The notes under the pieces are model-generated. The model was not told where the DNA came from. It was given only the letters and a program-made list of their open reading frames with translations, and did not search any database. The position numbers were made by a program, and so were the translations under genes. From positions 1-60,319 of the forward strand of contig QEVJ01000014.1 in NCBI GenBank assembly GCA_003576845.1: a stretch of DNA of 60,319 nucleotides, written 5' to 3'. This stretch comes from Planctomycetota bacterium. Its GTDB lineage: Bacteria > Planctomycetota > Planctomycetia > Pirellulales > PLA5. This document shows, piece after piece, positions 1-60,319 of this stretch; within the stretch, counting starts at the first letter, position 1; the number at the start of each line of letters is the position of its first letter.

Positions 1-219
1 CGGTCAACGTCGTCTGGACGTTCGTGTACCCGAGTCGTTCTCTCACAACCTTGACGTGTTCGCCCGCCGCCAGGATCAGCGTTGCCGCCGTGTGGCGCAG
101 GTCGTGAAACCGGATCGGCGGAACCCCAGCCGCCTCGATTGTCGGCTCGAACGAGTATTCCATCACGACGGGGCGGTAAAGCATGTTCCCATGCGTCCCG
201 ACGAACACGGCCGAAACAT
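1..219 (-). pseudogene. Tyrosine recombinase (phage-type integrase), C-terminal fragment, cut by window edge
   Basis: The minus-strand frame whose codons include 107-109 encodes the hallmark FHDLRHTAATL (Arg and His of the catalytic box) followed by a segment ending GEHVKVVRERLGYTNVQTTL, which is the classical integrase C-terminal box II and the helix leading to the catalytic Tyr. The Tyr itself lies beyond base 1. Upstream, residues like VFVGTHGNMLYRPVV also fit an integrase. Similarity stops at about 217-219, where an unrelated transposase fragment begins, so the gene has lost its N-terminal DNA-binding and core regions. It is a remnant of an integrated element. The family assignment is firm; whether it is part of a larger element cannot be judged from this side. 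Confidence 0.8.
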
Positions 220-402
220 GCCTTGCAGCGCGCGGGTAATGTGTGGAAACAGCCGGTGCTCGATCGGATTGTACTTCGAGCAGCCCGGAGGGTAGCGTGC
301 AACGTGAATTGCCAAGTTCGTGCGATCCGCCACGCGTTGCAATTGCTCTTTGAACACAATCCGCCGCGAATTGGCGTCGCCGACGTTCTCGCAAATTCTC
401 AC
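220..402 (-). pseudogene. ISAzo13-family transposase, internal fragment
   Basis: The minus-strand reading frame contains RYPPGCSKYNPIEHRLFPHI followed by TRALQG, a near-perfect match to the conserved C-terminal region of ISAzo13-type transposases (SKYNPIEHRLFPH is diagnostic). The preceding residues (DANSRRIVFKEQLQRVAD) fit the segment just upstream in the family. No start, no earlier catalytic motifs and no terminal inverted repeats are visible. The similarity ends exactly where the integrase remnant begins, in a different frame, so two decayed mobile genes are fused at about 219. Non-functional. Confidence 0.8.
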
Positions 403-451
403 GACGAATCTGAAGTTGATTTCGGGATTCGAGCATCAATTATTCAGCTCG

Positions 452-649
452 ATGGAGGTGCGTGAGTGGCAAGGCCTACCTCCATTTCATGGCTTTGTAT
501 ACTCGAATTATTGTCACCGTGGGGCTTGGGTCGTAACCGACCGTGGCCAGATTGAGCCTATCGGCCATGTCGAACTACTTCCATCGTCAGCAGATGGTGG
601 TGCGACGTTGAAGGAAATGCAACGACTATTCGACGATCCGACGCGTTGA
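452..649 (+). CDS. Possible small protein or gene remnant, unknown
   Basis: A 65-residue open frame from ATG 452 to TGA 647-649 has a plausible globular composition (MEVREWQGLPPFHGFVYSNY at the start) and lower GC than its neighbours. No family is recognised and no strong ribosome-binding site is seen. It lies between the mobile-element scrap and the end of nadB, so it may be the 3' part of a gene disrupted by the insertion events. It could also be non-coding. Confidence 0.3.
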   Translation: MEVREWQGLPPFHGFVYSNYCHRGAWVVTDRGQIEPIGHVELLPSSADGGATLKEMQRLFDDPTR

Positions 650-670
650 ACTAGCAAACGTGCCCCTCGT

Positions 671-2302
671 TCAGCGCCGCACGGCGATGTGGCGTTTCCA
701 CTCGTCGCGGGGCGTCGGAAAGTCGCTGCGAAAATGGACGCCACGGCTTTCTTCGCGCTGGCGGGCCGCGGCGAGCATGATGTGGGCGATCGTGAGCAGG
801 TTCTGCAATTCCCAGCCGGCGGGATCGGCGAATTGGCGGGCCAGCACGTAACCGGACCATTGCTGCACGGCTTCGTCGGCTTCGGCCAAGCCTTCGGCAT
901 CGCGGCGGACCCCGGCATTGCGGCCCATCAGACTCGTGAGCGAGTTGCGAATGTCGACGAGATCGAGCGGCTCGTGCGATTCCGCGACGACCGAATTTTC
1001 GAGCGGAACCGCACGAAAGTTGTCCGGCATCGACGCCGCAACGGCGGTCGCGCCTTCGCCGGCCCGCGCGCCGAACACCATCGCTTCGAGCAGACTGTTC
1101 GAGGCGAGGCGATTCGCGCCGTGCAAGCCGCTGGACGAAACTTCGCCGGCTGCCCACAGTCCGTCGAGCGTGGTGCGGCCCAGGTCGTCGACCGTCAAGC
1201 CGCCGATCATATAGTGTGCGCCCGGGCGAACGGGAATCGGGTCTTCGGCGATGTCGAGGCCGAACTCGGCGCACTTGGCGGCGATGTGCGGAAACCGCGC
1301 CCGAACGCGGTCGGCGTCGAGGTGCGACATGTCGAGATAGACGTTCGAGTGCCGCGTCTTGGCCATCTGCGTGACGATCGCTTGCGACACCACGTCGCGC
1401 GGGGCCAGTTCGCCGCGCGGGTCGTAGTCGGGCATGAAGCGATAACCGTTGCGATCGACGAGCCGGGCGCCCTCGCCGCGCGCGGCTTCGGTGATCAACA
1501 TGCGGCTGCTGCCGGCGATGTAAAGAACGGTGGGATGGAACTGCATGAACTCCATGTCGCGGAGTTCGGCCCCGGCGCGAAAGGCCATCGCGTGTCCGTC
1601 GCCGGTGGCGACGCGGGGATTGGTCGTTTCGCGGTAGACTTGCCCGACGCCGCCGGTGCAGAGGATCGTTTGCTTCGCCCACAGCATGGTGAGGCCGCGA
1701 TCCTTGCGCCAGACGAGCGCGCCGCGGCACGCGCCGTCGACCGTGAGCAGGTCGAGCGTGAACGTGTCTTCCATCACGTCGACGTTGGGCAGGGCGCGGA
1801 CATGTTCGGTCATCGCCCGCATGACCTCGGCGCCGGTGGCGTCGCCGTTGGCGTGGATGATGCGTTCGTGGCTGTGCCCGCCTTCGCGGCCGAGCGCGAG
1901 GTGTCCGGCGACCCGATCGAAGCACGTGCCCCAGGCGATCAGTTCGTTGATCCGCCGCGGGGCTTCGTGGACTACCAGACCGACGATTCGCTCGTCGCAC
2001 AAGTCCGCGCCCGCGATGAGCGTGTCGCTAACGTGATCTTCGAAACGATCCTCGGGGTCGGTAACGCTGGCGATGCCACCCTGGGCGTAGTTGCTGTTCG
2101 ACTGGCGGAGGCTGTCCTTGGTAACGATCAATGCGGAGAGATTCGGCTCGACGGCGGAGGCGGCGCGAAGACCCGCCAGCCCGCTGCCGATAATCAGCAC
2201 ATCGGCGAATTGGTGCGGGGCGCGCTTGGGGTGGAACGGAACGAGGTAGCGGGGACCGAACTTGTCGGGAGTCAGGGGTCGGGGGTCGGGGGTCGGGGAC
2301 AT
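671..2302 (-). CDS. nadB: L-aspartate oxidase
   Basis: The FAD flavoprotein oxidises L-aspartate to iminoaspartate, the first step of de novo NAD synthesis, in the cytoplasm. An N-terminal dinucleotide-binding motif (VLIIGSGLAGLRAA) is followed by SNYAQGGIAS, the substrate/FAD-contact region GGHSHERIIHANG, and the GAHYMIGGLTVDDLGRTTLDGLWAAGE block typical of NadB. A helical C-terminal domain follows. At about 543 residues the length is normal. The start at ATG 2302 is the nearest ATG before the Rossmann motif; ATG 2380 in the same frame would add 26 residues without family support. The first codons lie inside a GGGGGTC heptad array. No nadA or nadC is adjacent. Gene family very secure; the exact start is less so. 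Confidence 0.95.
   Translation of the reverse strand: MSPTPDPRPLTPDKFGPRYLVPFHPKRAPHQFADVLIIGSGLAGLRAASAVEPNLSALIVTKDSLRQSNSNYAQGGIASVTDPEDRFEDHVSDTLIAGADLCDERIVGLVVHEAPRRINELIAWGTCFDRVAGHLALGREGGHSHERIIHANGDATGAEVMRAMTEHVRALPNVDVMEDTFTLDLLTVDGACRGALVWRKDRGLTMLWAKQTILCTGGVGQVYRETTNPRVATGDGHAMAFRAGAELRDMEFMQFHPTVLYIAGSSRMLITEAARGEGARLVDRNGYRFMPDYDPRGELAPRDVVSQAIVTQMAKTRHSNVYLDMSHLDADRVRARFPHIAAKCAEFGLDIAEDPIPVRPGAHYMIGGLTVDDLGRTTLDGLWAAGEVSSSGLHGANRLASNSLLEAMVFGARAGEGATAVAASMPDNFRAVPLENSVVAESHEPLDLVDIRNSLTSLMGRNAGVRRDAEGLAEADEAVQQWSGYVLARQFADPAGWELQNLLTIAHIMLAAARQREESRGVHFRSDFPTPRDEWKRHIAVRR
2275..2300. repeat. 7-bp-period tandem array (GGGGGTC) overlapping the nadB start
   Basis: Three to four consecutive heptads of GGGGTC(G) occupy the 5' end of nadB, so the protein would start MSPTPDPRPLTP, a repeat-encoded sequence. 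This is one of several heptad arrays in the window. Confidence 0.7.
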
Positions 2303-2667
2303 GATTTGCCAGCTACATTCAATCGCGCTCGGCCGAACATCGTCTAATCGCAAGTCCACGTGCTCCGAGGCACCGAGCATCCAGGCCCGGAAACGAAGCG
2401 ACGCGGTTTCTACCGACCATGATACTTCTGACCCGTGGTTCCCGACACCGGCATCGGGACGGCTGCGGCTTGAAAGTCGTTGGCCAAGGAGTCGACGGGA
2501 GTTGGCTTTCTTTGGGCCGTGGGCTTAAAATGAGTTGGTCCTTCCGGGGCCGCGGTGGCGGTCCCATTTGCTCGCCTGCCTATTGAATCTTCGCTTGCGT
2601 CACCGCTCGGCGGATTTGCTTGCCATTGCCGCTGCGCGCCGAACGACACCGTACCGGAGCCTTGACG

Positions 2668-4140
2668 ATGTGGCCTGCCGATCGTCGTGTTGCCTTTGCC
2701 GAGAGTGTTTTTTCGCGGCGCGAGATACTTCGGCGGAGCGGCTTGGGCTTGGGAATGTTGGGACTCGCCGGGCTGTTCGGCGATGAGCTGGCCGGCCTCG
2801 CCAGGGCTGACTCCGGTTATCAAAACCCGATGGCCCCCAAGCCGCCGCACTTTCCCGGCAAGGCCAAGCGGGTGATCCACATCTTCGCCAACGGCGGCTG
2901 CTCGCACGTCGATACGTTCGATCCCAAGCCGCTGCTGGCGAAATACGTGGGCAAAGAGCTGCCGACGCCGAATCTGCCGACCGAGCGGAAGACGGGGGCC
3001 GCGTTCCCGTCGCCGTATAAGTTCGCCAAGTACGGCCAGAGCGGCATCGAGGTCAGCGAGCTGTTTGCGAACGTCGCCCGGCATATCGACGACATCGCCG
3101 TGATCCGCTCGATGCACGCCGACGTGCCGAATCATGAACCGTCGCTGATGCTGATGAACTGCGGCGAAAGCCGGCTCACGCGGCCGAGCATGGGAAGCTG
3201 GGTGACGTATGGCCTGGGCACGGATAATCAAAATCTACCGGGTTTTATCGCGATGTGCCCCGGCGGGTATCCGATCAAGGAAACGCAGAACTGGCAGGCC
3301 GCGTTTTTGCCCGGGGTGTATCAAGGAACGCACGTCGACACGCGGAACACGTCGATCGACAAGCTCCTGGCGGATATCCGCAACTCGCGACTGAACATGG
3401 ACGAGCAGCGGGCACAACTCGATCTGGTCCGGAAGCTCAACGAACAGCACGCCGAAGCCCGACAGCACGATCCGGCGCTCGAGGCGCGGATTCATTCGTT
3501 CGAGCTGGCGTATCGGATGCAGCGGGAAGCCGCCGAGGCGTTCGATTTCAGCCGCGAGCCGGCCCAAATCCACAAGCTCTACGGCATCGGCAATCCGCAG
3601 ACGGCCTTGCACGGACGGCAGATGCTCGTCGCCCGGCGACTGGTCGAGCGGGGAGTGCGGTTCGTGCAGATCTGGCACGGACAGGGACAACCCTGGGACA
3701 GCCACGACGACATCGAAGTGAACCACCGGCGGCTCGCCGGCGAGTGCGACCAGCCGATCGCCGCGTTGCTCGCGGACCTGAAGCAGCGCGGGCTGCTCGA
3801 AGAGACGCTCGTCTTGTGGGCCGGCGAATTCGGCCGCACGCCGACGGTCGAGTTGCCGCAGCCGGGGGCGAACGCCGGCAAGATCAACGGCCGAGATCAC
3901 AACCACTACGGCTTTACCGTGTGGATGGCCGGCGGCGGCGTCCGCGGCGGACAGGTCTACGGCGCGACCGATCCGTTCGGCTTTCAGGCGGTCGAGAACA
4001 AGATGCACGTGCACGATTTGCACGCGACGATTCTGCATTTGCTCGGGTTCGACCACGAGCGGCTTACGTATCGGTATGCCGGGCGAGATTTCCGGTTGAC
4101 CGACGTGCATGGGCGCGTGGTGAAGGAGTTGGTGGCGTAG
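2668..4140 (+). CDS. DUF1501 family protein, Tat-exported
   Basis: This 490-residue protein has the planctomycete DUF1501 architecture, an alkaline-phosphatase/sulfatase-like fold of unknown substrate. The N-terminus carries a twin-arginine signal (SRREILRRSG followed by a Gly/Leu-rich hydrophobic core), so export in folded form is expected. Family blocks seen include FANGGCSHVDTFDPKP, RSMHADVPNHEPS, the WDSHDDIEVNHRRLAGE segment, LVLWAGEFGRTP and NGRDHNHYGFTVWMAGGG. ATG 2668 is preferred because it places the Tat motif close to the N-terminus. DUF1501 genes usually sit beside a cytochrome/DUF1549 gene, which is absent here. Instead a PQQ-propeller lipoprotein gene follows after 42 bp and probably shares the transcript. 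Confidence 0.92.
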   Translation: MWPADRRVAFAESVFSRREILRRSGLGLGMLGLAGLFGDELAGLARADSGYQNPMAPKPPHFPGKAKRVIHIFANGGCSHVDTFDPKPLLAKYVGKELPTPNLPTERKTGAAFPSPYKFAKYGQSGIEVSELFANVARHIDDIAVIRSMHADVPNHEPSLMLMNCGESRLTRPSMGSWVTYGLGTDNQNLPGFIAMCPGGYPIKETQNWQAAFLPGVYQGTHVDTRNTSIDKLLADIRNSRLNMDEQRAQLDLVRKLNEQHAEARQHDPALEARIHSFELAYRMQREAAEAFDFSREPAQIHKLYGIGNPQTALHGRQMLVARRLVERGVRFVQIWHGQGQPWDSHDDIEVNHRRLAGECDQPIAALLADLKQRGLLEETLVLWAGEFGRTPTVELPQPGANAGKINGRDHNHYGFTVWMAGGGVRGGQVYGATDPFGFQAVENKMHVHDLHATILHLLGFDHERLTYRYAGRDFRLTDVHGRVVKELVA

Positions 4141-4150
4141 GACGGGGACG

Positions 4151-4174
4151 GGATTCGGCATTCAGGATTCGGGG
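4151..4174. repeat. 7-bp-period array ahead of the PQQ-propeller gene
   Basis: Heptads ATTCGGC, ATTCAGG and ATTCGGG run consecutively between the DUF1501 stop and the ribosome-binding site of the next gene. The array abuts the GGGGAAGAGA segment that serves as Shine-Dalgarno. Confidence 0.65.
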
Positions 4175-4182
4175 AAGAGAAT

Positions 4183-5466
4183 ATGACGGCGAAGACATTG
4201 TTGGCGGCGGCTTTGGCGTTGGCCCTCGTTGGTTGCGATGCGGCGGCGGAGAGTAATCCCTTGCCGGAAGGTTACGTTGCGGCGCTCGTTAAGCCGGCGG
4301 AGAAGGTCGCCGGCGCGGATTGGCCGCGGTATTTGGGGCCGTTGGGGACCGGCGTATCGCACGAGACGGGCTGGTCGGCCGAGTTTCCCGAAGATGGCCC
4401 GAAAAAACTCTGGACGGCGAAGATCGGCACGGGGTTTTGCAGCATCGCGATCGCCGCCGGCAAGGCATACACGATGGGCCACGCCGACGGGAACGACACG
4501 GTGTTCGCGTTCGACGCGGCGACCGGCAAGGAAATCTGGAAGCATTCGTATCCGTGCGAGTTGGTCGACAACCTGCACGAAGGCGGCCCGGCCGCGACGC
4601 CGACCGTCGACGGCAATCGCGTCTACACGTGCAGCAAGGAGGGCCACGTCTTTGCGCTCGACGCGGCGACCGGCGACGTCGTTTGGAAGGCCGAGTTACA
4701 GACGCTCCTCGACGTCAAAATGCCGACGTGGGGTTTCTCGGGATCGCCCACCGTCGTCGGAGACCTGCTCGTTCTGGATGCCGGCCGCGTCGTCGGGCTC
4801 CGCAAGGCGACGGGCGAGGTCGCGTGGAAGACGGAAGACAAGTTCAAGCCCGGCTACGGCTCCGCGACGGCCTTCGACCACAACGGCGAGAAACTGCTGG
4901 CCGTGCTGAACAACGAGTTATTGTTGGTGCTGCGGGCGAAAGACGGCAGCGAAGTCGCCCGGCAAGAATGGGTCACGTCGTTCGACACGTCGGCGTGCAC
5001 GCCGTTCGTGCTGGGCGACACGATCTTCATTTCGACCGGCTACGGCAAAGGCGCCGGGCTGTTTCGGCTCGTCGACGGCAAGCTGGAACTCGTGTACGAG
5101 AACAAGTCGCTGCGGAATCACATAAACAACTCGATCTTCCACGACGGCTGCGTGTACGGCTTCGACGGGCAAGCGAATCAGTCGCGGACCTGCAAGCTCG
5201 TGTGCATGGACTATCAGACGGGCGAGGTGAAATGGGAGGAGCGCGGCCTGGGCTGCGGCTCGCTGATCGTCGTTGATGGCAAGCTCGTCTGCCTGGGCGA
5301 CAAAGGAACGCTCGCGATCGCGCCCGCTACGCCGGAAGGATTCAAGCCGACGGCCAAGGCGGACGTGCTCACCGGCAAATGCTGGACGACCCCGGCCCTG
5401 TCGCATGGCCGCATATACTGCCGCAATGCGGAGGGCGACCTGGTGTGTCTGGACGCGTCGAAATAA
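4183..5466 (+). CDS. PQQ-like beta-propeller repeat lipoprotein
   Basis: The 427-residue protein is predicted to be secreted and lipid-anchored. Residues 1-19 form a short hydrophobic signal ending in the lipobox LVGC (Cys19). The rest is built of WD/PQQ-type blades marked by the recurring signature ATGxxxW (FDAATGKEIWK, LDAATGDVVWK, RKATGEVAWK, DYQTGEVKWEE). Planctomycetes carry many such proteins with no proven substrate, and true PQQ dehydrogenase residues are not evident. It is co-directional with the DUF1501 gene 42 bp upstream, so an operon is likely. The start ATG 4183 follows a GA-rich ribosome-binding site. Confidence 0.9.
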   Translation: MTAKTLLAAALALALVGCDAAAESNPLPEGYVAALVKPAEKVAGADWPRYLGPLGTGVSHETGWSAEFPEDGPKKLWTAKIGTGFCSIAIAAGKAYTMGHADGNDTVFAFDAATGKEIWKHSYPCELVDNLHEGGPAATPTVDGNRVYTCSKEGHVFALDAATGDVVWKAELQTLLDVKMPTWGFSGSPTVVGDLLVLDAGRVVGLRKATGEVAWKTEDKFKPGYGSATAFDHNGEKLLAVLNNELLLVLRAKDGSEVARQEWVTSFDTSACTPFVLGDTIFISTGYGKGAGLFRLVDGKLELVYENKSLRNHINNSIFHDGCVYGFDGQANQSRTCKLVCMDYQTGEVKWEERGLGCGSLIVVDGKLVCLGDKGTLAIAPATPEGFKPTAKADVLTGKCWTTPALSHGRIYCRNAEGDLVCLDASK

Positions 5467-5874
5467 TGCTGGGTAGGTTTCAAGGATCAAGTATCAAGTC
5501 TTAAGTTTCAAGGCTCAAATAAGGTTATAAGTCTAAGGCTTGACGTCGAGACGCGCGGCGCGTTCCGCGAAATAACGCGACTTGCGGTCTTACCCTTTCA
5601 CCCTGAGCCTTGTATCTTTTTTGAAGCTTGAAACTTAAGACTTGAATCTTAAATGAAGGGCTTTTGCCGCTCCCGCGAACGCGCCTCTTTCTTCCCGGCG
5701 GTCACAACTCTCGTCCCCGTAGGCACTTCGCGATTCCGCCAAGAATCGCACGCCGCAGCCGAATAGCCACTCGGCGGCGGGGCAGTTAAAATTACCCGTA
5801 GCTGCCCCGTGATTGGGGATCATTTGCTCGCCGCTGGCAGTCATCGTGCGAGCAAGGCGCCGGAGTTTTGTTAG
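5467..5874. other. Intergenic region with a long inverted repeat
   Basis: This stretch of about 400 bp has no credible gene. Its first half holds the heptad-based inverted repeat described separately (5479-5653). The second half is ordinary sequence leading to the next gene, with no clear terminator or promoter. Confidence 0.6.
5479..5653. repeat. Heptad array with inverted copy (potential hairpin)
   Basis: The left part runs in 7-bp steps (TCAAGGA, TCAAGTA, TCAAGTC, TTAAGTT, TCAAGGC). The right part runs CTTGAAA, CTTAAGA, CTTGAAT, CTTAAAT. Bases 5495-5512 (CAAGTCTTAAGTTTCAAG) and 5627-5644 are a perfect 18-bp inverted repeat separated by 114 bp. This looks like a small non-coding repetitive element. 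It has no inverted termini or ORF of an insertion sequence. Confidence 0.75.
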
Positions 5875-6717
5875 ATGAGCACGACACAACAGGCCGTCGG
5901 TGAAGATCATTCTGGACCTGTCTCGCACGATGCGACGGAGCGGCGTCAGGGAATCGTCCGATCGGCGGTCGCAGCGACTGGGCAATTCATCTACTGGCTC
6001 GTGCTGCTTCCCGTCAGGCTGTTCAAAGCCCGCAAGGTCGCGCCGGACGTCATCGTCGTCTATTCGGTGCATCCGAGTTTCTTCTTGTGGCTGCTCGTCG
6101 CGGCCGGATTCCTGATGGCCGCGGTCGTGCGCACGTGGGAAGGGGCCGCCGGCGTCATGGGTTGGGTCTACGTCTGGTTGATCGTCTACTTCCTGTTTAC
6201 GCTCCTCTACGATTTCAGCACGAAGAAGCTCGCCCTTTGGGCGGGAATCGTGATGCTCGTCTGGCTCGCGGCCAAGTACGTCGAACATCTCCGCGATGTG
6301 GTCGTCGTCGGCCACGTTGTGCATTATCTTGCCGGACTCGCGCCGAAGCTCGACCCCGGCACAGTCACGGTGATTAGCTGGCTGTTGTTCTTTCCGTGGC
6401 TCGGGTCCGTGGCGCAAATGATTCTCAATGGCCGGAAGCGATTTACCCCCAACGAAATCGGCGAGTTTCACTTCGGCGAGGGAAGCGAACTCACCGACCG
6501 CACGGGGTTGCGGTTCCGCACCAGCTATCGCGACGTGCTGGAAACCGTCCTGACGTTCGGCGGCGGCGACCTCGTCGCGGTCGACAACCACCAGAACGAA
6601 ATCAAACGCTGGAACAACATCGTCGGCCTGTTCTTCATGTGGAAATATCTCGACCGCATCTTGCATCAACGGGCAGTCGTCGAAAGCGGAGACGCCGCAA
6701 CCGACGCCGAGACATAA
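5875..6717 (+). CDS. Hypothetical multi-pass membrane protein
   Basis: I do not recognise a family. The 280-residue protein has a soluble N-terminus of about 35 residues and then several hydrophobic segments (around FIYWLVLLPVRLF, SFFLWLLVAAGFLMAAVV, GWVYVWLIVYFLFTLLY, LALWAGIVMLVWLA and VISWLLFFPWLG). The C-terminal half is soluble and mixed alpha/beta, containing GEFHFGEGSELTDRTGLRFR. It is co-directional with the permease gene 139 bp downstream and may be co-transcribed. ATG 5875 is the first good start after the intergenic repeat. Function unknown. Confidence 0.75.
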   Translation: MSTTQQAVGEDHSGPVSHDATERRQGIVRSAVAATGQFIYWLVLLPVRLFKARKVAPDVIVVYSVHPSFFLWLLVAAGFLMAAVVRTWEGAAGVMGWVYVWLIVYFLFTLLYDFSTKKLALWAGIVMLVWLAAKYVEHLRDVVVVGHVVHYLAGLAPKLDPGTVTVISWLLFFPWLGSVAQMILNGRKRFTPNEIGEFHFGEGSELTDRTGLRFRTSYRDVLETVLTFGGGDLVAVDNHQNEIKRWNNIVGLFFMWKYLDRILHQRAVVESGDAATDAET

Positions 6718-6855
6718 GGCCACCGCGTGCATTGCCGCGCAGCGCCGCGCGTCGCGCTGAACCTCGGCGCTGCGCGGCTTGTCTGATTTGCGAAGATTCG
6801 CTCCGGAAATCCTCTCCCGGCGAACGATCGGGTGGGGCAATGCCATCGAAAATCC

Positions 6856-8894
6856 ATGAAAAACAATCTTTTCGGGCGCGCCGATGCTCCGCGGCATTGG
6901 CTGTTCGTGCTATGCCTGATCGGGCTCGACTATTTCAGCACGCTCGCCTATCTACCGTCGATCGCGGTCGACGCCGCCGGTTCGTTCGCGCCGCTTTCCG
7001 CGCTGCTGATCGTGCTCGTCACGTGGCTCCTCGTCGTGCCCGTGTATGCCTACATCGTCGGGCGCTCGCCGCGAGGGCGCGGCGCGATCGGGCTGCTCGA
7101 TCAACTCATCGCCGGTTGGCGCGGCAAGTTGATCGTGCTCGCGCTGTTGGGGTTCGCGGCAGCGGACTTCGTCGTCACACGGAGCCTGTCGATCGCGGAT
7201 GCTACCGAGCACTTGCTGCACAACCCACACGGCCACGAGCTGCTCGACGGACTTGCGCCGGTCGCCGACGAATGCCGCGTGTGGTTGGGCGATGAAATCT
7301 GCGATCGGGTCGCGCCCTACCTTTCGCGGCCCGTGCTCGTCACGCTGGCATTGTCGATGCTCACGTTCGGATTCTGGTATCTGTTGCGGCGCGGGTTCAC
7401 GCGCGGCGTCGCGCTGCTGGCCACCGTCGTCGTCGGTTGCTATCTGACCGCCGTGGGCATCGTGGTCGGCAGCGGTCTGGTGCACATCGCGAAACATCCG
7501 CCGCTCGTCTTCGACTGGCTGGCCGACATCGGCGTATCGTACTCCGCCGGCGAAGGCGGATCATCGGGCGAATTCCCGTGGGCCGTCTGGTTCGCCGCGG
7601 CGATCTGGGCCTTTCCACAAGTCAGCCTCGGCTTGAGCGGTTTCGAACTGACCATGACGGTTGCGCCGCTCGTCCGCGGTTCGCGCCGCGACACGGCGTC
7701 GGACCCGGCCGCGATGGTCCGCAACGCGCGCAAACTCATTTTCGCGGCTGCGGCCGTCATGGGTGTGTTGCTAATCGGCTCGACACTTGTCTCGACGTTG
7801 CTCATTCCACGAGACGCACTGGCCGAAGGAGGTCCGGCGGCGCACCGGGCGCTCGCCTATCTGGCCCACGGCGCGCCGCTGGCCGACGGTCAACCGGCGA
7901 CGGTCCTCAATCCGCTATTCGGCGACCCGTTCGGCAATGCCTTCGACGCGGCGTCGACGGCAATCTTGTGCCTGGCCGGCGCGAGCGTGATGGTGGGGCT
8001 GGCCCGGCTCGTACCCGGCTATTTGCACCGTGCTGGAATGGACCTTTCCTGGGCCGGCAACGTGGGCATCGTCATGCACGTACTCAACGCCGTGATCTTG
8101 ATCGTGACGGTTGCGTTTCGGGCGAGCCTTGCCGATCAGCTTTGGGCGTACGCGACGAGCGTGCTGGTGCTCATCGGCGGCGCGGCGCTGGCGGCGACGC
8201 TCGATGCTCGGCGGCGTTGGTCCGGTTCGTGGGTTGGTCCGTGCATCGCCGGCGTGCTCGGCGTGGCGTTTCTTGCGTTCGTCGCGGCGGTCGGCTTGAC
8301 CGTTTCGATCAATCGCTCGGGCCTGGTGATCGCGCTGGCGTTCGTGGCCGCGATTTTCGCCACGTCGTTGATTTCTCGCTGGCTGCGCAGCACGGAATTG
8401 CGATTCGAGGGCTTCACGTTCGCCGACGCGGAATCTCGTGCCCGTTGGCAGCAATTCTGCGATATGGACCGGCTGATTCTCGTGCCGCATCGGCCGGGCT
8501 GGTCAACTCCGGCCGAACGCAACCGGATGATCCGCGAGGAATATCTGTTGTCGCCCGACGCGCCGCTCGTCTTCGTCGAAGTCGCGCTCGGCGACCCGAG
8601 CGAGTTCTACCAGCGGCCGCGAGTCCGCGTGGAGCGCGAAGGGGACCTGGAGATCATTCGCGTGTCAAGCGCCGTGTCGGTCTCGCACGTGCTCGCGGCC
8701 ATCGCGCTGGAAATGGCGAAAGTCGGCCGCCCGCCCACGCTGATCTTCGGTTGGTCGTTCGAAACGCCGCTGGCGGCCAATTTGAGCTTCTTGTTTCTCG
8801 GCGAGGGGAATATCCCGTGGATGGTCAAAGCCCTCGTACGCCGCGCCGCGCCGCGCCGGCACCCGAGCGTCAGCCGCGGATCATCATTGGCTGA
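6856..8894 (+). CDS. APC-superfamily permease-like protein, C-terminus frameshifted
   Basis: This integral membrane protein of about 680 residues has an N-terminus (PRHWLFVLCLIGLDYFSTLAY) and some 12 hydrophobic helices resembling amino-acid/cation APC transporters, followed by a soluble C-terminal domain of about 140 residues. ATG 6856 is chosen over ATG 6832 because the family begins near KNNLFGRAD. The frame breaks at 8839-8858, where CGCCG is present four times. Removing one unit restores an ending RRAAPAPERQPRIIIG and stop at 8894, which is what the family leads me to expect. Unshifted, the frame runs antisense through the ThuA gene to 9852, giving Arg/Val-rich nonsense. Either a real slippage mutation or switch, or a sequencing error. 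The substrate is not deducible. Confidence 0.8.
8839..8858. repeat. Pentanucleotide tandem repeat (CGCCG)4 causing a frameshift
   Basis: There are four exact copies of CGCCG inside the 3' end of the permease gene. Three copies would keep the C-terminal codons and the stop at 8894 in frame. Four copies shift the frame by two positions. Confidence 0.85.
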
Positions 8895-8910
8895 CGGTCG
8901 TGCCGGCGCA

Positions 8911-9810
8911 TCACCACGCCCGAGAGCTCGTCTTGTCCTTCGCCGGAAAGTCGTCGGGGATCTTCTGGGTGACTTTTCCGGTCGCCGCCCATTCCGTGCC
9001 GCGCTGGAGCGTCGCGATGAAGCCGACGCATTTCATCGAGTAGTCGGCGTGTCCCATCGGCGTGTGGAACACGCGGCCTTTACCGTAGTCGACCGTGAAG
9101 ATCATCGGTTCGTGCGCGCCGCGGCCGCCGGTCTTGGGATCGGACCAACTCGTGGCGAGCACGGTCATGTTCTCGGCCGGGCCGCGAAGCCGGTCGTACA
9201 ATTCGTCCTTGGCGTGGAGCCAGACGGCGGGCATGCCCTGCGTGATCGGGTGGTCGCCGTTGCGAACGACGACTTGAAACTCGTGCTGCGCGCCGTGGCT
9301 GCCGCCGTTGCCTTTGGCCTCGTCGCGCACGAGCTTGTCGTCCTTGAAATAGACATAGGGACCGGACTTTTCGTTGCGTCCGCCCCAGCCGCCGAGGCCG
9401 ATGATCTCGTTGTACTCCTTCCAGTCGCCGAAGGAGTTGTTGGCGGCGTGGATGATGACGAGCCCGCCACCGTTCTTGACGTACCCGACGAAATCCTTCT
9501 GCACGTTCTCTGGCCAGGCAGCGCCGTTGTAGTTGGAGACGACGACCTGGTAGTCGGCGAACTTGGGATTCCAGCCGGCGAGATCCTTGCCCGCGGGCGA
9601 GGTCGAGACGTCGACCGTAAAGAGGCCGGATTCTTCGAGGGCCCGCTTGAGGACCGGCGTGGTGGACTTCCAGTCGTGGTTGTTTTGGCCATCGACGATC
9701 AGGGCTTTGAGCTTTTCGGCGGCTGGAGCAGTGCCGGCAGCGAGAAATGCCAGCGCGGCGACGACGAGCGCCGAAAACACGAATCGCAGGGCACAGAGCG
9801 AGGCGGGCAT
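8911..9810 (-). CDS. ThuA domain-containing secreted protein
   Basis: The protein is about 299 residues with a Sec signal peptide ([24 protein letters not shown]) and a ThuA-like glutamine-amidotransferase-type fold. Family blocks are [67 protein letters not shown] and [16 protein letters not shown]. In planctomycetes ThuA proteins are commonly linked to sugar or trehalose utilisation, but no reaction is proven. The start at 9810 is selected because GGAG lies about 8 nt upstream of it; ATG 9831 in frame is the alternative. It is convergent with the permease gene, leaving only 16 bp between the two stops. Confidence 0.9.
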
Positions 9811-9935
9811 CGAAAGTTTCTCCGGCGGCATGGACGTTGTCGCGACTTGTAACGTCGTTTAGTTTAACAAGCTCGCCGAACGAAAGTCACGTGGCGAGCG
9901 ATTCGCGTTCCCGCTAGTCGGCGGAGGCGGCCGAC

Positions 9936-10295
9936 ATGTCACAACAGGTTTTCCCCCAACTCCGGATGACCGATTGGCAGCGCAGCCGGGCGTTTTATGT
10001 CGACGGACTTGGCTTCGCCGTCGAATGGGAGCACCGGTTCGAGCCGGGCTTGCCGGTGTTCGCCAAGATCACGCGGGATGGCCGGTCGCTGTTTCTGACG
10101 GAACATGCCGGCGACTGCCGGGTGGGCGGGGCAGCGTACATCGTGCTGGACGACGTTACCGCATTCGCCGCGGAAATTGGCGCTCGGGGCATCGTGCCCT
10201 CCGAACCGCCGGAAGAATCGCCGTGGAACACGGTGGAATTGCTGTTGATCGACCCGGACGGCAATCGGCTGCGGTTCGCGACGTATCGGTCTTGA
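9936..10295 (+). CDS. VOC family (glyoxalase/bleomycin-resistance-like) protein
   Basis: This 119-residue single-module vicinal-oxygen-chelate protein begins with QLRMTDWQRSRAFYVDGLGF and ends with ELLLIDPDGNRLRFATY, both characteristic of the glyoxalase/bleomycin-resistance fold. It would act as a homodimer with two metal or ligand sites in the cytoplasm. The substrate is unknown, and antibiotic binding should not be assumed. It stands alone between a ThuA gene on the other strand and the yajC promoter region. Confidence 0.88.
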   Translation: MSQQVFPQLRMTDWQRSRAFYVDGLGFAVEWEHRFEPGLPVFAKITRDGRSLFLTEHAGDCRVGGAAYIVLDDVTAFAAEIGARGIVPSEPPEESPWNTVELLLIDPDGNRLRFATYRS

Positions 10296-10627
10296 GCGCG
10301 CGCGAGACGGGGTCGTCATATTGGACGGCTGCGGCGGCGGCCGAGGCGCCATCCGGGGTGGCCGCGCGTGCCCTTGCCCCTTGGGGCGTAAAGGTTTAAG
10401 ATACGCCGCTACGCTGTTTTCGGGCGGTTTTCCGCGCGCGTAGCGGCAGCGTGGGTTGGGCGGGTTTCCCCCGCCGGCTACGGTTGGCCACGTCGGCGAG
10501 TAGCGTGCTCGCGCTGCGAATTCTATGTGACGTCGCGTTGCGACTGGGGACTTTGGTGGAACAGGTTGGGCTTGGCGTGTTGACCGACGGTGCGATCATT
10601 GGCGAGAGTCTGGCTCGGCCGTGGTTC
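10296..10627. other. Leader region of yajC-secDF
   Basis: This gene-poor region holds a promoter-like pair (10374-10402). It is followed by a 10-bp perfect hairpin, GCCGCTACGC at 10405-10414 with GCGTAGCGGC at 10438-10447. An in-frame GTG at 10451 could extend yajC into this region, but the extension is Arg/Leu-rich and lacks family similarity. Confidence 0.45.
10374..10402 (+). promoter_or_regulatory. Putative sigma70-type promoter for yajC-secDF
   Basis: TTGCCC (10374-10379) and TAAGAT (10397-10402) are separated by 17 bp. A hairpin just downstream could sit at the 5' end of the transcript. Assigned by sequence match only. Confidence 0.35.
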
Positions 10628-10942
10628 ATGCTGGCCGACGGCGGTTGGGAGGGCATCGCGACCAGTCCCTACTTGTTGTTCATTGCCATCGGCGTGCTGT
10701 TTTATCTGCTGATCCTCCGTCCCGAACGCCGGCGGCAGGGTTCGCAGCGGCAAATGCTCGACGCAATGAAGAAAAACGATCGCGTGGTGACGATCGGGGG
10801 CATCAAGGGCACGGTGATCTCGGTCAATCGCGAGGCCGACGAAGTGGTAATTCGCGTGGACGACAACGCCAAGCTGCGGCTGACCGTGGGAGCGATCGCG
10901 CGGATCGAAGGCGAAGACGCGAAGAAGAGCGAAGGGGCATAG
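10628..10942 (+). CDS. yajC: Preprotein translocase subunit YajC
   Basis: YajC is a small single-span inner-membrane protein that associates with SecDF. The conserved core is visible: one helix (SPYLLFIAIGVLFYLLILRP) followed by ERRRQGSQRQMLDAMKKNDR and then VVTIGGIKGTV. Starting at ATG 10628 gives 104 residues, the family's usual length. Upstream in-frame GTG 10451 and TTG 10553 would lengthen the N-terminus. secDF follows after 161 bp, the normal yajC-secD order, so the two genes likely form one operon. Confidence 0.9.
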   Translation: MLADGGWEGIATSPYLLFIAIGVLFYLLILRPERRRQGSQRQMLDAMKKNDRVVTIGGIKGTVISVNREADEVVIRVDDNAKLRLTVGAIARIEGEDAKKSEGA

Positions 10943-11103
10943 CGCAGCATTGCAGGTTAGGAATTAGGGGTGGCGCCGGTGGTTCATTCACCTGTGCGAG
11001 GCTCAGACAAAGTCGATGTTCGTTGGTGGTTCCGACTCGTGGACAGGCCACCCGTGCCATCCAAGGCTAGGAAGACGAAAAGCTCGTAAGGGATTAACCG
11101 ATC

Positions 11104-14100
11104 ATGTTTCGGCTGAACGCGTTCCGGTCGCACGCGCCGTGGGCCGTGTGTGTTTCGTTGGCACTGGCATTGTGGGTGGCGTCGCCGCGCGGGTTGCCGG
11201 CCCAGGACGCGGCGGGTGAGCAAGCGGCTCCGGCACAAGCGGCTCCGGCGGAAGGCGACAAGCCGGCGGATTCACCGGCGGCGGTTGAAGCACCACCTGC
11301 CGAGGACAAGCCTGCCGAGGACAAGCCCGCTGAAGTCCCGGCGACGCCCGATGCACCGAAGGACGGCGCGACCGCGACCGAAGCTCCCAAGGCCGAGACG
11401 CCCTCCGCCGATGCACCGAAGACGCCCACTGCCGATGCGCCAAAGACGCCGGCGGCTAGTGCGATTCCCGAAGTGAAGGCGCCCACGTCGCCGACGGAGC
11501 CGGCGGAGCCGAGAAAGGCGGACGAACCGGCCGCGTCCGACGCCCGCGAAGCGGCTAAGTTGCCGTCGGACGTGTCGGTGCTCACGCCGGAGGCCCGGTT
11601 CCGGCTCGTCGACCAATTGCGAGTTCAAGACGACCGGGTCACGCCGACGGAATACGAACAGGGCCGTAAGCTCGATCCCGACCTCACGCCCGACAAGGAC
11701 TTCGAGGCCCTGGACCTCGACAAGAATCAGTCGCTGTCGGTCGACGAGTTCGCCGCCGGATTCACGAAGATCTGGCTGGTCGTGCTGATCGTCCTCGCGA
11801 CGCTGGTCTTGCCGTTCTTGGTCGCCATCTGGATTTGCCGGGCGATACGGCTGCCGGAATACTCGGCGCGGATGGGCTTCGTGCTGCTGGCGATTGCCGC
11901 GTCGGCCGTGATCATCTCCTTGGGCCAGTTGCGGTTCGGCATCGACTTGCGCGGCGGCGTGATTCTCGTCTATCAAGTGGACGAGGAGAAGACGAAGGCG
12001 CTCACCGAAACGGGCGACGGCCCCGACGGCAATTACATGGACCGGCTGATCGCCGCGCTCAACTTGCGCGTCAACCCGGGCGGCCAAAAGGAAATCGTCA
12101 TCCGGCGGTTCGGCGAGAACGAAGTCGAGATTATCGTGCCCGAAGCGCAGCCCGCGGAAATCGAGCAACTTAAGAAGACGATCCGCACGGCCGGGTTTCT
12201 CGAATTCCGGATCATGCTGAACCAGCAGAATCTGGGCGACTTCTTGCGGGTGCCCGACCCCGAAAAGGTGCTCGCGGATGCGATGAAGCCGGATAGTCCC
12301 ATCGACGTGCGGATTCCGTTCGAGAATTTCGAGACTGGGAAGGAAGAGTTGGTGACGGTAGCCCGGTGGTTGCCGATCGATCCCGAACAGGTGAACCTGG
12401 CGCAGGAGCAGGGACGCGGGGCGCTGATCCATCGCAAAAATGCCGAGGGACAGGACGAAGTGCTCGCGGGCGTCCGCGACCCTGCGCGGGAGCGCGAATG
12501 GGTCGTGCGCGGCAACGAGTTGAGCTCCGCGGGACAAACGCGGGACCCGGACACGGGCGAACCCGCCGTCGATTTCCGCATGACGACGCTGGGTGCGGCA
12601 AACCTCGGCGAAATGACCGGCGAATACGCGCCCGAGCCCGACGGCTTGCGCCACCGAATGGGCATCGTATTCGACGGCAAACTGATCTCGGCGCCGGGCC
12701 TGAAAAGCGTCATCCACGACAGCGGGATCATCACCGGCAGCTACACGAAGCAGGACGTCTCGTTGATGGTGAGCGTGCTCAACGCGGGCAGCTTGCCCGC
12801 CGTGCTCATCGAAACGCCGGTCAGCCAGAACGACATCGGCGCCACCGTCGGCGAAGACACGATCGAGAAGGGCCGGACGTCGATGCTCATCTCGACGGCG
12901 CTGGTGCTGGCGTTCATGGCCGCGTTCTACCGCTTCTCGGGCGTGGTGGCCTGCGTGGCGCTGCTGTTGAACGTGGCGATGACGTTCGCCGTCATCATCC
13001 TGTTCAAAGCGCCGTTGACGCTGCCCGGGCTCGCCGGTTTGGCGCTCGGCGTCGGCATGGCGGTCGACGCGAACGTGCTGATTTTCGAGCGGATTCGGGA
13101 AGAGCTGCAGCGCGGCGCTGCGCTGCGGATGGCGATTCGCAACGGCTTCGACCGGGCGTCGACGACGATCATCGACTCGAACCTCACGACGGTCATCACG
13201 GGGTTGATTCTGTATCGGATCGGCACCGACCAGGTGAAGGGCTTCGCGATTACGCTGATCATCGGGATCGCGGCGAACCTGTTCACGGCGATTACGTTCA
13301 GCCGCCTGGTGTTCGACATCGCCGACAAGAAGCGGCTGCTATCGAAGCTGACGATGTCGAAGCTGATCGAGGGGACGAACTTCGACTTCATCGGCCGGCA
13401 ACGGCTGCTCATCGGCGCGTCGGTCGTGTTGATCGTCGTCGGACTGGCGGCGTGCTACATGCGGGGGATTACGCTGTTGGACATCGACTTTGCGGGCGGC
13501 ACGTCGGCGGACGTCGTGTTCACCGGTCCGAAGAATGTTGACGAACTGCGCAAGACATTGGACGACAATGGGATTCTCGACGCGACGGTGAGCACGATCC
13601 AGCGGCAGGACGCGCAGAGCGTGCAGTTCAAGATCGACACGTCGCTGGGCAACCCCAGTTCGCTACCGATCGAATTCACGAAGCGCGACATCGACCCAAC
13701 GGACGGTAAGTTGACGCCCAAAGAGTACGAAGCCAAGCGCACGGGCCGCGCAGCGACGTTTGCCCAAGCGCGGTTTGCCGAGTTGGATTTGGATGGCAAT
13801 GGATCGCTAAGCGAGGACGAATTCAAGATTTCGCGCGAGGACGTGCTGTACTTCTATCTGGAAGGCGTGTTCGGCAACGAATTGCGGCGCAACGCGCTGA
13901 CGTATACGCCGCCGGCGCCGATTGCGGGCGCGACTTCGGCGGTCGAGGACGAAGCGAGCGCGGCGCGCGCGCTCGTCAGCGCGGAGATTAGCACGCCAAC
14001 GAGCGAGTTGGCGGACCACGGTTCGCGGTCGCCGTTCCGCCTGGCGTCGTATCAAACCGACGCGGCGGCGAAGGAAGAAACGAAACCGGACGGTTCCCCG

Positions 14101-15186
14101 GCGCCAGCTCCGGATGCAACTCCCGTGACTCCGGCGGCTCCAGCCGCACCAAAGGAGTCCGACGTAAAGTCAGCAACCGGCGACGCGGCGGCGGATGCAG
14201 CAAAGCCCGATCCCGAAACGCCCGATCCCGAAAAGACCGACCCAACGAAGGCCGATCCTTCGGCAGATCCGCTCAAGCCGCCGGCATCGCCCGAAACGCC
14301 AGCGACTGCGGCCGGTTCGGCCATGATGCAGTCGTCTTCGAGCCTGACGTTCGCGGAGAAGGTGTCGTACAAGGAAGTACACGGCTCGCTCGATTCGCTC
14401 ATCAAGGAGAAGTTTCCCGGCGCGCGCACGCGGATCACGCACACCGAAGAACCGGGGAGCCAGGAGGCCACGCTAAAGTGGAACGTTGAAACGACGCTTT
14501 CGCCGACGGAAACGAAGACGCTGCTCGATGCCTATGCCGCGAAACTGGCCGCCGAGCCAGTCTTTCCGGCGGCCAGTTCGATCGGTCCGAACGTCGCCGA
14601 TAAGGCGAAGCAGCAGGCGGTGTTCGCCATCGTCGTCGCATTGCTGGCGATCATCGTGTACGTGTGGATTCGGTTCCAAAAGGTCGTCTACGGCGTCGCC
14701 GCCGTCGTGGCGCTGGCGCACGACGTGCTCGTGACGCTCGGATTGATCGGCCTGAGCTCGTACTTCGCCGAGGCGGTTCCGGGGCTTGCCGAGGTGCTCA
14801 AAATCGACCCGTTCAAGATCAATCTGACCGTCGTCGCCGCGTTTTTGACGATCATCGGGTTTTCAATCAACGACACGATCGTGATCTTCGACCGGATTCG
14901 CGAGGTGCGGGGCAAGAGTCCGTATCTGACCGTCGACATGGTGAACGGAAGCGTAAACCAGATGCTCGGCCGGACGTTCCTCACGTCGTTCACGGTGCTC
15001 ATGGTGGTGTTCATTCTGTATTTCTTCGGGGGCGATGCGATCCACGCTTTCGCGTTTGCGATGCTCGTCGGGTTGATCTCCGGCGTCTACAGCACGGTGT
15101 TCATCGCCAACCCGATCGTGCTCTGGCTGTCGCAAAAGCCGCAGCCGACGAAGGTGGAAGTGCGGACGCCGGCGCGGGTGGCGTAG
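11104..15186 (+). CDS. secDF: Fused SecD-SecF protein-export subunit with EF-hand loops
   Basis: This 1360-residue inner-membrane protein is a SecD-SecF fusion that uses the proton gradient to help pull exported proteins across. After a signal-like N-terminus come a Pro/Ala/Lys-rich linker (about 36-140) and a canonical EF-hand loop at 204-215 (DLDKNQSLSVDE). Next are the first SecD helices and the P1 region (FGIDLRGGVILVYQVDEE), then SecD helices (about 595-720). SecF starts near 760 (LLDIDFAGGTSADVVF). It carries a second EF-hand loop at 895-906 (DLDGNGSLSEDE) and another Ala/Pro-rich insert (about 1010-1080), then ends with SecF helices. Two EF-hands and long linkers make it much larger than typical SecDF (about 750-850). 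Confidence 0.96.
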   Translation: MFRLNAFRSHAPWAVCVSLALALWVASPRGLPAQDAAGEQAAPAQAAPAEGDKPADSPAAVEAPPAEDKPAEDKPAEVPATPDAPKDGATATEAPKAETPSADAPKTPTADAPKTPAASAIPEVKAPTSPTEPAEPRKADEPAASDAREAAKLPSDVSVLTPEARFRLVDQLRVQDDRVTPTEYEQGRKLDPDLTPDKDFEALDLDKNQSLSVDEFAAGFTKIWLVVLIVLATLVLPFLVAIWICRAIRLPEYSARMGFVLLAIAASAVIISLGQLRFGIDLRGGVILVYQVDEEKTKALTETGDGPDGNYMDRLIAALNLRVNPGGQKEIVIRRFGENEVEIIVPEAQPAEIEQLKKTIRTAGFLEFRIMLNQQNLGDFLRVPDPEKVLADAMKPDSPIDVRIPFENFETGKEELVTVARWLPIDPEQVNLAQEQGRGALIHRKNAEGQDEVLAGVRDPAREREWVVRGNELSSAGQTRDPDTGEPAVDFRMTTLGAANLGEMTGEYAPEPDGLRHRMGIVFDGKLISAPGLKSVIHDSGIITGSYTKQDVSLMVSVLNAGSLPAVLIETPVSQNDIGATVGEDTIEKGRTSMLISTALVLAFMAAFYRFSGVVACVALLLNVAMTFAVIILFKAPLTLPGLAGLALGVGMAVDANVLIFERIREELQRGAALRMAIRNGFDRASTTIIDSNLTTVITGLILYRIGTDQVKGFAITLIIGIAANLFTAITFSRLVFDIADKKRLLSKLTMSKLIEGTNFDFIGRQRLLIGASVVLIVVGLAACYMRGITLLDIDFAGGTSADVVFTGPKNVDELRKTLDDNGILDATVSTIQRQDAQSVQFKIDTSLGNPSSLPIEFTKRDIDPTDGKLTPKEYEAKRTGRAATFAQARFAELDLDGNGSLSEDEFKISREDVLYFYLEGVFGNELRRNALTYTPPAPIAGATSAVEDEASAARALVSAEISTPTSELADHGSRSPFRLASYQTDAAAKEETKPDGSPAPAPDATPVTPAAPAAPKESDVKSATGDAAADAAKPDPETPDPEKTDPTKADPSADPLKPPASPETPATAAGSAMMQSSSSLTFAEKVSYKEVHGSLDSLIKEKFPGARTRITHTEEPGSQEATLKWNVETTLSPTETKTLLDAYAAKLAAEPVFPAASSIGPNVADKAKQQAVFAIVVALLAIIVYVWIRFQKVVYGVAAVVALAHDVLVTLGLIGLSSYFAEAVPGLAEVLKIDPFKINLTVVAAFLTIIGFSINDTIVIFDRIREVRGKSPYLTVDMVNGSVNQMLGRTFLTSFTVLMVVFILYFFGGDAIHAFAFAMLVGLISGVYSTVFIANPIVLWLSQKPQPTKVEVRTPARVA

Positions 15187-15531
15187 GAGTTTTCCCGGCA
15201 AAACACGGCGCCGGCGAGAGGCTGCGCTACAACTGTGCGCACTTATTCGGTTGTGGCCGGGGACTGCCAGCAATGCCGGCGCGGCGGCGTAAGGCGTTGC
15301 GGCGTCGGAGGTTTCGTTCGGTCGGCCCTTGCGAACGTGGCTTGCTCGGGACGCGAGGCGGTTCTATAATCCGGCCCGCTTTTCCCGCAATTGCGGCGCG
15401 GTGACCCCAAGGAGTTGGCCCGGCCGTATCGCGCGCTCGGCGATTTCGGCCGAGCGGCGACGTCGGCGGACCGCGGCGCGGTTCTCCTCGATAGGCAAGG
15501 ACGCCAGAGAGTCTTGCACGCAGCGACCCAC
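15187..15531. other. Intergenic region with the LptD-like gene promoter
   Basis: No independent gene is supported here. The region holds a near-consensus promoter at 15342-15370. The sequence after it is open in the frame of the downstream gene from TTG 15391, so part of it may be translated. Confidence 0.5.
15342..15370 (+). promoter_or_regulatory. Sigma70-type promoter upstream of the LptD-like gene
   Basis: TTGCTC (15342-15347) and a perfect TATAAT (15365-15370) are 17 bp apart. Transcription would begin near 15377, after the end of secDF, so the LptD-like gene has its own promoter. Confidence 0.6.
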
Positions 15532-18500
15532 GTGGTGGCGAGTTCGTCTCGCGCGCGCCGGAGCGATCGCGCGGCTCGCGCTGCGCGCGGATGGCGGCGT
15601 TGCGGCGGCGGCTCAACCCGCGTCGTTACCCGTGCTACGCTCCTCACTGCCATCGTTGTCGCGTGTTTCGTGTTCTTAGGGGTCGAGCGCGCTTTCGCCG
15701 CGCCCCGCGAGTCAAACGCGAACCGGCAAAGCGACGCGAGAGAGATCGTGCTTACCGCCGATCAAGCCCAGCGGTGGCGCGAAGGCGAGACCGACGTGTG
15801 GTTTCTCGCCGGCAGCGTCTTCGCCGGACAAGGCGACGCATCGGTGCAGTCGCGGTACGCCATCGTGTGGGTCGAGGCGCCGGTTGCGGGGCGCGACTGC
15901 CAGGTGACCGTGTACGCCGAAGGAGACGTGGTTCGCGATGGCAAGCCGGTGTCGCCGCGCGAGAAAATCGCCCTGGCCGGAGTTTCCGAGCCGGGCCACG
16001 CGGCCGAACTGATTCCGACGCACGATCCGGCCGCAACCAAGCTGCTGTTGCGTTTCGCGTCGAGCGCCTGGCCGCAAATGCGCGTCGGGCGCATGGCGGC
16101 CAAACCGACGGAAACGCCCGCCATCTATCGCCGCGCCACGGCCGAACGGTTTCCGAGCGACGGCGCGACGATTCGCCGCACCCAGTTCACGAGTTTCGAC
16201 ACGCTCGACCAGCCCGCACCGACCGCGACGATTCCGCCCGGCACGCGACGCTTGCGAATGTTCCCGCGCAGCAGCCTCCCGGTGCGCGCCCGCTGGTCGC
16301 CGAACGGCCCGACCGAATCGGTCGCCGTAATCAATTCCGGCGTAAACATCATCATCGACGGACTCGCCGACGTTGGCTCGATCGACGTGGCCTCCGACCG
16401 GATCGTGATCTGGACCAGCGGCATGGAGGAATCGAGCCTGGCGGGCGAGTCGCTGCAAAACGACGACATGCCCCTGGAACTCTACATGGAAGGCAACATC
16501 GTCTTCCGCCAGGGCGAGCGGATCGTGTACGCCGACCGGATGTACTACAACGTCAAAACCCGCAGCGGCACGGTGCTCGACGCGCAGCTCGTCACGCCGG
16601 TGCCGGAATATGCGGGCCTCGTTCGCCTGCGGGCCGACGTGGTGCGGCAGCTCGATCGCGACCACTTCGAGGCTACGAACGCGGCGCTCACAACCAGCCG
16701 GCTCGGAATCCCCAGCTACTGGTTCCAGTCGAAGCGGCTCACGTTCACCGATATCCAGAGGCCCGTGGTGAGCGGCTTTAATGGAGCGCCGCTCATCAAT
16801 CCCGAGACCGGCGAGCAGGTGATCGAGCATAAGTACATGGCCGGCGGGTACAACAACACGGTCTATCTCGAAGGGCTGCCGATTCTTTGGTGGCCGACCG
16901 TCGAAACCGATCTCCAGCGGCCGACGTTTTACCTCAACGAGCTCAAGGTCAAGCACGACAACGTCTTCGGCACGCAGGTTTACACGAACTGGGACGCCTA
17001 TCAGGTGTTCGGCATCCGCAATCCGCCCGCGGGCACGGAGTTGGACTTCGATCTCGACTACTTGAGCGATCGCGGTCCGGCGGCGGGCGTGCGGCTCGGT
17101 TACGACCGCGTGGGGACGTATCTGCCGGGAGCGTATCGCGGTTTCTGGGACGCCTGGGGCATCAAGGACGACGGTCTCGACAACCTGGGGCGCGATCGGC
17201 GAGCGCTCGTGCCGGAAGAGGAGTTCCGTGGCCGCGTCATCAACCGCCATCGGCATCGGCTGTCCGATTCGCTCACGTTCACCGGCGAACTCGGCTGGAT
17301 CAGCGACCGCAACTTCCTCGAACAGTATTTCGAGCGCGAGTGGGACGAGGAAAAGGACTTTACGAGCGGCTTGGAGCTCAAGTGGCTCGTCGAGAATAGC
17401 TCGCTGTCCCTGTTCGCCAACACGCGGACCAACGACTTCTTCACGCAGACCGAGAACCTGCCGAAGCTCGAACACTTTTGGATCGGCCAGTCGCTGCTGT
17501 TCGACCGGCTCACCTGGTACGAGCATTCGCACGCCGGCTACGCGAAGCTCGAAACGGCGACACGGCCGCTCGATCCGGCGGATGCGGCCAAATTCGATCC
17601 GCTGGCTTGGGAAGTCGAAAGCGAAGGCCTGCGGGCGGCGACGCGGCAAGAACTCGACGCGCCGTTTTCGCTCGGGCCGTTCCGCATCGTGCCGTATGTG
17701 CTCGGCGAGGCCGCGTATTGGGGCCAGGACCTGACCGGCGAAGACACCGATCGGGTCTACGGCCGGGCGGGCGTGCGGTCGAGCATTCCGATCTGGTCCG
17801 TCAATCCGCTGATCGAAAACGAGTTGTTCAACATCCGCGGACTCGCCCACAAGGTGACGTTCGACAGCGATATCTTCTTCGCCGAGGCGAATCGCGATCT
17901 GAGCCAGTTCCCGCTGTACGACGAACTCGACGACGACGCGGTCGAGCATTTCCGCCGCCGGTTGATGTTCGACACGTTCGGCGGGACGTTCGGCGACAAT
18001 GTGCCGCTGGCGTTCGACGAGCGGTTCTATGCGCTGCGAAGCGGATTGGGCGGTTGGGTTTCGTCGCCGAGCACGGAAGTCGTCGACGACTTGATGGCCG
18101 TCAAGTTTGGCGTGCGGCAGCGGTGGCAAACCAAACGCGGCGCGCCCGGCAACGAGCGGATCGTCGATCTCGTGACGCTCGACACGCGGGCGATGTACTT
18201 TCCCAAGCCCGACCGGGACAACTTCGGCCAGGAGTTCGGTCTCGCCGAGTACGACTTCCGCTGGCACGTCGGCGACCGCGTGACGCTGGTGAGCGAGGGC
18301 ATTTTCGACTTCTTCGATCGCGGGCAACGGATCTTCAGCGCCGGCGGATTCTTGAACCGTCCGCCGAACGGCAGCGTTTATCTCGGCGTGAGGTCGATCG
18401 AGGGCCCGCTGAGCGCCACGGTGCTCAACGGCTCGTTTACGTACAAGCTGAGCCCGAAGTGGATCGCGGCGGCGGGGGCGTCGGTCGATCTCGGCGACGA

Positions 18501-18696
18501 CGGCAACATCGGGCAGCAGTTCGCCCTTACGCGGATCGGCGAATCGCTCCTCGTCCGCGTCGGCGCGAACGTCGACGCCAGTCGCGGCAGCGTCGGGGCG
18601 TCGATCGTCGTCGAGCCGCGGTTCTGGCCGAAAGGCAAGCTCCGCGGAACCGACGGAGCGCAAGTGCTGCCGATCGGGCCGTATGATGTGGAGTAG
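15532..18696 (+). CDS. LptD/OstA-like outer-membrane protein
   Basis: This protein of about 1050 residues is predicted to act in lipopolysaccharide-type transport to the outer leaflet. A signal peptide (TLLTAIVVACFVFLGVERAFA) leads to a domain with OstA-like beta-jellyroll sequence (LELYMEGNIVFRQGERIVYA followed by DRMYYNVKTRSG). A long C-terminal region rich in alternating polar and aromatic strands (for example LSDSLTFTGELGWISDRNFL) is consistent with a beta-barrel. The start is uncertain: GTG 15532 or 15535 gives a basic n-region before the signal peptide, and TTG 15391 is the longest option. The antisense strand is also open over most of the length, which is a codon-bias artefact. The family is inferred from architecture; the LptD Cys pairs of proteobacteria are not seen. 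Confidence 0.75.
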   Translation: MVASSSRARRSDRAARAARGWRRCGGGSTRVVTRATLLTAIVVACFVFLGVERAFAAPRESNANRQSDAREIVLTADQAQRWREGETDVWFLAGSVFAGQGDASVQSRYAIVWVEAPVAGRDCQVTVYAEGDVVRDGKPVSPREKIALAGVSEPGHAAELIPTHDPAATKLLLRFASSAWPQMRVGRMAAKPTETPAIYRRATAERFPSDGATIRRTQFTSFDTLDQPAPTATIPPGTRRLRMFPRSSLPVRARWSPNGPTESVAVINSGVNIIIDGLADVGSIDVASDRIVIWTSGMEESSLAGESLQNDDMPLELYMEGNIVFRQGERIVYADRMYYNVKTRSGTVLDAQLVTPVPEYAGLVRLRADVVRQLDRDHFEATNAALTTSRLGIPSYWFQSKRLTFTDIQRPVVSGFNGAPLINPETGEQVIEHKYMAGGYNNTVYLEGLPILWWPTVETDLQRPTFYLNELKVKHDNVFGTQVYTNWDAYQVFGIRNPPAGTELDFDLDYLSDRGPAAGVRLGYDRVGTYLPGAYRGFWDAWGIKDDGLDNLGRDRRALVPEEEFRGRVINRHRHRLSDSLTFTGELGWISDRNFLEQYFEREWDEEKDFTSGLELKWLVENSSLSLFANTRTNDFFTQTENLPKLEHFWIGQSLLFDRLTWYEHSHAGYAKLETATRPLDPADAAKFDPLAWEVESEGLRAATRQELDAPFSLGPFRIVPYVLGEAAYWGQDLTGEDTDRVYGRAGVRSSIPIWSVNPLIENELFNIRGLAHKVTFDSDIFFAEANRDLSQFPLYDELDDDAVEHFRRRLMFDTFGGTFGDNVPLAFDERFYALRSGLGGWVSSPSTEVVDDLMAVKFGVRQRWQTKRGAPGNERIVDLVTLDTRAMYFPKPDRDNFGQEFGLAEYDFRWHVGDRVTLVSEGIFDFFDRGQRIFSAGGFLNRPPNGSVYLGVRSIEGPLSATVLNGSFTYKLSPKWIAAAGASVDLGDDGNIGQQFALTRIGESLLVRVGANVDASRGSVGASIVVEPRFWPKGKLRGTDGAQVLPIGPYDVE

Positions 18697-18817
18697 GGGC
18701 ACGCAGCCCGGATTCTCCGCATTCTGTCGGCCGAACGATTGAGTCGTACGCGAAACGCAACTACGCTACACGCGTCGCCGGTTTTTGTCCGAACGAACTC
18801 GTAGACGCCTTGCCGCA

Positions 18818-19261
18818 GTGCCAAAGATTCCTCGAACCTGGATGCCGTCGGCCGATTGGACGCCGCCGATCGGTTGGGCCGCCCCGCGTTGGGATACGGC
18901 GGAGCAAGCGAAGCACATGCCGTTCTACGATCGGGACGACTGGCCGGGAATCGTCGCAGAGACCAAGAATTTCCCGCCAACGGCTCGGTATTGGACTGGA
19001 TTGTCGCCGGCCGCCATTGAACAATTGGAAATGGAAACTGTCTGTGGCGCTGCCGCTGGCGGTCCGCCATTAGGTATTGAATTACGAATGACACCGCCGG
19101 GGAACAAGAAGCGATACCTTCGTGACGTCGGCAGTCTCGTTGGGGCCAGCGGAGGCGTCGAGACGACATGTATCTACGTCGAGTATCAAACGTGTGGTAG
19201 CGTGCACGGACGCCCGATCAATGATGCCGAAATCCGATTGAAGATGAGACACGAACCATGA
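18818..19261 (+). CDS. Hypothetical protein, first gene of an overlapping pair
   Basis: I do not recognise this 147-residue protein. It is Trp/Pro-rich at the N-terminus (PKIPRTWMPSADWTPPIGWA) and ends with a compact beta-rich segment (GGVETTCIYVEYQTCGSVHG). Its codon use is less GC-extreme than the neighbours. GTG 18818 is preferred over TTG 18785 because it precedes a more protein-like sequence. Its stop overlaps the start of the next gene (ATGA), so the two are translationally coupled. Size, composition and tight overlap are compatible with an effector/immunity or toxin/antidote pair, but no motif supports this. Confidence 0.6.
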   Translation: MPKIPRTWMPSADWTPPIGWAAPRWDTAEQAKHMPFYDRDDWPGIVAETKNFPPTARYWTGLSPAAIEQLEMETVCGAAAGGPPLGIELRMTPPGNKKRYLRDVGSLVGASGGVETTCIYVEYQTCGSVHGRPINDAEIRLKMRHEP

Positions 19262-19604
19262 CGCCAATTCCTCTCGACCTTCCCGCGTCCGCCCGAGTGT
19301 TGTTCAACAGCCTCTTCTCAACGCATGAACCGAGTTTGCTCGAACAAGGGTTAGTGTCGATCGTTCTCGACAACGGGCGCCATATCGACGTTAGTTGGCA
19401 CCCGGAACATGAATCGAGCGGCTGCTATTACCTGACGGTCTATGGCGAAAGCTGGGCGGAGACGATTCATTCCGCGACATTCGATAACGCTGAATCTGTC
19501 GCCGCGGCGGTCGCTCGCGCTGCGCGAGATTTCAGCGACAGCACACCACTCACGACGATCGCGCCAAGCGAGCTGCCGGTCGAACAATCGACCCGCGCCA
19601 ATCA

Positions 19605-19608
<4 letters not shown>
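19258..19608 (+). CDS. Hypothetical protein, second gene of an overlapping pair
   Basis: This 116-residue protein, ATG at 19258, overlaps the previous stop by 4 bases. It is acidic, with a predicted alpha/beta fold ([20 protein letters not shown], then [20 protein letters not shown]). No family is recognised. It ends convergently with acnA: its TAA (19606-19608) and the acnA stop share the palindrome TTAA at 19605-19608. The small acidic character would suit an immunity or antidote partner of the upstream protein. That is inference only. Confidence 0.6.
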
Positions 19609-22310
<2,702 letters not shown>

Positions 22311-22320
22311 GGGACGGGGG

Positions 22321-22456
22321 TTCGGATTCGGGATTCGGGATTCGGGTTTCGGGGAGTAATGGTGAGTAGTAAATGGTGAGTTGTGAATTGTGAACGACGT
22401 GCGTCGGCCGCAGGTCCGTTCACAACTTGCAAGTCACCATTTTCCATTCACAATTC
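22321..22456. repeat. Heptad arrays and imperfect hairpin between recQ and acnA
   Basis: A TTCGGGA array (22321-22352) is followed by heptads such as TGGTGAG and TTGTGAA. Bases 22371-22396 and 22417-22442 are an inverted repeat of 26 bp with 22 matches, separated by 20 bp. The right arm continues in heptad-like steps to about 22456. It lies upstream of acnA and downstream of recQ. Confidence 0.75.
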
Positions 22457-22524
22457 CCGTCATTGCGGCGAAAGGCCGCCGCCGCGGCAATTCTAGCTTT
22501 TCCGCTGCCCGTTGTCTGCCGCAA

Positions 22525-24825
22525 CTAGGCTTCGCTGCCGGTTGCGGCCAGGTGGGCGAGGACGATGCGAATTGCGTCGTACGACACCTTCTCGTCCAGA
22601 GCGACGAAGATCGGCTTGAGGTACTTCCGCCCCTCGCGCTCCGCCGCGACCGCCACTTGCCGGTAAATCTCGTCGTTGACCCAGGCCGACACGGACGGCG
22701 GCTGCGTCTCTTGGATATACTCGGCGAGGTAGTTCGTTACCGTGCGGTACGCGCGTCCCGTCTCCAGCACCACGTCGTCGAGCGACTTGCCTGCGCGGAA
22801 CAGCTCGAACGCCTTGACGACTTCCGGGTTGCGGGTGCGGCGTTTGGGAGGCGCGGGTTCATCGTGAACCTTGAATCGGTCGTCGTCGCTGGACGTCGCC
22901 GGCGGGATGTCGCGCGAGAGGCCGTGCAAACGGCAGTGCTCGTCCAGCGTCTTCCAGACTGCCTCGCCATACTGCGCGAGCTTCGATTCACCAATGCCGT
23001 ACACGCGGCGAAGCCCTTCGTAGGTGCTCGGCCGTCGGCGCGCGAGATCGCGCAGGCAAGCGTCGCTGAACACGACAAACGGCGCGACGCCGATCTCTTC
23101 GGCCAGGCCGCGGCGCATCGAACGCAGCGTTTCGAACAGGTCGCGGTCGACGCCGGACCACGATTCGATTTCGGCCCGCGAGCGTTTCGACGGGACGCTT
23201 GCCGTCTCGGCAGCTTCCACGAGGTCCAGGCCCCGCTTGCGGCGCTTACGGCGTTTTTCTTCCGCGAACAGGCGCACCGTCCGCTCGTTGCGCATTACTT
23301 CCCACGACCGTTCGTTGAGCTTCAGGAGCGGGAAGTCGCCCGTCTCGTCGGTTTCGCGCACGAGAACGTTTTGCGCGAGCAATTGGTCGATGAATCCGCG
23401 AAGTTCCTTGACCGAATGCTCGCGGAGCAACCCGAACGTGCTGAGTTGATCGTGCCGCCGCCGCTGGATGTCGTCCTTTGACTCGCCGCGGAGCACGCTG
23501 ACGACATACATCGCGCCATACCGCTGATCGAGCCGCGCCACGCACGACAATATCTTGCGGGCAATCGTCTGGCTCTCGGCGTGCGGCTCGCGGCCGTCGA
23601 GACACACGTCGCAGGCCTGGCAATTCTCTTTGTCGAACGTCTGGCCGAAATATTCGACGAGCGAGCGATGCCGGCACCGCGTCGGCCGGCAGAAGTTCTC
23701 CATGTCGTCGATGTGCCGCCGCACGTTGCGGATATAAGCCGGATCGACGGGCGTTTCCGACTCGCCGACCGACTTTTCGAGCAGGTTGCGCCAGAGCATT
23801 GCATCCGCGCCGGAGTAGAACAGCACGCATTCGGCTTCGAGTCCGTCGCGGCCGGCACGACCCGTCTCTTGCTGATAGTGCTCGATCGACTTCGGCATTC
23901 CGGTGTGGAGCACGAATCGCACGTTCGAGCGGTCGATGCCCATGCCGAAGGCGACCGTGGCCACGACGAGATCGCAGCGCTCGGCGCGGAATGCGTCTTG
24001 GGTCTTCTTGCGCGAGGGCGGCGTCATTCCGGCGTGATAAGGCATGGCGTCGATGCCGACCGATTTGAGGTGCAGCACCATATCGTCGACGTCGCGGCGA
24101 CGGATGCAGTAGATGATCCCGGCGTCGCCGCCCGGCTTTCCCGTGTTGTGCCGACGGAGCACGTCGACGACCTGCCCGTAAACATCCTGGCGATAGTGGA
24201 CGCGATAGGCGAGATTCGGCCGGTCGAAGTCGCCGACGAGCACGGCGGCATTGCGGAGCTTGAGCGAGGCCACGATGTCGTCGCGGACCAGCTTCGTCGC
24301 CGTCGCGGTAAAGGCATGAAGCGAGGCATCGGGAAAGGCGGCTCGCAATTCGCTGAGCAACCGATACTCGGGCCGAAAGTCGTGGCCCCAATGGCTGATG
24401 CAATGCGCTTCGTCGATGGCGATCGTGCGGATGTCGATTTGGGCGAGCATCCGGCGAAACGATGGAAGCGCCAACCGCTCCGGCGAGCAATACAAAAGCC
24501 GCAAGCGCCCGGCGACCAGCTCCTGCTCGATGTCGCTTGCTTCTTCGGGAGACAGCGAGCTGTTTAGGGCGGCCGCGGCGATGCCACTGGCGCGGAGCGC
24601 ATCGACCTGGTCCTTCATCAGCGAGATGAGCGGCGAGACAACGACGGTCACCGCGTCGCTGACCACGGCCGGGGCCTGATAGCAAAGCGACTTGCCACCG
24701 CCGGTGGGGAGCACGACGAGCGAATCGCGATGGGCGAGCACCGCCTCGATCGCCTCGCGCTGCAGCGGCCGCAGCGAGCGGAACCCCCAGTGACGGGCGA
24801 CGGCGGCGAGGAGTGCGTCGAGCAT
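22525..24825 (-). CDS. recQ: ATP-dependent DNA helicase RecQ
   Basis: This 766-residue 3'-5' helicase of recombination and repair has Walker A VLPTGGGKSLCYQ, DEAH box IDEAHCISHWGHDFRPEYR, FTATATKLVRDDI and motif VI HYQQETGRAGRDG. Next are the zinc-binding Cys cluster (CRPTRCRHRS ... CQACDVC), the winged-helix RQC domain and an HRDC domain (VFSDACLRDLARRRPSTYEG). A C-terminal HTH-like extension (FRAGKSLDDVVLETGRAYRT) follows. All catalytic motifs are intact. ATG 24825 is immediately before LDALLAAVARHWGF, the usual RecQ start. It is divergent from the feo operon. Confidence 0.97.
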   Translation of the reverse strand: MLDALLAAVARHWGFRSLRPLQREAIEAVLAHRDSLVVLPTGGGKSLCYQAPAVVSDAVTVVVSPLISLMKDQVDALRASGIAAAALNSSLSPEEASDIEQELVAGRLRLLYCSPERLALPSFRRMLAQIDIRTIAIDEAHCISHWGHDFRPEYRLLSELRAAFPDASLHAFTATATKLVRDDIVASLKLRNAAVLVGDFDRPNLAYRVHYRQDVYGQVVDVLRRHNTGKPGGDAGIIYCIRRRDVDDMVLHLKSVGIDAMPYHAGMTPPSRKKTQDAFRAERCDLVVATVAFGMGIDRSNVRFVLHTGMPKSIEHYQQETGRAGRDGLEAECVLFYSGADAMLWRNLLEKSVGESETPVDPAYIRNVRRHIDDMENFCRPTRCRHRSLVEYFGQTFDKENCQACDVCLDGREPHAESQTIARKILSCVARLDQRYGAMYVVSVLRGESKDDIQRRRHDQLSTFGLLREHSVKELRGFIDQLLAQNVLVRETDETGDFPLLKLNERSWEVMRNERTVRLFAEEKRRKRRKRGLDLVEAAETASVPSKRSRAEIESWSGVDRDLFETLRSMRRGLAEEIGVAPFVVFSDACLRDLARRRPSTYEGLRRVYGIGESKLAQYGEAVWKTLDEHCRLHGLSRDIPPATSSDDDRFKVHDEPAPPKRRTRNPEVVKAFELFRAGKSLDDVVLETGRAYRTVTNYLAEYIQETQPPSVSAWVNDEIYRQVAVAAEREGRKYLKPIFVALDEKVSYDAIRIVLAHLAATGSEA

Positions 24826-24916
24826 GACGGCGGGGGAGAAGTGGATCGTGGGAGGTGGGCAGAAATCTCGGAATCAGCAATTCGCCGGGCCTTTCCAAAC
24901 TAGCAAAAACGGCGGG

Positions 24917-24953
24917 GAGCCGCACGGAGTGAGAAACTTCCGTGGTGCGGCTC
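24917..24953. other. Strong hairpin between recQ and feoA
   Basis: GAGCCGCAC (24917-24925) pairs with GTGCGGCTC (24945-24953). The inner bases GGA and TCC also pair, leaving a three-base bulge. It ends one base before the -35 of the feo promoter. It could act as a terminator-like barrier between the divergent genes or bind a regulator. Confidence 0.5.
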
Positions 24954-25006
24954 TTGAAGCGGACGTGGCGTTTCGCTAGAATTGAACGTTGTGAGAATGA
25001 GTCTCA
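24954..25006 (+). promoter_or_regulatory. feoAAB promoter with Fur-type operator
   Basis: TTGAAG (24954-24959) and TAGAAT (24977-24982) are spaced by 17 bp. Just downstream is TGAGAATGAGTCTCA (24992-25006). It fits the 7-1-7 inverted-repeat form of Fur-family boxes with a single mismatch between the arms (TGAGAAT / AGTCTCA). Placement at the expected transcription start argues for iron-dependent repression by blocking polymerase. Confidence 0.7.
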
Positions 25007-25087
25007 ATTGCCGGCTGGCTATGCGGCGCTTTTAGACTGTCTCGTTCGTCCCGTCGCCCGTTCCGTACTTGCCATTGGGGCCACCCC

Positions 25088-25369
25088 ATGCACGACGTCT
25101 TGCCGCTGGGTTGTTTGACTGCCGGTACAGCGGGCGAAATCGCCGAAATCATTGGACGTTCGGACCACGTCCATCGGCTCCGCGAAATGGGCTTGGCCAG
25201 CGGCGTCCGCGTCGAAGTCGTCCAGAGCGGATCGCCCTGCATCATTCGCGTGAACGGCCATCGGCTGTGTTTTCGCGACTGCGAAACGATGGGCGTGCTG
25301 GTGCGAACGGCTGGGGCGACGTGCGTGGAAACCGCTCCGGTCGCCGCGCCCACGGCCGTGGGTTATTAG
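25088..25369 (+). CDS. feoA: Ferrous iron transport protein A (first copy)
   Basis: This 93-residue cytoplasmic SH3-like protein assists FeoB. It shows the FeoA pattern: LTAGTAGEIAEIIG, HRLREMGLASGVRVEVVQSG, then PCIIRVNGHRLCFRDCETMGVLV. ATG 25088 is preceded by a weak GGGGCC segment. It is first in a feoA-feoA-feoB operon, 32 bp ahead of the second feoA, and controlled by the Fur-type promoter at 24954-25006. It has a short extra C-terminal tail rich in Ala/Thr. Confidence 0.93.
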   Translation: MHDVLPLGCLTAGTAGEIAEIIGRSDHVHRLREMGLASGVRVEVVQSGSPCIIRVNGHRLCFRDCETMGVLVRTAGATCVETAPVAAPTAVGY

Positions 25370-25401
25370 ATTGGCCGAGCAATGTCGAGAGCGTGGGCGC
25401 C

Positions 25402-25629
25402 ATGTCGCTTCTATCCGACTTACCCATCGGCGGCCGGGCGAAGGTAATCGGCGTTGCCGGGGCGGACAGCGTCGGCGTCCGGCTGTTGGAAATGGGTCTC
25501 ATTCCCGGCGTGGAAGTCCACTTGCTTGGCACGGCGCCGTTGGGGGATCCGCTTGAATTCGAGCTGCGCGGTTACCGGCTGAGCCTGCGACGCTCGGAGG
25601 CGGCCCGCGTCGAGGTCGAGGTCGACTAG
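25402..25629 (+). CDS. feoA: Ferrous iron transport protein A (second copy)
   Basis: This 75-residue FeoA paralogue starts at ATG 25402. It has SLLSDLPIGGRAKVIGVAGA, VRLLEMGLIPGVEVHLLGTA and the ending PLEFELRGYRLSLRRSEAAR. It is clearly diverged from the first copy, so it is not a recent duplication. It lies in the same operon, 215 bp ahead of feoB. Two FeoA domains per FeoB are common in several phyla, and their division of labour is unknown. Confidence 0.92.
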   Translation: MSLLSDLPIGGRAKVIGVAGADSVGVRLLEMGLIPGVEVHLLGTAPLGDPLEFELRGYRLSLRRSEAARVEVEVD

Positions 25630-25844
25630 GAAATGGGGCGCCACTGCTGGCTTGTTCAGCGGTGCGATTCGCGAGGCAAGCTCAAACGGCAACGCTCACG
25701 GTTGGACAAGCCGGCAATGGCGCCCAGCGCCAAAATCAAAGCGAAGATGTGACAATGCACTCGTAGGACGCGAATCGCCTTGCCGATCGTGCCACAAAGT
25801 GACTCCTCGGCGAACGGATTCGCTTCCTGCAACCGCCAGTCGAC

Positions 25845-28127
25845 ATGGAAACCGCGTCCCACATCGCTCATTCGCCCGCTAAGGCGCTCACGGTCGCCCT
25901 CGTCGGCAACCCGAACACGGGCAAGTCGACGGTGTTCACGGCTCTGGCCGGCGTGCGACAACGCGTGGGCAATTATCCGGGCGTCACCGTTGAGAAGAAA
26001 ATCGGCCGCGCGAACCTATCCGGGCGGGTGGTCGATCTGATCGACTTGCCGGGCACGTATAGCCTCGCGCCGCGTTCGCCGGACGAAATGGTAACCGTCG
26101 ACGTGTTGCTCGGCCGGCAGGCAGATACGGTCCGGCCCGATTCGGTGCTGTGCATCGTCGATGCAAGCAACCTGGAACGGAACCTCTACCTCGTCAGCCA
26201 GGCATTGGAACTGGGACTTCCGACGGTCGTCGTGCTTACGATGGTCGATCTTGCGGAAGCCCGCGGCATTCACGTCGACGCCGCGCGTCTCGCGCGGCAA
26301 CTGGGCGTGCCGGTGGTGCCCATCGCGGCCCATCGGCGGAAAGGACTCGAACCGTTGCGGGCGGCACTGACGAAGGCCATCGACTCGCCGCGAAGGAGCG
26401 ACGCCAGCCCGTTCTCGGCCGAGTTTCAGCGCGAAGTCAACGATCTCCACGTGCGGCTGAACGTCGGCGGCGGCAACACGCCGCGGTTTCTCGCCGAACG
26501 GCTGCTGCTCGATACGAGCGGCTACATCGAAGGCGATTTGCTGCGTCCCGAAGACCGAGCGACGCGCGAAGCCCTCGCCGCGGCGCGGAAGCGGCTCGCC
26601 GACGCCGGACAACCCGTACCCGCCGTCGAAGCCATCGCGCGATATGGCTGGGCGGCGAAAGTGCTCGACAGGGTCGTGACGCGCCAAACCACTTCCGCAA
26701 CGACGCTCAGCGACCGCATCGACCGCGTGCTGTGTCACAAAGTGCTCGGCGTGCTGATCTTCATCGCGCTGATGTTCGTGATGTTTCAGTCGATCTTCTC
26801 TTGGGCGGCGCCGGCCATGGACGCGATTGACGCGGCGAAGTCGGCGCTGGTTGAATGGATCGAAGGCGCGTCGGGAGAGCCATTGATGGAAGACGGCCCG
26901 CTCCGGTCGCTGATTACCAGCGGCATGATCGAAGGCGTCGGCAGCGTGCTGATTTTTCTGCCGCAGATTCTGATTCTGTTTACGTTCATCGCGATTCTGG
27001 AAGATTGCGGGTACATGGCCCGCGCCGCGTATTTGATGGACAAGCTCATGGCCCCGATCGGCTTGAGCGGCAAGTCGTTCATTCCGCTGCTTTCGTCGTT
27101 CGCCTGCGCGATTCCCGGCGTCATGGCGGCCCGGGTGATCGAGAACCGCCGCGATCGGCTGCTCACGATTCTCGTCGCACCCTTGATGAGCTGCTCGGCG
27201 CGGCTTCCGGTATACACGCTGCTGATTGCGGCGTTCATCCCGGGCACGCTGCTGATTGGCACAACATTCGGCGACTGGGAAATCGGCATCGGCCTGCAGG
27301 GCGCGGCGATGTTTGCAATGTACCTGGTTGGGATCGTTGCGGCCGTGTCGATGACGCTCGTGTTCCGCCGCACGATTCTCAAGGGAGAGACGCCGCCGTT
27401 CGTGATGGAACTGCCGAGTTACAAGATGCCCTCGCTGCGCGTCGTCGTATCGCGGGTCGTCGATCGCGGCTGGGCGTTCGTGCGCCGCGCGGGTACGCTG
27501 ATCTTCGCCGTCATGGTTCTCGTCTGGGCGGCGACGTACTATCCGCGGCTCGATACGGAAGAAAGCCGCACGCTCCTCGCCGAGCAAACGGAACTCGAAA
27601 CGAAAATTGCCGCGCTCGCCGGCGCCGGTCGAGAAGAATCGCCCGAGTACGCGGCGCTCGCCGAGCGGCACGACGAAATCGATAAGCACCTCGCGGGCGA
27701 GCAAGTGCGAAACAGCTATCTCGGCCGCGCGGGACACTGGATCGAGCCGGTGGTCGAGCCGCTCGGTTGGGACTGGCGGATCGGATGCGCGGCGATTGCC
27801 TCGTTTCCGGCCCGCGAGGTGATCGTCGGCACGCTGGGCGTGCTTTACGACCTCGGCGCGGAAGAAGACGAAGCGTCCGACACGCTCCGCGAAAAGCTCC
27901 AAAACGCCACGTGGGACGGGACCGGCGAAAAGGTCTACGGTGTTCCCGTCGCGCTATCGATCATGGTGTTCTTCGCGCTCTGCTGCCAGTGTGCGGCGAC
28001 ACTCGCGGTCATCAAGCGGGAGACGAACTCGTGGCGGTGGCCCGCATTCACGTTCGCCTATATGACGACGCTCGCCTATTTCGCGGCGATGTCGACGTAT
28101 CAGGTTGCGTCGCGCGCGCTCGGCTGA
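25845..28127 (+). CDS. feoB: Ferrous iron transporter B
   Basis: This 760-residue inner-membrane Fe2+ permease has an N-terminal GTPase. G1 is GNPNTGKST (21-29), G3 is DLPGTYSL and G4 appears as TMVDLAEA. It is followed by the Feo-B helical domain and two Gate regions (LPQILILFTFIAILEDCGYM; SCSARLPVYTLLIAAF with the conserved Cys). A charged coil around 580-620 (EEIARTL-type, Glu/Leu-rich) lies between transmembrane segments, and the protein ends with helices including FFALCCQCAATLAVIKRE. ATG 25845 is close to the G domain, as in the family. Last gene of the iron operon. Confidence 0.97.
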   Translation: METASHIAHSPAKALTVALVGNPNTGKSTVFTALAGVRQRVGNYPGVTVEKKIGRANLSGRVVDLIDLPGTYSLAPRSPDEMVTVDVLLGRQADTVRPDSVLCIVDASNLERNLYLVSQALELGLPTVVVLTMVDLAEARGIHVDAARLARQLGVPVVPIAAHRRKGLEPLRAALTKAIDSPRRSDASPFSAEFQREVNDLHVRLNVGGGNTPRFLAERLLLDTSGYIEGDLLRPEDRATREALAAARKRLADAGQPVPAVEAIARYGWAAKVLDRVVTRQTTSATTLSDRIDRVLCHKVLGVLIFIALMFVMFQSIFSWAAPAMDAIDAAKSALVEWIEGASGEPLMEDGPLRSLITSGMIEGVGSVLIFLPQILILFTFIAILEDCGYMARAAYLMDKLMAPIGLSGKSFIPLLSSFACAIPGVMAARVIENRRDRLLTILVAPLMSCSARLPVYTLLIAAFIPGTLLIGTTFGDWEIGIGLQGAAMFAMYLVGIVAAVSMTLVFRRTILKGETPPFVMELPSYKMPSLRVVVSRVVDRGWAFVRRAGTLIFAVMVLVWAATYYPRLDTEESRTLLAEQTELETKIAALAGAGREESPEYAALAERHDEIDKHLAGEQVRNSYLGRAGHWIEPVVEPLGWDWRIGCAAIASFPAREVIVGTLGVLYDLGAEEDEASDTLREKLQNATWDGTGEKVYGVPVALSIMVFFALCCQCAATLAVIKRETNSWRWPAFTFAYMTTLAYFAAMSTYQVASRALG

Positions 28128-28207
28128 CCGCTGACCATACGGAAAAAACTGGGATTTCGGTGACATCCCTCGGGCGGAAACTTTGCAACGACTTTGCTTT
28201 TTTTCGC

Positions 28208-28235
28208 TTGCCAAGCTGCGTTGTGCGATTAAGCT
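28208..28235 (+). promoter_or_regulatory. Possible promoter of the PEP-CTERM gene
   Basis: TTGCCA (28208-28213) and TAAGCT (28230-28235) are separated by 16 bp in an AT-richer stretch upstream of the surface-protein gene. Assigned by similarity to the consensus only. Confidence 0.35.
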
Positions 28236-28316
28236 AACGAATTGGTACGATTCTCACAGACCGGCCTGCGTCGACGCGCGGGCGGTTTACTGGATTGGCA
28301 ACAAGGATCACCGCTA

Positions 28317-29459
28317 ATGACTTTCTCTCGCATTGGCTTTCTTCTGGCGCTTGCCGGCGCGATGTTCGTCGGCAATTCGGCGCGGGCCGTAGACCTGCTG
28401 GCGCCCAGCGACGCGATCGTTCCGATCGACCTCGATATCCCAACCACCGCGAGCAGCTATCCCGGCGCCGAAGGCCCGGCGAACATGTTCGACGGCAACA
28501 GCGGCACGAAGTACCTCAACTTCGGCGAAGTCAACTCGGGCTTTATCGTCACGCCATCCATTGGATTGACGCTCACCCAGAGCGTGCAGTTTACGACGGC
28601 GAACGACGCGCCCGAACGCGACCCGATGACTTGGGCGCTTTACGGGACGAACGATGCCATCGCCAGCGGCGACAACAGTTCCGGAAGCCTGGAAGCCTGG
28701 ACGTTGATCGCGACGGGAGCGACGGGACTATCGACGAACCGCTTCGAGACCGGTCCGGTTCAGTCGTTCTTCAACGACGAACCGTACCTCTCGTACAAGA
28801 TGCTGTTCCCGACGGTCCGCAACGCGGCGACGGCGAATTCGATGCAGGTCGCGGAAGTTCAGTTGTTTCAGGAATCCAACGGTACGGTACCCAATATCTT
28901 CCCGGGCGATCCCGTGCTGGCTATTCATCAAGCCACGCTGTCGAGCAGTTCTCCCGGCGGAGAGCAGGCCCCTAACGCCATCGACGGCAACTCGGGCACG
29001 AAGTACCTGAACTTTGGCGAGGACGATTCCGGTTTCATCGTGACGCCGAGCATTGGTTCGCAGACAATCGTCAACAGTTTCACGATGACCACGGCCAACG
29101 ACGCAACGGAACGCGATCCGGCGAGTTGGGAGCTTTACGGCACGAACGACCCGATCACCAGCGAAGCCCACAGCCGCGGCATTGCCGAAAACTGGGTCCT
29201 GATCGACTCGGGAACGATCGACTTGCCGATGGCTCGCTTCACGACGAGCGACCCCATCGCGGTCGACGGCAATACGCCGTATTCGTCGTATCGCCTGACG
29301 TTCCCGAGCGTCCGCAACGGCGCCGCGGCGAACTCGATGCAGATTGCCGACGTGCAGTTCCAAGGCTCGGTGGTTCCGGAACCGTCGACGTGGGCGCTCG
29401 CGGCGATGGGATTGCTCGGTCTCGGCATGATCCGACGTCGTCGAGCCGGCGGGCGATAG
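28317..29459 (+). CDS. PEP-CTERM protein with two discoidin-like repeats
   Basis: This 380-residue exported protein has a signal peptide (MTFSRIGFLLALAGAMFVGN) and two tandem homologous modules of about 150 residues. Each begins SSYPGAEGPANMFDGNSGTK / SSSPGGEQAPNAIDGNSGTK and contains a YLNFGE...SGFIVTPSIG run, then ERDPMTWALYGTND / ERDPASWELYGTND. This resembles F5/8-type carbohydrate-binding folds. The C-terminus is a classical PEP-CTERM sorting tail (VVPEPSTWALAAMGLLGLGM, then RRRR), so surface anchoring through exosortase is expected. ATG 28317 follows AAGGA. A hairpin terminator lies just after the stop. Confidence 0.9.
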   Translation: MTFSRIGFLLALAGAMFVGNSARAVDLLAPSDAIVPIDLDIPTTASSYPGAEGPANMFDGNSGTKYLNFGEVNSGFIVTPSIGLTLTQSVQFTTANDAPERDPMTWALYGTNDAIASGDNSSGSLEAWTLIATGATGLSTNRFETGPVQSFFNDEPYLSYKMLFPTVRNAATANSMQVAEVQLFQESNGTVPNIFPGDPVLAIHQATLSSSSPGGEQAPNAIDGNSGTKYLNFGEDDSGFIVTPSIGSQTIVNSFTMTTANDATERDPASWELYGTNDPITSEAHSRGIAENWVLIDSGTIDLPMARFTTSDPIAVDGNTPYSSYRLTFPSVRNGAAANSMQIADVQFQGSVVPEPSTWALAAMGLLGLGMIRRRRAGGR

Positions 29460-29479
29460 AGCGTCGAATGCAAAACAAG

Positions 29480-29522
29480 AGCGGCGGTTGTCGAACTCTC
29501 GGCACCCGCCGCTTCTTATTTA
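29480..29522 (+). terminator. Putative rho-independent terminator
   Basis: AGCGGCGG (29480-29487) and CCGCCGCT (29506-29513) form an 8-bp stem followed by TCTTATTT, 20 bp after the PEP-CTERM stop codon. Confidence 0.5.
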
Positions 29523-29560
29523 CCGTTTACGATTTGCCGTTTTGCGATGCGCCATTCGAA
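29519..29560. repeat. 7-bp-period array
   Basis: Successive heptads TTTACCG, TTTACGA, TTTGCCG, TTTTGCG, ATGCGCC fill the gap between the terminator and the stop of the next gene, with no inverted copy nearby. Confidence 0.6.
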
Positions 29561-29565
29561 GGCAG

Positions 29566-29871
29566 TCAGCCGCGAAATCGCGACGCCGCCCGGGCCGCAC
29601 CGATCGAATGAACCATTTGCATTACGTCGTAGGCCGTGAGTTCGCAGAGTAGCTGCGTGACTTTCTGGTGCTGCGCGTCGGAGAGTTGCGGCTCGACCTC
29701 CCGCATCAGGGCGACGACGCGGGATTCCTGTTCGGCGAGCTCCGCATCGTCGATGCGTCCGTCGGCCATCGCGGCGATGAACGTGTCGAGGCGTTGTGCT
29801 TGTTGCGCAATCAAAGGCGTGTTCGCGTCGTCGTCGAGCCAACTGGATCGCGCGGGAGTCGCCGCGGACAT
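29566..29871 (-). CDS. Hypothetical small helical protein
   Basis: This 101-residue acidic, Ala/Gln-rich protein is probably all-helical (for example DTFIAAMADGRIDDAELAEQ, then ESRVVALMREVEPQLSDAQH). It resembles planctomycete proteins of unknown function, and the DGRIDDAEL stretch recalls an EF-hand or TerB-like loop without being canonical. ATG 29871 has AGGA 8 nt upstream, which decides it over 29892. No transmembrane or export signal. Function not inferred. Confidence 0.65.
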   Translation of the reverse strand: MSAATPARSSWLDDDANTPLIAQQAQRLDTFIAAMADGRIDDAELAEQESRVVALMREVEPQLSDAQHQKVTQLLCELTAYDVMQMVHSIGAARAASRFRG

Positions 29872-30000
29872 GGTGGAATCCTCCGGGTCCAATGGGATGA
29901 CTTTTCGATAAAGCCAACGGTACGCCGGCAGCTTGCACCCGTCAATCCGACGCCGACAGACTGCTAGCCGCGGCGTCTGATCGAAAGAACGCCGCGAACG

Positions 30001-31434
30001 TCACTTCGGCGCTGGAATCGGCGCGTCGGCGTCTTCGGCCAGATTGACGCACACCAGTTCTTCGTCGCTGCGGGCAAACACGTGTTTGTACGCATACGCC
30101 GGGTGCGACCAGCACACCCCTTCGCGCCGGTTGAGCTGCACACGCGTCGGCGCGATCAGCTTGGCCCGGCTTATCTCCTCGAAGTTGCGCGGCGTCAGGC
30201 GGCCGATGACCAACTCGCCCGCTTCGTTGAACATCCACATCCTCTCGCCGTTCTTGACCATGTGGATGTTGCTCCAACGTTCCTTGGGCGTGGCGGTCCG
30301 GTCTTCCCAAATCCGGTCGCCCGTCGCCGCGTCGAGGCATCGCAACTCGCCATAACTATCGACGCCGTAGACGTAATCGCCCGCGAAATACGGCGTGCTG
30401 ATAATCGAATGGAGCGCGTCGGTCGTCCGCTCGTCGGGTCCATGCCGCGCCCAAAGCAGTTCCGCGGCCGGTCGATCTTGCCGCAGCTTGAGCATGAACG
30501 AACCGTCGTAGAAACTCGTCAAGAACAACCGGTCGCCGTCGACAACCGGCGTCGCGATGTTGATCACCATCCGCTCGGGCTTGAACGGCTGTTGCCAATA
30601 GACCGAACCGTCCTCGGGGTTCAGGCCGGAAATGCTCTCGCCGGTCCAACAGACGAGGACGCGCTTGCCGGCCTGCGAGACGATGATCGGCGCGGAATAC
30701 GACGCTTTGTCGTCGAGCGCCCGCCACAGCTCCTTGCCCGACCGCCGATCGAACGCGACGAGACACGCCTTTTCGCCGCCGACTTGCACGATCAACTTGT
30801 CGCCGTCGGCGAGCGGCGCCGCGGCAATTCCCCAGCCCGGCATCCGAATCTTGTACTCGTTGAACAGGTCCTTCTTCCACACGACCTCGCCCGTCGCGGC
30901 CGAAAGACAGTGCAAGTGCCCCATCGTCCCGAGGGCATACGCCAGACCATCGGCAATGCTCACCGCCGCCCGCGGTCCGGCTTCGTAGCTGATATGCTCG
31001 TAGGTGCAGTCGTATTCGAACGTCCACAGAGGATTGCCGGAGTCGGCCGCGAAAGCGAGCACACGCTCCGTTTGTTTGGGCTTCGTTTGGCGATCCATCA
31101 CGAATACGCGGCCGCCGGCGACCGTGGGGCCGTTGTACCCGCTGCCGATTTCGGCCCGCCAGCGGCGTTTGAGCCGCCCGTCCTCGATCCGCTCGGCAGG
31201 AAACGATTCGAGTAATCCGGCTTCCTTCCACACGCCTTCGCGCGTCGGTCCCCGCCACTGCGGCCACTCGTCCGCCGCCGCAGTCGAGCCAACGCAGACC
31301 AGCAGCGTTGCCAATACGAAAACCCCAAGCGGCGGGTATACGCTACGAGTCGACGACCGCTTCCCGATGAACAGACTGTGAGCGAGCATGTAACGCACCA
31401 TGTAGGCAAGGAAAAGAATCGACGGCGGAAGCAT
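30001..31434 (-). CDS. PQQ-like beta-propeller repeat protein, secreted
   Basis: The protein is up to 477 residues with a signal peptide (PLGVFVLATLLVCVGSTAAA) and the planctomycete opening DEWPQWRGPTREGVWKEAGL. Propeller blades follow, marked by FAADSGNPLWTF, LSAATGEVVWKKDL, FDRRSGKELWRAL, NPEDGSVYWQQPF and LDAATGDRIWEDR. It belongs to the PQQ-binding-like family of extracytoplasmic proteins with no known substrate. The start is uncertain: ATG 31434, 31401 and 31389 are all in frame, and the last two would give a more normal signal peptide. It has the same orientation as the methyltransferase gene, 24 bp away. Confidence 0.9.
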   Translation of the reverse strand: MLPPSILFLAYMVRYMLAHSLFIGKRSSTRSVYPPLGVFVLATLLVCVGSTAAADEWPQWRGPTREGVWKEAGLLESFPAERIEDGRLKRRWRAEIGSGYNGPTVAGGRVFVMDRQTKPKQTERVLAFAADSGNPLWTFEYDCTYEHISYEAGPRAAVSIADGLAYALGTMGHLHCLSAATGEVVWKKDLFNEYKIRMPGWGIAAAPLADGDKLIVQVGGEKACLVAFDRRSGKELWRALDDKASYSAPIIVSQAGKRVLVCWTGESISGLNPEDGSVYWQQPFKPERMVINIATPVVDGDRLFLTSFYDGSFMLKLRQDRPAAELLWARHGPDERTTDALHSIISTPYFAGDYVYGVDSYGELRCLDAATGDRIWEDRTATPKERWSNIHMVKNGERMWMFNEAGELVIGRLTPRNFEEISRAKLIAPTRVQLNRREGVCWSHPAYAYKHVFARSDEELVCVNLAEDADAPIPAPK

Positions 31435-31458
31435 TGTGGACGGGAGGCGGATGCGGCG

Positions 31459-32274
31459 TCAACCGCGGCGTTCTTCGTGCGCCCGGCGCGCCACGCCGAC
31501 GACGTGCCACGTCGATTCGTCGATCGGGGCATCGCGCGAAAAGCCCGCGTACCATGCGACGGCCTCTAGCCCCGCCGCCGCGACGAACGCCGCCATTTCC
31601 TGCACCAAAAAGTACCGGTTCGTTTGCGTTTCCTCGATGCGGCCAAACGCGCCGTTGTGCCCCAGTTCGAGAATCTCGTAGGCGACATGGCTCAATTGCC
31701 GCGGTACGTCGAGCGTGGTCCGCGAAATCCGCACGACCTCGCCGGCATCCGTCTGCCACCGCCGCACGCGGAGTGGATCGAAGCCGCGGAGCATCGCCGC
31801 GGCGTGCCAGAACTCGAACACGAACAACCCGCCCGGCCGAAGCGCCTCGCGAACGCCTGCGAGCACCTCGGCCACGCCCGCGTTCGTCTGCACGTAGCCG
31901 ATCGAGTCGAACAGGGCGTAAGCCGCGTCGAACGTTTGCCCGGCAATCGCTTCGCACTCCGCCAGCCGCCGCATGTCGGCCAAATGGAACTGCACGCGCG
32001 AACCGGCAAGTTCCGCCCTTCGCCGGGCACAAGCGAGCATGTCGGCCGAGTAATCCGTTGCGAGGATTTCATATCCACGCTTTTCGAGTTCCAGCGCGTG
32101 GCGACCGGTGCCGCAGGCCAGCTCCAAGAGGCGACGCGGCGCCGTGGAATCCGGCCCTGCCGCCGTCGCAAACTCGCGCACGATCGCATCGACGAACGCC
32201 GCCTCGGCAGCATACGGCTTGTCCGCGTAAAACAGATCGTAAAGCTCGGCGTGTCGACCAAGGTACGAAGACAT
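31459..32274 (-). CDS. Class I SAM-dependent methyltransferase
   Basis: This 271-residue soluble protein has motif I LLELACGTGRHALEL (SAM-binding Gly-rich loop), the acidic end of strand 2 (ILATDYSADML) and the segment VQFHLADMRRL. FDAAYALFDSIGYVQTNAGV and LRPGGLFVFEFWH follow in the expected order. The N-terminus YDLFYADKPYAAEAAFV is typical of small-molecule methyltransferases. ATG 32274 follows AAAGG; GTG 32286 is the alternative. The substrate cannot be told from sequence. It is probably transcribed with the neighbouring minus-strand genes. Confidence 0.9.
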   Translation of the reverse strand: MSSYLGRHAELYDLFYADKPYAAEAAFVDAIVREFATAAGPDSTAPRRLLELACGTGRHALELEKRGYEILATDYSADMLACARRRAELAGSRVQFHLADMRRLAECEAIAGQTFDAAYALFDSIGYVQTNAGVAEVLAGVREALRPGGLFVFEFWHAAAMLRGFDPLRVRRWQTDAGEVVRISRTTLDVPRQLSHVAYEILELGHNGAFGRIEETQTNRYFLVQEMAAFVAAAGLEAVAWYAGFSRDAPIDESTWHVVGVARRAHEERRG

Positions 32275-32402
32275 ACAGCCTTTCACGAACGCGGTAAAGA
32301 ATCATCGATACATTGTTCAGAAACGCAGGTCGCTCTACTCGTTGCTCACTGTCCATTGGACGAGACTCGTTGCGGCCGCAAGTTGCGTCGCGGTTTCCAG
32401 TC

Positions 32403-33389
32403 TCACTTGGCGTACCCGAACTCCCGAAACCACTCCCACGCCGCTTCGACCGATTCGCGCACCGGCCGGTGCCGATAGCCGAGTTCGGCTTGTGCGCGGG
32501 CGATCGTGTAATGCTTCGGGAGCGCGGCGAGAGCGATCGCGCCGCTGTTTACGTCCGGCTCGCGGCCCCTGATCCGGCCGATGACGTCGCCGGTCCAGCC
32601 GGCGAGCTTCGCCACGAGGGGCCCGACGGTCATCAAGGGCCGCCGCCCGCCGGTCACTTCCGCAAACAACCGCCAGGCGTCGACGTAGCGCATCGTCGTG
32701 CCGGCGAGAATGTAGCGCCGTCCGGCCGCTCCGCGGTCGAGCGCCGCGACGATACCCTCGGCCACATCCCGCACGTCGCATACGCTGAAATGTCCCCGCG
32801 GTGCGAACATCCCGCGGCCGCGCGCGACTTCCAGCAGCATCCGTCCCGACGACGGCTTCCAATCCCACGGGCCGAGCATGAACCCGGGATTGACGATCGC
32901 GGCGTCGAGTCCGCGGGCGACCGCGTCGATGACGACCAACTCGGCTTCGCGCTTGGTGATCGCATAGGGCGCCCGGACGCGGCCGTTCGGTTCGGTGTCT
33001 TCGTCCGCCGGCTCGGTGGCCGAGCGCACGCCGAGGGCATCGCAGCTCGACACGTGGACCAGCTTCGCTCCGGCGGCGAGTGCGGCATCGGCGACGTTGC
33101 GCGTCCCTTCGACGTTGATCGCGCGGTGAACGTCGAGTTGCGTACGGCCGAGCTGAACGTATCCCGCAGAATGAACGACGGCCGCGACCCCTTTGCAAGC
33201 CTGCCGAAGGCTCGCGGCGTCGGTGATATCGCCGGGCGCGATCTCGATATCGAGATCCTCGAACTCCCGCGAGCGTTGCCCCGAGCGAACTAACACTCGC
33301 ACCGCCGCGCCATCGGCCAGCAATCGCCGAACCACGTTGTTGCCGACGAAGCCGGTAGCGCCGGTGACGAGAATGAGGCCGGTACGCAT
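32403..33389 (-). CDS. NAD-dependent epimerase/dehydratase (extended SDR)
   Basis: This 328-residue extended short-chain dehydrogenase has the Rossmann motif GATGFVGNNVVRRLL, the acidic segment GDITDAASLRQA, HSAGYVQ and the catalytic YxxxK pair as PYAITKREAE. FMLGPWDWKPSSG and VCDVRDVAEGIVAAL follow. The arrangement resembles the dihydroflavonol-reductase/HpnA-like group that modifies sugar or lipid precursors. No hopanoid genes are nearby, so I do not assign a pathway. ATG 33389 (MRTGLILVTG) is the natural start; upstream codons are not family-like. Confidence 0.9.
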   Translation of the reverse strand: MRTGLILVTGATGFVGNNVVRRLLADGAAVRVLVRSGQRSREFEDLDIEIAPGDITDAASLRQACKGVAAVVHSAGYVQLGRTQLDVHRAINVEGTRNVADAALAAGAKLVHVSSCDALGVRSATEPADEDTEPNGRVRAPYAITKREAELVVIDAVARGLDAAIVNPGFMLGPWDWKPSSGRMLLEVARGRGMFAPRGHFSVCDVRDVAEGIVAALDRGAAGRRYILAGTTMRYVDAWRLFAEVTGGRRPLMTVGPLVAKLAGWTGDVIGRIRGREPDVNSGAIALAALPKHYTIARAQAELGYRHRPVRESVEAAWEWFREFGYAK

Positions 33390-33536
33390 GACTGGGCCGG
33401 AATTCCACCGGCAAAGGAAGCGATATGTTTTCTTGACCGGCACTTGCCCTCGCGCCGACTTTGAGCCAACCTTACCAAATGCCAGCCGCGGAAGCCATCT
33501 TCCGCGGGCCTATTGCCGCCGAGCGAGGTTCGATCC

Positions 33537-34490
33537 ATGACCGTCGACCGCAGAAAGTTCCTGACCGCGTCCGTCGCCGCGATACCGCTTGTAGCCGTCT
33601 TGAACCAAAATGCGCCGGCGCAAGACGCCGCAAGGACAACGGTTCCTCGCCGGGGGAACCCCATCGCCGTTTCCACCTATTCCTTCTGGCGGTTCCGCGA
33701 CGATGCGAGAATCTCCGTCGAGGACTGCATCGACCGGGCGGGCGAGATGGGCTTTGATGCCGTCGAGATTCTGCACATGCAGATGCAGGACGACGAGTCG
33801 CCCGGGCGGCTGCGGAACTTGAAGCGGCGGGCATTTCTCGCCGGGATGAGCCTGTGCGGGTTTTCGACGCACCAGACGTTCGTTTCTCCGGACGAAGCGG
33901 TGCGGAAGAAGAACATCGAGCATACGACGCGGTGTCTGCAACTGGCCGACGCAATGGGCATTCCGACCATGCGCGTGAACACGGGCCGCTGGGGGACGAG
34001 CAAGAACTTCGACGAGCTGATGAAAAACAAGGGCAAGGAGCCGCGCCTCGAAGGGTACACGGACGACGAGGGCTTCAAGTGGGTCATCGACGCTTACGCC
34101 GAACTCGCCAAGAAAGCCGAGCAATACGGCGTCGTCATGGGACTCGAAAACCACTGGGGTTTGGGCCGCGAACCGGAGGGCGTCATTCGCGTGGTCGACG
34201 CGGTCAAGTCGCCGTGGCTCCGCGCGACGCTCGACACCGGAAACTTCCTGGAAGACAGCTACGGGAAGATGGAGACGCTCGCGCCGTATGCCGTGTTCGT
34301 TCAGGCGAAGACGTATTTCGGCGGCGGCACGTGGTATACGCTCGACATCGACTATATGAAGGTTGCGGCGATTCTGGCAAAGGTGAAGTATCGCGGCTAC
34401 ATTTCGCTCGAGTTCGAGGGCCAGGAAGAATGGGAAACGGCGATTCCGAAGAGTCTTGAGCTACTGCGGGGAGCGGGGTTCGGCGCGTAG
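33537..34490 (+). CDS. Sugar phosphate isomerase/epimerase (xylose-isomerase-like TIM barrel), Tat-exported
   Basis: This 317-residue protein has a twin-arginine signal (DRRKFLTASVAAIPLVAVLN) and an AP-endonuclease-2/xylose-isomerase-like TIM barrel. Likely metal and active-site segments are GFDAVEILHMQM, PTMRVNTGRWG, GVVMGLENHWG, LRATLDTGNF and YRGYISLEFEGQEEWE, which supply the expected Glu, Asp and His ligands. Planctomycetes export many such proteins for sugar or inositol turnover, and the substrate is unknown. ATG 33537 gives the Tat motif at the proper place. A long hairpin repeat begins 5 bp after the stop. Confidence 0.92.
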   Translation: MTVDRRKFLTASVAAIPLVAVLNQNAPAQDAARTTVPRRGNPIAVSTYSFWRFRDDARISVEDCIDRAGEMGFDAVEILHMQMQDDESPGRLRNLKRRAFLAGMSLCGFSTHQTFVSPDEAVRKKNIEHTTRCLQLADAMGIPTMRVNTGRWGTSKNFDELMKNKGKEPRLEGYTDDEGFKWVIDAYAELAKKAEQYGVVMGLENHWGLGREPEGVIRVVDAVKSPWLRATLDTGNFLEDSYGKMETLAPYAVFVQAKTYFGGGTWYTLDIDYMKVAAILAKVKYRGYISLEFEGQEEWETAIPKSLELLRGAGFGA

Positions 34491-34902
34491 CGACTGCAAA
34501 CGAACCGAACCGCCGAGGCGCAGAGACGCGGAGGGTTCGTCGATGTGTGAAGTCCCTCCGCGTCTCTGCGCCTCGGCGGTTCGTTTGCATGTCATTTTGG
34601 CAGCCAGAATTCGTGGATAAATCGAGGCGCCAAAATGGCAGTCGCTTTCCGCTCGCACTCCGAAAGTCGTTGGCTGTCGCGAAAATGCAACGCTTGCCAA
34701 ACCGTTGCACGGTAAGCTCTTAGGCCAAGACGCGACTTGCGTTGAGTTCGGCACGCTCTTTGCTTTTTACGCCCAAGTACCGTTAGGGCAGCCAATTCCG
34801 GCTTACTTGAACGCGCCGCCATCCGCGGCCAGCGACTCACAGTCAGAGCGCCACACGTCACCACCACGCGATTCGCGGCGAAATAAACAGGAGCAGACAC
34901 AC
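34491..34902. other. Intergenic region: hairpin repeat, then dnaK leader
   Basis: This gap of about 410 bp starts with the hairpin element at 34496-34588. The rest is dnaK upstream sequence, in which I found no CIRCE-type inverted repeat and no clear promoter. A GGAG Shine-Dalgarno sits just before the dnaK ATG. Confidence 0.6.
34496..34588. repeat. Long hairpin element after the sugar isomerase gene
   Basis: The left arm (34496-34535) and right arm (34554-34588) are inverted copies. The inner 28 bp (starting AACCGCCGAGGCGCAGAGAC) are perfect, and the outer GCAAACG also pairs beyond a 5-bp duplication (ACCGA) in the left arm. The loop is 18 bp. It may serve as a terminator, but the length and near-identity suggest a repetitive element. 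Confidence 0.8.
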
Positions 34903-36813
<1,911 letters not shown>

Positions 36814-37141
36814 GGAACGCGTGCAGGACAAAGGACACTCCGACCGTCGTTTGCCGGCGAAACCATTCGACCCGAAGCCGGCAAACAAAGACACGGGCGG
36901 TTTACCATAGCACCGCGAGCCGCTCGCCAACGCGACTGGCTCGCGGTTTCTGTTTGTGCGCACGATGATGCTCGTTGGAATATGTTCGAACACTTTTGAT
37001 CTCGGCATTGGTTTTGCTTCACGTTTTCGCGCGGTCCCGTGAACTGCCAATCGAGAAGGTGGTCGTATATCGGGACACGCGGTCACCTTGCCCCCGGTGT
37101 GTTCACCGGGGGCTGAATGGCGAATATCCTCGACGCTTACC
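36814..37141. other. dnaK-clpB intergenic region
   Basis: No gene is supported. The region contains the terminator-like hairpin at 36912-36955. The remaining 190 bp before clpB presumably carry its promoter, but no convincing boxes or CIRCE element are visible. Confidence 0.5.
36912..36955 (+). terminator. Putative rho-independent terminator after dnaK
   Basis: ACCGCGAGCC (36912-36921) and GGCTCGCGGT (36938-36947) form a perfect 10-bp stem followed by TTCTGTTTG, about 100 bp after the dnaK stop. Confidence 0.6.
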
Positions 37142-39811
37142 ATGCGATTCGATAAATTCACGATCAAAGCCCAAGAGGCGGTTCAGCGGGCGCAGGAATT
37201 AGCCGCTGACCGGGGAAACCCGCAGATCGACGGGCTGCATTTGCTCGCCGCGCTGCTTGACGAAACGGAGGGCTTGGTTGCCCCGGTGTTGGCAAAGATC
37301 GGCGCGAATCGTGCGCAGCTCGACAAAATGGTCGATGACGAAATCGGCCATTTGCCGAAGGTCAGCGGCGGATCGCCGCCGCAACCGTCGAGCGATTTGA
37401 TGGCGGTCTTCGAAGGCGCGCAGCGCCAAGCCGAGGCGATGAAGGACGACTTCGTTTCGACCGAGCATTTGCTGCTCGCGCTCCTGAAGACGAAGAACAA
37501 AGCCCAGGGCATTTTGCAGGTCAACGCGATCGGCGAGAAGGAATTGCTCTCCGCGCTGCAATCGGTCCGCGGCAGCGCGCGTGTTACGGACCAGAATCCC
37601 GAGGGTAAGTTCCAAGCGTTCGAGAAGTACGGCATCGATCTCGTCGCCCGCGCGAGCCAAGGCAAGCTCGATCCGGTGATCGGCCGCGATCAAGAAATCC
37701 GCCGCGTGGTGCAAGTTTTGTCGCGGCGGACGAAGAACAATCCCGTCCTCATTGGCGAGCCGGGCGTCGGCAAGACCGCCATCGCGGAAGGTCTCGCGCT
37801 GCGGATCGTCCACGGCGACGTTCCGCAGAGTCTCAAGAACAAGCGGGTGATCGCGCTCGACTTGGGAGCACTCGTGGCGGGCACGAAATATCGCGGCGAA
37901 TTCGAGGAGCGGCTCAAGGCGGTGCTCCGCGAAGTGCAAGACTCACAAGGCGGCGTGGTGCTGTTCATCGACGAGTTGCACACGGTCGTCGGCGCGGGGC
38001 GCGCCGAAGGCGGCGCGGACGCGGCGAACTTGCTCAAGCCGGCGCTCGCCCGCGGCGATCTGCGCTGCATCGGCGCGACGACGCTCGACGAATATCGCAA
38101 GTACATCGAGAAGGACGCGGCGCTGGAGCGGCGCTTCCAGCCGGTCTATATCGGCGAGCCGTCGGTGGACGATACGGTTGCCATTCTGCGCGGGCTCAAG
38201 CCGCGGTACGAAGCCCATCACAAAGGCGTGAAGATCAAAGATTCGGCCCTCGTCGCCGCGGCGACGCTGTCGAACCGTTACATCACCGACCGCTTTCTGC
38301 CGGACAAGGCGATCGACCTCGTCGACGAGGCGGCGAGCCGGCTAGCGATGGAACTGGAAAGCGTGCCGACGGAAATCGACGAAGTGCAGCGGCGGCTCAC
38401 GCAGTTGGAACTAGCCGCCCGCCAACTGCAAGAAGAAACCGAGGAGCACGCCGTCGATCGGCTCGCCGAAATCGAAGATGAAATGGACGAGCTCAAACGC
38501 AAACTCGCCAATTTGCGCGAGCAGTGGGAAGCGGAGAAGCACGGCGTGGTCGGCGTGGTGGCATTACGCGAGAAGCTCGGCAAGGCGGACCGCGAATTCG
38601 AGCAGTTCGAGGCCGGCGTCAAGCAGAAGCAGAACGAAGGTCAACTCGTCAGCGAGAGCGACTATCAAAAGCTCTACGTCCTCGATACCGAGCGGCGCAA
38701 GCTCGCCGCCGCGCTCGAGAAAGCGACGGCCGCGTCGGCCGCACAACAAGCGGGCAAAGACGGTCAGCCGGAAGAGCGTCGCAAGCTGCTCCGTCAAGAA
38801 GTCGGACCCGACGAAATCGCCGAAGTCGTGTCGGCGTGGACCGGGATTCCGGTCGCGCGGATGATGGAAACCGAAAAGGCCAAACTGCTCGTGATGGAAG
38901 AGCGGCTGCACCAGCGCGTCGTCGGGCAAGACGAAGCCGTCGTCGCCGTGGCGAACGCCATTCGTCGCAGCCGCAGCGGCCTGCAGGATCCGAATCGGCC
39001 GATCGGTTCGTTCCTGTTCCTGGGACCGACCGGCGTCGGCAAGACCGAGCTTTGCAAAGCGCTCGCCGAAGTGCTGTTCGACGACGAAAACGCGATGGTT
39101 CGCATCGACATGAGCGAATACGGCGAGCGGCACACGGTGAGCCGGCTGATCGGGGCTCCGCCGGGCTACGTCGGCTACGAAGAAGGCGGGCGGCTCACCG
39201 AAGCGGTCCGCCGCCGGCCGTATTCTGTCGTCCTGCTCGACGAAATGGAAAAAGCCCATCGCGACGTGTTCAACGTGCTGCTGCAACTGCTCGACGACGG
39301 CCGCCTGACCGACGGCCAGGGACACACCGTCGACTTTACGAACACGATCGTCGTGATGACCAGCAACGTCGGCAGCCCGATGATTCAGCAAGTCACCGAA
39401 ACGGGCGGCAGCGAGGAAGAAATGCGCCAAGCGGTCAGCGACGCGCTGAAGGTCCATTTCCTGCCGGAGTTCTTGAACCGCATCGACGACATGATCATTT
39501 TCCACCCGCTCGGCCGCGATCAGGTGCATCGCATCGCCCGGCTGCAAATCGAACGGCTGCGAAAGCAACTCGCGGGGAGCGACTTGAATCTCATCGTCAC
39601 CGACGCGGCCATCGACGCCATCGGCCGGGAAGGCTACGACCCGACGTTCGGCGCGCGTCCGCTCAAACGCGTGATCCAGCGGCAAATCCAGAACCCGCTG
39701 GCCACGGAACTGCTCAAGGGCGAATACGATCCGGGGTCGACGATCGTGGTGGACCATCGCGACGGGGAGTTTACGTTCGAGAAGTCTACGGACGGGGCAG
39801 GGCGCGAGTGA
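37142..39811 (+). CDS. clpB: ATP-dependent chaperone ClpB
   Basis: This 889-residue hexameric disaggregase works with DnaK. Order: the Clp N-domain repeats ([20 protein letters not shown] onward), AAA1 with Walker [17 protein letters not shown] and Walker [16 protein letters not shown], and the coiled middle domain (about 400-540; [16 protein letters not shown]) that distinguishes ClpB from ClpA/C. AAA2 follows, with [19 protein letters not shown] and [11 protein letters not shown], then the C-terminal D2-small domain ([15 protein letters not shown]). The length is slightly above the usual 860. ATG 37142 is directly before the N-domain. Placement next to dnaK fits their joint role in heat-shock protein repair. 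Confidence 0.97.
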
Positions 39812-39942
39812 CTGGGGCTCGCTTGGTAACGTGACGAGCAATTCTCGCAAATGGCGTGATTAGCTCATTGCCCGTTTAGACCGCAGTGCGCGTTCGCCAG
39901 TAGAATTGTCGGCAGGTCAGTGGTTCGCCAATGCATGAATGC

Positions 39943-39973
39943 TTAAACCTTTGAACTTAGACCCTAAACCTAA
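39943..39973. repeat. 7-bp-period array
   Basis: Heptads TTAAACC, TTTGAAC, TTAGACC, CTAAACC fill the space just downstream of clpB and just before the stop of the DUF1501 gene on the other strand. Confidence 0.6.
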
Positions 39974-39986
39974 CGGCGTGGCGGCC

Positions 39987-41408
39987 TCACCCTGTCAACT
40001 CCACAATCGTCCCCGCCGCCGTCGCCGCTTTCGTGACTTCTTCCGGCACGCCGCGTTCGAGCCGCAGTCGGCCGACGTCGAACAGCGTGTGCAGCACGGT
40101 GCTGGCCAGGTGGTCGATCGCGTACGATTCGGTCGCCGGATCGCCGCCATTGCGCGAAGATTGTCCGACGACCTGACCCATCTTGAGTCCGCCGCCCGCC
40201 ACCAGTAGCGGCGCGAGATTGCCCCAGTGGTCGCGGCCGCCGGCTTGGTTCACTTGCGGCGTGCGCCCCATTTCACCGCACGCGACGAGAAGTATCTTCT
40301 CGCTCAAACCGCGCTCTCTCACATCGTCGAGGAAGGCGGCGAGCGCGTGATCGAGCGGCCGGCCCATGTACTCCATGCCCTCGGAGCACCCGGCGTTGTT
40401 GGCGTCGGCGTGCATGTCCCAGACGAAATTCGTCGTCACCGTGACGAACCCGCACCCGGCCTCGCACAGTCGCCGGGCCAGGAGCAGCAGCTTGCCGAGC
40501 GTTTGGGCGTTGTCGACGTAATTCTTGTAATTGTTCCACTTGCGGCTGATCGCCTCGGGACGCACGAGCGGCGCGGTGTCGTAGCGCTCGACGACGCGCG
40601 GGTCTTCGCCGGAGAGATCGAACGCTTTGGCCACGCCGCCGAAGATCGTCGTGAAGGCTTGTTCTTCGAGGCGCGTCAAGCTGCCGCCGGCGTCGATCGT
40701 GTTGTCGATCCCGCGCCGAAGCCGATCGAGCTCGGCGAGCAGCGCCCGGCGGTCGTCGACGCGCTTTCTCGGCAGCGACAGTTGCATATCGCTCTGCATC
40801 GCACCGCCGGCGCCCGGAACGAACGGTGCGTAGGCCCCGCCGAGCGTTCCCGTCGCGCCAAACTTGCCAAAACTCTCCTCGGCCGGCTTCGCGTCGGGCC
40901 AGACCGCGCGGGGAAAGAGCGCGACGTTCCGCGGCATGCCGGTGGCCGGATGATTCGTGCCTGCGATACGCGCATAAAGCGATCCGAGGTTCGCCCCGGA
41001 CGAAGTTTTCGACACGACCGGCTTGATGTCGTGGTTGCCGTCGCCGGTACGGAAACTGCGAACGACGCTCACCCTGTCGGCGCGGGCGGCGAGCTTCGTA
41101 AACGTACCGCCGAACGTCACGCCCGGTATCTTCGTCGCCGTCTCGCCGGTGACGCTGCGAATTCCGGCCGGCGCGGTCATTTTGGGGTCGAACGTCTCGT
41201 ACTGACTCGGGCCGCCGTGCAGAAAGAGCAGGATCACCGACTTGTCGCGGAGTACGCCGTTGCCGGCCGCCCCCGCCGCGAGCACGTCGCGGAGCGTCAA
41301 TCCGCCCAATCCGAGTCCATGCGCGCCGATGCCGCCGAGCCCCAGCCCGCCGATTCGCAAGAAACCGCGGCGGTTCAGTCGGTTTGCACCGTCGAAGATC
41401 GTAAGCAT
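39987..41408 (-). CDS. DUF1501 family protein, Tat-exported (second copy)
   Basis: This 473-residue DUF1501 protein starts at ATG 41408, decided by GGAGG 8 nt upstream. The twin-arginine signal LNRRGFLRIGGLGLGGIGAH leads to LLFLHGGPSQYETFDPKMTA, VRSFRTGDGNHDIKPVVSKT, the WDMHADANNAGCSEGMEYMG region and LVACGEMGRTPQVNQAGGRD. It differs clearly from the copy at 2668-4140. The partner cytochrome/DUF1549 gene normally found beside such proteins is missing, although a small cytochrome gene lies divergently 276 bp away. Confidence 0.92.
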   Translation of the reverse strand: MLTIFDGANRLNRRGFLRIGGLGLGGIGAHGLGLGGLTLRDVLAAGAAGNGVLRDKSVILLFLHGGPSQYETFDPKMTAPAGIRSVTGETATKIPGVTFGGTFTKLAARADRVSVVRSFRTGDGNHDIKPVVSKTSSGANLGSLYARIAGTNHPATGMPRNVALFPRAVWPDAKPAEESFGKFGATGTLGGAYAPFVPGAGGAMQSDMQLSLPRKRVDDRRALLAELDRLRRGIDNTIDAGGSLTRLEEQAFTTIFGGVAKAFDLSGEDPRVVERYDTAPLVRPEAISRKWNNYKNYVDNAQTLGKLLLLARRLCEAGCGFVTVTTNFVWDMHADANNAGCSEGMEYMGRPLDHALAAFLDDVRERGLSEKILLVACGEMGRTPQVNQAGGRDHWGNLAPLLVAGGGLKMGQVVGQSSRNGGDPATESYAIDHLASTVLHTLFDVGRLRLERGVPEEVTKAATAAGTIVELTG

Positions 41409-41684
41409 CGGCGCGGCCTCCATTTCCGGGAATTCCAAGGCAATCGCTCGGGCGGTTTCCGCTGTTATATTCAATGCGGCTTATGCGTTCAATCACATTG
41501 GATGATGCCGCGGATGCCAAATGGCTCATGTCCGGCCGCGGCACGGCAAGTGCGTCTTGGACCTCTCGCCTGCCGAGGATTGCCGGAAATGTGCGCGAAT
41601 TCGCGCGAATCTGTGTCGAAACGGCGTGCGTAGGGCGTGTCGGCGGGTTTTGCGGAACTGCCCACCAACGAGGAAAGGACGTCG

Positions 41685-42083
41685 ATGAAACGCTTAATAA
41701 TTCTCCCGCTCGCAACGATCGGTCTTGCGGCGTTGGGCCTGTTCGCCGCGGCCGCCAATAGTCAACCTGAGTCGGAGAAAAAGGTTTCCGACTTCATGGC
41801 GCTGAAGCTCGAACACACGCAAGCCGTGCTCGATGGGCTGGTGCGCGAAGATTTCACGAAGATCGACACGCACGCCCAGCAAATCAGCTTGCTCACGCAC
41901 GACGAAGCCTGGCAGGTGATCCAAACGCCCGAGTACCGCCGCCGCAGCGACGAGTTTCGCCGCACGACCGACAACATCGCCAAGGCCGCACAAAAGAAAA
42001 ACATCGACGGCGCAACGCTGGCTTACGTCGAAATGACGCTGCAATGCGTAAGCTGTCACCGGGCGATCCGCGATCAGAAATAG
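41685..42083 (+). CDS. Small exported c-type cytochrome
   Basis: This 132-residue protein has a signal peptide (MKRLIILPLATIGLAALGLF) and a single haem-attachment motif CVSCH at residues 121-125, very close to the C-terminus. That is the arrangement of four-helix-bundle cytochromes c'/c556. The sequence before it is helical with regular heptad-like spacing. ATG 41685 follows AGGAAAGGA. It may be a periplasmic electron carrier or a gas-binding cytochrome; no redox partner is in the window. Confidence 0.85.
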   Translation: MKRLIILPLATIGLAALGLFAAAANSQPESEKKVSDFMALKLEHTQAVLDGLVREDFTKIDTHAQQISLLTHDEAWQVIQTPEYRRRSDEFRRTTDNIAKAAQKKNIDGATLAYVEMTLQCVSCHRAIRDQK

Positions 42084-42171
42084 CTCGCGGCATGTCGCCT
42101 GAAACTCGGCGGCGGTGAGAATGCCTGTCGACCGCTGCACGCCACGCACCATCCTGGAGGAATAGACTGCC

Positions 42172-42600
42172 ATGCCCTGGTTTCCCAAACAAAAAGTCCT
42201 CGTGCCGATCGACTTCTCCGAACACAGCTTTCGAGCCCTCGCGGTCGGCCGCGAATTGGTCGAGCGCGGTTCCCAGTTGTACGCAATCCACGTGCTACCC
42301 GAGATGCTCGTGACGGAGCCGGGCGTTATCTGGGGCGAGATCGACGACGCGACGCGGGTCCGCCATGCCGAAGAGGCGCTCCGCGAAAAAACGGCCGCAC
42401 CCGAATACGACGGCCTGAACGTTGTCGTCCGCGTCGGCGACCGCGGCCAGAGAATCGTCGAATTCGCCGCCGAAAAAGGCATCGAACTGATCGTCATGCC
42501 GTCGCATGGGCGAACCGGTCTCAAACATCTGCTGATCGGTTCGGTTGCCGAACGCGTCGTGCGGTTGGCGCACTGTCCGGTGCTGGTGTTAAGATCATAG
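42172..42600 (+). CDS. Universal stress protein, UspA family
   Basis: This 142-residue single-domain Usp has the hydrophobic first strand KVLVPIDFSEHSFRALAVG, VRVGDRGQRIVEFAAEKGIE and the ATP-binding signature MPSHGRTGLKHLLIGSVAER. VVRLAHCPVLVLR completes the domain. The G-2x-G-9x-G-S/T nucleotide pattern is present, so it is probably of the ATP-binding type. GGAGG lies 13 nt ahead of ATG 42172. It follows the cytochrome gene by 88 bp on the same strand, suggesting co-expression. Confidence 0.93.
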   Translation: MPWFPKQKVLVPIDFSEHSFRALAVGRELVERGSQLYAIHVLPEMLVTEPGVIWGEIDDATRVRHAEEALREKTAAPEYDGLNVVVRVGDRGQRIVEFAAEKGIELIVMPSHGRTGLKHLLIGSVAERVVRLAHCPVLVLRS

Positions 42601-42695
42601 CCCATTCCGAAATGCACGAATAAACCCGTTCGGCGGAGAACCACACGGGCGCCGCGCTGGTCGGCCGCGGGACCGCCTACTGCCGATTCGCCGAC

Positions 42696-43016
42696 TCACG
42701 AAATCGCCGCCAGGCAGGCTTCGATTCGCCGCCGCAACGCATCGACGTCGATCTCCGCGACGACCAGCTTCTTCTGCCGCGACGTTTCGCCGGCGACGAC
42801 GGCGACCTGCGAACGTGCCAGCCGCAATTGCTCACAGAGCAGCGCGACGATCGCTTCGTTCGCCTTGCCTTTGTCAGGCGGCGCAGTCACCGCGACCTTC
42901 AAAGCGCCCGCGTGAACGCCGGTGATCGCGTTCCGCCTGGCCCCCGGCTGCGCGCGCACCGCCAACAGCACGCCGCGCGTCGTGGCTTGCAAATCGACCG
43001 TCGCTGGCGGCGTCAT
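42696..43016 (-). CDS. DUF167 (YggU-like) family protein
   Basis: This 106-residue protein of the DUF167/YggU family has VRAQPGARRNAITGVHAGAL and VAVTAPPDKGKANEAIVALL. LRLARSQVAVVAGETSRQKK follows. ATG 43016 is the natural start; the longer open frame upstream is Arg/His-rich and not family-like. Its role is unknown. It is divergent from the NHL-repeat gene, with a 117-bp intergenic containing TTTGCC repeats. Confidence 0.88.
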   Translation of the reverse strand: MTPPATVDLQATTRGVLLAVRAQPGARRNAITGVHAGALKVAVTAPPDKGKANEAIVALLCEQLRLARSQVAVVAGETSRQKKLVVAEIDVDALRRRIEACLAAIS

Positions 43017-43133
43017 GGAACGATCCGATTGCCTTTGCCTTGCCTTTGCCTGCCGCCGCCGCTGTTTCCCATCTGTGTGGCAGCCTAAAATGCACGCCCT
43101 GACGCCGACGACTTGTTTCCCGGAGAGATGACC

Positions 43134-44282
43134 ATGCCGTCGCGAGCATTTTACGGACCGTGCGTGCTTTGGGCTACTCTTGCGATCGTCGCCGCGCTGC
43201 ACGGGATTCACGGTCCCATCGCCGCAGCGGAAATCTCAACCATTGCCGGCAACGGCCAGGCCAGCGAGCGCGGAGCGGAACCCGACGGCATACCGCTCGC
43301 CCGCAGCGCCGCCGTCGGCCAGCCGTTCGGCGTCGAAATCGGTCCCGACGGCGCGCTCTACGTCACGGAAGTCGAGAACCACCGCATCCGCCGCGTCGAC
43401 TTGAACTCCGGCCGCATCGAAACCGTCGCCGGCAACGGCCGCAAGGGGTACGCGGGCGACGGCGGTCCCGCGACGGACGCCTCGCTCAACGAACCCTATG
43501 AAGTCCGCTTCGACTCGGCCGGGAACATGTACTTCGTCGAAATGCAAAACCATCTCATCCGCCGCGTCGACGCCAAGACGCGAATTATTTCCACCGTCGC
43601 CGGCACGGGCGAATCCGGTTACGCCGGCGACGCCGACCAAACGCAACCCGGCGATACCAAGCGCGCCCAATTCCGCCAGCCCCACAGCATCGCGCTCGCG
43701 GGCGACCGCTGGCTCTACGTCGCCGACATCGGCAACCATCGCATCCGCCGCATCGACCTCGAACGCGGCCGCATCGAGACCATCGCCGGCAACGGTGAAA
43801 AGCGCCTCCCGCAAGACGGCGCGACTGCCAAGCACCATCCGATGCTCGGCCCGCGGGCGCTCGCCATCGACGGCGACACGCTCTGGATCGCCCTCCGCGA
43901 AGGTCACAGCATTTGGTCGCTCGATCTCGCCGCCGGCACGCTCAAACACGTCGCCGGCAGCGGCAAGCAAGGCTATCGCGACGCCACCGTCGGGCAAGGA
44001 AAGCAAGCCGAATTCAACGGTCCCAAAGGCATCGCCCTCGGCCCGGACAAGCGGCTCTACGTCGTCGACACCGAGAACCAGGCGATCCGCCGCGTCGATC
44101 CCAAGACGGGCGAAGTGACTACCGTCGCCGGAACGCCGCCCAGCGGACGCGGATTCGCCGGCGACGGCGGCGATCCGCTTCGAGCCAGGTTCGACCGCCC
44201 CCACGGCATCGCCGTCGCCAACGACGGGACGTTCTATGTCGGCGACACGAACAATCACCGCAAGCGGGCCGTGAAGCCATAG
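43134..44282 (+). CDS. NHL-repeat (six-bladed propeller) secreted protein
   Basis: This 382-residue protein with signal peptide (MPSRAFYGPCVLWATLAIVA onward) consists of NHL repeats. The alternating signatures are TxAGxGxxGYAGDGGPA and LYVxExxNHRIRRVDxxxG, for example EVENHRIRRVDLNSGRIETV, DIGNHRIRRIDLERGRIETI and DTENQAIRRVDPKTGEVTTV. Such proteins are extracytoplasmic binding or scaffold propellers. ATG 43134 is preferred to ATG 43128 because GGAG then has normal spacing. No enzymatic function is inferred. Confidence 0.9.
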   Translation: MPSRAFYGPCVLWATLAIVAALHGIHGPIAAAEISTIAGNGQASERGAEPDGIPLARSAAVGQPFGVEIGPDGALYVTEVENHRIRRVDLNSGRIETVAGNGRKGYAGDGGPATDASLNEPYEVRFDSAGNMYFVEMQNHLIRRVDAKTRIISTVAGTGESGYAGDADQTQPGDTKRAQFRQPHSIALAGDRWLYVADIGNHRIRRIDLERGRIETIAGNGEKRLPQDGATAKHHPMLGPRALAIDGDTLWIALREGHSIWSLDLAAGTLKHVAGSGKQGYRDATVGQGKQAEFNGPKGIALGPDKRLYVVDTENQAIRRVDPKTGEVTTVAGTPPSGRGFAGDGGDPLRARFDRPHGIAVANDGTFYVGDTNNHRKRAVKP

Positions 44283-44289
44283 CCCATCG

Positions 44290-44538
44290 TTATCGGCGCG
44301 GCTTCAAAAGCGCCCTTAGGTTGCCCCTGTATTCCTTTACGCGCCCCGCAATCGCATCGGCATAGCCCGCCACGATCGCGTCTCGGAGCATTTTGGCTTC
44401 GTATTACGCCATGCGTTGGCGCAACAGATCGTGTACGAACTCGCCGGAACTCGTGTATCGCGTCCCGTCGCCGCAGTTCTTGTCGACGAACGCGCGGAGT
44501 TCGTCGGTAAGCGCAACCGTAATCGAGTGCGGCGCCAA
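44290..44538 (-). pseudogene. ParD/RHH-type antitoxin gene with premature stop
   Basis: The minus-strand frame starting at TTG 44538 reads LAPHSITVALTDELRAFVDK, then CGDGTRYTSSGEFVHDLLRQRMA, matching the ribbon-helix-helix ParD-type antitoxins. A TAA at 44404-44406 interrupts it. The same frame continues after the stop with YEAKMLRDAIVAGYADAIAG, then RVKEYRGNLRALLKPRR, the usual ParD C-terminal toxin-binding helix, to a stop at 44290. One base change would restore the gene. No ATG is visible and no ParE-type toxin is adjacent, so it is a decaying orphan antitoxin. Confidence 0.7.
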
Positions 44539-44560
44539 GTTAGCTCACCCCGCGAAGAAC

Positions 44561-45031
44561 TCAAGTCGCCGGCGCTTCCGGACCCGGCGTCGCCGATCCA
44601 AGCTGCGCCAACACTTGCAACACCCCGTTGAGATGCGCCATCCGCGGTCCGTAGCGGTCCACGAACTCGTTGAGCATGTACTCGCCGTCCATGAACACGT
44701 CGGAGTACTCGTGAACCTCGCCCGTCATCTTGTCGATGAACTCGACCTGCACCTTCGACAGCGCCTCGGCCGCCTTGCGGCAACTCTTCGACAGCTCCGG
44801 ATTCGCCTGCTTCCATTGGGACAGTTCGTGCTGCCGCTGCTTGTGGTGCGAACCGAGAAGGTTCACGAGCTCTTCCAGCAACTCATTCTGCCGGTCCTGC
44901 GCCGTAAGGATCTGCCGCAGCAGGATCGAGTGCTCGTCGCCATAACCGTGAACTTGCTGGCTCTTCGTCGACGCGGCGGGGGTGATGTCGACCTGCGTGA
45001 ACAGCGACGAAACGGGATTCGGACTCGCCAT
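44561..45031 (-). CDS. Hypothetical soluble coiled-coil protein
   Basis: This 156-residue protein of unrecognised family is mostly helical with a probable coiled coil (ILLRQILTAQDRQNELLEEL) and a conserved-looking C-terminus (GEYMLNEFVDRYGPRMAHLN). It carries no signal peptide or membrane span. It is divergent from the gene at 45263. Function unknown. Confidence 0.7.
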   Translation of the reverse strand: MASPNPVSSLFTQVDITPAASTKSQQVHGYGDEHSILLRQILTAQDRQNELLEELVNLLGSHHKQRQHELSQWKQANPELSKSCRKAAEALSKVQVEFIDKMTGEVHEYSDVFMDGEYMLNEFVDRYGPRMAHLNGVLQVLAQLGSATPGPEAPAT

Positions 45032-45262
45032 CGCAAACCATCACTTTCCGTAGTGCTTGCCGTCAATTGCTCGTGGGGTCGGCGGCGCGAACGCCGCCGA
45101 AACTTCCCTGATTCTAGTTGGATTCGCCAAAGAATCCACCACCCGCCAACCGACGCCCGCCCGACCGCCGCCGGCTAAAGTCGCTCGCCGCTCTGCCCGA
45201 TGCTTTGTACGTGCCGCAGAGACGCTACAACCGGATAAATTGGAAAGGGTGGGCAGAGCTTG

Positions 45263-45877
45263 ATGGGTACGCGCAGCGAGAAGTCCCCCGCCGCCTTAGG
45301 TTTTCTCGCCGTCTGCGACCTTGAGGGCCGTGGACTGGTTGGCGGCTACTTGCTGCTCAACGCCGCCGGTCGCCCGCTCGAGTTCCACTGCACCGCCCCG
45401 GTCCGTCCCTCGCGAGCCCAGGAAATCCTCTACGGCCCCACGCTTGAACCGTTCCTTTACGGCGAACAAATCGGCCGGGCCCTCGTCGAAAAGAGCGCCG
45501 CCAAACCGCTTGCCGTTTTCACCGACCGCGAAGCCGTGCTGGCGGCCCGCCCCTTCGTCGCGGCGCCGCTCGCCTTGGTGCTCAAGGACTCCGCCGCGTC
45601 CGCCGCCACCGACTCCGCGAAATCCGAAAACCCGCTGTTCCCGCCGCCGTTCCACCGCTTTGAGTACGGCGCAAACGTACTCACCCTTGCGACGGCCCAC
45701 GCCCACGATGCCCCGGCGATCGTCGAACGGCTCGCGATGCATGGCGTTGCTTTCGATCTGGCCGAGCCGTTCGAGCGCATCCGCGAAGCGGTCCGCGAAG
45801 CCCATCGCGACGCTTCGGCCCGTTCGGCGCAACCCGCCGCGGTCGCCGTAAATCCGCCGACCGCCGAGGCCGCCTGA
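45263..45877 (+). CDS. Hypothetical protein, co-transcribed with an SNF2 helicase
   Basis: This 204-residue protein opens with LGFLAVCDLEGRGLVGGYLL, then NAAGRPLEFHCTAPVRPSRA and ILYGPTLEPFLYGEQIGRAL. It is not assigned to a family. It appears globular, without a membrane span. ATG 45263 follows an AGAG motif. Its stop lies 1 bp before the ATG of the helicase gene, so the two form an operon and probably act together. Confidence 0.7.
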   Translation: MGTRSEKSPAALGFLAVCDLEGRGLVGGYLLLNAAGRPLEFHCTAPVRPSRAQEILYGPTLEPFLYGEQIGRALVEKSAAKPLAVFTDREAVLAARPFVAAPLALVLKDSAASAATDSAKSENPLFPPPFHRFEYGANVLTLATAHAHDAPAIVERLAMHGVAFDLAEPFERIREAVREAHRDASARSAQPAAVAVNPPTAEAA

Positions 45878-45878
45878 C

Positions 45879-47699
45879 ATGCCGCCGCTTGCCCTCGACC
45901 TCGCCGGCGTGACCAGTTGGAGTCTCGGCGCGCCCCCGCCCATCGCCGTATGCACTTGGGGCGACGTTACGCCGATTGCGTTCACCGTTGCGTTCGACGA
46001 TTCGCCGACTCTTTCGCTCGCAGTCGACGTACTCACGCCGTGCGCCCTCGATCCGCTCGCGTCGCTGGCCCCGCGCCCCGCCGTCGTTTCGGTCTCCGCC
46101 CGCTGCCAGTCGCCGCGTACGAAGAGCTACGTCTTCGCCCCGCCCGCCGAAGGCGCGCCGCCGAGCTTCGACGACGCTCCGCAGGGCGCCGTCCGAATTG
46201 CCGCTGCCAACGGCGCGGCCAACGCCGCCGCGAACCGCCGCTCGACTCGCATCCGCCCGCCCGACGACGTCGTCAAGCTCCAAGACCGCCTCCAATACCT
46301 CTTGCAGCCGTCGCTCGAAACGCTTCTCGCCGACAACGCGCTCGCGTTTCCGTTCCAACCGTTCTCCTATCAACTCGATGGCGTCGCCTTCCTGTTTCCG
46401 CGCTACAGCGCCGTCCTCGCCGACGAAATGGGACTCGGCAAGACGATGCAGGCGATCACCGCCGTCCGCCTTCTCGTGCGCACCGCCGCTCTCCGCCGCG
46501 TCCTGCTCGTCTGCCCCAAACCGCTCGTCACCAACTGGGTTCGCGAGTTCGCCCTTTGGGCCCCGGAAATTCCGCTCGCGGTGATTGAAGGCGACCAGAC
46601 CAAACGCCGCTGGCAATGGCACGAAGTCGACGCGCCCGTCAAGATCGCCAATTACGAACTCCTCGTCCGCGATCGCGAGTTCGTCGAACAACCCGGCGTC
46701 CACTTCGACCTCGTCGTGCTCGATGAAGCCCAGCGGATCAAGAACCGCAGCGGCACGACGAGCCAGACGGTCCGCGCCGTCTCCCGCACCCGCAATTGGG
46801 CCCTCACCGGTACGCCCGTCGAGAACAGCCCCGAAGACCTCGTCGGCATCTTCGAGTTCCTCTCCCCCGGCTATCTCTCGCGGCACATGAAACCCCGCGC
46901 GATGGGCCGCGCCGTCGCTGACCACATCCTCCGCCGCACCAAGCAGCAAGTCCTCACCGAACTCCCGCCCAAGCTCATCCGCGACGCCGAACTCGAACTC
47001 ACCCCGCAACAACGCCACACCTACGACCTCGCCGAGAACGACGGCGTCCTCCACCTCGCGGACATGGGCGAAGCGGTCACGATTCAACACGTCTTCGAGC
47101 TCGTCCTCCGCCTAAAGCAAGTCTGCAATTTCGATCCCGCCACCGGCGCAAGCGCCAAGCTCGAACGCCTCTCGGCCGATCTCGAAGAAGTCGCCGCCAG
47201 CGGGCAGAAAGCCCTCATCTTCAGCCAGTGGGTGCAAACCCTCGACAAGCTCAAGGAGCATCTCGCCCCGTTCGGACCGCTCGAATATCACGGCGGCGTC
47301 CCTTCCGCCAGGCGCGACGACGTGCTCCAGCGTTTCAAGGAAGATCCGACCAAACACGTCCTGTTGATGAGTTACGGCGCCGGCGCGGTCGGTCTCAATC
47401 TCCAGTTCGCCGGCTACGTCTTCCTCTTCGACCGCTGGTGGAATCCGGCCGTGGAAGACCAGGCGATCAACCGCGCCCATCGCCTCGGCGCTGCCGGTCC
47501 CGTTACCGTCACCCGCTTCCTCACCCGCAGCACGATCGAAGAGCGCATCGACCAGGTGCTCCAAGAAAAACGCGAGCTCTTCGACACGATCCTCTCGGGC
47601 GCAGGCCCGGCCCGCCTCGGAATGTCGCAAGCAGAAATCTTCGGCCTCTTCAAGCTCGCCCGCCCGTCTCTCAATCCCCCCGTGCGCGACGCGGCATGA
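45879..47699 (+). CDS. SNF2-family DEAD/DEAH helicase
   Basis: This 606-residue protein has an N-terminal region of unknown type (1-150) followed by a Swi2/Snf2 ATPase. Motifs are Walker A ADEMGLGKTMQAITAVRLLV, motif II LDEAQRIKN, GTPVENSPEDLVGIFEFL, IFSQWVQTLDKLKEHL, GAGAVGLNLQFAGYVFLFDRWWNP and motif VI QAINRAHRLGAAGPVTVTRF. It is predicted to translocate on double-stranded DNA and remodel protein-DNA complexes. The neighbouring upstream gene is probably a partner. Its last 29 bp overlap the end of the convergent PEP-CTERM gene. Confidence 0.93.
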   Translation: MPPLALDLAGVTSWSLGAPPPIAVCTWGDVTPIAFTVAFDDSPTLSLAVDVLTPCALDPLASLAPRPAVVSVSARCQSPRTKSYVFAPPAEGAPPSFDDAPQGAVRIAAANGAANAAANRRSTRIRPPDDVVKLQDRLQYLLQPSLETLLADNALAFPFQPFSYQLDGVAFLFPRYSAVLADEMGLGKTMQAITAVRLLVRTAALRRVLLVCPKPLVTNWVREFALWAPEIPLAVIEGDQTKRRWQWHEVDAPVKIANYELLVRDREFVEQPGVHFDLVVLDEAQRIKNRSGTTSQTVRAVSRTRNWALTGTPVENSPEDLVGIFEFLSPGYLSRHMKPRAMGRAVADHILRRTKQQVLTELPPKLIRDAELELTPQQRHTYDLAENDGVLHLADMGEAVTIQHVFELVLRLKQVCNFDPATGASAKLERLSADLEEVAASGQKALIFSQWVQTLDKLKEHLAPFGPLEYHGGVPSARRDDVLQRFKEDPTKHVLLMSYGAGAVGLNLQFAGYVFLFDRWWNPAVEDQAINRAHRLGAAGPVTVTRFLTRSTIEERIDQVLQEKRELFDTILSGAGPARLGMSQAEIFGLFKLARPSLNPPVRDAA

Positions 47700-48636
47700 T
47701 ACTCGGCGTTTCGATCGGAAAGCCTCGCCGCTTCAACGGGCGGAATCGGACAAACGCCAACATCAGTCCCCCGAGGACGGCAAGCGAAATCGCCGCCGGC
47801 TCCGGAACCGCATACCGCCCGGCCGCCGCGTCGAGATCGTGCCCGCCGTTGCCGAACACGAGGTCCGTCGTCGGCCACGCCTCGAGAATCTCGCGCCCCA
47901 GCGAATCGAGCGACGAGCCGTCGCCTGGAATATCGACGAGCCGCACGTACTCGATCGCGTCCAACCGCACCAAGCCCGATGCCACGTCCGGATGCGTCGC
48001 CAGATCGGCGAAATCGAACGGCGTTCCGACCAGACCGCGGTGAACGCCGGCCAGGTTCCGCACGTCCGTCGGATCGATTCCCGCGAACGCCGGCCCGAAC
48101 GGCTCGAACAGCGTCGTGGTGAGCGACTCGGCCGGAAACCGCGCAAACGTCGCGCCGTCGCTCGATACTTCGACGAACGCGAGCTCGGCAAACACCTTGT
48201 CATCGTCCGGCGGAAAGAATGCAAACGCATTCTCGAACACGGCCAAATCCCAACCCGGTCCGTTCCGCAGCGGCGACGCCATGCGGAGCGTTATCTCACC
48301 TCGCGGCAAACCCTGGTTCAACTCCGCTTCGGTCAGGTCGCCCAGCGAAACCGTGCTCCCGTCGGGCAAGTCGCCGATCGGCCCGAGCGCTTTTGTCGGA
48401 TCGCCGTTTGCTGCGTTCACGCCCGGCGACGGCGAATAATCGACGACTTCCGCCGCCCACACCCGCAATTCCGGATTGATCACCGTCGCCGAAGGATTGC
48501 CCGGATCCACCACGCGCCCGGCAACGCCCGTCGCATCGAACGGACCAGCGCTCGCGAGTGCGGAACAAGCCGCCGCGCAGTAAATGCCCAAACCAGCGCG
48601 CACCGCAACATGTTTCCACAAAGATGGCGAATTCAT
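47671..48636 (-). CDS. PEP-CTERM protein, second gene of the B12-riboswitch cluster
   Basis: This 321-residue exported protein has a signal peptide (AGLGIYCAAACSALASAGPF) and a beta-rich body (GPGWDLAVFENAFAFFPPDD, LAFVEVSSDGATFARFPAES, LAGVHRGLVGTPFDFADLAT). It ends with a PEP-CTERM tail (AVPEPAAISLAVLGGLMLAF) and a basic end. The body resembles extracytoplasmic proteins that I recall beside DUF4465 genes and B12 transporters in other phyla; that is recollection, not proof. GAGGAG precedes ATG 48636. It lies 206 bp after the DUF4465 gene with no terminator seen, so it may share the riboswitch transcript. Confidence 0.88.
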   Translation of the reverse strand: MNSPSLWKHVAVRAGLGIYCAAACSALASAGPFDATGVAGRVVDPGNPSATVINPELRVWAAEVVDYSPSPGVNAANGDPTKALGPIGDLPDGSTVSLGDLTEAELNQGLPRGEITLRMASPLRNGPGWDLAVFENAFAFFPPDDDKVFAELAFVEVSSDGATFARFPAESLTTTLFEPFGPAFAGIDPTDVRNLAGVHRGLVGTPFDFADLATHPDVASGLVRLDAIEYVRLVDIPGDGSSLDSLGREILEAWPTTDLVFGNGGHDLDAAAGRYAVPEPAAISLAVLGGLMLAFVRFRPLKRRGFPIETPSIMPRRARGD

Positions 48637-48842
48637 ACGTCAGTTCTCCTCAAAGTAGGTGCAACTCGTTTCTCGAATATCGAACGGCCAAGCCAACGTC
48701 GCCCTCGCAGGCGCGCACCGCGAGCGCAAAGGATTTCCTCCGTGAGCGATCCAGCACAGATTTGCGCTGCCGCTTCCTAAATGTGCGGCAACGCTGCTTC
48801 TATCGCCGCGACGCAATGCAAATCGCGGGCTCGACAATCAAC

Positions 48843-49913
48843 CTACGGCCGCCGACGCCGCAACCGCGCCAACGCCGCCACCCCCACGAGCGCCAGCACG
48901 CAACTTGCCGGCTCAGGCACGGTCTCCGGTCCGCCGCCCCCGCCAGGCGTCGATGGATCGCCGCTCCCCGGCCCGCCGCTTGCGCCCAAATTCGCCCGCA
49001 CGAGCATCACGTCCGCCAGTGAAACCTTGCCGTCCTCGTTGTAGTCGCCCGACTGCCACGTCGCGCCGCTCGGCAAGCCGAGATTCGCCACGGTCAGCGC
49101 CAAGTCGGCGCCGTCGACCCGCCCGTCGCCATTCGCGTCGCCGGGAAGCCGCGTAACCGACGGCGCCACGAATTCCAGGTTGTCCATCGCGATGTATCCC
49201 GGCGTGTTCATCCCATACACGCCCATGTCGCTCGAATCGAGCGCGAACGTGAGATTCGTCACGCCGCGGCCGCGAAACGAATTCAAGTCCACGTGCAACC
49301 AGTCCGTCGCGATGTAATCGCCGCCCGGATTGGGCGAACGGTAATCCGCCAGATACACTTCGTGCGTCGCCACCGTGTTCCCGTCCGACGTGTTCCCGCG
49401 GATCGTCAACCGGAACCAGTCCGGATCATTCCCCGTCGGGCCGCCGAACTCTTTGGCGAACTGGTCGCCGCCGAGCATCGAGTGCACCGCATACGCCGTA
49501 TTCGCCACGTTCATGCTCCGCGGTTCCGTGCCCACCGGCAGGTAAATCTTCCCGTCGTGAAACTCGCTCGCCTGCCCCAATGCCGGCGAGTACGAACCGA
49601 GAAACGCCATCCCGTAGTTTGGCGAGCCGTTTACGCCCCCGCCCGTCACCGCACTGTACTGATTCCAATACCCGGGCGTCCAAATGTCCGTCAGATTCGA
49701 CGCGGCCCAACCCGCCGCCACGCGATACGTCGGGTTATAGAGGTTCGTAAACTGGGCCCCGCCCGAAGTAAATCCGCCCGACCCGTCCGATCCATTGAGA
49801 TACGTCCCGGGCGCGAGTGGCACGTCGTCGAAGGTTGCGAACTCGGCGCGAGCGCCCGCGGCAACAACCATAACACCAAACAAAGCGACGAATCCTACGG
49901 CATAGCGGCGCAT
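48843..49913 (-). CDS. DUF4465 PEP-CTERM protein with dockerin-like repeats
   Basis: This 356-residue exported protein starts at ATG 49913, decided by AGGA 7 nt upstream. Signal peptide (VGFVALFGVMVVAAGARAEF) then a DUF4465 domain: FDDVPLAPGTYLNGSDGSGG, IWTPGYWNQYSAVTGGGVNG, FGGPTGNDPDWFRLTIRGN, HEVYLADYRSPNPGGDYIAT, MGVYGMNTPGYIAMDNLEF. Two dockerin-type Ca-binding loops follow (PGDANGDGRVDGADL; GDYNEDGKVSLADV). The tail is Gly-rich plus PEP-CTERM (TVPEPASCVLALVGVAALAR). DUF4465 proteins of gut Bacteroidetes have, as I recall, been reported as B12-binding (BtuH), which fits the riboswitch upstream. Upstream in-frame codons lie in the riboswitch and are not protein. Confidence 0.93.
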   Translation of the reverse strand: MRRYAVGFVALFGVMVVAAGARAEFATFDDVPLAPGTYLNGSDGSGGFTSGGAQFTNLYNPTYRVAAGWAASNLTDIWTPGYWNQYSAVTGGGVNGSPNYGMAFLGSYSPALGQASEFHDGKIYLPVGTEPRSMNVANTAYAVHSMLGGDQFAKEFGGPTGNDPDWFRLTIRGNTSDGNTVATHEVYLADYRSPNPGGDYIATDWLHVDLNSFRGRGVTNLTFALDSSDMGVYGMNTPGYIAMDNLEFVAPSVTRLPGDANGDGRVDGADLALTVANLGLPSGATWQSGDYNEDGKVSLADVMLVRANLGASGGPGSGDPSTPGGGGGPETVPEPASCVLALVGVAALARLRRRRP

Positions 49914-50351
49914 ACGGCTTCCTTTCGGCGATAGCGGCCCAACTCGGGCCAAAGGCATCATCTCCACAGCAGCTCGCGCAGCACGGCTCTCGCGGACGAA
50001 GGCGAATCGTCGAGCGCAAAGCGCAAACGCAGCGTGAGCAACCCGTTTCCGTCCCTCGCGGAAAACTCCGGTCCAAAAAGCGTTGGTAGGTCTTCTGACT
50101 TCCGAGCGAAGCACGCCCAGCCTTCTCGCCGCCGCCAACCCTTCGGTCGACGCCGACAATGGCCAAACGAATCGAGCCGCTTCATCGCACTCGGTCACAG
50201 CGGCGGGGCCGTCCCGGTTTCACACCGGTGTTCCCTGTTTCGTCGGCCGTCCGCAAGCTGCAAACGACCGACCACCAACGCACGCTTGTCGGATACCATA
50301 TCACAGGCGAAACGAATTGCAATACCCTCTTTGACGTCGAAATAATGGGCC
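49914..50351. other. Divergent intergenic region containing the cobalamin riboswitch
   Basis: This gap of about 440 bp separates the DUF4465 gene from the first receiver gene. It is largely taken by the cobalamin riboswitch (50080-50281, minus strand) and its expression platform (49914-50079). The remaining 70 bp on the right would hold divergent promoters. Confidence 0.75.
50080..50281 (-). promoter_or_regulatory. Cobalamin (B12) riboswitch
   Basis: On the minus strand the aptamer shows the diagnostic GGGAACACCGGTGTGAAACC (50216-50235), followed by GGCCCCGCCGCTGTGACCG, and the closing AGTCAGAAGACCTACC (50085-50100). The outer helix P1 is formed by GCGTTGG (50275-50281) with CCAACGC (50080-50086). 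It precedes the DUF4465 gene by 166 nt, which contain further potential hairpins able to act as expression platform. It binds adenosyl- or other cobalamins and normally switches off B12 uptake or synthesis genes when B12 is plentiful. Confidence 0.95.
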
Positions 50352-50723
50352 ATGCGAATTCACCGCGTATTGATCGTCGACGACGGAGGAATCGGCTCGT
50401 CGAAGCTCGGCGATTGCCTTGCTGCGGATCGTATTGATGTTTCGGTCGCGGAGTCCGGAAGAGACATCATTGCAATCGCCGACGAACTGCGTCCCGAGGT
50501 CCTGGTCCTCGGCGCGACGCTCGATCCCGTGGCCGGATGCGACTTGTGCCGTCGCCTCAAATGCGAATTTCCCCTAGTCGACGTGCTCGTGATCGTCTCC
50601 GTCGCCGACATTCAGGACCTCGAAGCGGTCGTCGACGCGGGAGCCAACGATTTCGCCGTGTCGCCCATCCACGAACCCGAGCTGCGAAGGCGCGTCGACA
50701 ATCTGCTCGCGCGGCGAATATAA
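50352..50723 (+). CDS. Degenerate receiver-domain protein
   Basis: This 123-residue stand-alone receiver fold (RVLIVDDGGIGSSKLGDCLA) keeps the acidic pair VDD. The phospho-acceptor Asp is replaced by Gly (VLVLGATLD where the canonical protein next door reads LILLDVMMP), and the C-terminal conserved Lys is Ser (AVSPIHEPEL against LSKPVNKLEL). It therefore cannot be phosphorylated in the usual way. It is followed 63 bp later by an intact receiver. It could be a protein-interaction module acting with that neighbour. Confidence 0.85.
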   Translation: MRIHRVLIVDDGGIGSSKLGDCLAADRIDVSVAESGRDIIAIADELRPEVLVLGATLDPVAGCDLCRRLKCEFPLVDVLVIVSVADIQDLEAVVDAGANDFAVSPIHEPELRRRVDNLLARRI

Positions 50724-50786
50724 TCGCGGCTGCCCGGGTCGTCCCGTTGCCGCCTTTTTTCCGCGAACCTCTCATCCTCTTCGTCG

Positions 50787-51245
50787 ATGCCCCACCGCAA
50801 AAGCCGCATTCTGATCGCCGACGACAACGAACCGAACGTCGAGTTGCTCCAGGCCTATCTCGACGGCGTCGATTGCGAGATCGCCGTCGCCGTCGATGGC
50901 CGCGACGCGCTCGACAAGGTCGCGTCGTTTAAGCCCGACTTGATCCTGCTCGACGTGATGATGCCGAAGCTCAGCGGCTTCGAGGTTTGCACGCAGCTCA
51001 AAAACGATCCGGCCACCCGCGGCATTATGATCCTGATGGTCACCGCCCTCAACGAGCTCGGCGACATCGAGCGCGCCGTCGACGCCGGCACCGACGACTT
51101 CTTGAGCAAGCCGGTCAACAAGCTCGAACTGCTCAAGCGCGTCGAGAACATGCTCAAGCTCCGCAACGTCACCGACGAAGTCGAGCGACTCCGCCAGTAC
51201 ATCCAGCAGATGGAAGACGAAAGCGGGCCGAAGAAGAAGGAATGA
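50787..51245 (+). CDS. Response regulator, receiver domain plus C-terminal helix
   Basis: This 152-residue canonical receiver has IADDNEPNVELLQAYL, phospho-acceptor Asp in LILLDVMMPKLSGFEV, conserved Thr (MVTALNELGD) and Lys (FLSKPVNKLELLKR). A C-terminal coiled-coil-like tail (TDEVERLRQYIQQMEDESGP) follows the receiver instead of a DNA-binding domain, so output is by protein contact. No histidine kinase is in the window. The gene ends inside a heptad repeat element: its TGA overlaps the beginning of the 51244-51318 hairpin. Confidence 0.9.
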   Translation: MPHRKSRILIADDNEPNVELLQAYLDGVDCEIAVAVDGRDALDKVASFKPDLILLDVMMPKLSGFEVCTQLKNDPATRGIMILMVTALNELGDIERAVDAGTDDFLSKPVNKLELLKRVENMLKLRNVTDEVERLRQYIQQMEDESGPKKKE

Positions 51246-51318
51246 GGATCGAGGATCGAGGATTGAGGGAGAAGCAAGACTTCAAGCCCTTCGCTCCTCG
51301 CTCCTCGCTCCTCGATCC
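51244..51318. repeat. Heptad array with inverted copy between the receiver and DUF1080 genes
   Basis: Heptads GGATCGA, GGATCGA, GGATTGA begin at 51246. Bases 51246-51268 and 51296-51318 (CCTCGCTCCTCGCTCCTCGA then TCC) are inverted repeats with 20 of 23 matches and a 27-bp loop. The element runs almost to the Shine-Dalgarno of the DUF1080 gene. Confidence 0.75.
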
Positions 51319-51330
51319 CAAGGAGTTCCC

Positions 51331-52131
51331 ATGCGCGCCTCCGCCTATATCGCCGTTGCGACCGCCATCGTCACCATCCTCGCCGCGCCGGCCGCGGCGG
51401 CCGACGACTGGATCACGCTCTTCGACGGCAAATCGCTTGCCGGTTGGCATAAGAACCCCGACCGCATCGGCCACGGCACCGGCGGCAATTGGCAAGTCAA
51501 AGACGGCGCGATTACCGGCGAGCAAGACCCGCCCGGAAGCGGCAACGGCGGCATTTTGCTCACCGACCGCAAATTCGCCGACTTCGAGTTGCTCGTTGAC
51601 CTCAAGCCCGATTGGGGCGTCGATAGTGGGCTGTTCGTCCGCGGCAACGATCGCGGCCAGTGCTTTCAAGTCATGGTCGACTATCACGAAGCGGGCAACG
51701 TCGGCCACATTTACGGCGAAGGGACCGGTGGCTTCAACAATCGTCCGTTCGAAATCTTCGGCAAGTACGACGGCGCCAAGCGACTCACCGAAATCGTCAC
51801 CCGCCCCAACGACGCGAAACTGCCGAAGGCTTACAGCATTTCCGGCGAAGCCTGGGCGAAAACGTGGAAGGTTGGCGACTGGAACACGCTGAAAGTCCGC
51901 GTCGTCGGCAACCCGCCGCACATCACGACGTGGATCAACGGCGAGAAGGCCACCGAGTTCGACGGCAACACGTACGACGGTCCCGGCTACGACAAAGCGG
52001 CCGTCGCGAAAACACTCGGCGGCGAAGGCAGCATCGCCGTCCAGGTCCACGGCGGCAAAGGCGCCTGGCCCGAGGGCGCCAAATGCCGCTGGAAGAACAT
52101 CAAGCTCCGGCCGATCGAACCCGGAAAGTAA
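51331..52131 (+). CDS. DUF1080 (3-keto-disaccharide hydrolase-like) secreted protein
   Basis: This 266-residue protein has a signal peptide (SAYIAVATAIVTILAAPAAA) and a single concanavalin-like DUF1080 domain. Blocks are WITLFDGKSLAGWHKN, WQVKDGAITGEQDPPGSGNG, FADFELLVDLKPDWGVDSGL, FVRGNDRGQCFQVMVDYHEA, GDWNTLKVRVVGNPPHITTW and a final CRWKNIKLRPIEPGK. The family is named for 3-keto-glycoside hydrolysis, and numerous planctomycete members have no tested substrate. AAGGAG sits just ahead of ATG 51331. Confidence 0.93.
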   Translation: MRASAYIAVATAIVTILAAPAAAADDWITLFDGKSLAGWHKNPDRIGHGTGGNWQVKDGAITGEQDPPGSGNGGILLTDRKFADFELLVDLKPDWGVDSGLFVRGNDRGQCFQVMVDYHEAGNVGHIYGEGTGGFNNRPFEIFGKYDGAKRLTEIVTRPNDAKLPKAYSISGEAWAKTWKVGDWNTLKVRVVGNPPHITTWINGEKATEFDGNTYDGPGYDKAAVAKTLGGEGSIAVQVHGGKGAWPEGAKCRWKNIKLRPIEPGK

Positions 52132-52176
52132 TCCGAGCATTTGCCGAGCGGGCGAACGCCATGAAGCCCGGCCGGC

Positions 52177-54414
52177 TTACGGCGTGCCCGCTCTGCCGTC
52201 TACGGACGTATCGTCGCCGGGCATCGCGCGGCGCGACGCGAACAGTTGCGCTGCGGTCGTGAGTGTCCGTGCAACGAACATCGCGCCCACGAGCGCACAT
52301 GCGCCCGCCCCCACGAGCGGCAGCCAGGCGCGACTTGGACTTGTCACATACATCCCCACAGCCAATGTCCAAGCTACGACGCTCATCGCGGCTTTGCCAA
52401 GCAGGTTGGGAACCATCCGCCGCGCGCCGTGCCGGGTGATCGCCACCCTTGTGTTGAGATTCGCCAGCTCGCGCATCGCGGCCACTTCTTCGGGCGTCAC
52501 CGTCTTTTGCGTCTTGCGCACGACGGGCCGCGGCCGCTCTGCCTCGGTCGCCGGGGCGCTTTCGCGTCCGACGGACTCCTGAGACGAATCCAATCGCGGT
52601 CCCGTTTCGCGAACGGGTTCTGTGGCAACGGTCCCAGACTCCGTGGAACCGCTCCGCCCGCCGACGCGCTCCATCAGGCTCGCCATGTACCGCTCGATCG
52701 ATTCCGCCTCATCCGCGATCGGCTCAGCACGGGCGCCCGGCAGGTGCAAAGCAGCGGCTCGCGGCGTCGCTCGGTCTTCCGGTTCGTCGTCGGTAAAATC
52801 GATGCGGTCCTTGAGCAAATCCCAGGTGCTCAAATTCGACGGCGCGTCCGTGGCCCGAGTGCGCGTCGGAGCGGCATCGCCCGACTCGCTCGCGCGCCGC
52901 GCCGGCGTGCCCGACGCGGCTACGGATTGCATTTGAGCGTCCCATTCCGCCCGCTCGCGTTCGAGTTGGGTCCGAATGCGCAGCAACGCTTCGGCCTGAT
53001 GTTCGAGCTGCGCGAGCTTGCCGTGGTAGTCGGTTTCGGCCGCGGAATGGGCCTCGCTCGCCCTATTCGCGGCGGTCGCAACCAATTGCGCAAGCTCCTC
53101 CCGCGCCGCCGCAAGCTCCTGTTCACGCGTCGCCAGCATTTGCCGGGCTTCCGTCAATTCCGCACAAAGCTGTTCGTATCGCGAAGTTTCTTCGAGCAAC
53201 TTCGCCGCTTTCTGCCGCTGAGCTTCGAATTCCTTGCGCGAGCGTTCGATTTCCTCCGCCTGCCGCGCTACTTCCGCGGCCCGCTCTTCCAACTGCCGCC
53301 GATTCGTTTCGCTCTCCGTCTTCCAAGCGTCGCGGTCCTGATCGAGGTTCTTTCGCCGCGCCATGATTTCGGCGAGTTGATGTTCCACTTGGGCATGCAG
53401 CCCTTCCATTTGGGCTTCGGCAGCTTTGCGCTGGGCTTTCCATTGGCGGTGGTCCTCCTGCCATCGCTTGTGCTCGGCTTCGTGCATCGCGTGTTGGGCG
53501 GCCCCTTCGCGTTGCGCCTTGGCCAGCGCTTCGCGCTCGTCCTCCAGCTTGCGGCGAGCCTCCTCGATCGCGGCAAGCTCACCGCCCCAACCGTTCGCGT
53601 TCGCCGCGTTTGCACCAGCGTTTAAGACCCGTTGCTCGAATTCCAACTCTCGCAAGCCTAGCCGCTCCGCCCGGCTTTCCAGGTCTGCCTCTTGCCGCGC
53701 AAGCGCCGTCTCGCGTTCGAGCAAGGCCTGCTCGCGCGCCGCGCATTGCTCGGCGGCTTCGGCCGCCTTCCGTTCGCTCTGGGCAAGCTCGGCCTCGCGG
53801 CGAGCAAGGTCCGCCTCACGCTGCGAATCGAACTTGCCGGACGGTTCGTGAACCGGCTTTCCGACAGGTGGAATTGCCACCGTCGCACGCCCGTCGTCCG
53901 CCGCGGCCGCCGCGGTCAACGGCCGAAACTGAGGAATCGCCACCGTCATCGAACCGTCTAGCGACGGCAATACTTGCGTGCCGATTGGCGGCGGCGTGAT
54001 CGCCGGCGAATGGGCCAATACGTGCGTCCCGCTCAGGTCGCCGCCAGCCGCCGGCAAACCAAACGCCGGCCTGTTCGCGCACGGCTCGCCGGATGGCGTT
54101 ACGACCTCGAACTCGACCGGCCCGCAACGTAGCCGATCGCCGGGCACGAGTTGCTTGTCGTCGAACGCCTCGCCGTTGAGCAGCGTATCCGCCGACCAGC
54201 GGCGAACGACCGTCTGCGCCTTGCCGCGTACGACCAGGCAGTGGACCGGCCGCACGTCCTGGCCGTAAAGCCGCAGCGTGCACCCCGGGGACGAGCCGAT
54301 CGTGCATTTCGCCCCGGAAAGCTTGACGACCTGCCCGTCGCGCGGACCGCCGCGAACCCGCAGCGTGAGTCCAGATGCGGCCGCCGTCGCGGATGCGTTG
54401 CCTTCGCCGAACAT
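52177..54414 (-). CDS. FHA domain, long coiled coil and C-terminal membrane anchor
   Basis: This 745-residue protein has an FHA phosphothreonine-binding domain at about 15-115 (LTLRVRGGPRDGQVVKLSGA, IGSSPGCTLRLYG, RPVHCLVVRG). A 450-residue Ala/Glu/Gln/Arg-rich coiled coil follows (about 195-560, starting READLARREAELAQSERKAA). A disordered Pro/Thr segment and two C-terminal hydrophobic spans (SVVAWTLAVGMYVTS and WLPLVGAGACALVGAMFVAR) complete it. It likely tethers phosphothreonine partners to the membrane via a long spacer. No Ser/Thr kinase gene is present in the window. ATG 54414 is chosen for lack of family-like upstream codons. Confidence 0.88.
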   Translation of the reverse strand: MFGEGNASATAAASGLTLRVRGGPRDGQVVKLSGAKCTIGSSPGCTLRLYGQDVRPVHCLVVRGKAQTVVRRWSADTLLNGEAFDDKQLVPGDRLRCGPVEFEVVTPSGEPCANRPAFGLPAAGGDLSGTHVLAHSPAITPPPIGTQVLPSLDGSMTVAIPQFRPLTAAAAADDGRATVAIPPVGKPVHEPSGKFDSQREADLARREAELAQSERKAAEAAEQCAAREQALLERETALARQEADLESRAERLGLRELEFEQRVLNAGANAANANGWGGELAAIEEARRKLEDEREALAKAQREGAAQHAMHEAEHKRWQEDHRQWKAQRKAAEAQMEGLHAQVEHQLAEIMARRKNLDQDRDAWKTESETNRRQLEERAAEVARQAEEIERSRKEFEAQRQKAAKLLEETSRYEQLCAELTEARQMLATREQELAAAREELAQLVATAANRASEAHSAAETDYHGKLAQLEHQAEALLRIRTQLERERAEWDAQMQSVAASGTPARRASESGDAAPTRTRATDAPSNLSTWDLLKDRIDFTDDEPEDRATPRAAALHLPGARAEPIADEAESIERYMASLMERVGGRSGSTESGTVATEPVRETGPRLDSSQESVGRESAPATEAERPRPVVRKTQKTVTPEEVAAMRELANLNTRVAITRHGARRMVPNLLGKAAMSVVAWTLAVGMYVTSPSRAWLPLVGAGACALVGAMFVARTLTTAAQLFASRRAMPGDDTSVDGRAGTP

Positions 54415-55107
54415 CGTGCTCTCGCTTTCTCACCCGTGCAACACCCCCGCAATCTGCGGGGATCGAGCTTGGTCCCGAAGACCGCGTGCAAGGTCCACGT
54501 CGCCATCGGCCGCACCGACCCGACGGCCGACGCACCCAGCGCGCACAGTCTTCCCTGACATAGGTTTAGCTTACGCCCGGGCCGCCCACCGACAGACCGC
54601 CCCGAGCCGGCGGAACCGTTCGCCCAAAGCGGCAATTTTCGCCGGTCGCCGGGAATCCGGTGGATAATCCTGCCGGTTGTGCCGATTATCGGAAGGCAAG
54701 AAAACGGCTACCGGCGTCGTGGGGGTACTCCAGCCGGCGCCCTGTGAAGTTTTCAAGTTTTGCGCCGAAAAAGCGAAAGTGTCCGCTATCCGCCGACCGG
54801 GCGGAATGCGCCGCGGCCGCGCCCACGTCGCCAAGAATCGTTCGTCCTAAGTGGTATTGACAAAATCAGTTATCGCGATCTCGCAGGACTAAACCCGCCG
54901 CCGGCTAACGCCGAAATAACGTTCGTTCGTCACCGAGTCGCGCCGCGCACTATAGTTTGTTTGCGGCGCGGGGGGGCAAAATGCCCTTCGCTCGGCGGTC
55001 ACAAGAGGCATTACGGATATACAAGTAAGCGCACGCAGGAATTCCAGGCAATCCCGGCGTATCGTCCGACGACGACCCGCCGGAACAGAACAGAACGCGG
55101 AGCAACC
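54415..55107. other. Long intergenic region, no gene supported
   Basis: This divergent gap of about 690 bp lies between the FHA gene and the DksA-type gene. I see only weak signals: an inverted repeat GATAATC (54663-54669) / GATTATC (54684-54690), a TTGACA at 54857-54862 without a good -10 partner, and a TATAGT at 54951-54956 without a good -35. Codon-like periodicity is absent. It may hold an untranslated leader or small RNA I cannot identify. Confidence 0.45.
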
Positions 55108-55557
55108 ATGGCACGCAAAGACGCCATCCAAAACATGTACGACATCCTGATCAAGCGTCGCGACGCCCTGCGCAAAGCGCTGACCGGCGACCTGAGCCTG
55201 CTGCGCGAGCTTCGCAGCCAGTCCACCTCCGGCGACGTGGTCGACGCGGCCCTCGACGCCGCGCACGACGAAATCAACTCCCAACTCGCCGAGGTCGAAA
55301 GCCGCGAGCTGGCCAACATCGAACGGGCCCTGGCCCGAATTCGCGAAGGCGGCTACGGCATTTGCGAAGGATGCGGCGAAAAGATTAAACTGGCACGGTT
55401 GAATGCCCTGCCCTATGCCACCTGCTGCATCGACTGCCAGCGCGAACTCGAGCGGACGGGCGAAGCCTCCTTCGGCGGCTCGGACTGGGGCGATTTACTC
55501 GATGCCGACGGCGACAGCGACCTGACTATCAGCGACATCGAACTCGACGTATCCTGA
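55108..55557 (+). CDS. DksA/TraR-type zinc-finger protein
   Basis: This 149-residue protein has a helical N-terminal coiled coil (RRDALRKALTGDLSLLRELR), the hinge LANIERALARIREGGYGICE and a C4 zinc finger (CEGCGEKIKLARLNALPYA, then the pair in CCIDC). This is the TraR/DksA architecture that inserts into the RNA polymerase secondary channel. Acidic residues expected at the coil tip are not a clear DxxDxA, so the regulatory effect is uncertain. GGAG precedes ATG 55108. The C-terminus is unusually acidic. Confidence 0.9.
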   Translation: MARKDAIQNMYDILIKRRDALRKALTGDLSLLRELRSQSTSGDVVDAALDAAHDEINSQLAEVESRELANIERALARIREGGYGICEGCGEKIKLARLNALPYATCCIDCQRELERTGEASFGGSDWGDLLDADGDSDLTISDIELDVS

Positions 55558-55723
55558 ATCGCCCGACCGTGGACCATCACGCCACGCACTGGCGTCGCTT
55601 GCCGCAAACCGGCGTAGATTGCGGCCGGGCGCCTGCGGCAAGGCCACTGCGTCGAACGTGGTGGAGAGCGGCCGTCGAGACGTCGCATCCCTTCGGCGTC
55701 GCTTGGACCAGGAGTTGACTTCG

Positions 55724-56875
55724 ATGCGGTTCGTTGGGTTCGATCTTACGCGCCTTGCTGCTCGTTTCCTTCCCGTGCGTCCGGCGTCCGCTGCCATCGC
55801 GCTCGTTCTGGCTGCGTTTGCGGCCAGCGCGAACGCCCAGGACCTGACCCCCGCCGAACGGACGCGAATCTACGACGACCTCGAACGCGACGCGAAAGAG
55901 ATCGATCGGTTCGCCGGCGTGCTCAAGAAAGTCGCGCTCCTCGCCAAGGAAACCGTGGTCCACATCGAAGCCGACAAGGACGTCGAATCGTCCGGCCGCC
56001 ACGTCGAGGAAGCCGGCTCCGGAGTCGTCGTCGAAATCGCCGGACGAAACTGTGTTGTCACCAATCGCCACGTCGTCCGCGGCGCCGCTCCGCAGCGCAT
56101 CAAAATTCGCCTCGCCGACGGCCGCGAATTGCAGCCCAAGCAAGTTTGGACCGACGAGGACACCGACCTGGCCGTGCTGGCCCTCGATCGCAAAGACGAC
56201 AGAGACGACAACATCGTCGCGGCCCGCCTCGGCGACAGCGACCGGCTCGATATCGGCGACATGGTCCTCGCCGTCGGGAGTCCGTTCGGCTTGAGCCATT
56301 CCGTAACGTTCGGCATCATCAGCGCCCGCAACCGCCGCAATCTGGCCTTGGGCGATTCGGGACTCAAATACCAGGACTTCCTGCAAACCGACGCCTCGAT
56401 CAATCCCGGCAACAGCGGCGGGCCGCTGTTGAACCTCCGCGGCGAGGTGGTCGGCATCAACACGGCGATCGCCACCGAGTCCGGCAAGAACGAGGGCATC
56501 GGTTTTGCCATTCCCGCCAATATGGTCGCCCCCGTCGTTCGCCAGTTGGTCGAAAAGGGCCGGGTTCAGCGGGCCTTCTTGGGCGTGAACCTCGACGCCC
56601 GGTTCGGCGTTGCCGCTGCACAACGCCTCGGCCTCAATCGCCCCCTTGGCGCGCTGGTCAAGGAGATCATCCCCCGTTCGCCGGCCGACGCCGCGAAGAT
56701 CGCCGCCGGCGACGTCATTGTCCGGTTCAACGAAACCCGAGTCGACGACGACACCCACCTCGTCAATCTCGTCGCGCTCACGCCCGTCGGCAGCGAAGTC
56801 CCGGTCGTCGTTCTCCGCGACCGTAAAGAAGTCCGCCTGACGGTGAAGGTCGGCGAAAAAATCTCGGGCCAATAG
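55724..56875 (+). CDS. Deg/HtrA-like trypsin-fold serine protease with PDZ domain
   Basis: This 383-residue periplasmic protease has a signal peptide (AAIALVLAAFAASANAQDLT) and a trypsin domain. The catalytic triad is His116 (VVTNRHVVRG), Asp148 (DEDTDLAVLAL) and Ser231 (NPGNSGGPLLNL). One PDZ domain follows (RAFLGVNLDARFGVA ... ALVKEIIPRSPADAAKIAAG). All catalytic residues are present. ATG 55724 has GGAG 8-10 nt upstream; the longer frame upstream is Arg-rich and unlikely. It probably degrades misfolded envelope proteins. Confidence 0.93.
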   Translation: MRFVGFDLTRLAARFLPVRPASAAIALVLAAFAASANAQDLTPAERTRIYDDLERDAKEIDRFAGVLKKVALLAKETVVHIEADKDVESSGRHVEEAGSGVVVEIAGRNCVVTNRHVVRGAAPQRIKIRLADGRELQPKQVWTDEDTDLAVLALDRKDDRDDNIVAARLGDSDRLDIGDMVLAVGSPFGLSHSVTFGIISARNRRNLALGDSGLKYQDFLQTDASINPGNSGGPLLNLRGEVVGINTAIATESGKNEGIGFAIPANMVAPVVRQLVEKGRVQRAFLGVNLDARFGVAAAQRLGLNRPLGALVKEIIPRSPADAAKIAAGDVIVRFNETRVDDDTHLVNLVALTPVGSEVPVVVLRDRKEVRLTVKVGEKISGQ

Positions 56876-56975
56876 CGCCCCGCAAGCGCATAGCCTGTCA
56901 GGCCAAGCGGGAGCAGCGCCAACCATTCTCGCGCGGGTCCGACCGCGCCGGCCTGACACGCCTCTATGCCAGCGT

Positions 56976-57968
56976 TCAACCCGCCGACGCCCCAAATCGC
57001 CGCTGCATCGCCTCCGGGGCGACGAACGCGAGATTGCCGACCAGCATCAACAGGCAAAATGGCGCCAGCCCAGTAATCACCGCCAACGACAGCCACATCG
57101 GCACGGCGACCCACAACAGGCATCGCCGAAACGCCGGCCGCCAGATGAAGATCGCAAACCCGGCCTCGAATAGCACGATCGCGTGCGTCCAGGCGTTGAC
57201 CAGCAACACGTTATTCGTCAGCCCGCCCGTCACATCGAGCAGCGGTGAATAAGGCCGCGCGGCCAGCCACCACGCCGCTTCTCCCATCCACCAGGCATGG
57301 TACGTTCCTTCACCATCCACCAACGGAAAGCCGTCGTTCAGCTTGGCCAGCGCCATCGCCGCGTAGGCCATTGCCAAGTGAACCTGAATCAGCCGCGTGG
57401 AAACCGTCGCGGTCCAGCTCGGTCCCGGTTCGTTGCTCGCGACGCTCGCGCCCGGTTTCGCCGCCGCGCGGCGGCGCTGCAAGATACGGTCGATCGAGTA
57501 CCGCGCCCCGCATGGACCCAGGCACAGATACAACAGCAGCATGGCCAGGATCGGCTCGGCCTGCGATGCGACGGCCGGTGCGCGATGAATGTACGAAAGC
57601 ACGACGAACAACGCGGCCACGCTTGTGATTCGCGTGAATAGGCCCGCGGTGAACAAAGCGAGGACCACCAGGCCCGCGCCGTGCATCGCCCAGATCACCG
57701 TTCGATCGGATGCGAGCTCGAAATACGACCGCGGAAACGTCGAACCGCGCGCCAACTGCACGTCGACCAGCGGAAAGAACCCATCCGGGCCGAAGAACCG
57801 CATCAAATCCAGCGTATAACTGGCCTCCCAATACAGCGCCACCGCGCCCACCGCAATCCGCATCACCGAGAGCGTGGCCGCGTCGCGCGGCGCGAACCAG
57901 AACGCATTCCACGGGCGGAGCAGGCGCTCGGAAAGCGGCAGCGGTTCGGCAAGACTAATGGTTGCCAT
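56976..57968 (-). CDS. HTTM (horizontally transferred transmembrane) domain protein
   Basis: This 330-residue multi-pass membrane protein is of the HTTM type, the membrane portion of vitamin-K-dependent gamma-carboxylase relatives. Typical features are the WFAPRDAATLSVMRIAVGA start, LDLMRFFGPDGFFPL, and the HLAMAYAAMALAKLNDGFPL, WWLAARPYSPLLDVTGGL and FLLEAGF-like helices. No soluble carboxylase C-terminus follows. Its start (57968) overlaps the end of the upstream gene by 14 bp, indicating translational coupling. Substrate unknown. Confidence 0.88.
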   Translation of the reverse strand: MATISLAEPLPLSERLLRPWNAFWFAPRDAATLSVMRIAVGAVALYWEASYTLDLMRFFGPDGFFPLVDVQLARGSTFPRSYFELASDRTVIWAMHGAGLVVLALFTAGLFTRITSVAALFVVLSYIHRAPAVASQAEPILAMLLLYLCLGPCGARYSIDRILQRRRAAAKPGASVASNEPGPSWTATVSTRLIQVHLAMAYAAMALAKLNDGFPLVDGEGTYHAWWMGEAAWWLAARPYSPLLDVTGGLTNNVLLVNAWTHAIVLFEAGFAIFIWRPAFRRCLLWVAVPMWLSLAVITGLAPFCLLMLVGNLAFVAPEAMQRRFGASAG

Positions 57969-58767
57969 CGGAACGCCCCGGAAGGTCGAGAGGCAGCGGC
58001 GACCGCGGGCGCACCGCCGGGTCGCCCGGCTCGCCGCCGATCGGTGGAATCTGAGACGCCGCCGGTGTGCGGCTTGGCGTCGGCGGGGCCACCAGCGACG
58101 TCCGGTCGGCTTTGACGAACTCCAGGTTGCCCCGCGCGTCGATCGCGATATTGCCTTGATAGGCGGGTGGCAAGACCGGCGTCTGCCGTTCGTCCGTATA
58201 CGACGCCGCCGGCGTCGGGATTCGCAGCAGCCGAAAGCGATGTACCCCTTCCGGCATCGCGGACATGTCGGACAGCAGCGCCTTCGACACCGACTTCGGC
58301 ATGTCGATCTCGCGCGGACTCGGCGGTTGAGACGCCGCCACGTCCGTCATCCGGCGAATCAACGTCAAATAACGCTGCCGCCGAATCGGCAATTTGATCG
58401 CGTCCGCGTCGAACAGCACGATCCGGTCTTCCGCCGGAATCCGCTCGGGCTGAGATTCGTATGCCGCGTCCCAATCCAGCACGATCTCCGCCGAGCCGTC
58501 GTAGTCGACGTCGCGATTGTACGTCAGAGGATAAGCAAAGTTGCTCAGCAGTAGATACTGCGGGTATTGCAGTTCGGTCACGAACTTAAGGTTGAGCCGA
58601 ATGAATAGCTCCGAAGGCGCCCGCATTGCTCCGACCGCCACCACCACGGCAATGAACAGGTGGACGAAGATCGCCAGCGTGACGATGGTGCGGACGGTCT
58701 CCGAAGGCATTCCCGGCGACGAGCCGCCGGACGGCCTAGCGGCGGATGGGTTCTCGGCGTAGCTCAT
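57955..58767 (-). CDS. Hypothetical membrane-anchored protein, coupled to the HTTM gene
   Basis: This 270-residue protein has a disordered N-terminus, one transmembrane segment (TLAIFVHLFIAVVVAVGAMR) and an extracytoplasmic region rich in charged strands (RDVDYDGSAEIVLDWDAAYE). A Pro-rich tail (PPTPSRTPAASQIPPIGGEP) closes it. No family is recognised. Proteins of this kind are often found fused or adjacent to HTTM proteins, so it is probably the partner of the gene it overlaps. Confidence 0.75.
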   Translation of the reverse strand: MSYAENPSAARPSGGSSPGMPSETVRTIVTLAIFVHLFIAVVVAVGAMRAPSELFIRLNLKFVTELQYPQYLLLSNFAYPLTYNRDVDYDGSAEIVLDWDAAYESQPERIPAEDRIVLFDADAIKLPIRRQRYLTLIRRMTDVAASQPPSPREIDMPKSVSKALLSDMSAMPEGVHRFRLLRIPTPAASYTDERQTPVLPPAYQGNIAIDARGNLEFVKADRTSLVAPPTPSRTPAASQIPPIGGEPGDPAVRPRSPLPLDLPGRSDGNH

Positions 58768-58928
58768 CGTAGCCGTCCGAACGTAAGCGCGGCAGCTCCC
58801 GCCGCAGGAGAGTGGGCAAGATGCCAGAGGGCATCATCGAGCGCGAACGCCTCGCCGCTCCAAGGCGTTTGCCATCCCTGTGCCAGGTGCGCCGTCCGTT
58901 ATAAAGCGCAGACACTCCCAAGCCAACG

Positions 58929-58965
58929 AAAAAAGCCGAGTCCCCAAGGGAGACTCGGCCTTTCT
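58929..58965 (-). terminator. Rho-independent terminator of the Cys/His-repeat gene
   Basis: On the minus strand GCCGAGTC (58952-58959) and GACTCGGC (58935-58942) form an 8-bp GC-rich stem followed by TTTTTTCG. It lies about 90 bp after the stop codon at 59054. Confidence 0.8.
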
Positions 58966-59053
58966 TGATAACTTGTCGACCGGCAGGGTAACAGGGCGTC
59001 GCCCGCGACGGCCGATATCCTACGCCCAGGCCAGGCCCGGCGTCGGAAAACGT

Positions 59054-59473
59054 TTAACGACGGAAGCTGACCGCATGGAACGAAGCGGGAGTCCGCTCGA
59101 CCGCAGCCTTGCTCTCCGCAGGCGGAGCCGGCGGGGTAGCCGGAGCGGCTTCAGCCGGAGCAGCAGCGCCGCCACAGCAACCGCCATTGCAGGCGCCGCC
59201 GCAGCAGCCGCCGTTGCAACCGTTGCAGCGGCCGTGGCAACGGCCGTGGCAACGACCATGGCAGCGACCGTGGCAACGATCGCGGCCGTGGCAACGACGC
59301 GCGTGGCAATCGCAACGGCCGTGGCAGCGATGACCGCCATGGCAGGCGCCAGCGCAACCGCCGTCACAACCATTGCAGCCGTGACCGGCTTGAGCTTCTT
59401 GCGTGCCGCCCATCAGGGCCGCGCCGACGATCGCGAAGAAAATCGCGACACCAAACGTCAAAACACGATTCAT
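59054..59473 (-). CDS. Secreted Cys/His-rich (CHGR)n repeat protein
   Basis: This 139-residue protein has a signal peptide (NRVLTFGVAIFFAIVGAALM, cleaved near AQA-GH). A low-complexity mature part follows with 19 Cys and 11 His, including four consecutive CHGR units at residues 67-82 and CNGC, CCGG motifs around them. The Ala/Pro tail (about 103-124) is flexible. The pattern suggests metal binding or a cross-linked cell-envelope protein, as planctomycete walls are Cys-rich. AGGAGG is well spaced before ATG 59473. I find no known family by eye. It has its own terminator. Confidence 0.8.
   Translation of the reverse strand: MNRVLTFGVAIFFAIVGAALMGGTQEAQAGHGCNGCDGGCAGACHGGHRCHGRCDCHARRCHGRDRCHGRCHGRCHGRCHGRCNGCNGGCCGGACNGGCCGGAAAPAEAAPATPPAPPAESKAAVERTPASFHAVSFRR
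59216..59293. repeat. 12-bp tandem repeats encoding CHGR
   Basis: On the minus strand the unit is close to TGCCACGGCCGT, repeated with few changes across residues 61-86. On the plus strand the same bases read as apparently open frames with poly-(Pro-Trp-Gln-Arg), which is an artefact. Confidence 0.8.
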
Positions 59474-59497
59474 CCTAGATGCCTCCTAAAACGAGTA

Positions 59498-59509
59498 CCT
59501 TACGTAAGG
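59498..59509. promoter_or_regulatory. Perfect palindrome in the leader of the Cys/His-repeat gene
   Basis: CCTTACGTAAGG is a 12-bp perfect palindrome centred about 30 bp ahead of ATG 59473, between the presumed promoter and AGGAGG. It could be an operator or a small stem in the mRNA leader. Confidence 0.4.
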
Positions 59510-59859
59510 CCCAACACTGATGCCGCCGAACTTTTGCACCCCCTGCCGCGACGGCACCCAGCGGGGGAATTGAAACGACCTCAAACGGTAACTCCATCCC
59601 TCGCGACCGGGTGAGCTTGCCCTGACTGTAAGCTTTGCCGGTTGCGCAGAATGAGAGCGACTGCACAGGATACGTGGTTAGGGTAGCATTGCCCGTGGGC
59701 TTGTCAACCGCCCGCATTTCAAACTGGATAGTTTGGGTGCTTGCGGGAATCTAGGCGGGGATTGATGGCAGGTTGCTTAAACCTAGCTCAATTTTCGCCG
59801 CTGTCTAGAGGCAGCGCGTCGCAACTCGGCAACGCCCGCTAAGCGAAAAACCTGCGCAA

Positions 59860-59888
59860 AGAAAAGTTGATTCCGTGTGTCCGGAATC
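59860..59888 (-). terminator. Putative terminator of the edge gene
   Basis: GATTCCG (59869-59875) and CGGAATC (59882-59888) form a 7-bp stem. On the minus strand it is followed by AACTTTTCTTT, about 75 bp after the stop at 59965. Confidence 0.5.
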
Positions 59889-59964
59889 GGGCGCGCGTTC
59901 GTAGACGTAACCCGTTTTATAGAAATTACTTAAGAGAATTTTCCGGGAAGTGTGCGAATGGCGT

Positions 59965-60319
59965 TCACTGCCGCTTCGGCAATGCGTCAAATTCCGGATT
60001 TTCCGCCACCGTCGCCCCGACACTTGCTTCGCGCTCTTTCGCAAGCAGTTCGAGCACCCGGCTTTCCGTCGCCGCAAACTGCTCTGGGTCTTCGAAATCG
60101 AACGCTACCTTCCCCCCGTCGTACTTCGCCAGCTCGGGGACGATCATGATGTTGCCGTAAACGCGAAACCCTTCCGGTTCCTTTCGCAACATCCACATCG
60201 TCATGACGCGGTACTCGCTCGCATCTTCGTTGGGATAGAACCACGCCGCGGCCACGTGCGCGTTCGCCTCGCCGATCATCTCCACGTCACCCACCTTGTA
60301 GCGAACGCTCTCGGGCGTG
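59965..60319 (-). CDS. Hypothetical protein, partial at the right edge
   Basis: The frame is open to base 60319 and continues beyond the window, so only the last 118 residues are seen (PESVRYKVGDVEMIGEANAH near the edge, then YRVMTMWMLRKEPEGFRVYG). The GTG at 60294 that would make a separate protein is not needed. No family is recognised; the alpha/beta ending looks like a soluble domain. It is probably terminated by the hairpin at 59860-59888. Confidence 0.7.
   Translation of the reverse strand, partial: TPESVRYKVGDVEMIGEANAHVAAAWFYPNEDASEYRVMTMWMLRKEPEGFRVYGNIMIVPELAKYDGGKVAFDFEDPEQFAATESRVLELLAKEREASVGATVAENPEFDALPKRQ

Follow-up and report, generated by a model that had tools for sequence, protein, structure and literature searches.

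Known and probable vitamin B12-binding surface proteins

DUF4465 is the domain of the BtuJ family, in which B12 binding has been proven for eight members, one planctomycete among them (PMC13398666). Tyr245 and Tyr146 are pocket residues of BtuJ1 (PMC12751083, PMC13398666). Another kind of binding domain is that of BtuH2, which contacts B12 through Gln333, Asn399, Phe401, His476, Tyr510, Trp511, and Trp577, Asn399 being the residue that contacts the phosphate (PMC8941943). An mBio paper, one of PMC8941943 and PMC10404256, states that no structural homologues of the BtuH domain are known.

The DNA analyzed here, referred to as the window, is a stretch of 60,319 nucleotides from a planctomycete, in which a cobalamin riboswitch precedes two genes on the minus strand. 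As a whole, the locus is best explained as a B12-controlled gene pair for capture of the vitamin at the cell surface, a reading that we regard as probable.

Organization of the locus

The riboswitch aptamer (RF00174; 50068..50294, minus strand) scores 86.1 bits (E 7.4e-20) with the covariance model, against a gathering score of 31.5 bits, and covers the full model (1-189). The initial annotation had placed it at 50080-50281 on the same strand; the match is significant and its span slightly longer. The aptamer contains the B12 box AGUCAGAAGACCUACCAAC at about 50082-50100 (minus strand), is the sole Rfam match within the window, and is the one copy found in the whole 7.05 Mb, 99% complete assembly. 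The leader between the aptamer and the first ATG (49914..50067, minus strand) carries an AAGGAAG Shine-Dalgarno-like stretch directly 5' of that ATG. No terminator-like site was found in the leader, and scans for terminators and promoters returned no hits beyond chance expectation. Since the leader shows no terminator, occlusion of the ribosome-binding site is the probable mode of control, and the riboswitch thus probably acts on gene 1 at the level of translation.

Gene 1 (P0002, 356 aa; 48843..49913, minus strand) runs from an ATG at 49913 to a stop at 48843 and encodes a signal peptide, a DUF4465/BtuJ-type domain, a dockerin, and a putative PEP-CTERM signal. It lies 154 nt from the refined aptamer end; the spacing of 166 nt given earlier was counted from 50080. 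Gene 2 (P0001, 321 aa; 47671..48636, minus strand) encodes a signal peptide, a BtuH-like discoidin-fold domain, and a putative PEP-CTERM signal. As originally described, it follows in the same direction, starting 206 bp past the gene 1 stop, and has its own GAGGAG ribosome-binding site. With a gap of 206 bp between them, the two genes may or may not be co-transcribed.

By eye, the tails of both proteins are canonical PEP-CTERM signals, with VPEPA, a hydrophobic stretch, and RRRR or KRR. The earlier assignment of both proteins to this class is plausible on that basis, but against the Pfam cut-off of 20.7 bits the signal of gene 1 (48849..48923, minus strand; VPEPAS, hydrophobic stretch, RRRR) falls just short at 20.4 bits and the PEP-CTERM-like signal of gene 2 (47740..47811, minus strand) clearly short at 16.2 bits. 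Two exosortase genes (PF09721, 215 and 155 bits) are present elsewhere in the genome. IPR013424 is presumably the PEP-CTERM entry. It has been reported on 88 of 824 members of the DUF4465 family, about 11% (PMC12751083), and PEP-CTERM sorting, used in place of lipid anchoring to display a DUF4465 protein, is therefore not the new route it was initially proposed to be.

The DUF4465 protein

The DUF4465 domain of gene 1 (49176..49718, minus strand) matches PF14717 with 156 bits (E 1.7e-45; gathering cut-off 25 bits), as expected from the first description of a DUF4465 protein downstream of the riboswitch, and P0002 is the sole copy found in the genome. The product also contains a type I dockerin domain (48987..49145, minus strand; 33.5 bits, cut-off 22.9), which was absent from that description. 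The HI-loop motif NTPGY at residues 236-240 keeps the conserved NTPxY tyrosine as Tyr240, and the DE-helix motif is NTAY, with Tyr141. Matched by motif, Tyr240 and Tyr141 would occupy the positions of BtuJ1 Tyr245 and Tyr146. A relative in the PDB is 9hmu, a B12 complex (E 7e-17). P0002 is thus a further member of an already known kind and a predicted B12 binder.

Conserved linkage and the missing receptor

The association of the riboswitch with the two genes, initially taken for a candidate planctomycete module, recurs in planctomycete genomes and also across many phyla. Among 80 loci of other genomes with P0001 homologues, 61 have a cobalamin riboswitch upstream and 43 a DUF4465 gene nearby. 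The riboswitch is upstream in 11 of 20 Planctomycetota loci, and DUF4465 is present at 17/25 planctomycete and 15/21 proteobacterial-type loci; at about ten loci DUF4465 and the P0001-type domain are fused in one ORF. Homologous operons also hold genes for BtuB-type receptors, BtuF/C/D-like genes, or cobalamin synthesis genes. A third surface family (FWVG...WNDG...WGYRW) occurs near riboswitches, of which a pattern search recovered one member only.

No BtuB-type TonB receptor is found near the window locus, and its flanks contain no TonB transporter, as had been noted. A TonB receptor accompanies P0001 homologues at 20 of 21 proteobacterial-type loci, at 4 of 20 of the Verrucomicrobiota type, and at none of 25 in Planctomycetota, where a prepilin-like gene is present at 20 of 25 (14 of 20 for the Verrucomicrobiota type). 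The missing linked transporter is thus a general planctomycete feature, with a pseudopilin gene alongside, and in related planctomycetes a pilus-type protein occupies the place of the B12 outer-membrane gate of other bacteria. The window's own genome encodes six TonB plug-domain proteins, all away from the locus, and a 1292-aa ORF that includes a B12-binding domain; a search of this genome for CobS gave no match.

These counts suggest an alternative to passage through a TonB receptor. Planctomycetes and their relatives may have replaced or supplemented BtuB by a B12-dedicated pseudopilin filament. Surface proteins of the BtuJ and BtuH types would capture B12, and the pseudopilin, under riboswitch control, would help to bring the vitamin, or the proteins carrying it, across the outer membrane to BtuFCD; the planctomycete surface pair would then work with a pseudopilin filament in place of BtuB, and the window would represent the capture half, its partner being encoded elsewhere or lost. 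Gene order in relatives is consistent with such a scheme. The G167 locus has a riboswitch, a pseudopilin, a P0001-type gene, and DUF4465, which was called the same order as in the window, and the G057 operon runs from a riboswitch through DUF4465, a P0001-type gene, and a pseudopilin to BtuF-, BtuD-, and BtuC-like genes. In a separate survey centred on riboswitches, 14 of 100 planctomycete sites had a pseudopilin, none of these 14 together with a TonB receptor. Chance linkage can be rejected, since prepilin genes make up at most 1.4% of genes yet come first at 11 of the 100 sites (P 1.8e-7), in a class whose members counted have 24-98 prepilin-type genes per genome. On the other hand, no prepilin motif occurs in the window, six TonB plugs are available in its genome, and a pseudopilin could serve export of surface proteins or some other task. 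The predicted pseudopilin structure is also poor (pLDDT 57.5), and a Foldseek search with this model returned nothing significant. Both the general scheme and its application to this locus are therefore tentative and, in our judgment, rather improbable. If true, a B12-repressible pseudopilin would provide one subfamily of the numerous planctomycete pseudopilins with a predicted cargo as well as a switch for its regulation, and would make the passage of large molecules through the planctomycete outer membrane testable with a labelled small ligand.

The BtuH-like protein

The new part of the locus is the family of gene 2, which is large, spread over many phyla, and BtuH-like. P0001 matches no Pfam domain family. 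Searching the PDB with the P0001 sequence by itself gave no match; its link to BtuH comes entirely from the family profile and a structure model. Searched against the PDB, the profile (73 relatives) finds one chain, BtuGH 8blw, within its BtuH domain (E 9.8e-5), and hhalign of the family with BtuH gives E 2.8e-6 and a probability of 88%, the sequence match being confined to the N-terminal part of the domain, between a third and a half of it. A first broad alignment was too diverse for genome scans. The AlphaFold model (pLDDT 88.9) has 8blw_B as its top structural match (Z 12.4, 179 residues, 21% identity), with some of the aligned residues falling beyond the H domain of 8blw_B; 7BIZ (BtuH2) is not among the Foldseek matches listed. 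Profile and predicted fold thus point to the B12-binding BtuH domain of Bacteroides, the BtuH-like domain comprising residues 51-275 (47812..48486, minus strand).

A search of five Bacteroidota genomes, run without a positive control, found no BtuH homologues from which to build a family profile, and residues were therefore matched through HMMER alignments, with the offset checked at Gln333, and hhalign against single sequences. The motif F134-E-N136-A-F138 (48223..48237, minus strand) aligns to BtuH2 such that Asn136, invariant in 73/73 family members, falls on Asn399 and F138 on Phe401, so that the equivalents of both are kept. The Gln333 position is unconserved in the family, and His476, Tyr510, Trp511, and Trp577 have no placeable counterpart in the partial sequence alignment.

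Sugars are among the other ligands that discoidin folds bind. Gene 2 might encode a discoidin or CBM32-like protein of the ordinary type, located at the surface or in the matrix, that simply happens to share the locus, with only the DUF4465 protein binding B12. The discoidin-like fold, the partial BtuH match, and the intergenic gap would all fit, as would the CBM32 and other discoidin domains that fill the structural list below 8blw. However, the next fold has Z 9.7 and CBM32 rows reach at most this value, and 8blw is the sole sequence-profile match. The family is, moreover, linked to riboswitches at most loci, even without DUF4465 (for example, L009 and L014), shares an ORF with it at others, and adjoins TonB receptors outside PVC. 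We consider this explanation unlikely. A probable role in surface B12 capture is thereby given to a large family without a Pfam match in the members scanned.

A model for B12 capture at the surface

At low cellular B12, the riboswitch would leave gene 1 on, and gene 2 as well if the two are co-transcribed; at high B12 it would turn them off, probably by making the ribosome-binding site inaccessible. Both products are predicted to be exported, to have the PEP-CTERM tail cut by one of the two exosortases, and to be retained in the cell envelope, where the BtuJ-type and BtuH-like domains may capture scarce B12. The vitamin might then be handed to an outer-membrane importer encoded elsewhere, which could be any of the six TonB receptors or a system of unrecognised type, and once imported would supply B12-dependent enzymes such as a probable methionine synthase.

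The initial proposal of a B12-controlled surface capture module stands in its main part, with a significant riboswitch, a family with proven binding (PMC13398666), and conserved linkage; its novelty in PEP-CTERM display does not. The PEP-CTERM scores below cut-off and the lack of a linked transporter in this genome count against capture. Membership in a B12 locus does not guarantee B12 binding, as the Bacteroides relative BtuK2 shows. There is little likelihood that B12 serves through the riboswitch as an environmental cue for adhesion or matrix proteins outside B12 uptake. An architecture with PEP-CTERM and dockerin is characteristic of matrix proteins, and the window has no linked transporter, but B12 binding is a proven trait of the DUF4465 family (PMC13398666) and homologous operons carry uptake or synthesis genes. 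Least probable is a decayed riboswitch that has lost regulation: its B12 box has ACCUACC where ACCUGCC is common and folding of the leader is not stronger than that of shuffled sequences, but the aptamer scores well over the entire model length and few of its pairs are broken, and that of the relative G167, with the same ACCUACC variant, scores 102 bits.

Comparison with known systems

The locus resembles those of BtuJ1/BtuJ2 and other DUF4465 B12-binding proteins (PMC12751083, PMC13398666) in the DUF4465 domain, the HI-loop NTPxY and DE-helix NTxY motifs, the upstream cobalamin riboswitch, and the exported product. It differs from BtuJ1/BtuJ2 in that P0002 is predicted to be anchored by dockerin and PEP-CTERM rather than by lipid, and in having no linked BtuB, BtuG, or BtuFCD. 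Bacteroides-type Btu uptake loci have a linked BtuB-type TonB receptor, unlike the window locus. The extra operon gene of the relatives falls within the broad paralogous group of planctomycete DUF1559 / H-X9-DG pseudopilins (PF07596, PF07963), but the copies from B12 operons mostly group on a branch of their own, marked by a WHG/WFG signature that is present in 34 of 37 B12-operon pseudopilins versus 1 of 23 background paralogues.

All 19 phylum-survey members of the P0001 family match NCBIfam NF033170 (LIC_13355 family lipoprotein; best E 4.5e-18), while P0001 itself is far under the cut-off (14.3 of 120); this named family has no function attached. With BtuH2 and the BtuH domain of BtuGH (PMC8941943, PMC10404256), P0001 shares the fold class and a significant profile match, in which the segments VVDYSPSPG and SLG...IRNG.G.DF..FEN align. 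Unlike them, the P0001 family lies far outside Bacteroidota and has no PKD domains, and P0001 is predicted to be PEP-CTERM anchored. Beyond Bacteroidota, the range of the BtuH domain would thus take in planctomycetes, verrucomicrobia, proteobacteria, cyanobacteria, and others.

Gene organization of the locus

The sole Rfam match within the window is a cobalamin riboswitch on the minus strand (50068-50294; 86.1 bits, E 7.4e-20), the only copy found in the assembly (7.05 Mb, 99% complete). Two minus-strand genes for surface proteins lie behind it. Gene 1 (P0002, start 49913) comes first; its 356-residue product combines a DUF4465 domain (156 bits) and a dockerin with a signal peptide and a PEP-CTERM tail. 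Gene 2 (P0001, 47671-48636) follows after 206 bp and encodes 321 residues with a signal peptide and a PEP-CTERM-like tail. The initial annotation had described this riboswitch with two PEP-CTERM surface proteins, and the arrangement is real; the tail scores fall one just below and one clearly below the Pfam cut-off.

P0002 is the only DUF4465 gene in the genome, which also holds two exosortases, six TonB plug proteins and a single periplasmic binding protein of BtuF type. A further ORF, 1292 residues long, has a B12-binding domain and is probably MetH. A search of the genome gave no match to CobS; it is plausible that the organism depends on outside B12, one missing gene being weak evidence. 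Elsewhere in the window, a short minus-strand frame (44402-44546, LAPHSITVALTDELRAFVDKNCGDGTRYTSSGEFVHDLLRQRMA) resembles a truncated ParD-type antitoxin.

Conservation in other genomes

P0001 homologues (family P1) occur in 21 of 294 Planctomycetota genomes, the weakest of these matches (locus L023) being a spurious PEP-CTERM match. Homologues number more than 80 in all, and 80 loci from named genomes were kept. The Rfam cobalamin model RF00174 matched directly upstream in 11 of 20 Planctomycetota loci with P1 hits. A custom covariance model built from 25 such riboswitch RNAs, mildly circular in that 7 of the 25 came from the window or first-survey P1 loci, located a same-strand riboswitch upstream in 61 of the 80; many of the other 19 end at a contig edge. 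DUF4465 lies near P1 in 17/25 Planctomycetota loci, 9/20 Verrucomicrobiota-type loci and 15/21 loci of Proteobacteria, Desulfobacterota and Myxococcota. The linkage of riboswitch, P1 and DUF4465 is conserved beyond this genome.

At about ten loci both domains share one open frame, in either order. A few of these, L064, L107 and L126 among them, show a sorting signal between the two domains and may be two genes with no intervening in-frame stop. Rhodopirellula-type genomes carry both domains inside 2,000-residue planctomycete extracellular proteins. Giant extracellular proteins of up to 2,020 aa at L139, L145, L147 and L150 combine a BtuH-like domain with DUF4465 copies (three in L139), and these proteins are preceded by a riboswitch and a pseudopilin.

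TonB receptors and pseudopilins

Outside the PVC group, a TonB receptor is present in 20/21 proteobacterial-type and 3/5 Bacteroidota P1 loci; in Planctomycetota the count is 0/25. Unexpectedly, 20 of the 25 Planctomycetota loci have a same-strand prepilin-like gene no more than 5 kb away, mostly directly adjacent or overlapping; Verrucomicrobiota-type loci have a prepilin-like gene in 14/20 and a TonB receptor in 4/20. PF07963 scored above cut-off in 8 of 10 prepilin-like genes tested. In one genome of the window's order (G167) the order is riboswitch, DUF1559 pseudopilin, P1, DUF4465; in G057 it is riboswitch, DUF4465, P1, pseudopilin, then BtuF-, BtuD- and BtuC-like genes. The window locus itself has no prepilin-like gene. 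At L079:9494-10540 (G137), a pair of divergent cobalamin riboswitches face a DUF1559 pseudopilin and a DUF4465 gene, respectively.

A second survey took 100 high-scoring cobalamin riboswitch sites in Planctomycetota, chosen independently of P1. Downstream lay a TonB receptor at 33, a pseudopilin at 14 and both at none. The pseudopilin was the first gene at 11 sites; ten of these are the sites looked at in ten genomes belonging to a single family of the window's class. By eye, other riboswitches precede apparent ordinary B12 targets, e.g. ribonucleotide reductase, MetE and CbiM. The genomes of the ten members of this class have 24-98 prepilin genes each, no more than 1.4% of their genes. In a tree whose main split has moderate support (91/84) and whose background was drawn from few genomes, 37 of 47 B12-linked pseudopilins stand apart from background paralogues; a W[HFW]G signature marks 34 of these 37 versus 1 of 23 background sequences.

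The pseudopilin-first loci, in 11 genomes (L189, L191, L194, L196, L202, L205, L215, L224, L235, L244, L250), often continue with a small CxxC lipoprotein and then BtuF-like or cobalamin-synthesis genes. A small lipoprotein with the motif LYCPxCxxWxxxPPLExLxRxP lies between the riboswitch-controlled pseudopilin and the BtuF-like gene at L191, L194, L196, L224 and L235, and the pseudopilin operon of G257 continues with BluB, CobQ and CobT. An exported family (FWVGxGxNxA...WNDG...WGYRWDG), possibly another B12-binding surface protein, sits directly behind cobalamin riboswitches at L203:644-1324 and L214:640-1347 (riboswitch-oriented).

Proposed mechanism

Low B12 would most likely allow translation of both surface proteins, which would then capture B12 in the envelope. 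The outer-membrane step could classically use one of the six unlinked TonB receptors; a novel alternative, suggested by relatives only, is that a pseudopilin-based device might take part in passage across the outer membrane. Dextran-binding pili-like fibres have been observed in planctomycetes (PMC5394234), and our literature search found no paper that ties pseudopilins to B12. The comparative result to which the window locus led is the more surprising of the two.

Comparison with Bacteroides Btu proteins

PEP-CTERM display of a DUF4465 protein (we take IPR013424 to be the PEP-CTERM entry) was correctly proposed in the initial annotation but is already reported for the family. There, 88 of 824 DUF4465 members carry IPR013424 (PMC12751083, section 8). 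DUF4465 function is no longer unknown. B12 binding was shown for eight distant members, among them a protein of the planctomycete Mucisphaera (PMC13398666); Bacteroides BtuJ1 and BtuJ2 bind B12 with nanomolar or better affinity (PMC12751083). Judged by sequence, gene 1 is a BtuJ-type protein: it keeps the HI-loop NTPxY (Tyr240) and DE-helix NTxY (Tyr141) tyrosines, and its closest PDB relative is 9hmu, a B12 complex.

P0001 has no Pfam match beyond its tail. A profile of 73 relatives gave a single match in the whole PDB, inside the BtuH domain of Bacteroides BtuGH (8blw chain B, E 9.8e-5), which hhalign supports (E 2.8e-6, probability 88%). The AlphaFold model (pLDDT 88.9) has a discoidin-like fold, and the structure it resembles most is again 8blw chain B (Foldseek E 1.8e-4), at Z 12.4 versus at most 9.7 for the next fold. 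Profile and model together argue that gene 2 is a BtuH relative. In the archaeon Methanosarcina spelaei (L092), a surface protein with PKD repeats also contains a BtuH-like domain.

In BtuH2 (7BIZ), Asn399 touches the B12 phosphate and Phe401 the lower base (PMC8941943, section 8); paper numbering equals chain index + 100 in the printed alignment (control: Gln333 at index 233). The Asn399 position is occupied by P0001 Asn136, invariant in 73/73, and Phe138 (55/73) follows two residues later, as Phe401 follows Asn399. With Gln333 not conserved and the remaining BtuH2 contacts not assignable to P0001 positions, B12 binding by gene 2 is no more than likely. The window locus combines a putative binder of the known BtuJ type with a new BtuH-type partner, probably sorted by PEP-CTERM.
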